Origin: Candidatus Bathyarchaeota archaeon
GTDB lineage: Archaea > Thermoproteota > Bathyarchaeia > Bathyarchaeales > DTEX01
DNA length: 64,000 nucleotides
Assembly (NCBI GenBank): GCA_018397065.1
Contig: JAGTRI010000004.1
Coordinates: 16,267 to 80,266, forward strand
Direction: 5' to 3'
Part shown: positions 1-64,000 of the stretch, one piece after another
How positions within the stretch are numbered: the stretch's first letter is position 1
How the letters are laid out: every line of letters begins with the position of its first letter
The notes under the pieces: model-generated
The model's input: only the letters and a program-made list of their open reading frames with translations
Told to the model about the DNA's origin: nothing
Database searches by the model: none
Made by a program: the position numbers and the translations under genes

Positions 1-71
1 ACGAGACGAACTTTTAAGGTTCCTCCTCTTCCTCTTTCTTTCTTTGTCTCGTGTTCATTAATAGTAGTCAT
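1..71 (-). CDS. partial CDS (N-terminus only, MTTINEHETKKERGRGGTLKVRL...), runs off the window edge
   Basis: open frame on the minus strand starting at ATG 71; too short to identify. Confidence 0.3.
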   Translation of the reverse strand, partial: MTTINEHETKKERGRGGTLKVRL

Positions 72-241
72 AATGGGAAAGTTTCCTTTCTCAAACCTTC
101 GTTTACCTCTGTATGCTTTCTTTTTACCGCCTGAACGTTTCCTTTTATGTAGATTGCCATGCCAAGATGACATTCTTAATTCTCCTTAATAAAAAGGAAG
201 GAACGCTCAGACTAATATAAATTTAGCGGATACAAAATGTC

Positions 242-850
242 TTAACTCTCGTTAAAATTGTATTCTTCATCAGAACTAAGAGGCTTTTTCATCAATTCAT
301 TAAAGGTTCTTTTGAGTTGGCGTTTCATTATCTTGATGTCACGGCTTAAACCAAAATAATCCGAAAAAAACTCCGTTACACGAAGAATCTTATTCCTACC
401 ATCACTTTTACGTTCAATAAGCCCCATTTCAACCAGCTGCCTAATGTGACCATAGGCGTGGGCTCCTCGAGCATCAATAACCTGCTTTTGAATTATAGGC
501 TGCCTATAGGCAATGTACGCAAGAGTCCTAAGCGGACCATCAGACAACAAAGGCCTTACCGCAAGTTTCCTTACTTTAGCTGAAAACTCAGTTTTTAATT
601 GAAGAACGAACCGTTCATCTTCAAGTTCTAACACCTCAAGCGGAGTTTCTAATTGCCTATATTTTTCTATTAAAGCTCTAGCTAGCTGTTGAACGCGTTT
701 CTTCGACCGGCTTCCAACAATATACCCTAACGTTTTTGTGTCAAGGGGACGACCAGCTACATAAAGAGCAGCTTCAATTAATGCCAAATCTTTTTTGAAC
801 TTTTCCTCTTGATCTTGAGCAGTTACTTCTTCAGTTTTATTCGACATCAT
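242..850 (-). CDS. scpB: segregation and condensation protein ScpB
   Basis: ScpB-type winged-helix sequence (IEAALYVAGRPLDTKTLGYIVG; LRTLAYIAYRQPIIQKQVIDARG); overlaps scpA by 4 nt. Confidence 0.9.
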   Translation of the reverse strand: MMSNKTEEVTAQDQEEKFKKDLALIEAALYVAGRPLDTKTLGYIVGSRSKKRVQQLARALIEKYRQLETPLEVLELEDERFVLQLKTEFSAKVRKLAVRPLLSDGPLRTLAYIAYRQPIIQKQVIDARGAHAYGHIRQLVEMGLIERKSDGRNKILRVTEFFSDYFGLSRDIKIMKRQLKRTFNELMKKPLSSDEEYNFNES

Positions 851-1521
851 TGAGCCCCATTAATTGTTACAAAGACCTCGTCAGAATTTTCCTCCTGCCA
901 TAGGGTTACCCTATTTTTTTGAGCCAAAAAAAGCAAAACTATAAAACTTCGAATTTGCTCAAGTTTTCTTAAGCCATGTACAAGGTTCGAGAAAGTAACG
1001 AGTTTTCCCTCATCTGCAAGCGTAATTATTTTTTTCATCAGCCTTTCCATCTGCTCTTCCATCTCTATTAGATAAGCACTGATAGTAGGAATTACACCAG
1101 CTGGAGGAATGATATCAGTACTTGTAGATGCCTTTAAGGCAAAGAGCTTCTCAGTTTTCAGAGCGTTATCTAATGCCTCAAGCAAGTTTTGAATTGTTGT
1201 TGTCGTTAACTCGTATCGTAAAGGAAGAACTAGTGGTGGAGGAATAAAATCAGACTGTAGCTTTGGAGCCAAAGGAGCCTTCTCAAGTTCAAGAAGCATC
1301 TCAGACTTCATAAGGTACACTGTGGAAGACGAACCAAGCGCCATTCCTGAAGCTCTGAAATCAATCTCGTTTCTTTTTTCCATCTCATCAAGAAACGACA
1401 AAAGAAGAAAAGACAAATTAATGTCCCATGGATTCAACTTTTCCAACAATTGCAAGTCAAAAAGAATGTTCCATGGTGGACGAAAATAAAATGGCTTGTT
1501 AACATTTATCTCTGTCATCAT
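847..1521 (-). CDS. scpA: segregation and condensation protein ScpA
   Basis: kleisin-like protein between SMC and ScpB; 4-nt overlaps on both sides. Confidence 0.85.
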   Translation of the reverse strand: MMTEINVNKPFYFRPPWNILFDLQLLEKLNPWDINLSFLLLSFLDEMEKRNEIDFRASGMALGSSSTVYLMKSEMLLELEKAPLAPKLQSDFIPPPLVLPLRYELTTTTIQNLLEALDNALKTEKLFALKASTSTDIIPPAGVIPTISAYLIEMEEQMERLMKKIITLADEGKLVTFSNLVHGLRKLEQIRSFIVLLFLAQKNRVTLWQEENSDEVFVTINGAQ

Positions 1522-4500
1522 GTAGCCCCCTTAAATGTAGTTGTTACAACGTGCGATACCCCCTCAAGGCCATAGACTCCGTATATTCTGTCGGCTTTAC
1601 TGACCATTTCAGGTTTTAACGTTATGACGACAAACTGCGATTTTTTGGCTTCTTCCGAAAGCAACTCACCTAGTCTCTCTACATTAGAAGCATCTAAGTG
1701 AGCGTCAATTTCATCAAACAAATAAAATGAGGCTGGAGTAAACTCCTGCAAAGCAAACAAGAAGGCAACAGCAGAGACTGACCGTTCTCCGCTGCTAGCA
1801 CCACTTACAAGGATAGGAGGCTTTCCCACAAATTGAACTATCATATCTACACCTCCCGCAAATGGGTCCTCAGGATTCTCAAGTTTCAATGCAGCACTTC
1901 CTCCATCAGTGAGCTTTGAAAAGTATCTGTCAATTCTCTCGTTAATTTTGTTGAAAGCCTCCATGAAAGCATTGTATTTCTTTCTCTCAATCTCCTCAAT
2001 AAATTCAACAATCGCCATTCTTTCTTTTTCCAACTCATTCATCCGGATTGAAAGTTCCTTGTACTTTGTGATCTGATCCTCATACTGCGCCTGTGCAAGT
2101 TGATTAACAGCGCCTATACGTTCCAACTCGAGCTTCATAATTTTTAACGAAGTCTCAATATCTTGAATGCCTCTTGAAGGAACAACAAAAGGTTCTTCGT
2201 ATCCTAAATTCCTAAGTTGATCAAGTTGTCTTTCAACTAGAAGGTTTAAAGTTTGATTGTTCAGCCTTAATTCGTCAAGTAACTTGTCAGACTGTTCGTA
2301 TTCGGCTTCAAGAACCCTTAGTTTATTATCTATCTCATCAATCTGCATTGTGTACCTCTGCGATTCACTTTTAATAGTTAATAACGATTTGGAAAGATTG
2401 TCTTTAACAACCTCAAGTTCTCTAATTTTATTCTGAATTGTCTCCTTTTCAATGTTAAGCTTGTCAACTTCTTGCTCCAAAATTGTTATTTGACTCGACG
2501 CCTTATCCCTTTGAATATAGGCATTCTTTAATTCAACCTTTAATGTAGATTCTAATCTTAAGTGGAGAGAAGAAAATTGATTTTCCACTTGACTTAGTCT
2601 TTGTCTAAGCGTAATAAGTTCAGTTCCCAATTCCTCACGTTTTTGTTCTCTTTCTTGAGCCGTTGAAAAGTCAACATTTTGCTTGAGACGTTCAAGTTCA
2701 TCTTTTAGTTTATTCTCTTCCAAAGAATATCTTTTGATTGCGTCGTCAAAACACCCTATTTGCGCTTTCTCCTCTTCAAGACTGCTCTGTAAGGATGCTA
2801 TATTTTCTTCTATACGCATAATGTTTCTTTCCGTTTCATGAATGCTTTTTCGTGTTCCCTCAATTTCAGAACCAAGTTTTCCCAAGGTTTCAGCTGAAGT
2901 AGATATTTCGTTCTGTATGTTCACGATTTCTTTTTCCAACTCAGTAATATCGAGTTCTCTTTTATTCAAATTCGCCTTCAACATGGTTACAGCCTTATCA
3001 AGATCTTTTAAGGCTGACTCACTAGGCACGAAAGATGAAAAATCAATAGGCGCCCGATAAAATCCACTTTCAACACCACCTCCTGCTTCATAAAGATCGC
3101 CTGCCTTTGTAACAGAGCGGTATCCAGCTTGGGAGATCGTTAGCGCTGTTTTCTCGTCATCTGCTAAAAAAGTATCTCCTAAAACAAATAAAACAGCAGC
3201 CTCATGCATTTGATCATACTTTACGAAAGACGTAACCTTATCTTTTTTTCCTTCAATCTTCGGAAAATCATTCATTTTTATGCCTGATAATCCTTTAAGC
3301 GGAATAATCTTTATTCTTCCAAGCTTAAGTCGACGCAGAGTTTCGACACATATAAAGGCAGTCTCTAAGCTATCAACCACGAGCGCATTAAGCCATCCAG
3401 CAGCTGCAGCTTCAACAGCACGTTCATAACCCTTTTCGATGTTTATCAGATTTTTTAAACGACCTATAACACCTTTGATAATGCCTTCGTCAGACGATTT
3501 CTCTATATACTTTAGGGCGTTCTCTTCTGTCGTGAACTTGTTAACTAGCTCCTTACGGGTCTCAAATTCAACAAGAGCTTCCCTGGCAACATCAGCAATT
3601 TTCTCTGCCTCTTTAATTTCTAACTCTAAAACCTCTTTTTTCTCTATTTTTTTCTTAAGCGTTTTCCGTAAGATAGTTAATTGTTCTGTTCGTTCTTTGC
3701 GTATGTTTTCTAAATCCCGCAAAGACTTTTCAAGCCTATTTAATGCATTGGCATAATCGACTTTTCTCTCCTGAAGGTTTCCAAGTCTTTCTGAATAAAT
3801 GTTAACTTTAGATTCGGATTCTGCTCGTTGGCTGCGAAGCATTATTACTTCTCTGTGTATATGTTCAATTTGGTTTTCAATTTCACGTAACTTTTTTGTA
3901 ATCTCACTTATTCCTGCTCTGACTTTCAATGTTTCCTCATTTAGTACTTCAAAAGCTGACTGCTTCTCAGTCATTTCCTTTTTTAACGAATCCCTAATTG
4001 GAGCAAGTTCACCAATTTTATTTTTAACACTTTCAATTTCCTTAGTTAGAGATTCGATCTGTTGTACAGCATTTTGTTTTGTTCTTGCAAGGTTGTCTAA
4101 ACTGGCTTTATTAGACGTAATTTTTGTTGAAAGTTCAACCAGCTTTGATCTTAAGTCTCCTATTTCCATTTGGATCTGGAAAAGCTTCGTTTGGTTAGCC
4201 TCAGCCTCTTCAAAGCCAAGTTTTCTCCACTCTACCTCAATTTCATGACGTTTTGACTGTAAAGTTTCTCTCTGAGTTCGTATTGATTGTACCTTTTTTT
4301 CTAAAACACTAATATGCGCATTCAGTTCGCTAATCTTTTTTTGGTTAGTTGTTATCTCATAAGATAACTTAGCTGCTTCAAAACGCCTAATTTCACTTTG
4401 AATAAAATTGTGACGTAAAAGATCATTTCTTTCTCTCTCTAGAGCCTCGATTCTGTTCTGGACTTCGCTTACTTGCCCCATCGCTGTTTTGATTGAAATA

Positions 4501-5063
4501 TCTGCTGCTTTTAGTTTTTCATCTGCTTCAGCCTTTTCTGCATCATATGTAGCGATACCAATCATATCCTCAATAATTTTTCTACGCTCAACAGGCGAAA
4601 TCTCAGCTAACCTCGTAAGCGTACCCTGAAGAACAACATTATGTCCATATGGACTAATGCCTGCCATTGCAAGAATCTCCATAGCATAGGCTCTAGAGAC
4701 CCTTCGACCGTTAATTCTGAAAATACTTTGTCCTTCCTGATCGATTTCTCTTGAGAGAGTAACCGTTGCAGTATCCGTTGGCAAACGGTTATCCGAATTA
4801 TCAAACTGAATAACGACTTTGGCGCTATTTTTCTTCCTTGAATCTGAGTTAGGGCTACCGCTGAAAATAAGTTTTGAAAAGTTTTCTGCCCTAAGTCTTC
4901 TTGAACTAAGTTCACCTAAACAAAAAAGAACAGCATCAATTATGTTGGTTTTTCCACTCCCGTTTGGTCCGGTTATTGCCGTAAATCCCTTATCAAATAC
5001 CAATGTCGTTTTTTTACCAAACGTTTTAAAACCGTTGACCTCAATTTTCTTTATAAAAGGCAT
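1518..5063 (-). CDS. smc: chromosome segregation protein SMC
   Basis: Walker A GPNGSGKTNIIDA, long coiled coils, hinge, C-terminal SGASSGERSVSAVAFLFALQ and YLFDEIDAHLD. Confidence 0.97.
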   Translation of the reverse strand: MPFIKKIEVNGFKTFGKKTTLVFDKGFTAITGPNGSGKTNIIDAVLFCLGELSSRRLRAENFSKLIFSGSPNSDSRKKNSAKVVIQFDNSDNRLPTDTATVTLSREIDQEGQSIFRINGRRVSRAYAMEILAMAGISPYGHNVVLQGTLTRLAEISPVERRKIIEDMIGIATYDAEKAEADEKLKAADISIKTAMGQVSEVQNRIEALERERNDLLRHNFIQSEIRRFEAAKLSYEITTNQKKISELNAHISVLEKKVQSIRTQRETLQSKRHEIEVEWRKLGFEEAEANQTKLFQIQMEIGDLRSKLVELSTKITSNKASLDNLARTKQNAVQQIESLTKEIESVKNKIGELAPIRDSLKKEMTEKQSAFEVLNEETLKVRAGISEITKKLREIENQIEHIHREVIMLRSQRAESESKVNIYSERLGNLQERKVDYANALNRLEKSLRDLENIRKERTEQLTILRKTLKKKIEKKEVLELEIKEAEKIADVAREALVEFETRKELVNKFTTEENALKYIEKSSDEGIIKGVIGRLKNLINIEKGYERAVEAAAAGWLNALVVDSLETAFICVETLRRLKLGRIKIIPLKGLSGIKMNDFPKIEGKKDKVTSFVKYDQMHEAAVLFVLGDTFLADDEKTALTISQAGYRSVTKAGDLYEAGGGVESGFYRAPIDFSSFVPSESALKDLDKAVTMLKANLNKRELDITELEKEIVNIQNEISTSAETLGKLGSEIEGTRKSIHETERNIMRIEENIASLQSSLEEEKAQIGCFDDAIKRYSLEENKLKDELERLKQNVDFSTAQEREQKREELGTELITLRQRLSQVENQFSSLHLRLESTLKVELKNAYIQRDKASSQITILEQEVDKLNIEKETIQNKIRELEVVKDNLSKSLLTIKSESQRYTMQIDEIDNKLRVLEAEYEQSDKLLDELRLNNQTLNLLVERQLDQLRNLGYEEPFVVPSRGIQDIETSLKIMKLELERIGAVNQLAQAQYEDQITKYKELSIRMNELEKERMAIVEFIEEIERKKYNAFMEAFNKINERIDRYFSKLTDGGSAALKLENPEDPFAGGVDMIVQFVGKPPILVSGASSGERSVSAVAFLFALQEFTPASFYLFDEIDAHLDASNVERLGELLSEEAKKSQFVVITLKPEMVSKADRIYGVYGLEGVSHVVTTTFKGAT

Positions 5064-5109
5064 TTTTATTCCTCAACAAATCAACTTTTGAGATTTTTCA
5101 TCCTTTTTC

Positions 5110-5634
5110 TTATGAAATACTTCTTTTCATTTGTAATACCTTAGTCACTTTTTTAACAAAATGTTTAAGCTTTTGCTCCTCTCCAAGTACGAGGACAGTT
5201 CCATCGGCTTGAATAATAACTTTTAGCCCATTTTGCTCAGCAAGATGTTTTATCTCTTTACTTGTGATCGTTTCTAAATGTTCAATCCTTATCCATTTGT
5301 CTTCACGGGAAACTCCAACAGGAATACCACTAGAAGATTTGGGTTTCCATAATGTTTTACGTCTTTGTAATTCTGCAAGATTTTTTAACCATTTTTCCAT
5401 TTCTGTTACACCAAGCCTTTTTTCTGCAAGAGGAAATAAAGTAGATTCAAGATTGGCGAGGTATTCTTCAGTCTTTTGGAGTATTTCAGAATGAGAAGGG
5501 TCAACCTTATAAATTTCCATTATAGTTTTTGCAGCTCGAAGGTCGCTCATAACGTTAACTGGAATTTCTTCACCTTTATTTCGTAGCTCTATAATCAAGT
5601 TAGATAGAAGCTCCCACACGGCTTCATAGTCCAT
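5110..5634 (-). CDS. archaeal DUF2096-like conserved protein
   Basis: ORF 5110..5715; start placed at MDYEAVWELLSNL, preceded by GAGGTG Shine-Dalgarno; family recognised from sequence. Confidence 0.65.
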   Translation of the reverse strand: MDYEAVWELLSNLIIELRNKGEEIPVNVMSDLRAAKTIMEIYKVDPSHSEILQKTEEYLANLESTLFPLAEKRLGVTEMEKWLKNLAELQRRKTLWKPKSSSGIPVGVSREDKWIRIEHLETITSKEIKHLAEQNGLKVIIQADGTVLVLGEEQKLKHFVKKVTKVLQMKRSIS

Positions 5635-5888
5635 AATTTCACCTCTCTTGCACCCGAATACAAAAATAATGTTGGAATTGTGCTCATCGCGTATTCTAGC
5701 TAAGTCCACCTCCAAGTTCTCAGAATCTTTTATTTCTTACCCTATCTAAGCGTTTGCCTTGAAGAAACAAAAAGTTGAAAATCCAAATATTTGTTTCTAA
5801 TACGCATGTATATATGCAATTATGAAATTGTAAAAATGTAAATACCCTAAATTTAATCATGTAACAATGAATATGAGGTAAAAGATGT

Positions 5889-6287
5889 ATGAATAAAGAA
5901 AAAGGAAGAGACCAAAAGAACGCCCTCCAACCAGTAGGGTATAAACAAGCAATAGTACTAAGGTCAGATTTAAACATGAGTTGCGGGAAAGCAGCAGCTC
6001 AAGCCTGCCACGGCGCTGTTTCTGCATCAGAAGAAACAAAAAAGAAACATCCACAATGGTTTCGAAATTGGATGCAAGAAGGGCAACGTAAGGTAGTTCT
6101 AAAGGCCAGCTCAAAAGAAGAACTGCACGAATTAGAAGAAAAGGCTAAGAAACTTGGTATACAAACATTCCTTGTCTCTGATATGGGATTAACTGAGCTT
6201 CCGCCCGGGACAATAACTGCGCTTGGAATTGGACCTGCTCCGACAAGCCTTATTGATAGGGTCACTGGAAGCCTTCCACTTTATTAA
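5889..6287 (+). CDS. pth2: peptidyl-tRNA hydrolase (Pth2 family)
   Basis: KQAIVLRSDLNMSCGKAAAQACHGAV and TALGIGPAP motifs. Confidence 0.95.
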   Translation: MNKEKGRDQKNALQPVGYKQAIVLRSDLNMSCGKAAAQACHGAVSASEETKKKHPQWFRNWMQEGQRKVVLKASSKEELHELEEKAKKLGIQTFLVSDMGLTELPPGTITALGIGPAPTSLIDRVTGSLPLY

Positions 6288-6306
6288 CGGTGCCTAGAGG
6301 ATACAT

Positions 6307-7680
6307 ATGACATCTGGAGTGCCTTCTCTTGATGTTGACTTCGGAATTGCAGTTTATGCTTCGCAAACCCATGGAATTGGTGGAAGGATTCGGGTCGTTC
6401 CAGAAGACTTTATCGTTGAAGAAGTGTTGATTGACGGCTCCAAAGCTTCAGTTAATATCACTGATATAAGCAGGTTAAGTTCAAATTTTGGACGTTATAT
6501 TATATGTGTTCTAATAAAGAAAGGCTGGGATACCTTTGCAGCATTAAGAGCAATAACTCGACAATTAGATATTGACGAAGGAAGAATTAGCATTGCTGGA
6601 ATAAAAGACGCAAGGGCTTTGACTGCACAGCACATAAGCATTGGCGGTATCTCTCCTGAAAAAGTGAACGAAATTCATCTAGAAAATGCAGTTGTCGTTC
6701 CAATACGGTTTTCACATGAAAAAATCTCTTCCAAAGTTCTTTTTGGCAACCAGTTTGACATAAAAGTAAGGGCAATCGAATGTTCTAAAGAGGAAGCAAA
6801 ACAAAGAATAGACGAAACAAAAAATGAAATTGATGCTTTTGGCGGAATTCCTAATTTTTTTGGGCACCAAAGATTTGGGACTATCAGACCTTTTACTCAT
6901 AAAGTTGGACACTACATCGTTAAAGGCCAGTATGAAAAGGCAGCCACAATTTTTCTTTCAGAACCTAGCATATACGAACATCGCCGTGCATCCAGAGCTC
7001 GAGAAAGGTTAAGGGAAACTGGAGATTATAAGAATTGTCTACGATTTTTTCCACGAAGGCTTGTCTACGAAAGGCGGATGCTGCTTCATCTTTCGAGATA
7101 CCCGAACGACTTCATAGGAGCCTTCCGTAGAATTCCTCGTACTCTTCGGGTGCTTTTTGTGCAAGCATATCAGTCCTATCTATTTAATAAGTTCCTCAGT
7201 GAGCGAATAAAACGTGGCTTATCTCTTACTGAAGCTCATCCTGGTGACTTTGTGATCAATTTAGACAAGAATGAATTACCTACAAACAATTTCAAAAATG
7301 TAGAGCCAGATGAAATTTCTGAAATTAATGAGGCAATAAAAAGGAAAAATCTTGCTATTGCTCTGCCATTAATAGGATATAATCAAGGTGTTTCTAACGG
7401 AGCACAAGGACAAATTGAAAGAAAAATTCTGGAAGAAGAAAATATTCTTCCCGAGAATTTTTACCTAAAGGACATGCCTGAAGCAAGCGTGGCTGGTGGC
7501 ATAAGAAAAGCCACAGTTCCCGTCATGAATTTTAATGTTACCTTTGAAGAGGACACACATAATATAAGCCGAGGTAATTTTGCAGTAAGATTAAGGTTTA
7601 CGCTTCATAAAGGCTCTTATGCCACAGTTGTTCTAAGAGAGTTTATGAAGCCAATTGACCTTATAGATGCAGGATTTTAA
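6307..7680 (+). CDS. truD: tRNA pseudouridine(13) synthase TruD
   Basis: GIKDARALTAQ, NFFGHQRFG motifs; downstream of pth2 as commonly seen in archaea. Confidence 0.95.
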   Translation: MTSGVPSLDVDFGIAVYASQTHGIGGRIRVVPEDFIVEEVLIDGSKASVNITDISRLSSNFGRYIICVLIKKGWDTFAALRAITRQLDIDEGRISIAGIKDARALTAQHISIGGISPEKVNEIHLENAVVVPIRFSHEKISSKVLFGNQFDIKVRAIECSKEEAKQRIDETKNEIDAFGGIPNFFGHQRFGTIRPFTHKVGHYIVKGQYEKAATIFLSEPSIYEHRRASRARERLRETGDYKNCLRFFPRRLVYERRMLLHLSRYPNDFIGAFRRIPRTLRVLFVQAYQSYLFNKFLSERIKRGLSLTEAHPGDFVINLDKNELPTNNFKNVEPDEISEINEAIKRKNLAIALPLIGYNQGVSNGAQGQIERKILEEENILPENFYLKDMPEASVAGGIRKATVPVMNFNVTFEEDTHNISRGNFAVRLRFTLHKGSYATVVLREFMKPIDLIDAGF

Positions 7681-7803
7681 GGTATTAAAATGCTTCGACG
7701 CATATATTGACTATTTTTGGTCATTGATATTATTTTTTTATAATTTTTGACCGAAAAATATATATTCAAAATGAAAATTTTAATGAAGATAATTAAACTA
7801 AAA

Positions 7804-8745
7804 ATGCAAATTAGGAAACCTGAAAACATGAATAAGCAAGATTTTCTTACACTGCAAGAATTCTCTGATAAGGAAATATGGGATATTCTTAAAACCGCAA
7901 AAAAAATTAAACTGAAAAAAGGTGACTATAATATTCTTAAAGGAAAATCGTTTGCTCTTCTTTTCCAGAAACCTTCGACTCGTACAAGGGTCTCTTTTGA
8001 TGTGGCTATAAACCAATTAGGTGGGCATTCTATTTATCTTGGATGGGCAGAATCACAATTGGGAAGAGGTGAGACCTTAGCTGATACTGCTCGTGTCCTC
8101 AGCCGATACTTGGATTGCATTATTGCTAGAGTAAATAATCATTCAGACCTTGAAGAAATAGCAAACTATGCGGAAATTCCAGTGATAAACGCTCTTTCAA
8201 ATTTATACCATCCATGCCAAACGATCGCTGATCTTTATACAATCTGGGAAAAGTTTGAAACTCTAGATAATTTGAAAGTTGCTTACGTTGGTGACGGAAA
8301 CAACGTTTGTAACTCCTTGCTTATCGGATGTTCAAAACTTGGCATCAACATTTCAGTGGCATGCCCTATTGGATATGAACCGCACAGCACAGCACAAGAA
8401 AAGGCTAAGATGAACGCCAAAAAAAGCGGCTCAAAAATTGAAGTATTACGAGAACCAATTGACGCTGTTAGAAACGCCGATGTGGTTTATACAGACACAT
8501 TTGTCTCGATGGGAGACGAACCTGAAAAAGAAAAGCGGCTCAAAACTTTCCTACCAAAATACCAAGTTACATCAGAGCTTTTCAAATATGCCTCAGAAAA
8601 CGCTTTGTTCATGCATTGTCTACCCGCACATCGCGGAGAAGAGGTTACAGATGAAGTTATGGATGGTCCACTTTCAATAATTTGGGACCAGGCTGAAAAC
8701 CGCTTGCATACAGCAAAAGCAATACTTACAAAAATTGTTGCTTAG
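7804..8745 (+). CDS. argF: ornithine carbamoyltransferase
   Basis: FQKPSTRTRVSFD, HPCQTIADL, FMHCLPAHRGEEV; ORF extends to 7747 but the upstream part includes a TATA-like region; start 7804 or 7828. Confidence 0.95.
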   Translation: MQIRKPENMNKQDFLTLQEFSDKEIWDILKTAKKIKLKKGDYNILKGKSFALLFQKPSTRTRVSFDVAINQLGGHSIYLGWAESQLGRGETLADTARVLSRYLDCIIARVNNHSDLEEIANYAEIPVINALSNLYHPCQTIADLYTIWEKFETLDNLKVAYVGDGNNVCNSLLIGCSKLGINISVACPIGYEPHSTAQEKAKMNAKKSGSKIEVLREPIDAVRNADVVYTDTFVSMGDEPEKEKRLKTFLPKYQVTSELFKYASENALFMHCLPAHRGEEVTDEVMDGPLSIIWDQAENRLHTAKAILTKIVA

Positions 8746-8814
8746 GCATTCCACATATGTTTTCATAATACTTATATAATTCAGCAAGGTTCAAACTTAA
8801 AGGATTCCATTAAG

Positions 8815-9396
8815 GTGAAAGAAGTGAGTAAGCAAGAGGCACCTCAACTCTTTGGCAAATGGAGCTTCAATGTTGAGGTTAAAGACCTAGGGCTTCAAAG
8901 ATACATTTCAGTTGAACCAGTCAGCGTACCCCATTCAATGGGAAGACACGAACACCGGAGATTCCACAAGTCTAAAGTGAATATCGTTGAAAGGCTAATA
9001 AACAATCTGATGCGACCAGGTCAAAACGCTGGGAAAAAAATTAGGGCAATAAACTACGTCAGGAACGCTTTTGAAATCATTTATTTGCGAACAGGGCAAA
9101 ATCCTATTCAAGTTCTTGTTCAAGCAGTTGAAAACTCTGCACCTTGCGAAGATATAACGAGAATCAGTTACGGTGGAGTTGCATATCAACAAGCGGTGGA
9201 CATTTCGCCTCAAAGAAGAGTCGACTTAGCCTTACGTTTCATCGCGGAGGGTGTGAGAAAAGCAGCTTTTGGCAACCCAAAACCCTTAGAAGAATGTTTA
9301 GCTGACGAGATAATCGCAGCTGCTAACAGAGATTCTTCGAGTTATGCCGTGCAGAAACGAAACGAGATGGAAAGAATAGCCTTTCATGCAAGATAA
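8815..9396 (+). CDS. rps7: 30S ribosomal protein S7
   Basis: archaeal S7 sequence ([20 protein letters not shown]-like, [23 protein letters not shown]). Confidence 0.95.
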
Positions 9397-9577
9397 AAAA
9401 ATACATTCTGCAATTTCATTTTATCTGTTTTGTCTTTCTTATGGTTATCAGCTATAGGTTATTGATAAACAATAAGATAAACCATCCTAATTCTTTAAAA
9501 ATAACTTAGTAATATTGTTTTAGACTAGGCTCTTAAGAAAGAAAAAATAACTCCGAGTTACTTGGTGAAACTTTAAC

Positions 9578-11287
9578 ATGGCATTGCTGGTAAAAAACGG
9601 GTACGTTTACGATCCTCTAAACGACGTAAAAGGCGAAATAATGGACATTTGCGTTGAAAATGGCAAAATTGTAGAAAAAATAAATGAAAAAAAAGCTCAA
9701 ATCATAGACGCATCAAACATGGTCGTGATGCCAGGCGGCATAGACATACATACACACATCGCAGGCTCAGAAGTGAACGCTGGAAGGCTTTTGCGTCCCG
9801 AAGATCACTACAATGATGTGGAAACTAGAACGGCTATAACTAGGTCAGGAGTAGGGCATTCTGTTCCATCCACTTTTACAACAGGCTACAGATATTCACG
9901 CATGGGATATACAACCATTTGCAATCCTTCTATGCCTCCTCTTGAAGCTCGGCATACCCATGAGGAGCTTGATGACACTCCAATGGTTGACAAGGCAACC
10001 TTCCCGTTGCTTGGGGATTGGTGGTTTGTCCTCGAACTTCTCCAAAAAAACCTCCTCAGAGAGTGCGCTGCTCACGTTGCTTGGCTGATATCGGCTACAA
10101 AGGGTTATGCGATAAAGATCGTTAATCCAGGTGGCGTCGAGTCATGGGGGTTTGGGAGGAATGTTAAAGATCTCGACGACCCTGTTCCAAATTTTGGAAT
10201 AACGCCAAGAGAGATTATCCGTGGGCTTTGCAAAGTCAATCATATACTAAATCTTCCCCACACAATACACGTTCATACTAATCAGCTTGGCAAACCTGGA
10301 AATTATCTAATTACACTTGAAACTATGAGATGCGTAGAGGATCTTACTTTTGAAAAAAGGCCTTCAATTCATATCACGCACTGTCAGTTTAGCTCATTTA
10401 AGGGAGATAATTGGGGAAGCATCAAGTCTGGAGCTGAAGAGATTGCAAAATACGTTAATGGACACAGCCATGTTACGATAGATATGGGTCAGGTTGTCTT
10501 TACAGAGACAACAACAATGACGGCTGACGGTCCTTGGCAGTATACTCTATATGAGCTAAGCGGAAACAAGTGGGTTAACCATGATGTCGAAACTGAAACG
10601 GCTGCCGGCATAGTTCCCTTTACTTACAAACGAAAAAGCCTTGTACATGCAACAATGTGGTCAATAGGCCTTGAACTTGCATTGCTTATAAAAGACCCAT
10701 GGAAGGTCTATCTTACAACTGACCATCCAAACGCGGCTCCTTTTACAACTTACCCGAAGATAATATCTTGGCTTATGAGCAGAAAAGCAAGAAATGTCAT
10801 GTTAAATAAGATTAACAAAAAAGCAAAGAAACGTTCTCTTCTTCCAAGCATAGACAGAGAATATGACCTTTTTGAAATCGCCATAATTACACGCGCAGGT
10901 CAAGCAAAAGCCCTAGGGATGAAAAACAAGGGGCACCTGGGGCCTAATGCTGACGCTGACATTGCGATTTACGATCTTAATCCAAAAAATGCAGACTTTC
11001 CAAAGAATTACCGAAGAGTTCGCCGTGCTTTTGAGAATTCTGTTTTCACAATAAAGGGCGGAGAAATTGTGTCAAAAAACGGAGCTATAGTGAAACCAGT
11101 CGTAGGAAGAACAATGTGGACAGATATTGAAGCCACCTCATTTACAATGGCAAATTCATACTCTGAGACTTTGAAAGACTTAAAGAAACGGTTCCGAGAA
11201 TATTGGACAATAGAGTTGGATAACTATTTTGTTACAGAAAAATTCCTAAAATCTTCGGAGCCTATACCAATTAAACCAGAGGTGTGA
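9578..11287 (+). CDS. fwdA: formylmethanofuran dehydrogenase subunit A (amidohydrolase)
   Basis: GGIDIHTHIAGSEVNAGRLLRPEDHY, KIVNPGG, HVHTNQLGKPGN, LTTDHPNAAPF; metal-ligand residues apparently intact. Confidence 0.95.
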   Translation: MALLVKNGYVYDPLNDVKGEIMDICVENGKIVEKINEKKAQIIDASNMVVMPGGIDIHTHIAGSEVNAGRLLRPEDHYNDVETRTAITRSGVGHSVPSTFTTGYRYSRMGYTTICNPSMPPLEARHTHEELDDTPMVDKATFPLLGDWWFVLELLQKNLLRECAAHVAWLISATKGYAIKIVNPGGVESWGFGRNVKDLDDPVPNFGITPREIIRGLCKVNHILNLPHTIHVHTNQLGKPGNYLITLETMRCVEDLTFEKRPSIHITHCQFSSFKGDNWGSIKSGAEEIAKYVNGHSHVTIDMGQVVFTETTTMTADGPWQYTLYELSGNKWVNHDVETETAAGIVPFTYKRKSLVHATMWSIGLELALLIKDPWKVYLTTDHPNAAPFTTYPKIISWLMSRKARNVMLNKINKKAKKRSLLPSIDREYDLFEIAIITRAGQAKALGMKNKGHLGPNADADIAIYDLNPKNADFPKNYRRVRRAFENSVFTIKGGEIVSKNGAIVKPVVGRTMWTDIEATSFTMANSYSETLKDLKKRFREYWTIELDNYFVTEKFLKSSEPIPIKPEV

Positions 11288-12112
11288 AAAATAACGATCA
11301 CGCTACAACCAAAATATTCCTTAAAGGTACCAGTCTACGCAGAATGTATTACGCCAGATATTTTCCTGGAGAAATCCATCAAAGAAATTTCAGAATTAAG
11401 AGTTTGGGAAGGAAATAGACAGAAGAGCCTTGGAGATGTATTTGACATTATTGAGAAGACTGGGGACACTGATGAAAACAACGTTATTCTTCTAAGCGGA
11501 GATTTTCATAAGGTGCGAATGATAGGGCACAAAATGACCCAAGGCACCATTATTATCGATGGTAACGCTGGCATGCGCTTAGGTGAAGGCATGAAAGGGG
11601 GAAAAATCCAAGTAAACGGCAACGTCGATTCCTGGGTTGGTTGCATGATGAAAGGTGGAAAAATTGAGGTTACTGGGTCAGCTGGAAGCTATGTTGGCTC
11701 ATCATATCGCGGATCCACAGAAGGCATGAAGGGTGGAGAAATTCTTATACATGGGAATGCTGGAAACGAGATCGGCTGTCACATGAAAGATGGCCTAATC
11801 AAGGTTGAATGTTGCGCAGGATTTTTTCCAGGAATCCACATGAGAAATGGAACAATCATTATTTTAGGTGACTGTTTAGGGCGGGCTGGTGCAGAAATGG
11901 CTGATGGAAAAATAATTGTCTGTGGATATTTGCCTTCTATTCTTCCCACTTTTACGATAGACAGCATTAGACCTGATGTTAAAGTCAATGGAGAAAGGAT
12001 AGCAGGTCCATTTTATCGTTTCACAGGTGACATCATTGAGGAAGGCAAAGGAAAGCTCTTCGTAGCGAAGAACCAAAACCCACATCTTGCATCCTACGAG
12101 AAATACCTATAA
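11288..12112 (+). CDS. fwdC: formylmethanofuran dehydrogenase subunit C; 5' start disrupted/non-canonical
   Basis: GxxxGxxMKGGxIxVxGxxG repeats (GltS-C/FwdC fold). Homologous N-terminus KITITLQPKYSLKVPVYAECITPDIFLEKSIKEISELRVWEGN is in frame from 11288, but the first canonical start codon in that frame is GTG 11513. Confidence 0.85.
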   Translation, partial: KITITLQPKYSLKVPVYAECITPDIFLEKSIKEISELRVWEGNRQKSLGDVFDIIEKTGDTDENNVILLSGDFHKVRMIGHKMTQGTIIIDGNAGMRLGEGMKGGKIQVNGNVDSWVGCMMKGGKIEVTGSAGSYVGSSYRGSTEGMKGGEILIHGNAGNEIGCHMKDGLIKVECCAGFFPGIHMRNGTIIILGDCLGRAGAEMADGKIIVCGYLPSILPTFTIDSIRPDVKVNGERIAGPFYRFTGDIIEEGKGKLFVAKNQNPHLASYEKYL

Positions 12113-12137
12113 CCTAAGTACAACTGGAGAAGACAAG

Positions 12138-13097
12138 TTGTGGCAAGTAAGTGTTAATCAAAGAGCGATGAAACTTGTAAGAAAGTTTTGTGCCAAAGCT
12201 GAGACGTACAGAGTAAAGGTAAAGAAGAGTAAGAAAGGCGCATCGATAATAGACGCTGGATTAGAAGCAAAAGGAAGTATTGAAGCAGGTAGGGTCATAA
12301 CAGAAATTTGCCTTGGAGGGCTTGGTCAGGCAAACATTTCTACTACTCAGATTGGTTCAAAAAGTCTTCCTTTAATCTCGGTTTCCACTGACTTTCCAGC
12401 AATCTCAACTCTAGGATCTCAAATGGCTGGGTGGCAAATAAAGTCTAAGGGTTTTCAAGCATTAGGATCTGGTCCCGCTCGTGCTTTGGCTTTAAAACCC
12501 AAATCGATTTTTGAACAAATTGATTACAAGGACGCTTATGACGAGACTGTGATTGTTCTTGAAACTAGCAAAGAACCACCTGAAGATGTCATAGCGAACA
12601 TTGCTGAATCGTGTCATGTAAATGTAAATAAACTCTTTCTTGTTGTTGTTCCAATAACATCTATTTCAGGAATCACTCAAGTTTCAGGAAGAGTGGTTGA
12701 GACAGGAATTCATAAACTTGTAAACATCGGCGTAGATCCAAAATGTATCTTACATGCGAAGGGCTCTGCGCCTATTCTGCCTGTTCATCATGATCCTGTT
12801 GAGGCCATGGGAAGATCGAACGATGCAATACTTTATGGAGGAGAAACATATATAGTCCTAAATTACGACGACGAGGCAAAACTTAGACAACTAACTGAGA
12901 AATCAGTTTCCTCAGCATCAAAGCAATATGGACAATCGTTTGCAGAGATTCTTAAGAAAGCAGATTTTGACTTCTATAAAATTGATCCGCAACTTTTTGC
13001 CCCTGCTGTGATGACAGTAGAAAACAAAAGGACGGGCAGAACGTTTTCTGCTGGAAAAATCAATTCAGATGTATTATTGAAAACAATAAGTCTTTAG
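12138..13097 (+). CDS. mch: methenyltetrahydromethanopterin cyclohydrolase
   Basis: SVNQRAMKLV, GLEAKGSIEAGRVITEICLGGLGQ, GSGPARALALKPK; ORF track starts at 12087 (TTG) but TTG 12138 is nearer the family N-terminus. Confidence 0.93.
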   Translation: MWQVSVNQRAMKLVRKFCAKAETYRVKVKKSKKGASIIDAGLEAKGSIEAGRVITEICLGGLGQANISTTQIGSKSLPLISVSTDFPAISTLGSQMAGWQIKSKGFQALGSGPARALALKPKSIFEQIDYKDAYDETVIVLETSKEPPEDVIANIAESCHVNVNKLFLVVVPITSISGITQVSGRVVETGIHKLVNIGVDPKCILHAKGSAPILPVHHDPVEAMGRSNDAILYGGETYIVLNYDDEAKLRQLTEKSVSSASKQYGQSFAEILKKADFDFYKIDPQLFAPAVMTVENKRTGRTFSAGKINSDVLLKTISL

Positions 13098-13144
13098 TGC
13101 AGTTAACAGAGATTCTCAGATAAGTCAAGTTCGCATTTTCATCT

Positions 13145-13753
13145 TCATGATTTGATGAAAAAGCTTTTCATCATCATTGTAAAGCCTTGATTGTTAGCTA
13201 GCGTAAGGAGAAGAACGCCTTCTATAATCATTTCAACAAACGCCTTTATAAGAATTCCAATAACTATTGGATACAACACGAAGACCGGTGTACCAAAAAT
13301 CGTTGGGAAAACTGCTAAGAAAATGAAGACCGTATAAACCGCCTCTGGAATATAAGAAATTAGAGTCGACGATATGAAATGAAGTTGGTGACGTTTCTTA
13401 TCTTTAAGTCCCATGGCGGCTATCACAATACCTGCAACTATTCCCGTTAACGCTTTACCTAGAGGCAGTGAAAATCCCGTAATTAAGTTTCCCTTTGAAA
13501 ATCCAAACTCATTTGCAGCAACCAAACCTCCTATGATCCCTGTTAAGCCGCCGATTGCTGGCCCTCCATAAAGCGCACTGACGAAGGTTGTTATGTGGGA
13601 AAGATCTAAAGCTATTGAGACGCTGTATGGTCCAAAAGAGACAGTAGGCAAAAATGGTGCGGCTATAATTGAGAGCCATGATATAACATTCCCCAATGTC
13701 CCCATAATGCATATAAAGATCCAATCTTTAGGTGAAATCATTCTAAAACGCAT
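13145..13753 (-). CDS. integral membrane protein, ECF-transporter S-component-like
   Basis: multi-TM; ALDLSHITTFVSALYGGPAIGGLTGIIGGLVAA resembles ECF S-components. Confidence 0.5.
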   Translation of the reverse strand: MRFRMISPKDWIFICIMGTLGNVISWLSIIAAPFLPTVSFGPYSVSIALDLSHITTFVSALYGGPAIGGLTGIIGGLVAANEFGFSKGNLITGFSLPLGKALTGIVAGIVIAAMGLKDKKRHQLHFISSTLISYIPEAVYTVFIFLAVFPTIFGTPVFVLYPIVIGILIKAFVEMIIEGVLLLTLANNQGFTMMMKSFFIKS

Positions 13754-13893
13754 TTAACACACCTTCTATAATGGGTTTCATGAACCAGCTGTTTGATCTG
13801 ACGGAACTTATGACCACTTATTTAAAGGTTGCTACTTAAAATTGAGTGACCTTTTTTGTAAAAAGAAAAGTGACCGTTGTTTAGAGGAATAGT

Positions 13894-14934
13894 TTAGCAA
13901 ATAGCTCTAACTCGTTTTCTTCTTGAGAGTTTAACTAGCAAATCAAGAGCCTTTTCGTCTTCAATTGGCCTTGTTCGGATAACTTTATTAGAGTTCGCTT
14001 TCCAAAATAGTTCCTCAGCTTTTTCTGTTCGAAGAACAGTTAAAGTCCAACTTTCCAAACCTAGCCCACCTACAGACATGTCAGCTAGCTCAGAAGAGAA
14101 GTCTGAACACAGCGCAATGCAGTTTCTGACATGTTTCTTCGCCTCTTTTAACTGGATTTCTTTCACATCGCCTGATTTTGTTGTAACGAGAAGTTTTCCC
14201 TTTATGTTTATTTTTGCCACGTCCGCTGCGTTAATCCCAAGTTCACTGTGCAGTAATTGTCTTATCAATCCTTCATAGGTAAAGCATTCGCTGCAGAAAA
14301 CACCAATTGTTAAGGCAACAGCTTCGGAGAATTTTTTTAAAGGTAAGGCTTGGATTTTTCTAATTGCTTGTATTTGATCAGGGGTGCCAACGAATGCAAG
14401 TTTTTTCTTTTTTTGAATTATACCTTCTTTTAATGCAATCATGTTTGGTGAATAAGTGTACCTTGTTCCAGCGCAATCCAGTATCTCCTTCGCCGTCGTA
14501 GCTAGCTTTGGAACTGCTTTCAATGGTTCAGTTTCGTTTACACCCGAGAGGACTGCGCCATCAATGTACCCTTCATTTAAAGCATAGATCAATAGTGCAG
14601 TAACAACTCCGCCATCTTGACAAACGTTTCTGATTTTTTGGTCTGTTGTTTGGGCTAAAACTATTTTACGGTAGATACCAAAGTCCTCGTTGCCCATTCT
14701 TTCTCTGTTATAAACATTTTTTTCCAGCTCTGGGATGAACAAATCATATCGCGGGCATACTTGAGCACAGATGCCGCAAGACTTGCATTCTCTTGCTAGA
14801 AACGGTTTCTCATCAATATATTCAAGACAGTTAAATGGGCATACAACAACGCAAGAAGCACAACCAATACATGATGAAGGTAAAACATGTTTTCCAAGAG
14901 TTTCTTCAAAGCTTACTTTTGGAATTTGAACCAT
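13894..14934 (-). CDS. coenzyme F420 hydrogenase/dehydrogenase beta subunit (FrhB) family with N-terminal 4Fe-4S ferredoxin domain
   Basis: CIGCASCVVVCPFNCLE and CKSCGICAQVCP, then CQDGGVVTALLIYAL and CSECFTYEG motifs. Confidence 0.85.
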   Translation of the reverse strand: MVQIPKVSFEETLGKHVLPSSCIGCASCVVVCPFNCLEYIDEKPFLARECKSCGICAQVCPRYDLFIPELEKNVYNRERMGNEDFGIYRKIVLAQTTDQKIRNVCQDGGVVTALLIYALNEGYIDGAVLSGVNETEPLKAVPKLATTAKEILDCAGTRYTYSPNMIALKEGIIQKKKKLAFVGTPDQIQAIRKIQALPLKKFSEAVALTIGVFCSECFTYEGLIRQLLHSELGINAADVAKINIKGKLLVTTKSGDVKEIQLKEAKKHVRNCIALCSDFSSELADMSVGGLGLESWTLTVLRTEKAEELFWKANSNKVIRTRPIEDEKALDLLVKLSRRKRVRAIC

Positions 14935-15016
14935 TTTTTCACCGTTCTTTGTGGTCTGAAATTATTTTGTTATATGTTAAACTTATATGCCTCTCGACTC
15001 TTTAACATAGAATCGG

Positions 15017-15928
15017 ATGAGAAATTTATCAAGTTTGTTAAGAGAAGCACATGATGTTGACCATAAAGCCTTTCTAAGGCTAATTTACCAAGTTGACCAG
15101 ATACTTTCTTCAGAAAAACAGAAAATACAGATTGTTGGAAGGCTTGTTTATTTATCTCCAAAAGGAAAGACGATAGTAATTGGCGACATTCATGGCGATC
15201 TTGGCAGTCTCGAACAAATACTGAACGAGATAAGAATATGCGAAGTCCCATTTGGAACAGATGCTTACCTTGTTTTTCTTGGAGACTACGGTGACCGAGG
15301 ACCTTTTTCTCCTGAGGTTTATTATGTCATTTTAAGTTTAAAAAAGATGTTTCCAAAAAACGTAGTTTTACTTCAAGGAAACCACGAAGGTCCACAGGAC
15401 CTTTTAGCTTCTCCACATGACTTGCCTCATCACCTATTTAGGAAATTTGGCACAGAATGGCAAACGATTTACTCGAATCTTAGCTCGCTTTTTAGAAAGT
15501 TCTATACAGCTGTACTCGTGAAAGGCAAGTTCATAATGTTGCATGGCGGAGTTCCAAGCAAGGCGAAAACTCCTGATGACGTTGCATTTGCGTATAAAAA
15601 ACACCCAGCTGAGACCCATCTCGAAGAAATATTATGGAGCGACCCAGCAGAAGACATTAAAGGCACTTGTTTTTCACCTCGGGGCGCAGGGTACCTATTT
15701 GGTGAAGATATAACAGACATGTTTCTTAGAATTGTGGATGCTAAATGTGTGATCAGAGGCCATGAACCAGCAGATGAAGGATATAAGGTCAACCATATGG
15801 GAAAGGTGACAACAATTTTTTCAAGAAAAGGTCCACCATATTATAATAATAAGGCAGCCTACGCTGTTGTTGACAGAAGCAAGGTAGATTCGGCATCTTA
15901 TATTTCATCATGTATTGAGCAATTCTAA
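15017..15928 (+). CDS. serine/threonine protein phosphatase (PPP family)
   Basis: GDIHGDLGSL, GDYGDRGPFSPEV, LQGNHEG, HGG motifs. Confidence 0.92.
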   Translation: MRNLSSLLREAHDVDHKAFLRLIYQVDQILSSEKQKIQIVGRLVYLSPKGKTIVIGDIHGDLGSLEQILNEIRICEVPFGTDAYLVFLGDYGDRGPFSPEVYYVILSLKKMFPKNVVLLQGNHEGPQDLLASPHDLPHHLFRKFGTEWQTIYSNLSSLFRKFYTAVLVKGKFIMLHGGVPSKAKTPDDVAFAYKKHPAETHLEEILWSDPAEDIKGTCFSPRGAGYLFGEDITDMFLRIVDAKCVIRGHEPADEGYKVNHMGKVTTIFSRKGPPYYNNKAAYAVVDRSKVDSASYISSCIEQF

Positions 15929-16085
15929 GAAGTTTATTTTAAAAGGCATTGAGAAAATAGGTAATAAAGATTCTAGAATCCATAAACTGTCTTGATCTTC
16001 TATCTTTCTGGAATGTTTCAAAAATATGGACACAGGATTCATATTCTTTAAAAAGTAATATTAATCACCTCAATTAACAAAGAAC

Positions 16086-16337
16086 TTGATGGTTGGAACA
16101 TCGTTGGGACAGATGATGGCTTTGAAAGTTGATCTGAAATCCATAGAAGGCGAAGGTGATTTTCCATGTCCGTCATGTGGAACTATTATCTCTCCTGACG
16201 ATGAATCGGAAAAAACCTACAAAATAATGGATATAGAAACGTTTGATGATGGCTCCCTCAAGACTTTAACAATAATCTGTAAGAAATGCCGTAAAACCAT
16301 AATTTTAGAAGGTTTTGAACTGCTAAAAAATGAGTGA
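16086..16337 (+). CDS. small zinc-ribbon protein
   Basis: CPSCGTI ... CKKCRK. Confidence 0.6.
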   Translation: MMVGTSLGQMMALKVDLKSIEGEGDFPCPSCGTIISPDDESEKTYKIMDIETFDDGSLKTLTIICKKCRKTIILEGFELLKNE

Positions 16338-16394
16338 GCCTGGTTATCCGCAAAAGTTTGTAGTCAACTTTGAGAGAAAGATTTTTCTTTTGAT

Positions 16395-17396
16395 TTGCCA
16401 TCCTATGTTGCGGTGGCCAAGCTGCAATTATATGGAATTTTCTCATCCGTAATAGGCAGTTTCCCCTTGGATGACTCTGAATCGAACAGAGAAAAGTGCA
16501 TAGAAGATCAGTTAAAATTAGGGTTGGATTTCCCATCTTATCCTCAATTGACTGAGATGGGTCCACAGTTTTTAGGTGAAATCGTGAAATATGGTAGCGG
16601 AATTCAGTTAGAAAAAACTCGGTACAAAATGAGCAGTAAAAAAATTGAGTATGAAGGTCCTCCTATAGGCTTAGAACCCTTTTTTTGGACAAAAAAATAT
16701 CTTCAAAACAAGGGTTTGGCAGAGACGGTTCATTTAAAAGTTCCTATTACAGGGCCTTTTACCCTTGCCTCTTATATTGAAATTAAAACAGGAGTTTTCC
16801 CTTTTAACTCTGCAGCTGCCGATTTGGATATTGTAAGGCAGGTTGCTGATATATTGGCAAAAAGCTGTGAAGAAGCTTCAAAGAATGCCAACATGATTTC
16901 AATCGATGAACCCATCTTAAGTGTGCTGGTAGGAACAAGAACTACCTTTGGTTACAAAGAAGAAGACATAATAAATGTACTTAATGCTTTTAAAGAGTCC
17001 TGTAAAGGCAGAATTGTGGGAACACACATTTGTGGCAGAATTTCTCCTAAACTGGTAGACATTCTTCTTGATACTGAATTTGATTATCTTAGTCACGAAT
17101 TTTGCGATATACCTCAGAATATGAAAGTGTATTCTCCAGAAAAAGTGAAGAAAAAAGAAAAAACACTATCCGTTGGCTGCGTGTCAACTAAAAATCCAAG
17201 AATCGAAAGCGTAGATGAAATTTTGGGAGTAATGAAACAGTTCAGAGAATATAGTGATTCGGTGATTTTCACTCCGGACTGTGGTTTTCGTAAGCTCTTA
17301 GTAGGTAACTTAACTAAAGATGAAGCTTATGAGATTTCTTTACGTAAAATCAGAAACATGGTTGAGGCTTTAGGGAAATTTAGGGCATCTTTCTGA
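16395..17396 (+). CDS. short (C-terminal-only) cobalamin-independent methionine synthase-like methyltransferase
   Basis: VIGSFP, PITGPFTLASYI, ISIDEPILS, GTHICGRI, CVSTKNPRIES, TPDCGFRKL; lacks the MetE N-terminal domain. Confidence 0.85.
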   Translation: MPSYVAVAKLQLYGIFSSVIGSFPLDDSESNREKCIEDQLKLGLDFPSYPQLTEMGPQFLGEIVKYGSGIQLEKTRYKMSSKKIEYEGPPIGLEPFFWTKKYLQNKGLAETVHLKVPITGPFTLASYIEIKTGVFPFNSAAADLDIVRQVADILAKSCEEASKNANMISIDEPILSVLVGTRTTFGYKEEDIINVLNAFKESCKGRIVGTHICGRISPKLVDILLDTEFDYLSHEFCDIPQNMKVYSPEKVKKKEKTLSVGCVSTKNPRIESVDEILGVMKQFREYSDSVIFTPDCGFRKLLVGNLTKDEAYEISLRKIRNMVEALGKFRASF

Positions 17397-18624
17397 CAGA
17401 GTTATTAGTTGTCTTCTCCAACAGACCAGATTCCCTAAGGATTCGGCGGAATTCCTCATCTCTTAGAGAGGCTTTTCTTCCACCAGAGTAGATTGCTTTA
17501 ATCTTTTGTAAAACGTCAAGAACTGCTTCGTTACTAGGCGTTTTTCCAGTTATTTCTTCAATCATATACTTGACTATGGCTTTACCAGACTGTTTGCCGA
17601 TAGTCAAGCGCCGTTTGTTTCCAACAAGCTCCGGAGGATACGGCTCATACGTTAAGGCGTTACTGAGAACCCCATGGGTGTGAATGCCAGATTCATGAGC
17701 AAAAGCGTAATCTCCGACAATAGCTTTGTTTGGAGGGACAACATAACCAGTGGCTTTCCCGATGAGATCAGCAGTTTCCTTAAGTTTACTAATTTTATAT
17801 CCAAACTTTTTTATGCCATGATGCATCAGAAGGTTCATTATGACTTTTTCAGTTTCTGCGTTTCCAGCTCTTTCGCCGATGCCTAGAAAAGTGGTGCTGG
17901 CATAGATTTTTGGCCAGACTCCAGACGCTGCTCTGATAGCGGCTAGTGTGTTTTCAACAGCGTTACCGAAATCGTCGTGAGCATGAATCTCGACGTTTTC
18001 TATCTTGGTTTCAGCTTTTATGGCTTTTATCTTCGCTGGAATTCCGATTGGTAGAGGAGCGTCTAAGGAGGATAGTCCAATGCCTACTGTATCACATATT
18101 CTATAGCATTTCGCTCCTGCATCTGCCACCGCGTTGATAAACCTTTTTTCGAAGTTCCAGTCTGCTCTTGTGCTATCCTCACCATGGACGAAAACCCTCA
18201 GTCCGTGATCTTTCGCTGCGTACTCGACGACTTCAACAACTCGATCGATGAGTTCTTCAGGTGTCTTTTCCGGCCATTTAGCCTTAAAGTGTATAAAAGA
18301 GACAGGATGTGAAATTCCTATGTCATCGAATCCGCAGTCAAGAGCGTTATCTACGTCTTCCTTTACTGCCCTGCACCACCCGGCTATACTGGCTTTTAGA
18401 CCCATTTTATGTATGAGTTTCGCTGCTTGTTTGTCGGGTTTTTGGAAATGGTGCAATTCGATTCTTTCAACTCCAATTTCGTCTAATAGCTTCGCAATTT
18501 TGGCAGCGTCAGTTGGAGTAACTGCTAAGCCTGGCATTTGAACTCCGTCTCTTAATGTTGTGTCATCAATTATTGGATCCGTGTGTAACGGTAAAAAGCT
18601 GAATCCAAACTTTTCAAAGTTCAC
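17380..18624 (-). CDS. homocitrate synthase / 2-isopropylmalate synthase family
   Basis: DTTLRDGVQMPG, HAHDDFGNAVENTLAA, HESGIHTHGVL; substrate not assignable by eye. Confidence 0.85.
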   Translation of the reverse strand: MNFEKFGFSFLPLHTDPIIDDTTLRDGVQMPGLAVTPTDAAKIAKLLDEIGVERIELHHFQKPDKQAAKLIHKMGLKASIAGWCRAVKEDVDNALDCGFDDIGISHPVSFIHFKAKWPEKTPEELIDRVVEVVEYAAKDHGLRVFVHGEDSTRADWNFEKRFINAVADAGAKCYRICDTVGIGLSSLDAPLPIGIPAKIKAIKAETKIENVEIHAHDDFGNAVENTLAAIRAASGVWPKIYASTTFLGIGERAGNAETEKVIMNLLMHHGIKKFGYKISKLKETADLIGKATGYVVPPNKAIVGDYAFAHESGIHTHGVLSNALTYEPYPPELVGNKRRLTIGKQSGKAIVKYMIEEITGKTPSNEAVLDVLQKIKAIYSGGRKASLRDEEFRRILRESGLLEKTTNNSVRKMP

Positions 18625-18673
18625 GCTGTAAACACCGGCCGTTTCTGTAAAACTTTTTTTTAAAAAAATGGGA

Positions 18674-18961
18674 TCACTGTGAGTTTAGAGATGCTGGATG
18701 AAAGATTGAAATTAAAGTTTCAGTGTGTACGACGTTTGGATGTTGCTCCACCATTTCGTAGATTATCTTGCCAAGCTCCTCTAAACTTTCTGCTTCAACC
18801 ACCACGACTGCATCGAACCTGCCTAGGACAGAATTAGCCATTTTTACACCTTTAATCCTTCTTGATTTCACGATTTCTTCTGAAGTCCCAGGCTTTACCG
18901 TAACCATTACGAACGCTCTTAAGGCTTTGCTGCGCAAATCTTTGGAAGGCATTTTTTTCAC
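18674..18961 (-). CDS. stand-alone Lrp/AsnC ligand-binding (RAM) domain protein
   Basis: RAFVMVTVKPGTSEEIVKS..VLGRFDAVVVVEAESLEELGKIIYEMVEQHPNVVHTETLI. Confidence 0.9.
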   Translation of the reverse strand: MKKMPSKDLRSKALRAFVMVTVKPGTSEEIVKSRRIKGVKMANSVLGRFDAVVVVEAESLEELGKIIYEMVEQHPNVVHTETLISIFHPASLNSQ

Positions 18962-19005
18962 CTAATCTTTGTTGTTTGTTTATTAACAGTTTTTCATAAT
19001 GGATT

Positions 19006-19263
19006 CTACAGTACCAAAGAGGTTTCGGTGTGTACAATGTTAGGGTCTTTTTCGATCACTTTGTAGAGGATTTCGTTTACGCTTTCAAGGTTTGGCGCCT
19101 CAATGATTACTACTGCATCGTATCTTCCATATATCGCGTCTGCTTGAACAACCTCTTTCACTTTGCTTTTTATTCTCTTAACAACCTCCAAGGATGTTGC
19201 AGGTTTCGTTTCAATAAACACATATGCTCTCATTTTTTCACCACCTTCATTTTTAATAATCAA
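19006..19263 (-). CDS. stand-alone Lrp/AsnC ligand-binding (RAM) domain protein
   Basis: paralog of the adjacent RAM protein: YVFIETKPATSLEVVKRI..IYGRYDAVVIIEAPNLESVNEILYKVIEKDPNIVHTETSLVL. Confidence 0.9.
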   Translation of the reverse strand: MIIKNEGGEKMRAYVFIETKPATSLEVVKRIKSKVKEVVQADAIYGRYDAVVIIEAPNLESVNEILYKVIEKDPNIVHTETSLVL

Positions 19264-20737
19264 TATATTTCATTATTTCCCAGGGCGTTACATAGAGACA
19301 GTATTGGTTCCAATCGTTTGTCTTATATTCTATGAAAGCATCAAAGATATGACTTCCAAGTGTTTGATGGATCACTTCATCACTTTTCATCTCATCCAAA
19401 GCGTCTTTCAACGTTGTTGGTAGTTCTTTTATCCCAAGTGCTTTTCGTCTTTCAGGAGATAGCTTATAGACATCCTCGTCAACAGGATCTCCAGGATCAA
19501 TTTTTTTCTTAATGCCATCAAGCCCAGCTTTTAGAAGACAAGAGAAAGCCAGATATGGGTTACACGATGGATCTACACCTCGATATTCAACTCTTTTCTG
19601 AGAGGCATGTTCTGTTCCCTTGTAATAGAGAGGTATACGTGCCAGTGCGGATCTATTGCGCCGAGACCACATGATGTATATTGGAGCTTCAAACCCCGGA
19701 ACAAGCCGTTTATAAGAGCTTATCGTTGGACAACACACTGCAGTTAAAGCCTTAGCGTGCTCTAATAAGCCGCCTACAAAATATCTTCCTGTTTGGCTGA
19801 GCTCTGCATATTCATCGTTCTCGTCGTACATCACATTCGTTTTGCCCTTCCATATAGAGGCGTGAACATGCATTCCACTGGCGTTATCTAGATAAACTGG
19901 TTTAGGCATAAATGTCGCTATTAACCCATATTTTTTGGCTACATTCTTGGCTACAAACTTGTAATATAGAGCTTTATCCGCTGTGTCGAGTAGTGGTCCA
20001 AAACGAAAATCAATCTCAATCTGACCGGCTGTAGCTACCTCGTGATGATGTTTTTCAATCTTAAAGCCAAAGTAATCCTCAAGTATTGATGAAACTTCAT
20101 TGCGGTACTCAATAGTTGTGTCCTCTGGAGGAGGTCTATAATATGCTTCTTTTGGTCTAAGAGTATAGCTTCCAGCAGAGATTTCGGGTGACTGTGGAAC
20201 AACCCTTGGGGCTCCCCAAGAGTCGCCTTCTCCTCCTTTAGGGCTGACCCATAGATCCCAAACCAATTTAGTTGGGTCAATTGAAGAAAAAATGAAATAT
20301 TCTAGCTCAGGAGCGAAATAACCTTTGTATCCCATTTCTTCTGCGGATTTTATGGCTCTTTTTGCAACATAGCCCCTTGGGTCTACTTCAGATGGTTCGT
20401 TTCCTCCATAAGCTTCGTAAACATCACCTAGAACAATAGCACTTTTCTGATTTTTTTCTTGGGTCCATGGTATTATAGCGAGTGTTCCTGGATCTGGCAT
20501 GAAGATCATATCTGATTCTTCGATAGATTTGAAGCCTCTGATTGAAGAGCCATCGAAGCCTATTCCTGAGATGAAGGCTGATCCTTCAATATAATCTCTT
20601 GCTGGTATAATCATGTCTTGCATTAGTCCACGAATGTCTATGAAGGTTGAATGAACCCATCTCACTTCATTTGTTCTTAAGGTTTCAATAGCTTTCTTTG
20701 TTTTTTCACCACTTTCCATACCGTTCACCAATTTCAT
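19253..20737 (-). CDS. glnA: glutamine synthetase type I
   Basis: GFDGSSIRGF, MHVHASIW, ATFMPKP, NRSALARIP, EYRGVDPSCNPYLAFSCLL. Confidence 0.97.
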   Translation of the reverse strand: MKLVNGMESGEKTKKAIETLRTNEVRWVHSTFIDIRGLMQDMIIPARDYIEGSAFISGIGFDGSSIRGFKSIEESDMIFMPDPGTLAIIPWTQEKNQKSAIVLGDVYEAYGGNEPSEVDPRGYVAKRAIKSAEEMGYKGYFAPELEYFIFSSIDPTKLVWDLWVSPKGGEGDSWGAPRVVPQSPEISAGSYTLRPKEAYYRPPPEDTTIEYRNEVSSILEDYFGFKIEKHHHEVATAGQIEIDFRFGPLLDTADKALYYKFVAKNVAKKYGLIATFMPKPVYLDNASGMHVHASIWKGKTNVMYDENDEYAELSQTGRYFVGGLLEHAKALTAVCCPTISSYKRLVPGFEAPIYIMWSRRNRSALARIPLYYKGTEHASQKRVEYRGVDPSCNPYLAFSCLLKAGLDGIKKKIDPGDPVDEDVYKLSPERRKALGIKELPTTLKDALDEMKSDEVIHQTLGSHIFDAFIEYKTNDWNQYCLYVTPWEIMKYIDY

Positions 20738-20869
20738 TTAACAGGATTGATTTTCATTACATATTTATATATAAGTATTTCGTTTTATTCTAGAAAAAGT
20801 TTAAATAATTGCTTCAATATTGAACAAATATTCAGCAGTCAATTAACATTCAATTTGGGGAAGAAAGTT
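20738..20869. promoter_or_regulatory. divergent promoter region between glnA and lrp
   Basis: minus-strand TATA-like acttatatataaat (about 20764-20780) upstream of glnA; plus-strand TATA-like gaaaaagtttaaataatt (about 20793-20810) upstream of lrp. Confidence 0.5.
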
Positions 20870-21337
20870 ATGGAACAGAAATCGTTGGGGAAGTTAGATC
20901 GTATAGATCTTCAAATCCTTACATTACTTCAAGAGGATTCAAGATTAAGTTTTGGCAAAATAGCAAGTATACTTGGGGTTTCTGCTGGAACAGCTTATAA
21001 CCGTATCAAAAATCTTGAAGACAAAGGAATACTGAGAGGTTATACTGTATTAGTTGATCCTTCTATGCTTGGGTATGCAACAATCGCCCTTATATTGGTC
21101 CAAGCTGAAGGAACACACATTTTAGATGTAGAGAACGAGATTGCAAAAATCGATAATGTTGTTTCTGTATACGATATTACTGGGGATTTCGATATTGCTG
21201 TGATTGCCCGTTTCAAATATAGAGAAGATTTAAACACCTTTGTGAAGAAACTGTTAACTTCGCCTTATGTAAAGAGAACCGTCACAAACATTGTTTTGAA
21301 CGTCATTAAGGAAGACTTTAGACTAAAGATCTCTTAA
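20870..21337 (+). CDS. Lrp/AsnC family transcriptional regulator
   Basis: LDRIDLQILTLLQEDSRLSFGKIASILGVSAGTAYNRIKNLEDKGIL HTH plus RAM domain; start set at ATG 20870, downstream of TATA-like sequence. Confidence 0.93.
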   Translation: MEQKSLGKLDRIDLQILTLLQEDSRLSFGKIASILGVSAGTAYNRIKNLEDKGILRGYTVLVDPSMLGYATIALILVQAEGTHILDVENEIAKIDNVVSVYDITGDFDIAVIARFKYREDLNTFVKKLLTSPYVKRTVTNIVLNVIKEDFRLKIS

Positions 21338-21374
21338 CTAAGGCTGTCACGGGTCTCAAAATAGAGGTTCGACT

Positions 21375-21914
21375 ATGAAAAATCCGGTAAGGATAACAAT
21401 AGCACTTGACAGCGAAACATATGAATTACTCCAGAAGATGAAAAAAGAGATGAGGGTCTCTAAAAGCGAATTGATGAGAAATGCTTTACGGTTTTACTGC
21501 GAAAACAAGGATATGATAGACGCTTATATGAAAAGTAAAGTAGAGTTTTACATTGATATGCTTTGCTCTGGAGAACACATGATCTTAGATGTCGATCATT
21601 GGCTTCTTTTCCTTAATTTATTAGAATCTCCATCTGAAAAGAATACTTTTTGGGATAAACATAGAGAAATAGCAAGAGCCCATGCAGATCAGCTGAAAGG
21701 CAAAGTTCGTTCAATTGAAGATCTTTTAGAAAGACTTGAGGCTTGTAACTTCTTCAGGAAAATCAAGAACTCGGAAAATGAATTCACTTTGGTTTTAGGA
21801 TCGGAGACAGCAAAGGAATTTGTCAAGATATTTCTTGAAGAATTCCTCGCATCTGCTGGTTTAAATGCGAGCATTAAAGAAAATTTGGCTAAACTTAGAG
21901 TTACATTCAATTGA
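21375..21914 (+). CDS. ribbon-helix-helix regulator with C-terminal alpha/beta sensor-like domain
   Basis: RITIALDSETYELLQKMKKEMRVSKSELMRNALRFY RHH signature. Confidence 0.8.
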   Translation: MKNPVRITIALDSETYELLQKMKKEMRVSKSELMRNALRFYCENKDMIDAYMKSKVEFYIDMLCSGEHMILDVDHWLLFLNLLESPSEKNTFWDKHREIARAHADQLKGKVRSIEDLLERLEACNFFRKIKNSENEFTLVLGSETAKEFVKIFLEEFLASAGLNASIKENLAKLRVTFN

Positions 21915-22041
21915 GTTCCTTCAAAAATCATTCATTCTATTGTTATATTTTATATTTATTCATTCATATTTTTTCACAAAAAATATGAAAAAATCTCAAA
22001 AATGTTTATATTATTGAATTTTCATACACCTGCCAAAAAAG

Positions 22042-22812
22042 GTGATAATAACGGAGCAAATAAATGTTGCAATCAAATCGCAAAGCAAAAAAGTCGAGTG
22101 GATTGACATTGGTGTCGAAGGTCTCTTAGACTTTATTCCAGGTCTACCTAAAGGTGATGCTATCCTTGTAAGGGGGGAACCTGGTACCGGAAAAACAATT
22201 CTATGTCTTCAATTCTTACACAAAGGAGCTGAAAATGGTGAGAAGTGTATATACATAACTACTGAGGAAACTCCTGAAACTCTTATGAGAACAGGTACTG
22301 AACTTTGGATTGATTTTCCAGATTTGGTTCAGAAAAAACAGGTGGTTATAGTGGATCTTTCTATAGCAGCAACTTACGATAGTGAGTTTTCAGTTATCAG
22401 CAAAGAAGAAGCAGTAGATATATTCATGAAAGGCTTAGCTGCGCAACCCGAAGCAACTAGAATAGTCGTAGATTCTCTTTCATCGCTAGAGCGAAGACTC
22501 GCAGATCCGGCGGACTTTAGAGAAGTCTTCATGAGACTCCTGCTGGAAGTAAAAAAGAGAAAGGCAACAACAATATTCTCGGCAGAAGGTATTCCTGTGA
22601 ATCCAGACATCACAGAATACCTTGTCGATCACTTGATATACCTAGACTATCACAAACACGACGTCATCTGGACGAGAGTCTTCATACTTAGAAAATCTAG
22701 AAGTGTGCCATTAAAACCGCAGATACTCAAATTAAACATTGAAAAAGAAGGGTTATCAGTAGAGGAAATACCCATCTCACTAAAGCCAGTATGGTTTGCA
22801 AGCAAACTCTAG
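22042..22812 (+). CDS. KaiC-like RecA-superfamily ATPase
   Basis: DAILVRGEPGTGKTILCLQFLHKGAENGEKCIYITTEE; ends 5 nt before amt. Confidence 0.9.
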   Translation: MIITEQINVAIKSQSKKVEWIDIGVEGLLDFIPGLPKGDAILVRGEPGTGKTILCLQFLHKGAENGEKCIYITTEETPETLMRTGTELWIDFPDLVQKKQVVIVDLSIAATYDSEFSVISKEEAVDIFMKGLAAQPEATRIVVDSLSSLERRLADPADFREVFMRLLLEVKKRKATTIFSAEGIPVNPDITEYLVDHLIYLDYHKHDVIWTRVFILRKSRSVPLKPQILKLNIEKEGLSVEEIPISLKPVWFASKL

Positions 22813-22817
22813 GGTGA

Positions 22818-24146
22818 TTGAGAATGTCAACTTCACAAGATGAGACTTTTGCAGCAATACAGCAAGTTTTTGTAGTCGGATGGGCGCCGGTAGCAATATT
22901 AATAATGGCAACAGCAGGTTTTGCTCTTCTCTACGCCGGACTTGTACGAAAAAAGAATGTTGCTCACACCATAATCATGCTTAACATCGGCTGGACAATG
23001 GCTTTCCTACTATACTACCTGATAGGTTTTCCAATTGCATACTACACTAAAGAGCCAGTATTTGGTTTGCCTCAATTTATACCGACTATAGCCAATCCGT
23101 TGCCTGCAGCTCTATCCAGCACTGGAGCATATGGTATTAGTGCGAGCCCTTCTGGATATGGAGATTTAGGATTATGGTTCAAAATGGCGATGTTTGCAAT
23201 TACCACTATCGCTATAGTGCCTGGTGCAACGGCTGAACGGGATAAACTTTGGGGATGGGTAATAGCTGCCGGAGCCATAGTGGCATTCCTATATCCAGTT
23301 GTTGAACATTGGGTATGGGGCGGAGGTTGGTTGGCACAGATAGGTTTCATTGACTATGCAGGATCTTCAGTCGTACACCTAGTTGGGGGCATGTTTGCGT
23401 TGATGGCTGCAATTGTAATTGGTCCAAGAACAGGTAAATTTGTCGGGAAGAGGAAAGAAGCCAGAGCCTTCTTTGGTCACAGCCTACCATTGTCAGTTAT
23501 TGGCGCTTGGCTACTAGTATTCGGTTGGTTCGGCTTCAATGTAGGCTCGAGCATAGCTAACAGGGCTCAAACAATCAATGTTGAATTAGCATGGGTCGGT
23601 GTTACCACAGCAATGGCAATGGCAGGAGGACTATTTGGAGCAGCCGTAACCTCAAGAGGACATGCTTTAACATCAACAGCAGGCTTGCTTGCAGGTGCAG
23701 TTTCTATTTGCGCTGGAGCAGCAATCATGAATCCTATATTCGCATTCATAACAGGCTTAATTGGTGGCATCATTACAACATTTGTTCAAGGTCTTATGGA
23801 GCTGAAATTTCACATTGACGATGCTTGCGTTTGTGTTCCAGTACATGCAGCATGTGGTCTATGGGGCACGGTCGCTGCCGGACTATTTGGTGTTAATATA
23901 TTTGGCGCTCATCCAATATATGGAGTTTCCACAGTCGAGGCTTGGCTTCGCATGATAGGAATACAGATCGTAGGCGCATTAGCAATAATTGCATGGACTG
24001 GATTGACGGGCTTCATACTTTTCAAGATGATAAACAAAATGGGATTACTACGTGCACAAAAAGACGCAGAACTGTTTGGCTTAGATATAGCGGATCACAA
24101 AACCTACGCTTATCCTGAAGATGAATTAGATAAAGAATTTCCATAG
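22818..24146 (+). CDS. amt: ammonium transporter Amt
   Basis: multi-TM; GWVIAAGAIVAFLYPVVEHWVWGGGWL, DYAGSSVVHLVGG, DDACVCVPVHAACGLWGTVA. Confidence 0.96.
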   Translation: MRMSTSQDETFAAIQQVFVVGWAPVAILIMATAGFALLYAGLVRKKNVAHTIIMLNIGWTMAFLLYYLIGFPIAYYTKEPVFGLPQFIPTIANPLPAALSSTGAYGISASPSGYGDLGLWFKMAMFAITTIAIVPGATAERDKLWGWVIAAGAIVAFLYPVVEHWVWGGGWLAQIGFIDYAGSSVVHLVGGMFALMAAIVIGPRTGKFVGKRKEARAFFGHSLPLSVIGAWLLVFGWFGFNVGSSIANRAQTINVELAWVGVTTAMAMAGGLFGAAVTSRGHALTSTAGLLAGAVSICAGAAIMNPIFAFITGLIGGIITTFVQGLMELKFHIDDACVCVPVHAACGLWGTVAAGLFGVNIFGAHPIYGVSTVEAWLRMIGIQIVGALAIIAWTGLTGFILFKMINKMGLLRAQKDAELFGLDIADHKTYAYPEDELDKEFP

Positions 24147-24155
24147 GTGAAAAAA

Positions 24156-24299
24156 ATGACTCAAACAATAGGAAGAGTATTAGAAGAAAAAAATATGGTT
24201 GAGCTATTTGCGGAAATAGAGGATTTGAAAAACCGAGTAAAACATCTTGAAGCCGCTGTGAACTCACTCAAACTGAAAATGGGTAGAAAATGGGTATAG
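24156..24299 (+). CDS. 47-aa predicted coiled-coil microprotein downstream of amt
   Basis: ATG 24156 to TAG 24299: MTQTIGRVLEEKNMVELFAEIEDLKNRVKHLEAAVNSLKLKMGRKWV; below the ORF-track size cutoff; 9 nt after amt. Confidence 0.55.
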   Translation: MTQTIGRVLEEKNMVELFAEIEDLKNRVKHLEAAVNSLKLKMGRKWV

Positions 24300-24309
24300 T
24301 CGCAGCAAC

Positions 24310-24650
24310 AGTGATGAAGTTCAATTTCAAGAAGAACGGCGATGTGATTGGATCTAAAAACTCGGCTATGTCAAAGCCTATGAAGAAGATGGTACGCCAG
24401 CTTGAGACTACACGAAGTTAAGCAAGAGATAATCAAAGCGGACGGTTGGAGCTGTAAATGAAAAGGCAATCAGGGGTCTCTTACCAAAGACTACCATATT
24501 GGTCACGGATGAAAGAAATCGGGAAAACCATTAAAGGTCCTTGCGACAACTGAGGAATGGGTGTGTTTGGCGATGGAAAATCTTTGTGCTATATATTCAT
24601 TAGATAGCATATTAACACAGGACAGAGGAACGGTGGATAGACACTACACA
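24310..24650 (+). pseudogene. decayed P-II signalling protein (glnK-like) remnant
   Basis: three-frame reading gives P-II-like fragments in the right order: LRLHEVK, GLLPKTTILVTDE, GDGK-IFVL (one nt missing), TQDRGTVD; stops in all frames. Confidence 0.65.
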
Positions 24651-24765
24651 ACCTTCTTTTTCTACTTTACTTGATGTTTTGAAAAAAATATAAAAGGCTC
24701 AAGCAAGTGATTGACAAAATAATAAGTATCAGAAGCTTTTTCGTAGAAATATCGAGGAGAAAAAA

Positions 24766-26433
24766 TTGAGAATCGCAATGGCTCAAATAAATCCAACTGT
24801 CGGAGATCTTGATGGAAACGCTGAGAAAATTTCTGATTACATAAAAGAAGCTGAAAGACATAAAGCTGAGTTGGTGGTTTTTCCCGAATTAGCTGTCACT
24901 GGCTATCCTCCTCTGGATCTGTTGCGTGAAAAATCGTTTGTCAAAGACAATATTAAGGTTGTAAAAAATATAGTTAAGATGAATAAGAGCATAATCGGCG
25001 TAGTTGGTTTTGTCGATCATAGGAAAGACAAACTATTTAATGCTGCAGCTGTTTTTGAGGGAAACAGAATTGTTGGTATAGCGCACAAAGCTCTCCTGCC
25101 TACATACGATGTTTTTGACGAGGATAGATATTTTGTTCCAGCGAAAGAGGATGAAATTCAACCTTTAAGTGTGAATATAGGTGGAAGGCAAGTTAAATTA
25201 GGTGTCGAAATTTGTGAAGATTTGTGGGACAAGAAATACGAGGTTAAGGTTACTGATATCCTTGTGAAACGTGGAGCACAAGTTATAATTAATATTTCGG
25301 CTTCACCGTTTTATGCTGGGAAAAGGTTTGAACGCGAGAGACTGCTTAGGGAAAAAGCCCAAAAGCTGCATGTTCCAATTTTTTACGTCAATCTTGTTGG
25401 TGGCCAAGACGAGCTTGTTTTCGACGGCCAAAGCATGGGTGTTGACGCTGAGGGGAACTTCATCGCGTTTGGCAAACAGTTTCAGGAAGACTTTATAGTG
25501 GTTGATATTGACAGCACAACTTGGACTGCGCCCAAGGTCACTGTTCCAACGTATTGCGAAGAGGAAGAAAAATTTAATGCGTTGGTTTTAGGTATTCGAG
25601 ATTACTACAGGAAAACAGGCTTCGAAAAAGCTGTTGTCGGAATGAGTGGCGGAATTGACTCTTCATTAACTACATGCATCGCTGTTGAAGCCTTAGGAAA
25701 AGAAAACGTCATCGGCGTTTCCATGCCGTCAAAATATTCAAGCGAGCACAGCAAGACCGATGCAGAGAAATTGGCGAATAACTTAGGGATATGTTTTGTA
25801 AAATTTTCGATTAATGAGATCATTGAAAGCTACAAAAGAACACTTGATGAACCTCTTAAGATGATTAGAAAACATTTTGGCGTTCACGAGTCAGAGGATG
25901 ACCCGATTGCTGACGAAAATATTCAGCCTAGAACTAGAGGAAATTGTCTTATGGATATTTCTAATCGATTGAAGGCATTGAAAATTTTGGTTTTAAATAC
26001 GGGGAATAAGACTGAGCTTGCGTTGGGATACTGCACTTTGTATGGGGATATGGCTGGGGGAATAGGAGCTTTGGGCGACGTTAGCAAGCTTGACGTGTAC
26101 AAGCTAGCTAGGTATGTTAACACTAAAGCTGGGAGGGAAATCATTCCAGAGAATGTTTTTAGGAAGAAGCCGTCGCCTGAGTTGAAGGAAGGTCAGTTTG
26201 ATCCGTTTGACTTTGATATTGTTAGTCCTTTAGTTGACGAAATAATTGAGCGCCACAGAAGTCGAAAAGAATTAGTTAGGATGGGATATCCCAAGGCTGT
26301 TGTGGACGATGTTTATAATCGAATAAGGAGGTCTGAATACAAGAGATGGCAGGCGGTTCCTTGTATAAAGATTACTAAGCAGGCTTTTGGAATCGGTTGG
26401 AGGATGCCTATAGTCAATAAATACAAAGGCTAG
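24766..26433 (+). CDS. nadE: glutamine-dependent NAD+ synthetase
   Basis: N-terminal nitrilase (VFPELAVTGYPPLDLL, GVEICEDLWD) plus synthetase GMSGGIDSSLTTCIAVEALG. Confidence 0.96.
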   Translation: MRIAMAQINPTVGDLDGNAEKISDYIKEAERHKAELVVFPELAVTGYPPLDLLREKSFVKDNIKVVKNIVKMNKSIIGVVGFVDHRKDKLFNAAAVFEGNRIVGIAHKALLPTYDVFDEDRYFVPAKEDEIQPLSVNIGGRQVKLGVEICEDLWDKKYEVKVTDILVKRGAQVIINISASPFYAGKRFERERLLREKAQKLHVPIFYVNLVGGQDELVFDGQSMGVDAEGNFIAFGKQFQEDFIVVDIDSTTWTAPKVTVPTYCEEEEKFNALVLGIRDYYRKTGFEKAVVGMSGGIDSSLTTCIAVEALGKENVIGVSMPSKYSSEHSKTDAEKLANNLGICFVKFSINEIIESYKRTLDEPLKMIRKHFGVHESEDDPIADENIQPRTRGNCLMDISNRLKALKILVLNTGNKTELALGYCTLYGDMAGGIGALGDVSKLDVYKLARYVNTKAGREIIPENVFRKKPSPELKEGQFDPFDFDIVSPLVDEIIERHRSRKELVRMGYPKAVVDDVYNRIRRSEYKRWQAVPCIKITKQAFGIGWRMPIVNKYKG

Positions 26434-26509
26434 AATCGCAGAGATACGGGATGACATTTTGATAATAATCCGTTGTGCGATAAGTTTCTGAAAAACTGCG
26501 TTTTTTGAG

Positions 26510-27067
26510 CTATGACATAGTGTCAAAGGCAATATTTGAGACAACCTTTAGAAGATCTGAACGGGTGATAATGCCAACCAGTTTCCCTTTCTTTGTCACC
26601 AAAACGCCCGAGTTCTTTTCCAAGAGAGGCCTAATTACGGCAATGTCCGTGTCTTCTGGGACGCTTGGGAAGGGCGGCTTCATTATTTTTTCCAATGTCT
26701 CCTCTGCAATGTTGGGGTTTAGGTTTCTGATGATTGATTCTTCAGTAATCATTCCTACGACTTTTCCGTCGTCAATTATGGGCAGTTGCGAGATTGCATG
26801 TCTTACCATGATTTCGCTTGCCTCCCTAATCTTATCTTTGGGGGTTGCGGTGATCACGTTGCGGGTCATGATTTCTGCGCATTTTCTTCCTTTTCCTCCT
26901 TCGAGTATCTCTAGAATCTTGTTTACTGTTGAAAGTCTTGGATCCACTTTTTCACTTTCTATTTTCGCGATGTGAGCTTGTGACACTCCAACCATCTTTG
27001 CAAGCTGGCTTTGTGTTAGACCTGCCTCAAGTCTTTTTTTCTTTAGGATGGATCCTGTTAATGGCAA
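26510..27067 (-). CDS. XRE-type HTH plus paired CBS domain regulator
   Basis: LKKKRLEAGLTQSQLAKMVGVSQAHIAKIESEKVDPRLSTVNKI plus two CBS repeats. Confidence 0.9.
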   Translation of the reverse strand: MPLTGSILKKKRLEAGLTQSQLAKMVGVSQAHIAKIESEKVDPRLSTVNKILEILEGGKGRKCAEIMTRNVITATPKDKIREASEIMVRHAISQLPIIDDGKVVGMITEESIIRNLNPNIAEETLEKIMKPPFPSVPEDTDIAVIRPLLEKNSGVLVTKKGKLVGIITRSDLLKVVSNIAFDTMS

Positions 27068-27255
27068 AGAATAACCACCAGTTATTTTTTATGTATTATA
27101 TTGTTGACTGATTCTTATGTGTTTTTCTTTCAAGTTATTGACGGTCTATGACCCGTTGAATATATAATAATGCATGTTTTGTGTAAAGATTATTCCGTAA
27201 AGTATATATTCAATTAAGGCGTTAGCACAGAACAAGATGGAACGGTGTAATTTCC

Positions 27256-28464
27256 ATGAGAAACATTGTTGTCACAGATTTAAGGCAGATTCCTTTGGAA
27301 AACCAAAGAATTGAAGTAATTGAGAGAAAGGGGCTTGGGCATCCAGATACTATTTGCGATAGTATAATGAACGATATCTCAATTAATCTTAGCAAGGAGT
27401 ACTTGAAGAGGACTGGAAGCATTTTGCATCACAATATTGATAAGGCTCTTTTGGCTGCTGGGCATGTAGAAACTCGGTTTAAGGGTGGCATAGTAAAAAA
27501 GCCGATGAAGCTAATTTTTGGCGATAGGGCAACATACGAGATTGACGGAGACGAAGTTCCCGTTGAGGAGATTGCGGTTCAAACAGCGAAACAGTGGTTC
27601 AAAAAGAACATGCGATTTGTAAATCCTGATGAGCATGTTGTGTATCAGGTAGAGATTCAGCCAGGTTCATCAGCTTTGACGGATATTTTTAGAAGAGGCG
27701 GTAGAGTTCTTGAGGCAAATGACACTTCCGCAGCTGTTGGTTGGGCGCCTCTTACGAAGACGGAGATTGCTGTCTTAAAGACGGAGAATTACTTGAATTC
27801 AAAGGAGTTTAAAAAGAGTTTTCCAGAGTCCGGTGAAGACATTAAGGTTATGGGTTTGAGAAAAGATGATAATTTAGAATTGATTATTTCAATGGCCTTT
27901 GTTGACCGTTTCATTGAAAGTGAAAAACACTATTTTAAATTGAAAGAAGAGATTCTTGAAAACGCTAAGCAGCATGTTGAGAAGAATAACAGCTTCTCTA
28001 AGACGCAGGTGCAGCTGAACACTTTGGACACTCCTGGAAGAGGGATAGATGGAATTTACCTAACTGTTTTAGGTACAAGCGCAGATGGGGCTGATTCAGG
28101 TCAAGTAGGTAGAGGAAACAGGGCTAATGGGCTTATTTCGCTTAATCGACCTCAGTGTTCGGAGGCTGCGGCTGGCAAGAACCCGGTTAGTCACGTTGGT
28201 AAAATCTATAATTTATTGACTTTTCAGATTGCAAACAAGATTCATCAGCAGGTTCAGGATGTTAAAGAGGTGTATGTTTGGCTGTTGAGTAAAATTGGGC
28301 AACCTATTGATCAACCAACAGTAGCAGCAGTTCAGATTATCCCGGATGGGCATGTTTCTTTTGATAAGGTTAAGAAGGAAGCAGCTGAAGTTGTTGATTC
28401 TGAGCTTGAAAACATTGAAAAATTCTGTATGGAGTTAGCTATAGGCAAGATTCCTGTGTGTTAG
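27256..28464 (+). CDS. mat: archaeal-type S-adenosylmethionine synthetase
   Basis: ERKGLGHPDTICDSIMNDISINLSKEYL, GRGNRANGLISLNRPQCSEAAAGKNPVSHVGKIYN. Confidence 0.97.
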   Translation: MRNIVVTDLRQIPLENQRIEVIERKGLGHPDTICDSIMNDISINLSKEYLKRTGSILHHNIDKALLAAGHVETRFKGGIVKKPMKLIFGDRATYEIDGDEVPVEEIAVQTAKQWFKKNMRFVNPDEHVVYQVEIQPGSSALTDIFRRGGRVLEANDTSAAVGWAPLTKTEIAVLKTENYLNSKEFKKSFPESGEDIKVMGLRKDDNLELIISMAFVDRFIESEKHYFKLKEEILENAKQHVEKNNSFSKTQVQLNTLDTPGRGIDGIYLTVLGTSADGADSGQVGRGNRANGLISLNRPQCSEAAAGKNPVSHVGKIYNLLTFQIANKIHQQVQDVKEVYVWLLSKIGQPIDQPTVAAVQIIPDGHVSFDKVKKEAAEVVDSELENIEKFCMELAIGKIPVC

Positions 28465-28482
28465 CGTGCCGTTTTTTGTTTT

Positions 28483-29376
28483 TTACTTTAGGATTATGAT
28501 TGAGCCGTATCCTACGATTAGGTCTTTTCCTCCGCCGGTGTCGTGGCTTGTCGCATATTTTAGGAGTTTAGCTTCTTTTGCGCCTAGTTCTTTAGCTCCA
28601 ACTATCATCGTGGCGACTGGAAGGGAACCGCACATTGTGTAGCCTTTTTCTTGAACTGTGTTAACCAGTTTTTCCGCGTCTAATTTTAGGATGATGTCTA
28701 TGATGGATTTGTCTGCGTCGTTCATCCACTTTAAAGCTTTTTCGAATGGTCTCATTCCGACAGGCGCATACCCGTAGTTTGGACCATAATGAATGAAGTC
28801 TGTGCTTCCTAGAATGACTGTGTCTTTTTGTCGGTCTTTTACTGCTTTTGCAATTGCTTTGCCAACGTTTTCGCACATTACGTAGTCGCTGTAGCCTACA
28901 GTTATGGGTACGATTTTGAAGTTTCCGTTGTAGATGTATTGGAGAAATGGAAGTTGGATCTCGATTGAGTGCTCTTGGTCGTGTGCCTCCGGGTTTATGT
29001 CTATGTACTCAGAATTTTTTGCAATGGCTTTTGCAAGTTCTGAGTCCACTTCCACGTCTCCTAGTGGCATCTTCCAGACTCCTTCAAGCATCGTGTTGAA
29101 GCCTGGGTAGCCCCTGTGATTTACTCCTATGATTACGAAGGTTTCTGGCGTTCCATCTTTTGCTATGCTGTGGTAGGCGTGTCCGGCGATAGGTCCTGAG
29201 TAGATGAGTCCAGCGTGGGGAACTACTGCTCCAACTATGCGTCTTTCTCCGTGCTCTTGGATTTTAGGGAGTTCTCCGACTCCGTGTTTTGAGGTGAAAC
29301 ACCATTCTATTTCTTCTTGTTCTTCTTTGCTGTTGAAGGGGTGAAACCCCCAAGCTGAAGGTCTTCTAACCCTCAT
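28483..29376 (-). CDS. MEMO1 family protein
   Basis: VVPHAGLIYSGPIAGHAY, EAHDQEHSIEIQLPFLQ, GSTDFIHYGPNYGY. Confidence 0.95.
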   Translation of the reverse strand: MRVRRPSAWGFHPFNSKEEQEEIEWCFTSKHGVGELPKIQEHGERRIVGAVVPHAGLIYSGPIAGHAYHSIAKDGTPETFVIIGVNHRGYPGFNTMLEGVWKMPLGDVEVDSELAKAIAKNSEYIDINPEAHDQEHSIEIQLPFLQYIYNGNFKIVPITVGYSDYVMCENVGKAIAKAVKDRQKDTVILGSTDFIHYGPNYGYAPVGMRPFEKALKWMNDADKSIIDIILKLDAEKLVNTVQEKGYTMCGSLPVATMIVGAKELGAKEAKLLKYATSHDTGGGKDLIVGYGSIIILK

Positions 29377-29733
29377 TCTTAATCCCTAAGAATACATATG
29401 TTGAGGAAATATAAAAACGACGAAAAGTTGAGCTGTTTTCTGACGTTTCAAGCATGTCGAATCTGTTTTGCACACTGGTTTTTTGTTTCTTTCTTTTTTG
29501 TGTGTTGTTGAGGGAGGAGGGGTTATATATAGTCTGGTTAGCTTTCTTGTCCATTTTTTCACGTTCGTGCTTATTCCGTGCACTTTGAATTTTTTTCTTT
29601 ATATAGGCTTTATGGAAACATGTGGAAGACTTTGTTTTGTAGATGGCTTTTTATGTGATTGGTTTTTGTATGTTATATACTATGGTTTATTGTATTTCAG
29701 CGGTTGGTAGGGTTTTGATTTGGAGGCAGAAGT

Positions 29734-30399
29734 TTGATCAAGTTTGTTATAGGTGAGGACATAAAGGCTGCGTTTCCTGATTTGATAATTTTGGTTGCAC
29801 AAATCAGCGATGTTAATGTCCGATCATCTGATTTGGAGCTTGAGGAGTTCAAGAAGCTCGTAATTGGAGAAACGCAACGGTTTTATGATGCTGAAACGCT
29901 TAAGGATAGGCCTGTGCTAAGGGCTTACCGTGACTTCTTTTGGAGAATCAAGGTTGACCCTACAAAGGTTCGTCCTGCAGCTGAGGCTCTGATTCGAAGA
30001 ATTGTTGTTGGGAACCCGTTGCCTCGTATAAACACGTTTGTTGACGCCTACAATCTTGCTTCAGTTAAGACGGAGGTCGCCGTTGCCGCGTTCGATGCTG
30101 ACAGGCTGCGTGGAGATTTAAGGCTGCGATTCTCAGAAAAGGGTGAAAAGTTCCTCGGAATTGGAATGAGTAAGCCCTTGCAGCTTCAAGACGGCGAAAT
30201 CGTGGTTCAGGACGACGAGAAACTTGTCGCCGTTTACCCTTACCGGGACGCTGAAGACTCGAAGGTCACGGAAGCCACCAAAAATGTCGTGTTGCTGTTT
30301 TGCGGTGTTCCAGGTATAAGTGAAGAAAAACTGTTGGAAGCAAAGAATGTTACAGTTGATTACGTGACAAAGTTTTGTGGTGGAACCGTAAAAGTTTAG
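29734..30399 (+). CDS. B3/4 (PheRS beta tRNA-binding) domain protein
   Basis: RAYRDFFWRIKVDPTKVRPAAEALIRRIVVGNPLPRINTFVDAYNLASVKT. Confidence 0.85.
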   Translation: MIKFVIGEDIKAAFPDLIILVAQISDVNVRSSDLELEEFKKLVIGETQRFYDAETLKDRPVLRAYRDFFWRIKVDPTKVRPAAEALIRRIVVGNPLPRINTFVDAYNLASVKTEVAVAAFDADRLRGDLRLRFSEKGEKFLGIGMSKPLQLQDGEIVVQDDEKLVAVYPYRDAEDSKVTEATKNVVLLFCGVPGISEEKLLEAKNVTVDYVTKFCGGTVKV

Positions 30400-30414
30400 A
30401 ACGTAGAAGAACAC

Positions 30415-31191
30415 GTGAAAAGGGGAAAAATGGTGTTGTCGTTCAAGCAGAGAATGGCGGAGTTAGCAGAAAAGAAGGATTCCAACATTGTGTTGGCGCT
30501 GGACCAGCTTCCGGAGGACGCGAGATCTCTTGTAGAAATAGGCATAAAAATTCTTGAGAAGACGCATCCCTACATCTGCGCAGTTAAGCTGAACCATCAT
30601 CTTGTTCTGCCACTGGGGTTGTTTGATGGAACAAAGAAAATCGTGGACAAAGCACACAACCTCAATTTGCCTGTGATAATGGACTGCAAAATAAACGACA
30701 TCGGATACACGAACCGCGTCATATCTGAAAACTATTTTAACGCAGGTTTTGACGCCGTAATTGCGAACCCGTTCGTCGGGTGGGACGACGGGCTTCAACC
30801 AGTCTTCGAGGTTGCTGAAAAAATGAGCCGAGGCGTAATCTTGCTAGTTTACATGAGCCACAAGGCCGCGTGGGAAGGCTACGGACAAATAGTTCATGAC
30901 CCAAATGCTGATGAGCTAAAAGCACAATACCTAGTTTTTGCTCAGAAAGCATTGGCGTGGAACGCAGACGGCGCAATTGTAGGTGCAACATATCCAGAAA
31001 AAATCCGAGAAATCCGTACGATCCTTAAAGAAAAAGTGCCTATTTACTCGCCTGGCGTAGGCGTACAGGGCGGAGAAGTCAAAGCAGCTGTTGAGGCGGG
31101 TTCAAAATACTTGATAATTGGAAGGTCAATAACGCTAGCGGATAATCCTAGGCAAGCTGCGAAATCATTTAGAGACGCTGCAAAGGACTAA
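30415..31191 (+). CDS. pyrF: orotidine 5'-phosphate decarboxylase-like
   Basis: NIVLALDQL, IMDCKINDIGYTNRV, GAIVGATYPEKI, YSPGVGVQGG. Confidence 0.9.
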   Translation: MKRGKMVLSFKQRMAELAEKKDSNIVLALDQLPEDARSLVEIGIKILEKTHPYICAVKLNHHLVLPLGLFDGTKKIVDKAHNLNLPVIMDCKINDIGYTNRVISENYFNAGFDAVIANPFVGWDDGLQPVFEVAEKMSRGVILLVYMSHKAAWEGYGQIVHDPNADELKAQYLVFAQKALAWNADGAIVGATYPEKIREIRTILKEKVPIYSPGVGVQGGEVKAAVEAGSKYLIIGRSITLADNPRQAAKSFRDAAKD

Positions 31192-31279
31192 TTTTTGTGC
31201 TATTCTGAAAAGAAAGTTTATCTTGCCTCTAAACGAAAGCAGCTGGTTTAATTATTTGCTGAAGCAAAAAGTTCTAAGC

Positions 31280-31423
31280 CTATTTGTTCCAAAGTTCTCT
31301 TCTTAGGAGGTCGCGTACTGCGGCTCTTATAGCTGCGCTTCGACTTGGATACATGTTTTGTCGAACAAGTTCGTCGAGTCCTTCAAGATATGCTTCGGGA
31401 AGCAGAACGGTTACAAGCTTCAT
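31280..31423 (-). CDS. 47-aa ribbon-helix-helix protein
   Basis: MKLVTVLLPEAYLEGLDELVRQNMYPSRSAAIRAAVRDLLRRELWNK; complete RHH fold signature, missed by the ORF track because of size. Confidence 0.75.
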   Translation of the reverse strand: MKLVTVLLPEAYLEGLDELVRQNMYPSRSAAIRAAVRDLLRRELWNK

Positions 31424-31566
31424 ACGACTTGCGCCTCAACATAACATACTAACATATGGTTTTATTACTATGTACAACATTTAAGTTTAAAAGAATTTGG
31501 TATAAGATGAATGAGGCACAATTCAAACATTCATCGATAATTGCAACGGAAAGAGGAGAAAAAAGC

Positions 31567-32769
31567 ATGAAAGAATTCAACGCGAAAAAATTTGTTAAAG
31601 AACAGATAAACGAAATAAAACAGGTCATAGGCAACGAAAAAGCCGTAATTGCAGTTTCAGGCGGTGTTGATAGCTCAACATGCGCTGTTCTTGTCCACCA
31701 AGCAATTGGAGACAACCTTATCTGCGTCATACTGGATGACGCTTTTATGCGAGAGGGAGAACCTGAAAAGGTCGCAGAACTACTTTCGCAGCCCCCGCTG
31801 AATCTTCCGATGAGGATTGAACGTGTTCAAGAACGTTTCTTAACTGCACTTCGCGGACTTAGAGACGCGGAAGAGAAGCGTAAAGCCTTTAGGAAGACTT
31901 TTTACGAGACTCTTAGCGACATCGCGAAAAAGGAAGGAAGCATGTTTCTCGTTCAAGGTACGATACTTGCAGATATCATTGAAACAAAAGGCGGAATAAA
32001 GACGCAGCATAATGTCCTCGAACAAATAGGCATCAGCACAAGGGAACTCTACGGGTTCAAGGTTGTTGAACCTTTGGTGACGTTACTTAAGCACCAAGTA
32101 AGACAGGTCGCCAGATACCTCAAGATTCCGCCAGAAATTTCCGAGAGGCAACCGTTTCCTGGCCCTGGGCTTTCAGTTAGAGTTGTTGGAGAGATTACGC
32201 TTGACAAGTTGGCTGCGCTGAAAAAGGCGACGTCAGCTGTAGAAAATAACTTGTCTAAACATGATCCAAGCCAATATTTCGCTGCAATCATTAACAACGA
32301 GGAAATTTATCCACGCCCAAACCTTAGAGGGCTTGTGGACTTAACAGCAAGATACCTTGAACTTAGCCAGATGAACGTTTGGATTAAAGTTCTCGCAGAC
32401 AAGGCCACAGGTATGAAACAAAAAGCTCGGCGATACGGCGAAATTGCGGCTGTCACGTGCAGAAAAGACAGCGGCGAGCTCTATCAGCCCGACTACAAGG
32501 ACTTAAACGGTCTTCAAAAAAGGATATTGTCAAAGATGAGGTCTGCCACAAGAGTCTTGTACGAGATAGGCGAAGGAGATAAAAAACAGCCTTATGTCGT
32601 CGTTGTTAGAGCTGTTAAGACAGAAGATTTCCTTAAAGCCCAAGTAGCTGAAATCCCGTGGCCTACTCTTCAAGAAACAGCGTCTCAGATTCTCAAGGAG
32701 TGCCCAAATGTTTCGTCGGTTTACTACGACATTACACCCAAGCCTCCAGCGACAATAGAGATGGAGTAA
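31567..32769 (+). CDS. guaA: GMP synthase, PP-ATPase subunit/domain (no GATase domain)
   Basis: VIAVSGGVDSSTCAVL, QPFPGPGLSVRVVGEIT; start ATG 31567 with upstream AGAGGAG. Confidence 0.88.
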   Translation: MKEFNAKKFVKEQINEIKQVIGNEKAVIAVSGGVDSSTCAVLVHQAIGDNLICVILDDAFMREGEPEKVAELLSQPPLNLPMRIERVQERFLTALRGLRDAEEKRKAFRKTFYETLSDIAKKEGSMFLVQGTILADIIETKGGIKTQHNVLEQIGISTRELYGFKVVEPLVTLLKHQVRQVARYLKIPPEISERQPFPGPGLSVRVVGEITLDKLAALKKATSAVENNLSKHDPSQYFAAIINNEEIYPRPNLRGLVDLTARYLELSQMNVWIKVLADKATGMKQKARRYGEIAAVTCRKDSGELYQPDYKDLNGLQKRILSKMRSATRVLYEIGEGDKKQPYVVVVRAVKTEDFLKAQVAEIPWPTLQETASQILKECPNVSSVYYDITPKPPATIEME

Positions 32770-32819
32770 CAGTCTCCTTTTAAGCAACGTTTCCTAACAT
32801 GTAGAAAGGTGACAGTGCG

Positions 32820-33143
32820 ATGAGAGTTCTGGTTCAACGAATTGAATCCATAAAAGACCCATCTGGCAACCTTGGCAAACGGGTGGAACTCGTTGAGGAG
32901 GAAATTATGCCGAGCTACGCGATTAGACCCCCAACTGAAGAGGCTCGAATAATCCAAGACGTCTTTAAGGCTTTACAACAACAAATGCCTATACTTGGAG
33001 CGCAAGCAAGGTTCAGCTCACCAAAAATTATACTATTTTTAACAGAGCAAGAATATGAAGCACTAGGTGTAAGGTTCGACGTAAACCAGGTTTATGATGT
33101 GGATCTGGCGGAAGGGACAATAAAATTCCGAAAAGTCTCTTAG
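32820..33143 (+). CDS. small conserved archaeal protein, possibly arcadin-1-like
   Basis: 107-aa single domain (MRVLVQRIESIKDPSGNLGKRVELVEEE); family assignment from memory only. Confidence 0.5.
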   Translation: MRVLVQRIESIKDPSGNLGKRVELVEEEIMPSYAIRPPTEEARIIQDVFKALQQQMPILGAQARFSSPKIILFLTEQEYEALGVRFDVNQVYDVDLAEGTIKFRKVS

Positions 33144-33229
33144 GCCTTGACTCAATCCAAACGATTACCGCCAAATAGAAATCAACAACAAACAGTTAAC
33201 CACGTCAAATTTCGTATAGGCTGACAAAT

Positions 33230-33505
33230 ATGAAAGTTAGAGCACACGTGTTTGTTAGAGGACACGTTCAAGGCGTATTCTTTAGGTTCGAAACCCGCGC
33301 AAAAGCTATGCAACATAAAGTAACTGGATGGGTAAAAAATTTACGTGACGGAAGAGTGGAAGCAGTCTTCGAGGGAGAAAAAGAAGCGGTTGAAGCCATG
33401 ATAGATTTCTGCCGCCGTGGACCTTCTGGAGCTACAGTTACAGGCGTTGACGTGCTTTGGGAAGAACCCAAAGGAGAATTTGACAGATTCAGCGTATTGT
33501 ACTAA
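33230..33505 (+). CDS. acyP: acylphosphatase
   Basis: VRGHVQGVFFRFETRAKAMQHKVTGWVKNLRDGRVEAVFEG. Confidence 0.97.
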   Translation: MKVRAHVFVRGHVQGVFFRFETRAKAMQHKVTGWVKNLRDGRVEAVFEGEKEAVEAMIDFCRRGPSGATVTGVDVLWEEPKGEFDRFSVLY

Positions 33506-33617
33506 TGATGAACCTTTTCGATGTTGCGATAAAAACCAAAAGAAATATTAGTCATTGTACAGTTGTTACTTGTTGCAGCCAACAATTTTTAGAATAATAA
33601 AGGAAAAAGGTGATTTA

Positions 33618-33977
33618 ATGAGCGAAGGATGGATTGAAACTTGCGCCAGAATTCTTGAACAAATCGAGAAAATGGCTGAAAAACCAGACAAAGACAGACT
33701 GGACATAATTCAGTCAATGCGGTTCTCTCTCTATGCCCTTCATCGAAGTATACTAGGCTGGCTTAACTGGGTGAATAACCCAGACATTATGGTGTCTTTT
33801 ACAAAGGAGGAACTCGAGGCGATGAACAAAAAAATTACGAGTTTTATACAGGACTTCATAAAATATGACATGGAAGTAACTGAAAAAGGCGCAAGCAAAA
33901 ACGTTGTTGCCCAAAAAGCTAGAAGAGAAGCCGAAGAAAGAGCCAGAAGAAGCCCAGAAGACATATTCTATATTTAA
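33618..33977 (+). CDS. DUF2153-like archaeal conserved protein
   Basis: ORF 33555..33977; start ATG 33618 after AAAAAGGTGATTTA; SLYALHRSILGWLNWVNNP. Confidence 0.7.
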   Translation: MSEGWIETCARILEQIEKMAEKPDKDRLDIIQSMRFSLYALHRSILGWLNWVNNPDIMVSFTKEELEAMNKKITSFIQDFIKYDMEVTEKGASKNVVAQKARREAEERARRSPEDIFYI

Positions 33978-33988
33978 CCAGAATCTGG

Positions 33989-34480
33989 CTATGCCCTCTT
34001 CATAATTCTAAAGTGGCTGTCCTTCCCAGCGCTTACGTACTCTCCATTCATCTGGTCGCGGACAATATTTGCTATTCGCCTAAAGTTATCCGCGCCGAGG
34101 AAGGCTCGGGGTTTAATGATTACTTGGTCGTCCTTCTCCTCAAAATACAACATGCTTAACAAATCCTGAGGAAAAACCTTCTGCACGTCTTCAGCTGACT
34201 GAATACTGCTTGGAGGAGAAGGAGCAGCTAAAGGTTCACTAGTCATGATAGTTTGCTGAGAAGTCTTCGGTTGAGGAAGAATCCTAGAAGGCTCGGATAC
34301 CAATGGCTGCGGAACAGCGCCTAGACCAGCTTTGAGGCTTTGCGAAATCTCAGAAAGGTCTTCTGACAGAAATTTCAGAATCCTCGTTAATTCGTCGATG
34401 CGCCTAATTAGGTCTTCAATCCTTGTTTTCTCTTCGCCCATAGACATGAACCATCCAAACGAAACTTTAAACTCTCTCAA
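33989..34480 (-). CDS. conserved hypothetical protein with N-terminal coiled coil and Pro-rich linker
   Basis: good ORF; start may be at MGEEKTRIEDL. Confidence 0.6.
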   Translation of the reverse strand: MREFKVSFGWFMSMGEEKTRIEDLIRRIDELTRILKFLSEDLSEISQSLKAGLGAVPQPLVSEPSRILPQPKTSQQTIMTSEPLAAPSPPSSIQSAEDVQKVFPQDLLSMLYFEEKDDQVIIKPRAFLGADNFRRIANIVRDQMNGEYVSAGKDSHFRIMKRA

Positions 34481-34863
34481 TCAATTATTTAGACGCCTTT
34501 TCTTTTAAAAGTAGCTATGCCCAGTTTTTGATGGCCTTTCAGCATTAACCAATTGTCAAGTCTGCTTCTAAACCGATGAAATAATTTAAAAATTATTATA
34601 CTGAATAGAAAATGTAGATTCACTGGATTCCATATTTCTCTTCAAGTTTCTGAAGCCTTGTCACTATCCAATTATCTTTCCTGTCAAATCAAGTAGAAAC
34701 ACATAGTCATTTATATTTTCAAAAATGTTGCTAGTCTTCTCAAAATACAGTTTTAATTTTGGCCAGAGAGTTTTCCATTAGATGTCTTAAAAAATGAAAG
34801 TGCCCCAATATTTGCTTGAACATTTTTCATTTTTTTACGGCCTCCTATCTTGGCATCCTACTG

Positions 34864-35187
34864 TTAAAATGTTTTTTCAGGATTGTTATGTGTAAGTCTA
34901 AATTCAGAAATTAAGATTGGAAAATTAACTGGCCCTTTTTCCTTGAATTCCAATCCTAATTTTTGGCAAAAGATTCTTGCGATTGTTCTTTCAATAATTG
35001 TAGACTTCCCTAGAGGGGTTACTTCGACAGAAAACCTAGTTGGTGTGGTGTCATCCAATAGGATAGCTCTTAGATCTGTAGAGAAAACTGTAAGGTTATA
35101 TGGAATTTCGTGTATTGAACACGATTTTTTCTTATGATATTCATAAATCAGTTGGGTGCTTTTATCTCCTAAGGCTGACTTCAGCAC
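34864..35187 (-). CDS. hypothetical protein (MLKSALGDKSTQLIYEY...)
   Basis: GTG start ORF in an otherwise AT-rich gap; resembles short TACK-archaeal hypotheticals. Confidence 0.4.
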   Translation of the reverse strand: MLKSALGDKSTQLIYEYHKKKSCSIHEIPYNLTVFSTDLRAILLDDTTPTRFSVEVTPLGKSTIIERTIARIFCQKLGLEFKEKGPVNFPILISEFRLTHNNPEKTF

Positions 35188-35433
35188 TTCATCAATAGTT
35201 TAGACTAACAATTCGTCAAATCTATTATAACCATGCTTCGAGACTTGTACATAGGTTTTTACTAATTCCGATTTCGTTGCCAAACCTTAACCCTGATGGT
35301 TTCATATTCTATAGCCTATGAGACAGTTTACACCATTGAAAACTACTTAACTTCTACGAATCATCTGTATGTTAAAAAAATATAGAGCAAGAATTGGAGC
35401 TGGTGAGACTAAAGAAACAATCCTTTTAAGAAA

Positions 35434-36105
35434 TTAGAGAATCAATGTTCTTTCAAAATCCCTTTGAGTTGTTTCACCGCAATAAGGACAAAACGTATAT
35501 TGCGTGGGAATTTTTCTGCCACAATTTTTGCAGTTGACCTTCTGAATTGGTTTTCCACAAAAAGGGCAGAAATCGAACTCAACCGAAACTTCTTTCCCGC
35601 ATTCTCCGCAAAAAAAACTTAATCTTTTGGATTGCTCCCTTGAAATGTAACGCCCTGTTTCTTGTGAACTCATAAGAATCATAAGCCAAAAGGCGACTGG
35701 TATAAACATGCCAAGAGGTAGGCTTTGATATGTCTGGTATAGCATATACGGAATGTAAACTTCTTCATATCCGGAGCCGGCGAAGAGTACCATTCCAATT
35801 AGGCTGAAGATGCCTCCCCACTCTACAAAGTAGTCTCGTTTCCGTTTGAACGTTCCCCATAGACATAAGATTACTCCTAATAGAACAAACATTGTTCCCA
35901 AGTACTTCGGAACAGAGTTATAGGCTTCCCAGCTCGTGTAAATCCCTAATGAGCCAAAATCGGTTACATATTCAACCATAAAGGGAAACTCAAAAATATA
36001 GAACCACGAAGTCGACGTTCCAGTTATATTTGTGCCCCAAATAATTTTCCAAGGAAAAAACAACGACATAAAAAGCGTAAGACAAGCCGCCGTTCGAAGA
36101 TTCAT
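35434..36105 (-). CDS. membrane protein with two C-terminal zinc ribbons
   Basis: several TM segments, then FFCGECGKEVSVEFDFCPFCGKPIQKVNCKNCGRKIPTQYTFCPYCGE. Confidence 0.8.
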   Translation of the reverse strand: MNLRTAACLTLFMSLFFPWKIIWGTNITGTSTSWFYIFEFPFMVEYVTDFGSLGIYTSWEAYNSVPKYLGTMFVLLGVILCLWGTFKRKRDYFVEWGGIFSLIGMVLFAGSGYEEVYIPYMLYQTYQSLPLGMFIPVAFWLMILMSSQETGRYISREQSKRLSFFCGECGKEVSVEFDFCPFCGKPIQKVNCKNCGRKIPTQYTFCPYCGETTQRDFERTLIL

Positions 36106-36116
36106 TTTTCTCCGCC

Positions 36117-37421
36117 TTACTGCATAATTCTCTCAAACAAGTGCTCAATCGGAACAATCTCTTGTGTTCTTTCTCTCATAGACCGCAAGACAACCATGTT
36201 CTGTTTGATTTCTTTTGATCCCACTATAACGGCGTGCGTTATTCCACGTCGATCTGCATCCGAAAGTGCCTTAGAAACCGAGCGTCTCATAACTTCAAGC
36301 TCAACTATGAAGCCTTTTTCTCTTAGCATATTAGAAATCTTGAACGCTTGCCCAAAAAGAGAACTTTCAACCGCAACTACCAGGATACGTCTTTCTTCGG
36401 ACCTTTGAGATATCTGTCTCTGTTTCTGTAGCGCAAGTGAAAGACGGTCTACACCTAAAGCGGCGCCTACTGCAGGCACCTGCCCACCGCCAAACAGTTC
36501 AATCAGCCTATCGTAACGCCCTCCTCCCCCAACAGCAATGTCCATATCTACAACAAAAACTTCAAAAACCAAGCCAGTATAATATTCCAAGCCTCGGGCG
36601 AAACCAGCTTCAACTAATAAATCAGCATCTACGCAGCCTGCTTTCAACATAGTAATAATTTCACTTAAGTTTCCAGCGGCTTCAAGAGCTTCAGAATAAC
36701 TCTTTACAGCTTCATAGATTTCAGAAATAACAACGTCAGATTGTCTTCCCTTGATGTTTAGAAGAGTCTCCAGTGTGTCCAAGCTACTTTTTGAACTACC
36801 AGCATTCTTCGCTGTTTCGAGAGCTATGTCAACTTGTTTTTTATCCAAAAGCTGCATGATGCTGTTTTGTTGTTCTTCAGCAATTCCATCGTGACTCAGT
36901 ATACTTCGCAAGATCCCTACGTGGCCAACTTTGAAAAAATAGCTCTTTAAGCCAATCTCTTTTAGCAAGCTGTTGGTTAAGGCCAGAATCTCAACATCAG
37001 CTTCAGATTTATTTGAGCCAAAAAGCTCGTAGTTTGCCTGCCAAAATTCACGGTACCTTCCAAACTGGGGCTCATCGTAACGGTATAAGCTGCCGATAGA
37101 AAATAGCCTTAATGGTCGAGGAGCACTCTGCATTTTTGTAGCCACAAGCCTAGCGACAGAAGCTGTGAATTCAGGTCTAAGCGCAACCTTTCTTCCACCA
37201 AGGTCTTCGAAGACAAACATCCGTCTTCTGTTTTCCTCACCCAGTTTCGCAGCCAGAAGCTCATAGTGTTCAACGAGGGGCGTAACAACCTCCTTGTACC
37301 CGTAAAGCCTCGAAACCTTTCTTGCCTTTTGTTCAATGAACCTTAGATTTTCTGCTTCTTCGTTTATGAGATCCCTCATCCCTCGAACTGTTCGGCGAAA
37401 TTCAGAAGCCAACCACAACAC
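36117..37421 (-). CDS. hisS: histidyl-tRNA synthetase
   Basis: class II motifs; RPEFTASVARLVA, GGGRYDRLIELFGG, GFARGLEYYTGLVFE. Confidence 0.96.
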   Translation of the reverse strand: MLWLASEFRRTVRGMRDLINEEAENLRFIEQKARKVSRLYGYKEVVTPLVEHYELLAAKLGEENRRRMFVFEDLGGRKVALRPEFTASVARLVATKMQSAPRPLRLFSIGSLYRYDEPQFGRYREFWQANYELFGSNKSEADVEILALTNSLLKEIGLKSYFFKVGHVGILRSILSHDGIAEEQQNSIMQLLDKKQVDIALETAKNAGSSKSSLDTLETLLNIKGRQSDVVISEIYEAVKSYSEALEAAGNLSEIITMLKAGCVDADLLVEAGFARGLEYYTGLVFEVFVVDMDIAVGGGGRYDRLIELFGGGQVPAVGAALGVDRLSLALQKQRQISQRSEERRILVVAVESSLFGQAFKISNMLREKGFIVELEVMRRSVSKALSDADRRGITHAVIVGSKEIKQNMVVLRSMRERTQEIVPIEHLFERIMQ

Positions 37422-37541
37422 CTGTTCCTAGGAAAATATGTCATTTACCCTCTTATTTTGTAACAATATTTTAAAAGTTCTTTCATTAAATAAACTAAGA
37501 TGTTTTGAACCGTTTAAAATGTTTTTATGAAAAACTTCATT

Positions 37542-38138
37542 TTAGACATCTTTTTTAAATGACAATCGTGAAAGCGAATAATAGACAATTTCGCCTCTTC
37601 TGTTAAGAACTGAAAGAATAAGTGTTTTTTTCAAACTCTGTGCACGCGACAATACCCCAGCAAGGTCATTAATAGCAATAGGTTGTCCCTCTTTAATTCC
37701 AAGCACAAGGTAATCAGATGTGGACTTGTTGTATTCTCCTTTTTTGTAAACTCTGAAATCGATTCCTAAGCTAAACCCTTCTCTAACAACGTAGCCTCTG
37801 CTTCTGAGGTCACGGTAAATAAGGTAACGAACCCAAGCATCTTTGTCAATAATTCTTGCCTTCGTTAACAATTGCTGAAAACTAATAGACGTATTTGTTT
37901 CTTCGTCTATAACCTCAATTATTCCCTTGTCCAATAAGTACAACGCTTCATAATAACTTAAGATGAGATCGCTGTTTTCAGGTGTTCCGTATCCGCGTGA
38001 CGAAAGACCTTCAATGTCTTCAGATGAAGGAATAAGGACTCCCTTATCCTTAAGTATCCCCTTAAGAACAACCAGTTTTTCCTCTTTTTCTTTACGCTTT
38101 TTACTATTTCCGCTTTCAACAGTCATATGCGTTTCCAA
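37542..38138 (-). CDS. endA: tRNA-splicing endonuclease EndA-family subunit
   Basis: VRYLIYRDLRSRGYVVREGFSLGIDFRVYKKGEYNKSTSDYLVLGI..AGVLSRAQSLKKTLILSVLNRRGEIVYYSL aligns with archaeal EndA. Confidence 0.92.
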   Translation of the reverse strand: METHMTVESGNSKKRKEKEEKLVVLKGILKDKGVLIPSSEDIEGLSSRGYGTPENSDLILSYYEALYLLDKGIIEVIDEETNTSISFQQLLTKARIIDKDAWVRYLIYRDLRSRGYVVREGFSLGIDFRVYKKGEYNKSTSDYLVLGIKEGQPIAINDLAGVLSRAQSLKKTLILSVLNRRGEIVYYSLSRLSFKKDV

Positions 38139-38165
38139 CCAATAATATCATTTGGTCTATAGCCA

Positions 38166-39185
38166 TCAGCCTTTTAGCCTTTCCTTCAATTCTTTGCTAG
38201 TTATGATTCCATCTTCGCGTATCACAGCTGTCACGTACCGCATTGGCGTAATATCAAACGCTGGATTCATCACTTGTACACCTTCAGGAGCAATGGTTTC
38301 GGTTCCAATCCGTGTCACTTCTTCAGGGTTTCGCTCTTCGATTACCACATCTTTAGCTGACTTAGAAAAATCAAACGTTGAAGATGGAGCAGCAACATAA
38401 AACGGAATGTTATTTTCATGTGCCAGAACAGCCACTGCGTAGGTGCCAATCTTATTTATCACTGCATCACGTACAATCCTGTCTGCTCCAACAATTACTT
38501 TATTAATCAATCCCTTTGACATGACGTATCCAGCCATGTTGTCAGTAATTAAGGTCACAGGAATATTGTCTCGCATAAGCTCAAAAACTGTGAGCCTTGC
38601 ACCTTGAAGAAGCGGCCTCGTCTCATCTGCAAAAACTTTAATGCGTTTTCCTTCCTCCCAGGCGGCTCTAACAACTGCCAAGGCCGTTCCATATTCAACT
38701 GTGGCTAGGCTGCCAGCATTGCAGTGAGTTAAAATAACATCGCCATCATTAATTAGCGTTGCGCCATGTTTTCCGATTCTGCGGTTCACCTCTACGTCTT
38801 CATCAGCCATCCTAAGAGCCTCCGTAATAATGGCTTTTTTAAGATTATCAATTCCCCCTCTAGTTTCTCTAGCTTTCTTCAAAATTCTGTCAACAGCCCA
38901 AAACAAGTTAACCGCAGTAGGACGAGTGTTTCTGATCGTTTCCGCTGCAAATTCCAGTTCACACATGAAATCCTTTCTGTTTAGAGCTTTAGAGTGGTAC
39001 GCAGTGAGAGCCAAGCCATACGCTGTAGCTACGCCAATTAGAGGTGCACCCCTTATCTTCATTTCTTTGAGAGCTTGAGCAACTTGTTCACACGTTTTAA
39101 GCTCAATCCAAACTTCTTTTTTCGGTAGAACTGTCTGGTCAATCGTGTAGACAACGCCATCTCTCCATTCAATCGTCCTCACCAT
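38166..39185 (-). CDS. mtnA: S-methyl-5-thioribose-1-phosphate isomerase / aIF2B-like
   Basis: KIRGAPLIGVATAYGLAL, LTHCNAGSLATVEYGTAL, VGADRIVRDAVINKIGTYA. Confidence 0.9.
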   Translation of the reverse strand: MVRTIEWRDGVVYTIDQTVLPKKEVWIELKTCEQVAQALKEMKIRGAPLIGVATAYGLALTAYHSKALNRKDFMCELEFAAETIRNTRPTAVNLFWAVDRILKKARETRGGIDNLKKAIITEALRMADEDVEVNRRIGKHGATLINDGDVILTHCNAGSLATVEYGTALAVVRAAWEEGKRIKVFADETRPLLQGARLTVFELMRDNIPVTLITDNMAGYVMSKGLINKVIVGADRIVRDAVINKIGTYAVAVLAHENNIPFYVAAPSSTFDFSKSAKDVVIEERNPEEVTRIGTETIAPEGVQVMNPAFDITPMRYVTAVIREDGIITSKELKERLKG

Positions 39186-39301
39186 TGCACGCTCCTAAAC
39201 ATTGTTCGATGATTATTTCAAAAGATACTGAAGAGTCGATTAATATAGGTTTTAACCAAGAAATAGTCTTTGTCAGCTTTTTGGTAATCAACTCTTTTGA
39301 A

Positions 39302-39757
39302 CTATGAAGTGTAATGCAGAATCCAGTACAGCTCAATCTCTATTGCTATGTACGCTATAAGTACAAGAGCAACGCCGATTCCTATGAAAAACGAAACTTG
39401 ACGAGGGTTATGAACGCGCCTGGTGCCTCGGTAAATAAGCAGAAACCCAGTTGCACCTAAAGCATACAGAATCATTATCGCTATGCTGCCTATCAGCAGC
39501 TGGTCGTGAATTTGGTAAGGAATAAAAGCTAGAAATCTTCCTGAGCCTAAGGGAATCGCAGCCACCGGGTTCATTAGAACGTCATATACGCCGCCTCCTA
39601 ACAGGAAAATTGCTGCTGCCATAGCTAGTATGGCGATAAATATTGGAGATGGGCGATAGGTTGCCAGCTTTGTTATTGTTTTTTGAAGGAAATAGTTCCA
39701 AGACGAGAATTTACGATTCGAGTTCTTCGACATGGCTGCTTTCCACTCTTTAAACAA
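39302..39757 (-). CDS. conserved membrane protein (multiple TM)
   Basis: hydrophobic segments; no family recognised. Confidence 0.6.
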   Translation of the reverse strand: MFKEWKAAMSKNSNRKFSSWNYFLQKTITKLATYRPSPIFIAILAMAAAIFLLGGGVYDVLMNPVAAIPLGSGRFLAFIPYQIHDQLLIGSIAIMILYALGATGFLLIYRGTRRVHNPRQVSFFIGIGVALVLIAYIAIEIELYWILHYTS

Positions 39758-39798
39758 AATCCATTATTTTGATGCGATATATAAAATGTGGAAACAAT

Positions 39799-40050
39799 TT
39801 AAACCTTGTGCACTTCCGTCTCTTGGTCTAAAATTTTATTTTCGAAGCCTGAAGCTAGAAGATGCTGAGCGACCTCTTTAACCCAGATGCCGCTGAACTC
39901 GTTATTTTTTATTTGCGTCAGGTATTCTGTCCAAGTGATGTTCATGGATTTCTTCCAAGCTTCGAAATTTTTGACTAGGTTTTTGTACGCAGACTCATGA
40001 AACTCACAGAACCTGCTTTCAGACTTCCTATTACAAATTTCGCAGCGCAC
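39799..40050 (-). CDS. small Cys-containing protein (CEICNRKSESRFCEFHE)
   Basis: stop of topA abuts its start; likely same operon. Confidence 0.65.
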   Translation of the reverse strand: MRCEICNRKSESRFCEFHESAYKNLVKNFEAWKKSMNITWTEYLTQIKNNEFSGIWVKEVAQHLLASGFENKILDQETEVHKV

Positions 40051-42129
40051 CTACTTTCTTGCCTCCCTTGAAGGGCATTCAGGTCGAACACAGAAAACCA
40101 AAGGTCGTTTGCCCTTTGCTCGAAACTGAACCATGGGCCATCCACAGAAATCGCAATTTTTTCCAGCCGACTTAATAGTGCCAGTCTGAGGAAGAGGGAA
40201 TGAAGTCTTGCATTTTCCAATAAAGAAATTTGAGCAGCCCAAAAAGCGTTTACCTGTTTTTTTAGAGTAAAGAACAATGAGCTTCCCAGTTCCGCACTGC
40301 AAGCAACCGCCTATAACCCTTCGCTGCATTTGGGCGTTTTTGGCAGCCTCTGAAAGCTCTTGACCTAATATTTCTTGCTCTTTCTTCATCTCGGTTAAAA
40401 CTGGTTCTAACCTTGACTTGGCCTTTTCAAGGATCTCTTCAGTGGTTCTTATGCCCTTCTGGATTTCCTCCATGTTGTCTTCAAGTTCTTTCGTAAAGCT
40501 AATTGAGATTACTTCTGGGCAGTGTCTTTCCAGAATATCGATTACGTCAAGCCCTAGTTCTGAAACAGTTGCTCTTTCACCGGTTACGTATCCTCGGCTG
40601 TAAAGAGTGTCAATTATGCCTGCTCTTGTTGCCTTTGTTCCGATTCCCTCGTCTTCCATCTTCTTAAGTAGACTGCTTGGGTTGTATCTAGGCGGAGGCT
40701 TAGTAAACCTGTCTTCAACAGAAATCTCTCTAAACGTGATTTCCTGCCCTTTCTCCAAATGTGGAAGCAAAACCTCCTCTAACTGAATGAAGGGCCTGTA
40801 GAAAACCATCCATCCTTCCTCCAAGACTTGCTTGCCATACAAAAAGAACTTGTGACCGTCAATCGATATTGTTGCCTTTGCGCTTTGCTTCAAAGCAGGC
40901 TTGCCAAACACAGCCATGAACCTTCTCACAATCAAGTCCCAAAGTTTCCTTTCAGGTTCACCAAGCGCTTTGCCTGGTAGGTTGCCTGTTGGATATATCG
41001 AAGGGTGCGCTGGATCGTCCTTTTTTCCTTCATTTGGAACAAGTTTTTGTTCGCCTAAGAGCTGTTCGGCTAAGCCTTTGTATTTCAAGTCTTGGCTAAG
41101 CGATTCGAGGATTGCTCGGCTGTTAATTGAAGGCGGAATTTTTTGGCTAGAAGTCCGTGGATAAGATATCAAGGCTTCGAGGTACAACCTTTCAGCGATG
41201 TCAGAGGTTCGTTTAGGCGTGTATTTAAAAAAGCTGTAAGCTTCAGCTTGTAAGGCGCCAAGGTCGAAGGGCACTGGAGGATTCTGACGGAACTTCTTGA
41301 CCTCCACATCTGTAATTGTTCCCTTTTTTCCCTTACAGGCGTTTAAGACGGCTTCAGCCTCGTTTCGGCTTTCTATTTTGTCTTTCTCGTACTCCACGTC
41401 GAATGTTTGCCCGTTAATCTCAACTGTGGCTTTTATTGCCCAAAAAGGAATAGGGACAAAGGTGTTAATCGTTTTCTCTCTATCCACAAGGAACTTCAGC
41501 GTTGGACCTTGCACTCTGCCTGTGCTTAAAGTAAGGTATTTGCCGCTCCACTTTTTTGCAGCGACCGTCATAGCTCTGGAAAGGTTGATGCCGTACATGG
41601 CATCAAGGAAGTGGCGGCACACCCCAGCTTCAACAATTGGGAACTCGATGTGTTCAATGATCTCAGCATACGATTTTTTCAGTTCATCTGTCGTAAGCGT
41701 TGAGAACTTCATTCTTTTTGCTTCTTTGTCCTTTTCTCCACAAGCATATTTGAGGATGGTGTAGCCTAACGTTGCTCCTTCAATGTCGTAATCAGTTGCG
41801 AGAATGAACTCGTCAGCGTCTTTAGATAGAGTTGAAATAACCTCAATCCACGTTCTTGTGTCTTTAGCGTCTCTTTCAGCTACGTATCTTGGAACCCATT
41901 CAAACTCGAAAACTGGATAAACATTGCGGTCAGTCACCTTCGGAGCAACTGTGTAGAGATGCCCCAACGCTGCTACAACAGTTAACCTTTTACCCGCACG
42001 GTAAGCCTCGTAATGTGGAACCCCGTTTGTTTCGTTTTTTCTAGGCTTCCCATTTTCATCTAGAGCCTTCGCAACTCGCTCAGCGGTGCTAGGCTTCTCG
42101 CACAATATTAAGACGTTCTCTTCAGCCAA
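40051..42129 (-). CDS. topA: DNA topoisomerase I (type IA)
   Basis: LCEKPSTAERVAKAL, ATDYDIEGATLGYTI, LSTGRVQGPTLKFLV, YPRTSSQKIPPSI, C-terminal zinc fingers. Confidence 0.97.
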   Translation of the reverse strand: MAEENVLILCEKPSTAERVAKALDENGKPRKNETNGVPHYEAYRAGKRLTVVAALGHLYTVAPKVTDRNVYPVFEFEWVPRYVAERDAKDTRTWIEVISTLSKDADEFILATDYDIEGATLGYTILKYACGEKDKEAKRMKFSTLTTDELKKSYAEIIEHIEFPIVEAGVCRHFLDAMYGINLSRAMTVAAKKWSGKYLTLSTGRVQGPTLKFLVDREKTINTFVPIPFWAIKATVEINGQTFDVEYEKDKIESRNEAEAVLNACKGKKGTITDVEVKKFRQNPPVPFDLGALQAEAYSFFKYTPKRTSDIAERLYLEALISYPRTSSQKIPPSINSRAILESLSQDLKYKGLAEQLLGEQKLVPNEGKKDDPAHPSIYPTGNLPGKALGEPERKLWDLIVRRFMAVFGKPALKQSAKATISIDGHKFFLYGKQVLEEGWMVFYRPFIQLEEVLLPHLEKGQEITFREISVEDRFTKPPPRYNPSSLLKKMEDEGIGTKATRAGIIDTLYSRGYVTGERATVSELGLDVIDILERHCPEVISISFTKELEDNMEEIQKGIRTTEEILEKAKSRLEPVLTEMKKEQEILGQELSEAAKNAQMQRRVIGGCLQCGTGKLIVLYSKKTGKRFLGCSNFFIGKCKTSFPLPQTGTIKSAGKNCDFCGWPMVQFRAKGKRPLVFCVRPECPSREARK

Positions 42130-42285
42130 TTAGGGTTCCTCTTAGAGTGTCTTTCTTTTAGTCCTTTTTACAGGTTTAGAGTATTGTGCACTATTTTTGA
42201 ATATCGCCACCTAAGTAACGGCTGATAAGAATCTGTCGGCGTGGTCCTTATTAGGCAGAACTATATAATTTCTCCCTAATCTACC

Positions 42286-42513
42286 TTGAAAGAGGTTAGA
42301 GAAGTGCCTCAGAAGGTTAATTGTCACGAATGTGGATACGTCCTTTATCAGGGACAAGAGCTAAAATCTCCTGAGGACATCCTGCAGGCTTATGAGGGAA
42401 AATGTCCAAAATGTGGCGCCAAGCTGTCTATGGAGCCTTTGAACATAGAAATTGAAGCTGCATCAAACAAGCCTTCCTCAAAAATATTAGGGTTCACAGC
42501 AAAATCCACGTAA
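42286..42513 (+). CDS. small zinc-ribbon protein
   Basis: VNCHECGYVLYQGQELKSPEDILQAYEGKCPKCGAKL. Confidence 0.75.
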   Translation: MKEVREVPQKVNCHECGYVLYQGQELKSPEDILQAYEGKCPKCGAKLSMEPLNIEIEAASNKPSSKILGFTAKST

Positions 42514-42615
42514 AATCTTTTCCCAGCTCCACTTCTTTTTTGATGGCAACTAAGGTTTATTAGGGCTTCAAGAAAACCTATTGTTTAGCAAAAAGACTCC
42601 AGAGCAGAGTGGAAA

Positions 42616-43122
42616 ATGTCAGAGTCAGTTACGATTTCAGTAAAGATACCGAAGGAGGTTTATGACGAGCTAGTCTTGCGTTGGCCAGAGGGAGAAAGAA
42701 GCAACCTAATCCGCGAAGCCATAATCGAGAAACTACAGAAAACTCCACGCCCAGACAAAATTCTCGAGTTGGAAACCAAGATACAAAAAATTGAAAACGA
42801 CATCGCAATAATAAAGAAGAGTCTCGCAGACCTCGAAGTTCTCACCTACGAAAGGGGAAAAGTAAACCCTCACGTTTTCTGCGTTGACAAAATCGACCAC
42901 TCAATCGTGGACCATCTAATCCATTACAACGGGGCTACAACACCAGAACTCGCCGAAGCCTTGAAACTCAACAGGTGGTTGATCCTCAACAGACTGAAAC
43001 GAATAATGGGCCGATCAAAGAAAGAACTTGGAAAACCAATAATCGAATACTTCGGCGGAGAAAAAGCAGGCAAAAGAAAAGCATGGTGGCTCAACGAAGA
43101 ACTAACAGAAACAACACCATAA
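42616..43122 (+). CDS. RHH + coiled-coil + winged-helix-like DNA-binding protein
   Basis: VTISVKIPKEVYDELVLRWPEGERSNLIREAIIEKL, heptad region, then ATTPELAEALKLNRWLILNRLKRIMGRS. Confidence 0.7.
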   Translation: MSESVTISVKIPKEVYDELVLRWPEGERSNLIREAIIEKLQKTPRPDKILELETKIQKIENDIAIIKKSLADLEVLTYERGKVNPHVFCVDKIDHSIVDHLIHYNGATTPELAEALKLNRWLILNRLKRIMGRSKKELGKPIIEYFGGEKAGKRKAWWLNEELTETTP

Positions 43123-43150
43123 CCTCCGAAAAAGCACAAACATCAAAAAA

Positions 43151-43248
43151 GGGCCCGTGGCCCAGCCAGGATAAAGGCGCCGAGCCAAAAAAGCACGCAA
43201 GCCTCCGGAGCCGGAGATCCCTGGGTTCAAATCCCAGCGGGCCCGCCA
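43151..43248 (+). tRNA. tRNA-Arg(CCG), with apparent 18-nt intron 43183-43200 and encoded CCA
   Basis: acceptor GGGCCCG/CGGGCCC, T-arm CTGGG-TTCAAAT-CCCAG, anticodon arm CCG|GC-CTCCGGA-GCCGG once AGCCAAAAAAGCACGCAA is removed; CCA at 43246-43248. Confidence 0.88.
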
Positions 43249-43319
43249 TTTTTTTCGGTTACAATTTTTTTGTGACTTGAAAAGTTTCAATTTGTGAATT
43301 ATGAAGGTTCATCTGTATT

Positions 43320-43898
43320 TTATGGCGAAGCTAGTTTTTTTAGGTCTTCAACTCCTTCCGCGTAGCCGGAGGCAATCAAGATGTCTCCTTGTTCTATTAT
43401 AGTGTCAGGTTTTGGCCTAATGCACTTTTCTCCTCTGCGGATAGCTAGGACCCACATGCCTGTTTCTTCTGGAATTTGGGCTTCTCTGAGGGTCTTGTTT
43501 GCGAGTTTGGATTTCTTTGTAACGCGTACTTGTGTAATTGTTTCGTCCGCTTCTTTAATTATAAGTTTTAGAACTGGATGCGGTTCGAGTCCTCTTAGTA
43601 TGACTTCAGATATTTGTGCAGCGGAGTCCGCGATTTTTTCAGCTGCAACTCCCAGTCTAATTAGGCCTAATAAGCCTTTTGCCTCCTCGTTTGTAAATTT
43701 GCTTGTTAAAACGCGCAGTTCGAAGTCTGTATGCAGCCTGTCAACGTACTCTTCCAGCCTCTGAACCTCTTCAGCTAGCTCCGTACTGTTCAATAGAATT
43801 GACGAGTAAGCCAAGTCCATCATTAATTCCGAAGTGTTTTTAAGTTCAGCTAATTGTTCAACGATTTTTTTGAATTCCTCTGGATATTGTTGAGGCAC
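43320..43898 (-). CDS. PhoU-like plus TrkA-C domain ion-transport regulator
   Basis: helical PhoU-like N-terminus; C-terminal VTKKSKLANKTLREAQIPEETGMWVLAIRRGEKCIRPKPDTIIEQGDILIASG. Confidence 0.85.
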   Translation of the reverse strand: MPQQYPEEFKKIVEQLAELKNTSELMMDLAYSSILLNSTELAEEVQRLEEYVDRLHTDFELRVLTSKFTNEEAKGLLGLIRLGVAAEKIADSAAQISEVILRGLEPHPVLKLIIKEADETITQVRVTKKSKLANKTLREAQIPEETGMWVLAIRRGEKCIRPKPDTIIEQGDILIASGYAEGVEDLKKLASP

Positions 43899-43899
43899 T

Positions 43900-44526
43900 T
43901 TACTTCACCCCACCATTTTGGCCTTTCTCTGTGATCTCTTTAAACCGTTTTGTGCCCAGGGACGATCCCCTGACTATGAGTATGTCGTTTTCTTTGATAA
44001 CTTCATAATCTTCTGGATTGATTATCCAGTCTTTGTTTCTTCCAATAGCGAGGATGTCGACACCCATCTTCGCTGCTAGATCCAGCTCACGAATCCTTTT
44101 TCCAATAATCAATGAATCTTTTGTCACTTTAGCCCGTATCAATCGTTCTTCAACATTTTCGAAAATTTCGGTCACTATCGGATGCACGCCAATGTTTTGT
44201 ACAACTATTGCTGCAATGTCTGCTGCTGCATCAGAAATCTTGTCCGCAGCTGACCCGATTCTTGATACTGCTAGTAAATCTTCAGCATCATCTGGGTTTC
44301 TGGCTGCGACCATGATGTGTATTTCAAGGAGCAGCGCTAAACGGTCAATTCTTTTTTCAAGTTCAATTACGTCTTCAGCGAGTTCTTTGTCGTTGAATAA
44401 TGCGGCGGAATATGCCAGGTCAATCATTAACTCAGAAAGATTCTTCATTTCTAAAACTATTTCCCTAATGGATACTGGTTGGTATTCTATTTTTTCCAGA
44501 TTATGCATATCCGGCTTGTGCTCCAT
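43900..44526 (-). CDS. PhoU-like plus TrkA-C domain ion-transport regulator (paralog)
   Basis: same architecture as the adjacent gene; VTKDSLIIGKRIRELDLAAKMGVDILAIGRNKDWIINPEDYEVIKENDILIVRG. Confidence 0.85.
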   Translation of the reverse strand: MEHKPDMHNLEKIEYQPVSIREIVLEMKNLSELMIDLAYSAALFNDKELAEDVIELEKRIDRLALLLEIHIMVAARNPDDAEDLLAVSRIGSAADKISDAAADIAAIVVQNIGVHPIVTEIFENVEERLIRAKVTKDSLIIGKRIRELDLAAKMGVDILAIGRNKDWIINPEDYEVIKENDILIVRGSSLGTKRFKEITEKGQNGGVK

Positions 44527-44568
44527 TTATCATAATTATCCATGTTATATTTTAATTAAGCTATCATT

Positions 44569-45774
44569 TCATCCTGCTAATAATAGTACGATGAAAAGTG
44601 CAACTGAAGTGATTGTGTCTGCAAGAGAACTTTCAATTGGAACCACGAAATTGTCGGGATCTAAGCCCCTTTTGTAAGTTATAACTGATATCGTTAAGGA
44701 GACGATAGATATCGCAATGACGGCTATAATATTTGAGGCTAACAATATGTACGAAAAACGTAAAAACATGTCTAAAGTTAACATATTATTTATGATAAGC
44801 GAAAGAGCGGAAAAAAACATGAACATAATAGCTGAGGATATCCATGCTCCAAGTATCTGCGGCGCATGATGTTTCATAAATTTAAAGGATGACCCAATAA
44901 GACCTAAGGCAATTTTTGTTGTTGCTGTGGAGCCAATGACTGAGCCAACATCTCCTATTGTGTCAATCAGAGCGGGATAGACTGTATAGATTTCTTTGCG
45001 TCCTTCAACGATCTCGTTTATTCTGTTTAAAATTGTACCAGTAATGTTAACAATGAAAGCCACAAGAAAAATGGTGAGAAGAGACTCCTTTATGGTTTTA
45101 CTAAATTCTCTATCATGTACATTTCGAGCCAAAATCCATAACACCAAAATGATTTGGAAAATCCCAATAGCAAGCACAACTTCCTTTCCAGTTTGATCAT
45201 ATAGAAAAAAGAGGTTAAGAACTAAGACATAGCATGTTGTTATTCCTAAATCTGCTACTGTTGACATTATTGGGTAAACCAGAATGTCAGGGTCTAAACC
45301 TTTCTTGAAGGTGACAAATGCCACAATTGTAGAAACAAGTGTAAATGCCAACCCCATACTCATAGTTGCCAAAACAACAGTAACAATATCATAAAAATCT
45401 GAAAAATTAATTCCCCAAAATTGGTTACCGAAGATGATGGAAACCATGCTTATTGTCAAGCTTGTTATAAGAGTCAACGCAATTATAGCTTGATATAGTT
45501 TATAGAAGCTTTTAGTGTTTCCAAATAATTTGGGATAAATGGTGCCAATATGCAGTGCTGTGCTTAATCGCCCGCTTAGAAGACCCCCTATCATACCTTT
45601 TGCGCTTAGGACAGCTGGATAAATGGCAATTATCCACGGAGAAAACTGCATAATGCTGAGTTGAGAAGCAACTATGGCGCCGGCAAAAATCCCACCGACA
45701 TCAAAAAAGTAGGCGAATAAGGATTCCCTCAAAGTTTTAGTAAATGATTTAAATTGGTCATTAACTGGCGCCAA
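44569..45774 (-). CDS. MgtE/SLC41-type divalent cation transporter (tandem membrane domains)
   Basis: two repeated membrane domains, each ending YKRGLDPDNFVVPIESSLADT / FKKGLDPDILVYPIMSTVADLGIT. Confidence 0.85.
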   Translation of the reverse strand: MAPVNDQFKSFTKTLRESLFAYFFDVGGIFAGAIVASQLSIMQFSPWIIAIYPAVLSAKGMIGGLLSGRLSTALHIGTIYPKLFGNTKSFYKLYQAIIALTLITSLTISMVSIIFGNQFWGINFSDFYDIVTVVLATMSMGLAFTLVSTIVAFVTFKKGLDPDILVYPIMSTVADLGITTCYVLVLNLFFLYDQTGKEVVLAIGIFQIILVLWILARNVHDREFSKTIKESLLTIFLVAFIVNITGTILNRINEIVEGRKEIYTVYPALIDTIGDVGSVIGSTATTKIALGLIGSSFKFMKHHAPQILGAWISSAIMFMFFSALSLIINNMLTLDMFLRFSYILLASNIIAVIAISIVSLTISVITYKRGLDPDNFVVPIESSLADTITSVALFIVLLLAG

Positions 45775-46471
45775 CGGAAAAGCCTCCTAACGGGGTAATC
45801 TTAAGAATCTCAATGATGAAAAATTAAAGGTGCATGTGGAATGTTGAGATTCAAGAATAAATAAACAAGAATAAACATTGAAGCATTGTTTAGTTTTAGA
45901 TCTTCGGGTTGGATCTTGGCAAAAATACGGATACATATTTTTCATAAGTTTCATTTCCATCATCTTTACAGTCCAACCCATCACGTGACATTCTGAACCT
46001 CTCAAATTAAAGCGCCGTTTAAGCACACTACTTATTTCGCTTCAAATTTGTTTTAAACCTTAAGAAAATGTTAAGACTTCACTTAAAAGAGTTTCCAAAA
46101 ACGAAATTACACACAGACAATGATATATCCGTGTTATCCAAAAATTTTATACATAATTGAATTAGCTGAAACTTAAAATAATCTTTAATCATTTTAACAA
46201 ATATCCTGTCTATTTTTCTTTTAGGTTGATTTCAAAACCAGAAAGCATTATCGTCAAGAGCGTCCGTAAAAAATTGGCTGTACCTGGTTTGCGCTAGATG
46301 TTTAAGCCTTTGCAACGTTGTTACGTGTAAATTTCTTTTCCTGTTGTTTTGTAAAAAAGAGAATTTAACATATATTACTCTTTTAATAAAAAAATTGGAA
46401 TAATGGATAAGACTCAGAAGCAACTATAGCTTTTTCTCAATCATATTCTAAAGGATTGTTGAATTTCTGAA

Positions 46472-46807
46472 TTATCTTCGTGTATTTTGCATTGGAAATC
46501 TTTTCATTATCTCTCTTAGCCTTCGTTTTGTCTCTGCTTGCATACTACTTTGAATAGGTTTTGTCGTCATTAAAGATTTGATGCTGTTCTTGGATGCACT
46601 ATCTCTGTTAGAAGTGGGTTGTGATATATCTGTAATTTTCTCGTGCATTTTCTGTAATTGAGCCCGCCTAAGTTGCGCGTTTTCCATCAGAAGAGATGTT
46701 TTTCTTTTCGGTTCTTGTACAAAATTCTGTACGTTTGTTAAGGCTGTTTTCGCACGTTTTATGTTTCTTAAGGCTTCTTTTATATCGTTTTTCTTGTAAC
46801 TCAACAT
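46472..46807 (-). CDS. hypothetical charged helical protein
   Basis: 111-aa ORF, no family recognised; 40 nt downstream of the repeat protein gene. Confidence 0.4.
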   Translation of the reverse strand: MLSYKKNDIKEALRNIKRAKTALTNVQNFVQEPKRKTSLLMENAQLRRAQLQKMHEKITDISQPTSNRDSASKNSIKSLMTTKPIQSSMQAETKRRLREIMKRFPMQNTRR

Positions 46808-46847
46808 TTTTCACCCTTTGCATACTTATTTTCTTAACTTTTCCTAA

Positions 46848-48854
46848 TCACTGTTCCATGCCTTTCAGTTCTTGTGCAGAAATCGTAGTGGTTTGTCCCT
46901 CAGGCGACTTTAAAGTAAGTGATCCGTCAGGGTTCATTGTGGCACTGCTACCGTTTGGATAATTAACCGTCGTAGTACCGTCAGGATTAGCGACACCTGA
47001 ATAACCCTCAGGCGTACTAAAAGAGCCTGAACCGTCAGGATTTGCATTAATCTTTGTTCCATCCTGATCAGTATAGTCTATGGAACCATCCTGCTTTATG
47101 ACGGCTGAATTCCCCTCCTTGTCTTTTACGGTTATGTCTCCGCTGGAACTGACATCAACTGTCCGTCCGTCATTCAGCTCAAAATGGCCTTCCGTTATAT
47201 TGCCTTTGCTGTCGGCGCTAATTTTTGAGCCGTCCGCGGTTTGTACAGACATTGATCCGTCATTATGTATGGTAACTGTCCCTTCATTTGGTTTAGTAGC
47301 CATACGTGTTCCATCTGGCAAAAAAGTGCATTGAGTGCCGTCTTTATCTGTTATTGATCCAGAAATGTTGCCCTTCTTGTCCACAGTCATTGATCCTCCA
47401 TATGTTGATGTCACTGTCCAAGTTCCATCCGGATTCTTAGTTGCAGTCACACCTTCCATATCTCCTCCGAAGGTTTTACTAACTGTTTCACCGTCAGGAG
47501 TAAATGTTTCCGATGATCCATCAGGATTTGAAATCGTGATTTTGCCGTCTGGGTGAGTGGTAAGACTTCTTCCATCTGGAGCCTTTATTACGCTGGTGCC
47601 GTCTGGATATGATGTTTCAACTTTCCCATCAGGTGTATTTGTAACAACTGTTCCATCGGGATAAGTTGTCTCTAAGGTTCCATCCGGAGTATAAACCTTC
47701 TCTGTTCCATCAGGGTAAGATGTGTAGGTTGATCCGTCAGGACTCTCTGCATAGATTGTGCCATCCGTATATTTGGTCCCTACTGTGCCATCTGGTAAAT
47801 TTTTAGTAATTGTGCCGTCTGAATTATATTGGAATGTTGTTCCAGGAGGATCATTTGGGTCAGTTGAAGGTACAGGCCCTTCATAGACTGGAGGCACTTC
47901 GTAAACTGGTGCCTCTTCAGGAACCTCTGTAACCTCTTCTGGAAATTCGTCCACGATTTCTCCCGCGCCAATGCCACTTACTATGCCTGAAAATCCATTT
48001 GCAAATGAATGGTGAAGTTCTTCAAAATCTTGACTAATGTCAATCAGCATTCTTACTGTTGGCAGATTGATGTAAATTGACATTAACCCTTCTAGTAATT
48101 GTGTTCCTGCTGCCACAGGAAAAATCAAGGCAAGAGTAAACTTTCCATAGGACGGTGTAGCAGGTGTGCCCTTACTCAATCGATTGTGCAAAAGGTTATG
48201 CAGTATAACCAAGACTACGCCAATCCAAGCTAAATAGAATCCGACTTGAAAGAAGGGCATGTAGAAAAGCAGGTTTGCATTTCCGGTTGAGATCAAGTAA
48301 CTTATTGTTGGAGACAATGTAAAAAGCAACAGTCCAGCAACAGAAATGAGCGCATACTTCATCTTCTGCATTCTAAGGCTGCCCACAAACATGAGGATTA
48401 TACTGACTAAAACAATCAGCGGGGCGCCTGGATAGTAGTCAGGCATTCCCCAGTATTTTCCAGAAGTAGCCATCAAATTCTGAGGTTTTAAGACTACTAT
48501 GCTAAAATATTTCGGCAATGTGTCCGGATACTCGCCCGTGGAAAGGGTGAGTCCATTACCAAAAGGTAGAAGAAGCCCAAGTATTAGGAGTGTCCTACCA
48601 ACTATTGGAAGCAGAAAAGCAACAAGAGACTGCCAAGGTTGAACTGGAATCTTCAAGCGGCCAAAAACCTTCAAAACCAGCATGCCCGCGGCCATAGCAA
48701 CGACGACGCCAACTGCGCCGTCAACGAGAAAGCCTACCAGAAAACCAACAATCACTGCAACCACAGTCGGAATTCTGTTATGAAACTTTGAAGAAGACGC
48801 AGTTCCTCTAGAAAATCTTTCTTTGATATCAGAACCAAAATTTGTTTTTTGCAT
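46848..48854 (-). CDS. membrane-anchored protein with C-terminal 9-residue PDG beta repeats (TCP10/CPAP G-box-like)
   Basis: N-terminal multi-TM region, Pro/Glu linker (VDEFPEEVTEVPEEAPVYEVPPVYEGP), then DGTITKNLP-DGTVGTKYT-DGTIYAESP-DGSTYTSYP-DGTEKVYTP-DGTLETTYP-... at exact 9-aa spacing. Confidence 0.8.
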   Translation of the reverse strand: MQKTNFGSDIKERFSRGTASSSKFHNRIPTVVAVIVGFLVGFLVDGAVGVVVAMAAGMLVLKVFGRLKIPVQPWQSLVAFLLPIVGRTLLILGLLLPFGNGLTLSTGEYPDTLPKYFSIVVLKPQNLMATSGKYWGMPDYYPGAPLIVLVSIILMFVGSLRMQKMKYALISVAGLLLFTLSPTISYLISTGNANLLFYMPFFQVGFYLAWIGVVLVILHNLLHNRLSKGTPATPSYGKFTLALIFPVAAGTQLLEGLMSIYINLPTVRMLIDISQDFEELHHSFANGFSGIVSGIGAGEIVDEFPEEVTEVPEEAPVYEVPPVYEGPVPSTDPNDPPGTTFQYNSDGTITKNLPDGTVGTKYTDGTIYAESPDGSTYTSYPDGTEKVYTPDGTLETTYPDGTVVTNTPDGKVETSYPDGTSVIKAPDGRSLTTHPDGKITISNPDGSSETFTPDGETVSKTFGGDMEGVTATKNPDGTWTVTSTYGGSMTVDKKGNISGSITDKDGTQCTFLPDGTRMATKPNEGTVTIHNDGSMSVQTADGSKISADSKGNITEGHFELNDGRTVDVSSSGDITVKDKEGNSAVIKQDGSIDYTDQDGTKINANPDGSGSFSTPEGYSGVANPDGTTTVNYPNGSSATMNPDGSLTLKSPEGQTTTISAQELKGMEQ
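47470..47850 (-). repeat. 27-bp periodic coding repeat encoding the DGTxxxxYP units
   Basis: about 13 consecutive 9-codon units visible in the translation; degenerate repeats continue to about 46890. Confidence 0.8.
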
Positions 48855-49243
48855 AATATAACATTGGGTAAATAATATTTATAGCTTATTGACCAGATAT
48901 TTTATAAATTCATGCGGTATCGACCAACATTTTCCTTGACATCCTGATTTTTGTCTAACAATTGATACTAGCGAGATGTTTCTTTGAGATGAGAGAAAAT
49001 CAAAATTTTGAACACACTGAAAAACCATTATGAATAGCGCTATCTAAGGTTAGCTTGAAGAAAAGTTGAAGCTGCCGCACGATTTTTATGAAACGACTAA
49101 ATTATGTCGATGGTGCTTATTGTTAAAAATTTTGTTTACATTTCCAGAAAGTTTTTAAATATCTCTTGTTTAGCATTAACGATAAATATCTTAGTTGTTG
49201 TCAATACAAAAACATATTTGTTGGCTGCGGAAGGTGTAAAGCA

Positions 49244-49834
49244 ACGTTTAACATAGTTACCTTAACAGATTCAGTTCGGATACCTCCAGACAAATTTGGA
49301 GGGCCATTAGAAAACGTAGCGAAAGAACAGCTTAAAATCAAGTATGAAGGAATCATAGACGAAGAACTGGGCTATGTAATTGCTGTGACCAGCATTGAAG
49401 TGTCCCCGATTGGAAAAATAATCCCAGGCGACGGAGCCACGTATCACAAGGTGACTTTTTCGCTTCTAACGTTCTATCCGAAGATACAAGAGATTGTAGA
49501 AGGAGAAGTAGTTGAAGTCGCGGATTTCGGCGCATTTGTTAGGGTTGGACCTGTAGATGCATTGATACATGTTTCGCAGATAATGGACGACTTTATTTCT
49601 TACGATGACAGACAGGGAGTCCTCATGGGTAAGGAGACAAAACGGAAAATTTCGGTTGGAGACTTTGTACGTGTACGCACAACTGCTGTTTCCTTAGGAC
49701 ATGGAGGCAGCTTCGGTAAAATTGGTGTAACTGCTAGACAACCGTTCTTAGGAAAACTTGAATGGATCGAAGAAGATATAAAAGCAACGAACCCCGCAGT
49801 GGGACAAAAAACCGAATCAAAAGATAAAACCTAA
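49244..49834 (+). CDS. rpo7: DNA-directed RNA polymerase subunit Rpo7 (RpoE')
   Basis: FNIVTLTDSVRIPPDKFGGP..GEVVEVADFGAFVRVGPVDALIHVSQIMDD (S1 domain); the ORF track starts at TTG 49166, but the family N-terminus aligns to an ACG codon at 49244 preceded by GGAAGGTG. Confidence 0.92.
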   Translation, partial: TFNIVTLTDSVRIPPDKFGGPLENVAKEQLKIKYEGIIDEELGYVIAVTSIEVSPIGKIIPGDGATYHKVTFSLLTFYPKIQEIVEGEVVEVADFGAFVRVGPVDALIHVSQIMDDFISYDDRQGVLMGKETKRKISVGDFVRVRTTAVSLGHGGSFGKIGVTARQPFLGKLEWIEEDIKATNPAVGQKTESKDKT

Positions 49835-49848
49835 TTGGGGCAACATGT

Positions 49849-50034
49849 ATGGTTGATAGAGCTTGTAGAAACTGCCACCAGATTTCCGATAGTAACGTGT
49901 GCCCTGAATGTAAGTCTATGGATTTAAGTGATGATTTTAGCGGCATCGTCGTCATTGTAGATCCAGAACACTCTACGATTGCAAAAATAATGGGTATCAA
50001 AAAGAAAGGACGGTATGCGGTTCGAATAAGGTGA
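49849..50034 (+). CDS. spt4: transcription elongation factor Spt4 / RpoE''
   Basis: ACRNCHQISDSNVCPECKSMDLSDDFSGIVVIVDPEHSTIAKIMGIKKKGRYAVRIR. Confidence 0.95.
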   Translation: MVDRACRNCHQISDSNVCPECKSMDLSDDFSGIVVIVDPEHSTIAKIMGIKKKGRYAVRIR

Positions 50035-50555
50035 TACACATCCGCTTTCTAACTCCAGATCTTCGCGAAGAACTGAAGACTCCATTGGGTTTGTTGGTTC
50101 AAGGTTCCTATAAACAGACTATGATAAGATTGAAAGAAATAATAGCTAAGGATAGGCCAAAGAAAATCGTATCCGTAGGCGACAAGGTCACCGAAAACAT
50201 AATTAAAAGCGGAATACCTCTAAACGTGGCAATAATAGATAATAAGGTCATGCGAAAACCTGTTAAGCCGCTAGATTTAAAGGCTGATCGATCTTTTAAT
50301 GTCAGGAATCCAGCTGGATCCTTAAACGAAGAGGCCTTTCAAGTTATATCTGAGGCTGTCATTTTTGATGGTTTAACTTCGATTAGAGTTGATGGTGAAG
50401 AAGACCTATTGACACTTGCAGCTATCATTGCAGCACCATTCAATTCAATTGTGGTTTATGGTCAGCCAAAAAAGGGAATAGTTATTGTTTCTGTCACCGA
50501 GGATGTTAAGAAAAAAATTAATGGCATCATCGAACGTATGGAAAAACAGAATTAG
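50031..50555 (+). CDS. GTP-dependent dephospho-CoA kinase (DUF359)
   Basis: DFxxRxPLGxL-like start, VSVGDKVTENIIKSGIPLNVAIIDNKVMRKPV, NPAGSLNEEAFQVI, VDGEEDLLTLAAI; conserved archaeal context. Confidence 0.88.
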   Translation: MIHIRFLTPDLREELKTPLGLLVQGSYKQTMIRLKEIIAKDRPKKIVSVGDKVTENIIKSGIPLNVAIIDNKVMRKPVKPLDLKADRSFNVRNPAGSLNEEAFQVISEAVIFDGLTSIRVDGEEDLLTLAAIIAAPFNSIVVYGQPKKGIVIVSVTEDVKKKINGIIERMEKQN

Positions 50556-50598
50556 AAAAGCTAAAGTATATGAGCTAAAATTTTGAAGATACCTTAGG

Positions 50599-50904
50599 GT
50601 GAAAGCAGTGAAGATAGAAATAGTCGAAAAGAAACGGAACGAGCTTCTTAAAAGAGACGAAGTAGAGTTCCATGTTGACCACGAAAAAAGTGGAACCCCA
50701 AAACGCTTGGAAGTAAAGCAAAAACTTGCTTCCGTCCTTGGTGTTGATGAAACAAGAGTTTTTATTAAAAAACTAGTTACAAAAACGGGAAGCATGACAT
50801 CCATAGGTCAAGCCAACGTCTATGATTCTGCTGACCAAGCAAAGCTCATTGAACAGAAACACATAATACTTAGGAATTCTCCAAAAAATGAAAAGAAGGA
50901 GTAA
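50599..50904 (+). CDS. rps24e: 30S ribosomal protein S24e
   Basis: KNELLKRDEVEFHVDHEKSGTPKRLEVKQKLAS; GTG start at 50599 or 50608. Confidence 0.93.
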   Translation: MKAVKIEIVEKKRNELLKRDEVEFHVDHEKSGTPKRLEVKQKLASVLGVDETRVFIKKLVTKTGSMTSIGQANVYDSADQAKLIEQKHIILRNSPKNEKKE

Positions 50905-50910
50905 AACAGT

Positions 50911-51114
50911 ATGTCAGAAAAACCTGCACAAAAAAAGAAAGAGAGTAAATCCGTGTCAAGCTATTATAAAATTGAAAAGAACGGAATAGTGAGAACGCGG
51001 CCAATCTGTGATCGGTGTGGCCCAGGGTATTTTATGGCTGACCATGGCAACAGATATTCATGCGGACACTGTGGCTTTACAAGGTATAAAACTGAAGATA
51101 CCCAAACAAAATAA
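50911..51114 (+). CDS. rps27ae: 30S ribosomal protein S27ae
   Basis: CDRCGPGYFMADHGNRYSCGHCGFTRYK. Confidence 0.95.
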   Translation: MSEKPAQKKKESKSVSSYYKIEKNGIVRTRPICDRCGPGYFMADHGNRYSCGHCGFTRYKTEDTQTK

Positions 51115-51132
51115 CGGTGCGGTTTTTTAATT

Positions 51133-51390
51133 TCAGCTTTGATCTTTTGGTTTAGTTTCTTCTTTTCGGAAAGCGACATAAAATTGTAGGATTGAGACTG
51201 CGAGTAAGAGTAGTGACAATACGATTATGATGTTTCGGACCTCTGAATACTGTGTTAGGCCTTCGAACATGGGTAGAAACATTGTCCAAGCGTAAACCAC
51301 AAGAAGAAGTGAACATACGGCTGCTATTAAGTTAAAAAAGTTTATCTTAATTTTTATCATTCCGACCTTTCCTGGCCTTATAAGGACCAA
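51133..51390 (-). CDS. small membrane protein
   Basis: two hydrophobic helices. Confidence 0.5.
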   Translation of the reverse strand: MVLIRPGKVGMIKIKINFFNLIAAVCSLLLVVYAWTMFLPMFEGLTQYSEVRNIIIVLSLLLLAVSILQFYVAFRKEETKPKDQS

Positions 51391-51486
51391 TAATCGTTAT
51401 GGTAGGTGCTGTCTTATTAAAGATTCTTTAAGATCGCCCTAATCTTAACTCATAAAGTTTATGATTGTGGCGGTAGATATGCTTGG

Positions 51487-51993
51487 TTGGTGGAAGAAAT
51501 GAAAATTGGCCTCGTCTCTGATACGCATGATCGGTTGCCTTTCATAGATAGAGCGGTTAGGAAACTAAATGATGAAGGGGTGGATTTAGTTCTTCACGCT
51601 GGAGATTACAGCGCACCATTTGCTGCTTTAAGGTTCAGTTCCCTAAAGTCTCAAATGATCGGCGTTTTCGGAAATAATGATGCTGAAAAAGAACTTTTAC
51701 AAAAAAATTTTGAGAAAATCGGTAAAAACGTCCGTGGAAAATTTGCAGAGGTTAAAGTTGAAAACCTGAAAATTGCGTTGCTTCATGGCGAAGAAATCGA
51801 CTTACTTGAATCCATCATTAACACATCAGCCTTTGACATCGTTGTTCATGGGCACACACATCAAGCTTCAATTCACAAACAAAACGGAACCTTAATAGTT
51901 AATCCAGGCGAAGCTTGCGGTTACCTCACTGAAAACGCAACTATTGGAATACTGTACACTGACACCATGAAGGTAGAATTGGTTACAATATAA
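51487..51993 (+). CDS. YfcE/MJ0936-type metallophosphodiesterase
   Basis: LVSDTHDRLPFI, HAGDYSAPF, VFGNNDAEKE, VVHGHTHQA, NPGEACGYLT. Confidence 0.93.
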   Translation: MVEEMKIGLVSDTHDRLPFIDRAVRKLNDEGVDLVLHAGDYSAPFAALRFSSLKSQMIGVFGNNDAEKELLQKNFEKIGKNVRGKFAEVKVENLKIALLHGEEIDLLESIINTSAFDIVVHGHTHQASIHKQNGTLIVNPGEACGYLTENATIGILYTDTMKVELVTI

Positions 51994-52047
51994 TCCCATT
52001 GTGGCAGTAGTTTCCAAAAAATAATCTGATAAACGGGTAAGCTTTAA

Positions 52048-52830
52048 ATGACGAGTAATAATGACACCTTTTCTGTTATGTCAAAGACGCTATCTAAATT
52101 AGGACGAAAAATTCTAAGTTTGGCCTTAATTTTCAACTCTTTGTTAAGCCTAACTTTTGTCATCAGCAATCTTGCTTCATCATACCCAGTTACAGCTGGA
52201 GAAAAACAGTATTGGTCATACTTAATTGGCAATTCTGTTTTTCTGTTCGTGTTCATAACATCCATTCTGAACATTCTTACAGCAAAGCTTCTTGGTAAAG
52301 TTGAATTAGGGAGAATTTGGTTCCACCATTACGTTTATGGATTCCTTGCAAGCTCGGTTTCTTTTACTCTAATGGCTATCTTTGCTCCAACATACATCCT
52401 AGTTTTTCTTATACCTTCTCTTGGTTTTCAAGCGGCTGGTCTGCAAATGTTTCTGATTTATTCTGGCTTGTTTTTTGTTTATGGCGGTCTAACTCTTGTA
52501 ATAGACGACGTTCGCGATGTCTCAGTAAGACTGGGTAGGGTGCTTGACAAACTCAAGATTCAAGCATACAAATCCAGCAGGGCTCTTCAAAAAATACATT
52601 TAATTAGTAGTCTAGCAACAGTCTGCATATCATTGTCTCTCTATACTTCGCTTATGGAAAAAATAATGCAAAGCGAGCTGTGGACCGTACAAAATGTTAT
52701 TATATCTTTTTTTGCAACAAGCCTATTAATCACGGCTTTATGGGGATTAAGAGCTATTAAAGCTAAATATTGGTTCACAAAATTATATCAGGATCTCGCC
52801 CGAATAGAACCAATGTTGCGGAATACATAA
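52048..52830 (+). CDS. multi-pass membrane protein of unknown function
   Basis: several TM segments; no family recognised. Confidence 0.6.
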   Translation: MTSNNDTFSVMSKTLSKLGRKILSLALIFNSLLSLTFVISNLASSYPVTAGEKQYWSYLIGNSVFLFVFITSILNILTAKLLGKVELGRIWFHHYVYGFLASSVSFTLMAIFAPTYILVFLIPSLGFQAAGLQMFLIYSGLFFVYGGLTLVIDDVRDVSVRLGRVLDKLKIQAYKSSRALQKIHLISSLATVCISLSLYTSLMEKIMQSELWTVQNVIISFFATSLLITALWGLRAIKAKYWFTKLYQDLARIEPMLRNT

Positions 52831-52840
52831 AATTTTGTAA

Positions 52841-53512
52841 CTAATACAGTTGAGCTCTTTTTATTTCATTTGCAGCCTTGTGAGCTTCGCGAATAGGCTC
52901 CGGAATTCTATGACCAGCAAGGCAATGTTTCACTATTTTTATTGCTGTCTCCAATGATATTTTATGTCCAATGCTAATAAAAATGGGCTTTACACTTGGT
53001 TTCGTGTATAAAGCTGCGCCAATTGTTTCGTCACCATGGACTATGGGGTTCCAGTCTTCTACCTTGGTTTCTCTAATTTCGCCGCATAAAAGATTTTTAG
53101 CGACACCTATTGTAGCTGCATCAAGAACAAGGCCCAAGTGACTGGCAAGTCCAAGCCCTCTTGGATGAGCTATCCCGTGGCCATCAACAAGATAAACGTC
53201 TGGTTTTACCGAAAGCAAATGTACAGCTGAAACAACAGGCGAAACTTCTCTGAATGATAGAAAAGTTGGAATATAGGGTGTTTCTATTGGTTGGCAAGAA
53301 GTTTTTACTTCTATAACTTTCAGTGTTTCATAATCTAGGATTGCTGCAGAGCCAATTGCAAGTTTATCAATGTAAGCAGCATCTATGCCACCAACAAGCC
53401 TTATTTGCCTTGGCAGCAGGTCTTCGCATATAACCTTCTTTGAAAGAGACTTCTGAAGATTTTTTGCCTCTTCGATAGTTAACCCAAAAGGGAAAGTCAA
53501 TCTTGTTGGCAC
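52841..53512 (-). CDS. nfi: endonuclease V
   Basis: VGGIDAAYIDKLAIGSAAILDY, SFREVSPVVSAVHLL, VDGHGIAHPRGLGLASHLGLVL. Confidence 0.93.
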   Translation of the reverse strand: MPTRLTFPFGLTIEEAKNLQKSLSKKVICEDLLPRQIRLVGGIDAAYIDKLAIGSAAILDYETLKVIEVKTSCQPIETPYIPTFLSFREVSPVVSAVHLLSVKPDVYLVDGHGIAHPRGLGLASHLGLVLDAATIGVAKNLLCGEIRETKVEDWNPIVHGDETIGAALYTKPSVKPIFISIGHKISLETAIKIVKHCLAGHRIPEPIREAHKAANEIKRAQLY

Positions 53513-53542
53513 CCCAAAACGTAACTTCTGATTGTCCTTATT

Positions 53543-55147
53543 TTAGTCCATTATCTCCGCTCTAACTCCAACAAAAACAGGGCCTGTTGTCTCAATTTTC
53601 TTTTTTTGGTTCATTATGTACCTTCTGGCTTTGTCGCTTACTTTCACGTTGATGTCGCTTGGCCGTTTAGCCATGCGCACCCACATATTGAAGCTTTTTT
53701 GACCTTTAGTAACAGCTTCCTCGATTTCTGATGCTGCTTTAGCTGCTATGCCATCGATGTATCTGATTCCGGTTGAAATGCCTTTTTCACGAGCAGTTTT
53801 TACTAATTCAATGTTGTACTTACCTTTCATCGGTATTCCCAAAACATTGCCATCGTAGACAACAATCTGGTTTAAAGCAGCTGCACCTAGAAGCTTCGCA
53901 TTTTCTTCGTTTTCATATAGGTAAACCTTTACATGTTTGTCAAAGATTTTTCCCTCATATACTAAGAACTCGCATGGGCTATGTGCCTCCGCATTGGCCA
54001 AGGCTACATTAAGCAAATTTTCGATTATTTTTTTACCTTCCTCAGTTTTTGGTTTTGACTCGAGGCTGATTAGTTGCGCAATTTCTTGGTCTGACAGTCT
54101 AAGCTCAGCGAAAAATTGAGGGTAAACTAGTCTTCTAATGTCAGTCTCGTTATAGAGTAACATTGCTACTCTTTCAACCCCTATCCCAACATTCAAAACG
54201 GGGCAGTCAAGATCGTACTTGGCCAGTGCAATTGGACTGTAAATGCCGTAGTCTACCACCTCAATCCAGTTTTTTGAAGAAGGATTAAAGACAAATCCTT
54301 CGTATTCCATGCCTGGTGCATAGTACTTTGAGGTTACCTTTTTTTGGACAAACTTGAACTGATTGAAACCAAGAGGTTCTAGCAAGGATCTTGAAATTTC
54401 TTCGCCTTCACCCACGTCTATTGTTTCTTTCATAACCACGCAGCTGGCAGAGTGGTGAACACGAAGATGCGTTGGATCTTCTCTCTGTTCTCTTCGAAAC
54501 CTGATATCAACCGAAAACAGCTTTAAAGGCAAATCAGATACTGGACGTAAGGCTTGAAGAGTCAAAAACCATGCTGTAGTAATGTGGGAACGAAGAGTAA
54601 GTTTAGAAGCCACAGGAAGCAAAGATGTAAACTCGGGAAAAACCTCAGAAATTACGCGCATTGCCAACGTGTCGGAAACACCAATCGAGTCCGCTATTTT
54701 TTCAACAAGGTCATCCGAATCAATCTTACCTTTTTTATAATCCCGAAAAACCTTTTGTAGACTCAAAACTTTAGCTTCAGTAATCTCAACTCCCAGCTTT
54801 TTCATTTTTTCAATTTTGTCCCTACCTAAACCGATGTCTGGCCGCGGAAGAGTAGCAAGATAGTAACAGCGGTCAAGAATAATTGGAGCTTCTGGACCGT
54901 ACTGCTTAAAGATTTCAGTCTCATCTAAAATTACGGGATTAAAGACCTCGTTGAATCCTAAATTTATAAATGCAGTTCTTAACTTTTGGATGAGGTCGTA
55001 AAGCGGGTGAGAGACACCTTTAGTCACAGTTGTTTCATTTTTACGTTCAATAGGTTTTGGAAACATGTTTGCGCTTTCGCGCCATACTTTTTCGAAGCCT
55101 TCTTTCTCAACTCTTTTTAAGATTTTTTTTGGATCAAGTAAGCCCAT
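53543..55147 (-). CDS. sepS: O-phosphoseryl-tRNA(Cys) synthetase SepRS
   Basis: SepRS-specific HPLYDLIQKLRTAFINLGFNEVFNPVILDETEIFKQYGPEAPIILDRCYYLATLPRPDIGL, THLRVHHSASCVVM, GIGVERVAMLLY. Confidence 0.95.
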   Translation of the reverse strand: MGLLDPKKILKRVEKEGFEKVWRESANMFPKPIERKNETTVTKGVSHPLYDLIQKLRTAFINLGFNEVFNPVILDETEIFKQYGPEAPIILDRCYYLATLPRPDIGLGRDKIEKMKKLGVEITEAKVLSLQKVFRDYKKGKIDSDDLVEKIADSIGVSDTLAMRVISEVFPEFTSLLPVASKLTLRSHITTAWFLTLQALRPVSDLPLKLFSVDIRFRREQREDPTHLRVHHSASCVVMKETIDVGEGEEISRSLLEPLGFNQFKFVQKKVTSKYYAPGMEYEGFVFNPSSKNWIEVVDYGIYSPIALAKYDLDCPVLNVGIGVERVAMLLYNETDIRRLVYPQFFAELRLSDQEIAQLISLESKPKTEEGKKIIENLLNVALANAEAHSPCEFLVYEGKIFDKHVKVYLYENEENAKLLGAAALNQIVVYDGNVLGIPMKGKYNIELVKTAREKGISTGIRYIDGIAAKAASEIEEAVTKGQKSFNMWVRMAKRPSDINVKVSDKARRYIMNQKKKIETTGPVFVGVRAEIMD

Positions 55148-55793
55148 TTTCTCGCTTCGCCTCTAGTTTTCTTCTTAGGTCTTTTATTGAATTTTCAAGC
55201 TGATTTCTTCTGACTTCGATTGTAACGTCTCCTCTGGTAGCTTCGAGTACATGTCTGGCGACATCGCATTTTCTTCGAAGCTCATGAACCAAAATGTTGG
55301 CTTCATCAAGGTTCAATAGTTCCGCATATATTGTTTCCATCAGTTCAAGGTTTTTTACAGCTTTCTTTATCCTATTTTGTCTAAGATAATCCAATGTTTG
55401 ACGCCTAAGTTCGCCAATCACGTCTGCGAGTCCAAGAACATAAGGCGCAATTGGAACATTGATTTCATCATAGCTAACAAACCGCCCTTCCTTAATGAGA
55501 CTGAAAAATATTTGAGCCTCGGCATATTCTTCAAAGGCTGAATCAACAGACCCCATATACGCAAGACCGGAAAAATTGGCAGTCATATTGTGAAGATTAT
55601 TAAGAATCTCCTTCGCCTCTGCAAGTTTAGCCTCGGCTTCTTCAAATTCTTCTTTATGCATGTGAAAAATCGCCGTTTTTGATAGACGGGTACATTTACG
55701 CATAGCTGTCTGAACCTCTTGGCGGACAGCATCCTTCTTGGCAAGTTCATCTTGAATCCGACTTAATATTTCGTTTAACGACATTTGCCCCAC
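55134..55793 (-). CDS. translin family protein
   Basis: all-helical; LAEAKEILNNL, GLAYMGSVDSAFEEYAEAQIFF, YVLGLADVIGELRRQTLDYLRQNRI translin-like; overlaps sepS by 14 nt. Confidence 0.85.
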   Translation of the reverse strand: MGQMSLNEILSRIQDELAKKDAVRQEVQTAMRKCTRLSKTAIFHMHKEEFEEAEAKLAEAKEILNNLHNMTANFSGLAYMGSVDSAFEEYAEAQIFFSLIKEGRFVSYDEINVPIAPYVLGLADVIGELRRQTLDYLRQNRIKKAVKNLELMETIYAELLNLDEANILVHELRRKCDVARHVLEATRGDVTIEVRRNQLENSIKDLRRKLEAKRENGLT

Positions 55794-55929
55794 TTTCCAA
55801 ATTGACTTATGAACTCATTTGATTGTGTTGACGTTCCTTATTGCTCTCAGCATTTATGTTAAGAGCTAAGGAGTCTTCAACAAATAGACACTTTATTTTG
55901 GCATTTATCCTTTTAGTTTAGACGGCATC

Positions 55930-57447
55930 TCAGATTTTTCCAGTCCAACAGTAGAGGCAAAGGTCTTCTTCCTTTAAGCCCTTGTTGTTTGGGGCCTCTA
56001 TCACTGCCTTAACAAGGTCTTCAACGGTTTGAAATTTTAATGATGTAAACCCGATTTTTTTCCTAATTTCTTCAACCATCATTTGGTACTCTTGGCTACT
56101 GGTATCCAAGTATTTTTGTATGTCTCCTTCAGTCTTGTTCATTGCGTTCCAAGTGGCAAGATCCTTAATTTTAGTTGACAAGTCGTAAATGCAGGGATAC
56201 ATCTGCGGTGGCGAAGCTATTCTGCCATGAACTTCTTTTGGATTATAAGGCAAAATCTTCTCATTTAAAAGGTCTCTGAGTTGTGTACCTCTCCTGATTG
56301 AGTCATCAACTAAAACTATTCGTTTGCCATTAATTATCTGGGGGTTCGGAACCTGCTTATATCGGGCAATTTGCTCTCTCCTTTCCTGAGTTGGCGGAAT
56401 ATAGCTTCTCCCCCATCCAGGCGTGTACTTGACTAAAGGTCGCCTTAATGGAACCAAAGAAGCTAATGCCTTTTTAATTATACAGTCAAGTTGGTTAACG
56501 TCAATTTTGTTCTCTTTGAATTGGTTCATTGCTTTAGAAATTTTTTCTTGAGCCAGTTCGATTTTCCTCTTAGCGTAGCCCACTGAATGTGCAAACCCTG
56601 AGTCGGCTATGCCAAGCACAAGATCGGTCTCAATATCGTCTTTTTCAGCTAATAAGCCTCCGCACCTTTCTCTTACGATTTCAGCATTTATGCCATAGTA
56701 GTCGGAGGATGGAAAGCCAAAATAAACATGAAGAAAAGTGCAGAATTTTTTCTTTGCCGGCATGTTGGCTCTTGTTTTTACTCCTGCCTCGTTCATTGAA
56801 ATTATTTCTTGATATTCGAGGAACTTGACAACTTCATATCTTAAATTTGGAAAAGCCGTTGTTTCAGAGGCTATTGCCCAATCGTTTCCTCTATTTCCAA
56901 GTACAAGAGGGAAGGTGCCACCTGAAGCATAGATGCTTCTTTCGTTTTGTGAGAGAAGAAGAAGAGATATTGTTCCGTCGATTTTGCTATACATTGTTTC
57001 AATTCCGTCAATGATGCTTTTGCCTCTTCCAATAAGTTCACCGACAATTTCAGTTTGATTTGGAACAGTCTTTCCAGCTTTAACTCTAGATTTTTTGAAA
57101 GTTACACCTTCGCTAATCAACTCGTTGTAAAGAGTCTCAGCGTTTCTGATGACGCCTGCGGTACAAAGGGCGAAGGTTCCATTTTTCGATTCAAACTTAA
57201 TTGGCTGTTCATCTGGGCTGTCGCTGATGACTCCAATCCCAAGCTGCCCTTGAATTCTATTGTATACTTCTCGCATTTCAGACTTGAATTGGCTGTTGCT
57301 GATGTCGCGGCAGACAAGCCTTACATCACCATCAAGATAGGCTAAACCGCCAATTTCTGTTCCAAGGTGAGAGTGATAGTCAACTCCTACATAAAGGTCT
57401 CTAGCAAGATGATTCTTTGATACAACGCCGAATAGCCCACCTAACAT
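55930..57447 (-). CDS. amidophosphoribosyltransferase-like protein lacking the Cys nucleophile
   Basis: PRPP motif GKRIVLVDDSIRRGTQLRDLL and GRSYIPPTQ; N-terminus MLGGLFGVV instead of MCGI[VF]G. Confidence 0.82.
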   Translation of the reverse strand: MLGGLFGVVSKNHLARDLYVGVDYHSHLGTEIGGLAYLDGDVRLVCRDISNSQFKSEMREVYNRIQGQLGIGVISDSPDEQPIKFESKNGTFALCTAGVIRNAETLYNELISEGVTFKKSRVKAGKTVPNQTEIVGELIGRGKSIIDGIETMYSKIDGTISLLLLSQNERSIYASGGTFPLVLGNRGNDWAIASETTAFPNLRYEVVKFLEYQEIISMNEAGVKTRANMPAKKKFCTFLHVYFGFPSSDYYGINAEIVRERCGGLLAEKDDIETDLVLGIADSGFAHSVGYAKRKIELAQEKISKAMNQFKENKIDVNQLDCIIKKALASLVPLRRPLVKYTPGWGRSYIPPTQERREQIARYKQVPNPQIINGKRIVLVDDSIRRGTQLRDLLNEKILPYNPKEVHGRIASPPQMYPCIYDLSTKIKDLATWNAMNKTEGDIQKYLDTSSQEYQMMVEEIRKKIGFTSLKFQTVEDLVKAVIEAPNNKGLKEEDLCLYCWTGKI

Positions 57448-57520
57448 CGTATTTTCAGCCTCTGGTTAGAACCGTTATGGAACAGGTATAAACGACTTTT
57501 GCACAAGACCATGTTAATGT

Positions 57521-58549
57521 CTAAAAAACTAAAATCTTGCCAGCAATTGCATCAGCCATCTCCTGCGTAGTGGAGGTTCCGCCCATGTCATAAGTACGAA
57601 CTTTTCCTTCTTCTAAAACTGCTGTCACGGCCTTTTCAATAAGGCCTGCTTCTTTAGGTAGATTTAGGTACTCAAGCATCATTTTCGCAGCAAGTATGGT
57701 TGCCACTGGGTTGACAACGTTTTTTCCTTCGTATTTAGGTGCAGAGCCGTGAACCGGCTCAAACATTCCGTAGCTGTCGCCAATGTTTGCTCCAGCAGCG
57801 AATCCGAGTCCTCCCACGAGCTGCGCTGCCTCATCAGAAAGAATGTCGCCAAAAAGGTTAGTTGTAACTATGACGTCAAACTTTTCGGGCTCCTTAATCA
57901 GCCGCATGGCCATTGCATCAACATGGACTTCATCAACAATCACCGAAGGGTATTTCTCAGCAACTTTCATAACAGAGTCCACGAAGATGCCGTCCGTTAC
58001 ACGCAAAATATTCCTTTTATGAACACATGTCACGTGCTTTTTACGTTTCAAAGCAAGTTCGAAAGCGAGATTCGCAATCTTCTCAGAAGCCTGCTGTGTC
58101 ACAACACGTAAAGCAACACCTTTACCCGGAGACAACAGAAATTCACGTCCAAAATAAAGGCCTTCTGTGTTTTCTCTCAGCACAACAAGGTCAATGTTCG
58201 GCTTTATGGCAGAAATTACTGGTAAACTTTTGCACGGTCTAACATTTGCGTAAAGGTTAAAGGCCTTTCTTATTGTTACTGCAGCACTTGGAGGCGCCCC
58301 TGCTTCCTCCGGTGTGGTCATGGGACCCTTTAAGCATGCGTTGGTTTGTCTGAGCATATCAAGCGTTTTCTGCGGAACGTTTGTGCCGTATTTGTTTATG
58401 CAGTTATATCCTGCTTCACCTTGAATAAACTCGAATCTTGCGTCTTTCGACACCTTTTGTACAGCGTTCAGAACCTTAAGAGCTGCCTCAGTTACCTCTG
58501 GTCCGATGCCGTCTCCTGGCAAAACTGCGATTTTGAAGTTTTTACCCAT
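57521..58549 (-). CDS. isocitrate/isopropylmalate/homoisocitrate dehydrogenase family
   Basis: VLPGDGIGPEVTEAAL, RENTEGLYFG, TTNLFGDILSDEAAQLVGGLGFAAGANIGD. Confidence 0.92.
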   Translation of the reverse strand: MGKNFKIAVLPGDGIGPEVTEAALKVLNAVQKVSKDARFEFIQGEAGYNCINKYGTNVPQKTLDMLRQTNACLKGPMTTPEEAGAPPSAAVTIRKAFNLYANVRPCKSLPVISAIKPNIDLVVLRENTEGLYFGREFLLSPGKGVALRVVTQQASEKIANLAFELALKRKKHVTCVHKRNILRVTDGIFVDSVMKVAEKYPSVIVDEVHVDAMAMRLIKEPEKFDVIVTTNLFGDILSDEAAQLVGGLGFAAGANIGDSYGMFEPVHGSAPKYEGKNVVNPVATILAAKMMLEYLNLPKEAGLIEKAVTAVLEEGKVRTYDMGGTSTTQEMADAIAGKILVF

Positions 58550-58625
58550 TTCTGGTCACTTTTTGTTTAGTTCTTTACGATTGTTGTCTATGCTTTCATC
58601 TTAAGGACATCATAAAAAATATGTT

Positions 58626-59180
58626 TTATTCTCGCTTAAGTCTTGAGTCAAGAATGTAATTGACTATGTCAATGCAAGACATTGCAAGGTAAGGTTTTTT
58701 TCCAATAGAAATCTTTGTGCCAAAGCGTAAAGCAAATTTTTCGTCTTTTATTGGCAAGCCGACTTGGTCGCCTAGTACAAAAACGGGATTTTCACCTAAG
58801 TTTACGTTATTAATGTCTTCTCCATTTTCCTCCAATATGAAGAGGTTCCGTTTTGTCCGTATGACTTCTTGAAAGCTTTCTTTGTGTAGCTCGATGCCTT
58901 GGTGTGCGCCGCCTGATAGCACCTTTCGCAGAATGTCTTCCCAAGTTTTCTCGTCAGTTCTCACGTCCCTAAGTTTTCTGCCATCAAAAACTAGGTGTAC
59001 TGGTGGATGTGGAGGACCATTTAGTATGGCGTGAAAAACAACGTCTCGTCTAATTGCGCCTGAGGTGAAAAAAGCTGTTAGAAGGCACTGATAGACGACA
59101 TCTAATCTACCTGCTTCTCTAAGGTTTCTAAAGTTACCGTCGGTTCTGCCTTTTCGAGAAAAAAGAATAAACTCAATCAT
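58626..59180 (-). CDS. trmY: tRNA (pseudouridine(54)-N1)-methyltransferase TrmY
   Basis: FILFSRKGRTDGNFRNLREAGRLDVVYQCLLTAFF, VFVLGDQVGLP; start at MIEFILFS, removing the overlap with GH42. Confidence 0.92.
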   Translation of the reverse strand: MIEFILFSRKGRTDGNFRNLREAGRLDVVYQCLLTAFFTSGAIRRDVVFHAILNGPPHPPVHLVFDGRKLRDVRTDEKTWEDILRKVLSGGAHQGIELHKESFQEVIRTKRNLFILEENGEDINNVNLGENPVFVLGDQVGLPIKDEKFALRFGTKISIGKKPYLAMSCIDIVNYILDSRLKRE

Positions 59181-59236
59181 ACGAGGATGATTCCTATAGT
59201 TACATAAAAAGAATTGGGACTTTAGGAACGCAGATA

Positions 59237-61363
59237 CTATTCTTCGACTAGAACGCTGAACCTCCATTCTGGCGCATTAAACATGCATTCTTGACCAGTT
59301 TCCGTAGTCTGAACAGAAATTCTCCGTCCTGAAATTATGTCAAGAGCACGTTTAGAGGCGAAGAAGTCACGTTTGAATCTGAGGTGAACAGAGTCTTGTT
59401 TTGGCGGGAAAAAGACGAAGACCACTTTCTTTCCAGCTGATTCTCCCCACTTGACGTAAACGAACGAGTCTTTGTCAGGCTTCGGCGAAGAAACTTCGAC
59501 CCAAGGCTCCCATCCTGCTTTCCGAGCTGTAAGTTCTATAAACCTTTCAAAATCTGCTGTCCAACTGTTTAAATATGGGTCACCAAGATAGGACCCGCAT
59601 AGAACCACTCTGCCTTTGCCGACTGAAACCTCAGATATTAATGCGCCGTCCTTATTTTCAGCTAGTATAATGCCATTGTTTTTCTGCCATGGGGTTAGCC
59701 ACTGTGCTACTTTGAGGTTTAGTTTCTCGTCATTAATCACGGCAGATATGTAGTCAGATTCAAGGTGGCGTCTTCCGACTTCATTTACTCCAGTTAAGTG
59801 TGTAGTGAAACGATCTTCGGGGTACCTGTATAATCCTTCTGGGTTAAAGGCTCCACATTCTGATTCGCAGACAAGAGTTCCACCTTTTTTCACAAACTCT
59901 GCAAGGGTTTCTTCTACAGACTCGCTTGTAACTATTGTTCGGGGCATAAACAAGACTTTAAGCTCATGTAAGACATCGAGGTGTTCCTCTTCAACAACAG
60001 TGTACGGCATCGACTGACGTGCCAAACTTCGACAATATCCGAGTAAGCCACGCATTATCCGTTCAGCGCTACCTTCCTGTGCCCAAGCTAAATAGTAAGA
60101 TTGGGGGCTAAACATAACTCCGATTTCAGACCTCGCAGGTCTATACTTAGCTATCATGTCACCGTAGTCCTCGATTAGCTTGCCCGTTACTTTCATGTGC
60201 TCCAAACGTTCTTCCGCGAGATCATCATAACCCGAAATTCCGAAACCTCCTGATTCGCGGCCAAAAACCTCATCTCGCCAACACCAAAACAGGATTGTGT
60301 CTGCTCCGCAGGCTATGCCGTTCCAAATCCATCTTTGCTGGGAAAGGGCATCCACATCAGCATAGATATTGAACCCAACTGCAGCACGTCCCCCTTGGAC
60401 CTCACTTAGCCACACCAGCTTGTCACGTCCCGCTGACTTCACAAATTCCACTCTCATCGCAAAATCAGCATCGTCCATGTTAGACCATTTAGGAAAACTT
60501 GAGCAGCCAACTCCATCCAAGTCATCTGCGAAGAACCAGTCATTTCCTCTGTTAAGAGGGTGGTCATAACCATGCATTGAGCCTGGCCACAAAGCGCACG
60601 GAGAGGCAGCGTGAACCGTAACAGGATGTTTCATGTCTAAAGCCTTTATTACTTCGTAACGTGCCTTTGCGTGTCTGTTTGCCCTCCACGTGAGAAACCT
60701 TTCGAAGGCCATCATTTCTGTGTATGGTCTATCAGGAAGTTTTCCAGGCATCACCTCCTCGAACGAGCTGTAACGTCTCTTCCAAGCCTTATTCAGCCCT
60801 TCAAGCCCGCCATACTTGTCGCTTAACCATTTGCGAAAAGCCTGTAGCGTGTAATCGCAGTAACATACGAACCCGTCGGCATGAACGTTCCATCTTAGCT
60901 CGTTCCAAGCGTCCCACCCTCTAAGGTTGGGAACAGAACGGTATCTTGAAACAACTTCGGTGAAGAAATGCTGCATGTGCTCCCAAACGCCTGGATTGTC
61001 GGTGCATCCACCTGGCGTTATACCAAAGTGACATTCATTACGATTCGAGGATACGACCTTTTGTCCTATGTGGTTAATCATCTCGCTTCCTGGAACTTCA
61101 CGGTGAATCCAGTACGGTTGAATCTCTGCTATTGTGCTGAGGATAACGCCTAGCCCATTCTGTTCAGCTAGCTTCACTAAACGATCGTAATCGTCGAAAA
61201 CGAAATGGTTCGGTTTAGGTTCAACCCAGCCCCACAAAACCCAAAGCTGTACTGTGTTGAACCCTGACTGCTTAATCTTGATAAAGTCTTTTTCCCAGTA
61301 TTTGTCCTCTGGAAAAGGAGGACGATAGTATTGAACTCCAAGATTCATACAGTCTTCCTTCAA
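59237..61363 (-). CDS. glycoside hydrolase family 42-like beta-galactosidase
   Basis: [59 protein letters not shown], trimerisation/GATase-like domain. Confidence 0.9.
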
Positions 61364-62550
61364 TCCTTTTTGTTCTTCATTATTTGAAGGTTTTTTGTGA
61401 TTAGTTTGTTTAGGGTCGCCACTGATGTATGTGTTCTGTAACCATCAGCAGGTGTATTGAGGCAGTAATCGACCAGTTTCTCAACAGTAGACGTTGCGAC
61501 GTGCATTCTTGTATCAGACGAGGCATAGTAAATGTAGACTTCGCCGTTGTCCTTTTTTATCCAGCCGTTACTGAACAAGACGTTTGATACGTCTCCCACT
61601 CTTTCCTCGCCTTTGGGAGCCATAAAATAGCCTCCTGGAGAAGCAATAACTTTCCAAGGCTCTTTCAAGTCTGTCATAAACATGTAAAGCACATAGCGTA
61701 AGCCTGCAGCACAGCTTCGAACTCCGTGAGCTAGTTGTAACCATCCTTTGTCTGTCTTTATCGGCGGTGGACCTAAGCCGTTTTTTACTTCCTTAATCGT
61801 GTGGTAGACTCGGGGCTCAATGATTGTTTCGTCTCGGATTTCTGCATTTTCTATGTCGTCAATTAGAGCCCAGCCTATTCCGCCTCCTGAGCCGGCTTCA
61901 ATAAATGTTTCCTGTGGACGGGTATACAATGCATACTTACCGTTAACAAATTCTGGGTGCAACACAACGTTGCGTTGCTGAGTTTTTGATTTCAAGTCTG
62001 GCAAACGTTCCCATGCGATGAGGTCTTTTGTGCGAACAATTCCCGCTTTGGCTATGGCAGACGACAAGTCACCCGGTGGAGCGTTCGGATCTTTACGTTC
62101 CGAACAGAAAATTCCGTATATCCAACCATCTTCATGCTGAGTAAGGCGCATGTCATAAACGTTGGTTTCGTCTTTGTCGGTGTCTGGAAGTGTGATCGGG
62201 TAGTCCCAAAAACGCCATTGGTCGATGCCGTTTGGACTTTCAGCAACCGCAAAAAATGATTTACGGTCCCAGCCTTCAACGCGTACAACCAATAAGTATC
62301 GATTATTAAACAAGATGGCTCCAGCGTTAAAGGTGGAATTTATTCCGAAACGTTGCAGTAGGTTCGGATTGGTTTTATAGTTAAGATCGTAACGCCAAAA
62401 GATTGGGGCGTGATCAGCTGTGAGAATGGGATGTTTGTACCGATAATATATGCCGTTGTAGTCATCGATCTTTTCATTTCGAAGCATTATGAGTTTTTCG
62501 TAACTTTTGAATAGCTCATTAAGCCGTTTGTCAAAATCTTTTTTGTCCAT
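61360..62550 (-). CDS. GH130-like beta-mannoside phosphorylase/hydrolase family
   Basis: [82 protein letters not shown]; 4-nt overlap with GH42. Confidence 0.85.
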
Positions 62551-62743
62551 AGGCTTCCCGTTTATTTTTTGATTATATAAAATATAAAACTATTTTAATG
62601 CGTGTAGAAAACAGTTGAAAAAACAAGAATATTGGATGACATACTGAAATCTGATTTATGCTTCTTTTTTAAGTGCCTTAATGAAACTTATATTTCTCTT
62701 GTTACGGAAGATTTTTAGGATGACATTGCATCTACTTTAAAAG

Positions 62744-63049
62744 ATGATTGTGATGGTTAAGCGCGTTGAGAAACCTTGGGGTTGGGAAGAGTTTCTTGTT
62801 GAGAACGAGTTTTACAGAATAAAGAGGCTTCACGTTAACGCGGGTTGCAGAAATAGCCTTCAACGTCACAAAGAGAAGGTTGAAACTTTGATTTATCCAG
62901 ATGGTAAGATTGTTCACGTTCCTCCATTAAAAGTGCACAGGATAGAAGCACCTCCTGACAAGGACCTAGAGGTTTTAGAGGTTAGCCACGGAAAAGATGA
63001 GGATGTTGAAAGGCTTGAAGACGATTATGGCAGAACTACGAAAACTTGA
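62744..63049 (+). CDS. cupin protein, mannose-6-phosphate isomerase type
   Basis: VEKPWGWEEFLVENEFYRIKRLHVNAGCRNSLQRHKEKVETL. Confidence 0.85.
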   Translation: MIVMVKRVEKPWGWEEFLVENEFYRIKRLHVNAGCRNSLQRHKEKVETLIYPDGKIVHVPPLKVHRIEAPPDKDLEVLEVSHGKDEDVERLEDDYGRTTKT

Positions 63050-63078
63050 TTATTTGTCTTCAGCTTATGCTTTGTTAA

Positions 63079-63621
63079 TTATTGAGACTGCTTGATTACT
63101 ACTGTTTCCGAAAGGGCGTTGAACAGCCTCTGGTTTTTATTTGTGTTCATTAGCCACCCAATTATGCAGTCTAAAGGTAGAAGGAAGGCTTTGCCGAAGC
63201 TTTCAATGGCAGCGTACCCTATGTCTATTGGTTGGCCGTTTAGCCTTGTAACTTTAAGTTTCATCACCATCTTGCCAATTGACTGACCGTATGTTCCTTC
63301 CATGAACATCCAATATAGGAAATATATGACATTGTTGAATCCAAACTCCACGAATGGAATCCAGCTAAACGGGAAAGGTAGTATTGGCAGCCAAAGATTT
63401 GGCAACTTAAAAAGTGCGTAGACGATCTTAATCGGTGCAAGAAAGATTCCTAGGATTATCATGTCTATGATCCATGCTACGAATCTTTCACCCCAGCTGG
63501 CGACAGTTAATGTCGGCTTAGATGTACCTCTAATTGCTACTCCACAGTTTGGGCAGTAGGTTGCGTCTTCGGATACTTGCGCTCCGCAGTTTTTGCAGTA
63601 AGGCACTTTCTTTTTCACCAT
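63079..63621 (-). CDS. RDD family membrane protein with N-terminal zinc ribbon
   Basis: YCKNCGAQVSEDATYCPNCGVAI plus ASWGERFVAWIIDMIILGI and YGQSIGKMVMKLKV. Confidence 0.9.
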   Translation of the reverse strand: MVKKKVPYCKNCGAQVSEDATYCPNCGVAIRGTSKPTLTVASWGERFVAWIIDMIILGIFLAPIKIVYALFKLPNLWLPILPFPFSWIPFVEFGFNNVIYFLYWMFMEGTYGQSIGKMVMKLKVTRLNGQPIDIGYAAIESFGKAFLLPLDCIIGWLMNTNKNQRLFNALSETVVIKQSQ

Positions 63622-63749
63622 TTACCTTGGGTTGTATGAGATATTCGTGTGTCTCGGCTATTTATCTGTTGTCTTATTGTAAAGATTAAAATAAGTGGTC
63701 GATAAGAACACTAGGATGCTGCCTATAGAACAATAGAAGGTGCTGTATA

Positions 63750-64000
63750 ATGGACATTGAGAGACGCGTTGAACTGGTCTTGCGGAACACTGAAGAAGTT
63801 GTTACACGCGAAGAGCTAAGGAGCTTGCTGGAAACCGAAAGTAGCCCTAAGGCTTACTGGGGGTTTGAGTGTTCAGGTTTCATGCATGTTGGCATGGCGT
63901 TGATTCCTGGCGTTAAGATTCGTGACATGGTTGAGGCGGGTTTTGACTTCACGATTTTCTTGGCAGATTGGCATAGCTGGATAAACAATAAGCTAGGCGG
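63750..64000 (+). CDS. tyrS: tyrosyl-tRNA synthetase (partial, runs off the window)
   Basis: MDIERRVELVLRNTEEVVTREELRSLLETESSPKAYWGFECSGFMHVGMALIPGVKIRDMVEAGFDFTIFLADWHSWINNKLGG. Confidence 0.88.
   Translation, partial: MDIERRVELVLRNTEEVVTREELRSLLETESSPKAYWGFECSGFMHVGMALIPGVKIRDMVEAGFDFTIFLADWHSWINNKLG

Follow-up and report, generated by a model that had tools for sequence, protein, structure and literature searches.

The G-box of the centriole protein CPAP is said to be a unique open sheet. In the solved CPAP/CENPJ and Sas-4 domains (TCP domain, PF07202; 4bxp, 4bxr, 4ld1 and 4mpz), nine-residue units with PDG turns build a single-layer antiparallel beta-sheet that has no hydrophobic core. 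Its published length is about 9.2 nm (PMC5366329), and passages of PMC3776556 give it about 20 strands and describe how F978, Y996 and F1015 of zebrafish CPAP pack on prolines of STIL. Here we compare with this domain an archaeal protein encoded in a stretch of 64,000 nucleotides (the window, meaning the whole stretch that was analysed) from a Candidatus Bathyarchaeota genome. The protein shares the nine-residue PDG units and, according to our models, the core-less single-layer antiparallel sheet with aromatic residues at position 8 of alternate strands. We assign a probability of about 0.6 to the reading that it is an anchored cell-surface rod, in which seven transmembrane (TM) helices and a linker carry a single-layer antiparallel sheet of 35 strands whose Tyr edge holds a proline ligand.

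Protein layout and family

The gene and its features are listed in Table 1. A Pfam scan of the 668-aa protein gave no convincing domain besides PF07202, and matches to aRib, bpX1 and CopK were rejected as domains, as they cover the same DG turns. The Pro/Glu linker that the sequence-only reading had placed between the membrane part and the repeats is present, and its final part is kept in the one relative that we found; this linker end, PxPSxDPNDPPGTT, is conserved (74% identity over residues 327-345). Within the membrane part, conservation is highest in the TM3-TM4 loop, which is predicted to lie outside and is strongly conserved in the relative, with the pattern NGLTLxTGxYPDTLxKYxSI...LxATSGK...WGxPDYYPGAPL.

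Table 1. Features of the gene and its surroundings, in window coordinates
Feature	Position	Strand	Basis
Whole gene, putative 668-aa membrane-anchored beta-ladder protein	46848..48854	-	ORF with ATG start
Seven predicted TM helices, residues 28-43, 48-63, 72-99, 143-160, 166-190, 199-226 and 236-262	48069..48773	-	AF2 helices (pLDDT <50), hydropathy and loop charges
Predicted outer loop TM3-TM4, residues 100-142	48429..48557	-	Pairwise alignment with the relative's N-terminal part (G415 contig C74)
Pro/Glu linker, residues 304-345	47820..47945	-	Alignment with the relative
Array of 13 consecutive nine-residue units, residues 346-462	47469..47819	-	Spacing and shuffle tests; modelled strands, pLDDT about 83-93
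Rest of the ladder, with 21 more predicted strands and less regular turns, residues 463-659	46878..47468	-	Model and lag-9 autocorrelation
Short C-terminal helix, predicted to close the ladder, residues 660-668	46851..46877	-	DSSP, both models
Small basic ORF, 111 aa, immediately downstream	46472..46807	-	ORF list
TATA-box-like stretch CTATAAATATT, 20-30 bases 5' of the ATG	48874..48884	-	By eye

This relative, from a MAG labelled Candidatus Methanomethylicales (CALGKV010000029.1, a contig of 3420 bases), has the same order of parts and 45% identity to the window protein. Its N-terminus is cut by the contig edge, and a matching N-terminal part lies at the end of another contig of the same MAG (G415:C74). 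Searches with the TM part, using the single sequence on 257 genomes of the class and both sequences on 400 genomes of the phylum, found it in only these two genomes, that is in 2 of about 580 different genomes when both sets are pooled. A third, weak match among the 400 phylum genomes was judged to be noise, and N-terminal matches in other class members (L006-L009) and in G537 proved to be unrelated TM proteins or frames interrupted by stops. When genome contigs were scanned with the single protein no relative was found, and with the TM5-linker alignment as query one was; viral contigs yielded none.

Matches to PF07202 are similarly sparse, occurring in 1 of the 257 class genomes and in 6 of the 400 phylum genomes (three of them over the cut-off). 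Two such matches (L013 and L014) were set aside as solute-binding-like proteins with NG turns only. A phage match (MW202691; L026 3826-4575) was also rejected, as it runs antisense to the annotated gene and consists of a PDAA repeat that contains a stop; the phage gene itself encodes (D/H)SAKLAASG-type repeats, whose antisense imitates PDG repeats and produces a false tblastn match.

The two genes have no neighbour in common except perhaps a small downstream ORF. In the relative a small basic ORF of similar size (104-114 aa; L022 1534-1878, minus strand) lies 5 bases 3' of the gene on the same strand, and its alignment with the window's small ORF beats shuffles (p 0.0025). BLASTP gave no match, and no further copy was present in 60 more class genomes; the ORF may be an operon partner. 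Otherwise the window gene lies between an MgtE-like gene downstream and an Rpb7-like gene upstream, as identified by Pfam, and the relative's neighbours are, by eye, nitroreductase-like and SOUL-like ORFs. The stretch of about 700 bases that separates the small ORF from the MgtE-like gene (window 45775-46471) holds no ORF of at least 80 aa.

An old array of fixed length

The period, the conserved strand positions and the row of Tyr residues discussed below can be read directly from the two proteins. The sequence-only reading had counted about 13 consecutive nine-residue units; there are exactly 13, with DG at residues 346, 355 and so on to 454 and all 12 successive spacings equal to 9. Residues 341-668 contain 16 DG pairs at distance 9, while 20,000 shuffles gave at most 3 (mean 0.05), which excludes chance. 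Self-identity over residues 345-460 reaches 0.39 for a lag of 9 and 0.50 for a lag of 18, compared with 0.01-0.11 for lags other than multiples of 9. The region beyond these units had been called degenerate; its turns are indeed less regular, but the period is kept (lag-9 identity 0.18 versus about 0.07), and the AF2 model continues the same strand ladder through it.

Codons for identical residues agree in 18 of 43 cases at lag 9 and 19 of 49 at lag 18. This is no higher than the 45% that codon usage alone predicts, and the array is therefore old, neither the product of a recent tandem duplication nor a misassembly. Comparison with the relative shows that each of the 13 units is closest to its own counterpart (2.46 versus 1.20 of the 6 strand positions), a correspondence with p below 5e-5, or 5e-5 with odd and even units kept apart. 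The C-terminal sheet regions of the two proteins are nearly equal in length (345 and 347 residues) and both are modelled with 35 strands. Together, the unit-by-unit conservation, the near-equal length and the equal strand number indicate a domain of fixed length and not an array with a variable number of repeats.

Predicted fold of the repeat half

With the two sequences as input, AF2 models residues 331-660 with pLDDT of about 79-94 as strands of 4-7 residues, mostly at nine-residue steps, and the C-terminal half of the relative, modelled alone and without an alignment, reaches a mean pLDDT of 85. Foldseek searches of the PDB, run separately with the two models, both place CPAP/Sas-4 G-box entries at the top (E down to 1e-11). 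For the CPAP G-box entries that superpose best, the TM-scores are 0.75-0.78 normalised to 4ld1/4lzf, with an rmsd of 3.4-4.5 over about 160 columns; the query-normalised scores are low (0.2-0.37) because the modelled sheet has about twice the length of the G-box. The single-layer sheets of Sas-4 and of engineered OspA are also among the matches. The likeness to the G-box noticed in the bare sequence thus reappears in the predicted structure, and the two other folds considered there, an RHS/YD shell and a beta-helix, are absent from the leading Foldseek matches.

These models support the fold type of the G-box, an antiparallel sheet of one layer that turns at PDG and lacks a hydrophobic core, in which DSSP and the Foldseek superposition point to antiparallel pairing of the strands. 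The fold is a prediction, and the CPAP structures in the AF2 training set may have influenced it. The Pfam scan gave no RHS family and Foldseek a single teneurin-like match of TM-score 0.06-0.17, and the MORN_2 profile stayed below its cut-off (20.9 and 27.0 bits versus 29.6). Among the PDB entries that match by sequence or fold are SPAG17 and other central-pair chains (9ijj and 7sqc), and G-box-like sheets may be commoner in axonemal proteins.

Perfect repeats can be over-folded by structure predictors, and the repeat domain is low in hydrophobicity and rich in Thr, Ser, Gly and Asp. Both points would suit a low-complexity, mostly disordered stalk for which the modelled sheet is an artefact of repetitiveness. 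We regard such a stalk as improbable: the high model confidence also covers the ladder where it is less regular, the 13 units are conserved (58% identity) above TM5-7 (38%), and according to PMC3776556 a domain of known structure that shares these features is stable in isolation. A parallel beta-roll or solenoid, in which two nine-residue half-turns make one 18-residue coil as in RTX calcium repeats, would account for the period on paper and for an Asp and a Gly in every turn. The RTX nonapeptide GGxGxDxUx is, however, missing from the sequence and the best 50 matches of either Foldseek run include no beta-roll structures, and this geometry is very unlikely.

A row of Tyr residues on one predicted edge

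Neighbouring strands of an antiparallel sheet are flipped relative to each other, so equivalent positions recur on the same edge and face every 18 residues. The excess of lag-18 over lag-9 identity and the parity effect over unit pairs in the window protein (p 0.001) fit such a recurrence; in the relative the parity effect is not significant (p 0.31). When units two apart are compared with adjacent units, the difference in similarity has p 0.01 in the window protein and 0.02 in the relative.

Position 8 of units 2, 4, 6, 8 and 10 is Tyr or His (residues 362, 380, 398, 416 and 434), and the Tyr residues of units 2, 4, 6 and 8 (362/380/398/416 in the window protein) are common to both proteins. 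Corrected for the choice of position and parity, the Tyr row on even units has p 0.001 in the window protein and 0.02 in the relative. In CPAP (chain 4bxp), F978, Y996 and F1015 lie 18-19 residues apart and map onto position 8 of alternate units, with 932 subtracted from each residue number to give the chain position; this numbering fits all eight of the CPAP residues that the passage of PMC3776556 names. In the position of its edge aromatics the archaeal protein resembles CPAP specifically, over and above sharing a bare repeat.

Membrane topology

The sequence-only reading had counted about six TM segments, and hydropathy together with the AF2 model gives seven. AF2 confidence is low over all of these helices (pLDDT <50) and the family has only two members, so the topology rests on hydropathy and charge. 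The inner loops hold 11 Lys/Arg and the outer parts 4, and 13 acidic residues follow TM7. An inside N-terminus with either five or seven helices puts the C-terminus outside, and by hydropathy and charge bias the repeat half is likely extracellular, a location that the sequence-only reading had also considered.

Alternatively, the repeat half could be cytoplasmic and, in the manner of CPAP in the centriole, provide a scaffold on the inside. The number of TM helices is uncertain (strict hydropathy alone gives five, the model seven) and N-glycosylation sequons are scarce (3 and 1 in the two proteins), and both leave some room for this arrangement. Since five and seven helices alike lead outside and the charge bias concurs, we consider an inner scaffold unlikely.

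Proposed working of the protein

We return to the anchored cell-surface rod. In such a model the seven TM helices would serve as an anchor with the N-terminus inside, and the Pro/Glu linker would lead from them to the C-terminal half outside the membrane, which would form one long single-layer antiparallel beta-sheet of 35 strands. A regular strand would comprise about 4 residues and a turn about 5 residues around (P)DG. The sheet would have no hydrophobic core, and both faces would be Thr/Ser-rich and exposed to water, like those of the CPAP G-box. If each of the 35 strands adds about 0.46-0.48 nm, the rod would measure about 16-17 nm in length and 2-2.5 nm in width, sufficient to traverse an archaeal surface layer. 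Its role would presumably be that of a spacer, stalk or adhesin.

Because of the antiparallel flip, position 8 of alternate units would be aligned on one long edge, where the Tyr row could provide proline-stacking sites as in CPAP with STIL. We infer a proline ligand along this edge, likely either the linker of an adjacent copy or a Pro-rich stretch of a different protein; the analysis found no ligand. In a bolder version, to which we give little credence, the sheet binds proline peptides like CPAP, the ligand is the linker PxPSxDPNDPPGTT of a neighbouring copy, and the rods cross-link into a surface fibre or lattice. If true, this would be a self-assembling archaeal surface structure that uses a binding mode known from centriole assembly.

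PF07202 scores and the question of descent

The search with the Tcp10_C profile (PF07202, curated cut-off 36 bits) agrees with the first impression of the repeats, as the window protein scores 59.5 bits and the relative 73.5 bits, both above the cut-off. In addition, 77 residues align colinearly with zebrafish CPAP with a single gap, and both the nine-residue unit and the edge-aromatic position are the same. Taken with the scores, this could mean that the archaeal sheet and the G-box of eukaryotic CPAP/SAS-4 are truly related by evolution, through a shared ancestor or an ancient transfer and not by convergence. However, when the strand residues of the isolated native array (58 bits) were shuffled with DG and period kept, three versions still scored 36, 37 and 61 bits, whereas three versions with disturbed spacing gave 22 bits, none and 12 bits and two full shuffles did not score. 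PF07202 thus mainly reads DG turns at nine-residue spacing, and its score is no evidence for common descent.

Streptomyces AAWKG proteins also reach 73 bits, PF07202 is missing from nearly all phylum genomes searched, and a 'T-complex protein 10' motif has been listed for a protein of Legionella (PMC4256840). Prokaryotic PDG ladders are therefore known to databases, and a Pfam match does not prove ancestry shared with CPAP. We consider true kinship unlikely, and caution that prokaryotic PF07202 matches largely reflect a pattern (DG turn plus period 9) and are no proof of kinship.

Comparison with known systems

The fold type is already known, and we found no published description of such a sheet at this length, membrane-anchored and in an archaeon. 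The designed Cake/Scone propellers (6tjh and others) had the highest phmmer scores, owing to their DGT-rich repeats, but their repeats are 40 residues long and the large designs superpose poorly (TM-score 0.07-0.17, rmsd about 30). A Cake-like beta-propeller therefore fails as a description of the archaeal protein, and the kinship was rejected as a match by composition only. Borrelia OspA and its engineered versions (2hkd, 2fkj), which are among the Foldseek matches, share a free-standing single-layer beta-sheet; in OspA, however, the sheet lies between two globular caps and there is no array of PDG nonamers.

Among prokaryotic proteins, the Streptomyces AAWKG proteins (e.g. WP_326813247, L024), a name for which our literature search found no paper, share long DG arrays with a nine-residue period and a PF07202 match, and are probably exported. 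They differ in a large non-TM N-terminal part with helical repeats, in GPGG-type breaks, in the lack of a position-8 Tyr row and in being bacterial. Their genes (L024 1952-5404 and L025 2084-5389) belong to type VII secretion loci, where EccB and WXG100 genes are their neighbours, and the PDG array may act as a spacer once the protein is exported. Two proteins from another family of the same phylum (L010 and L012, from genomes G404 and G414, which look Nitrosopumilus-like in sequence style) share the PDG units and a PF07202 match; of 200 genomes from that family, 2 have such a match. They have a common C-terminal part (GKIQVKxGTSTxNF...) and differ from the window protein in both terminal parts, in having irregular arrays and in lacking the 7-TM anchor.

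If the sheet is real, a free-standing core-less sheet would be a general rod-building device, and a natural rod of defined length would be useful for work on core-less beta-sheets. It would also become testable whether the edge-aromatic mode of proline binding is older than, or independent of, centrioles. The closest system remains the G-box of CPAP and Sas-4, from which the archaeal protein differs in the predicted number of strands (35 versus about 20) and in the parts joined to the sheet. In CPAP/SAS-4 coiled coils and tubulin-binding parts precede it, neither of which appears in our Pfam scan or model; in their place the archaeal sheet is preceded by seven predicted TM helices. Unlike CPAP, the archaeal protein would probably be extracellular and function without a centriole or a STIL partner.
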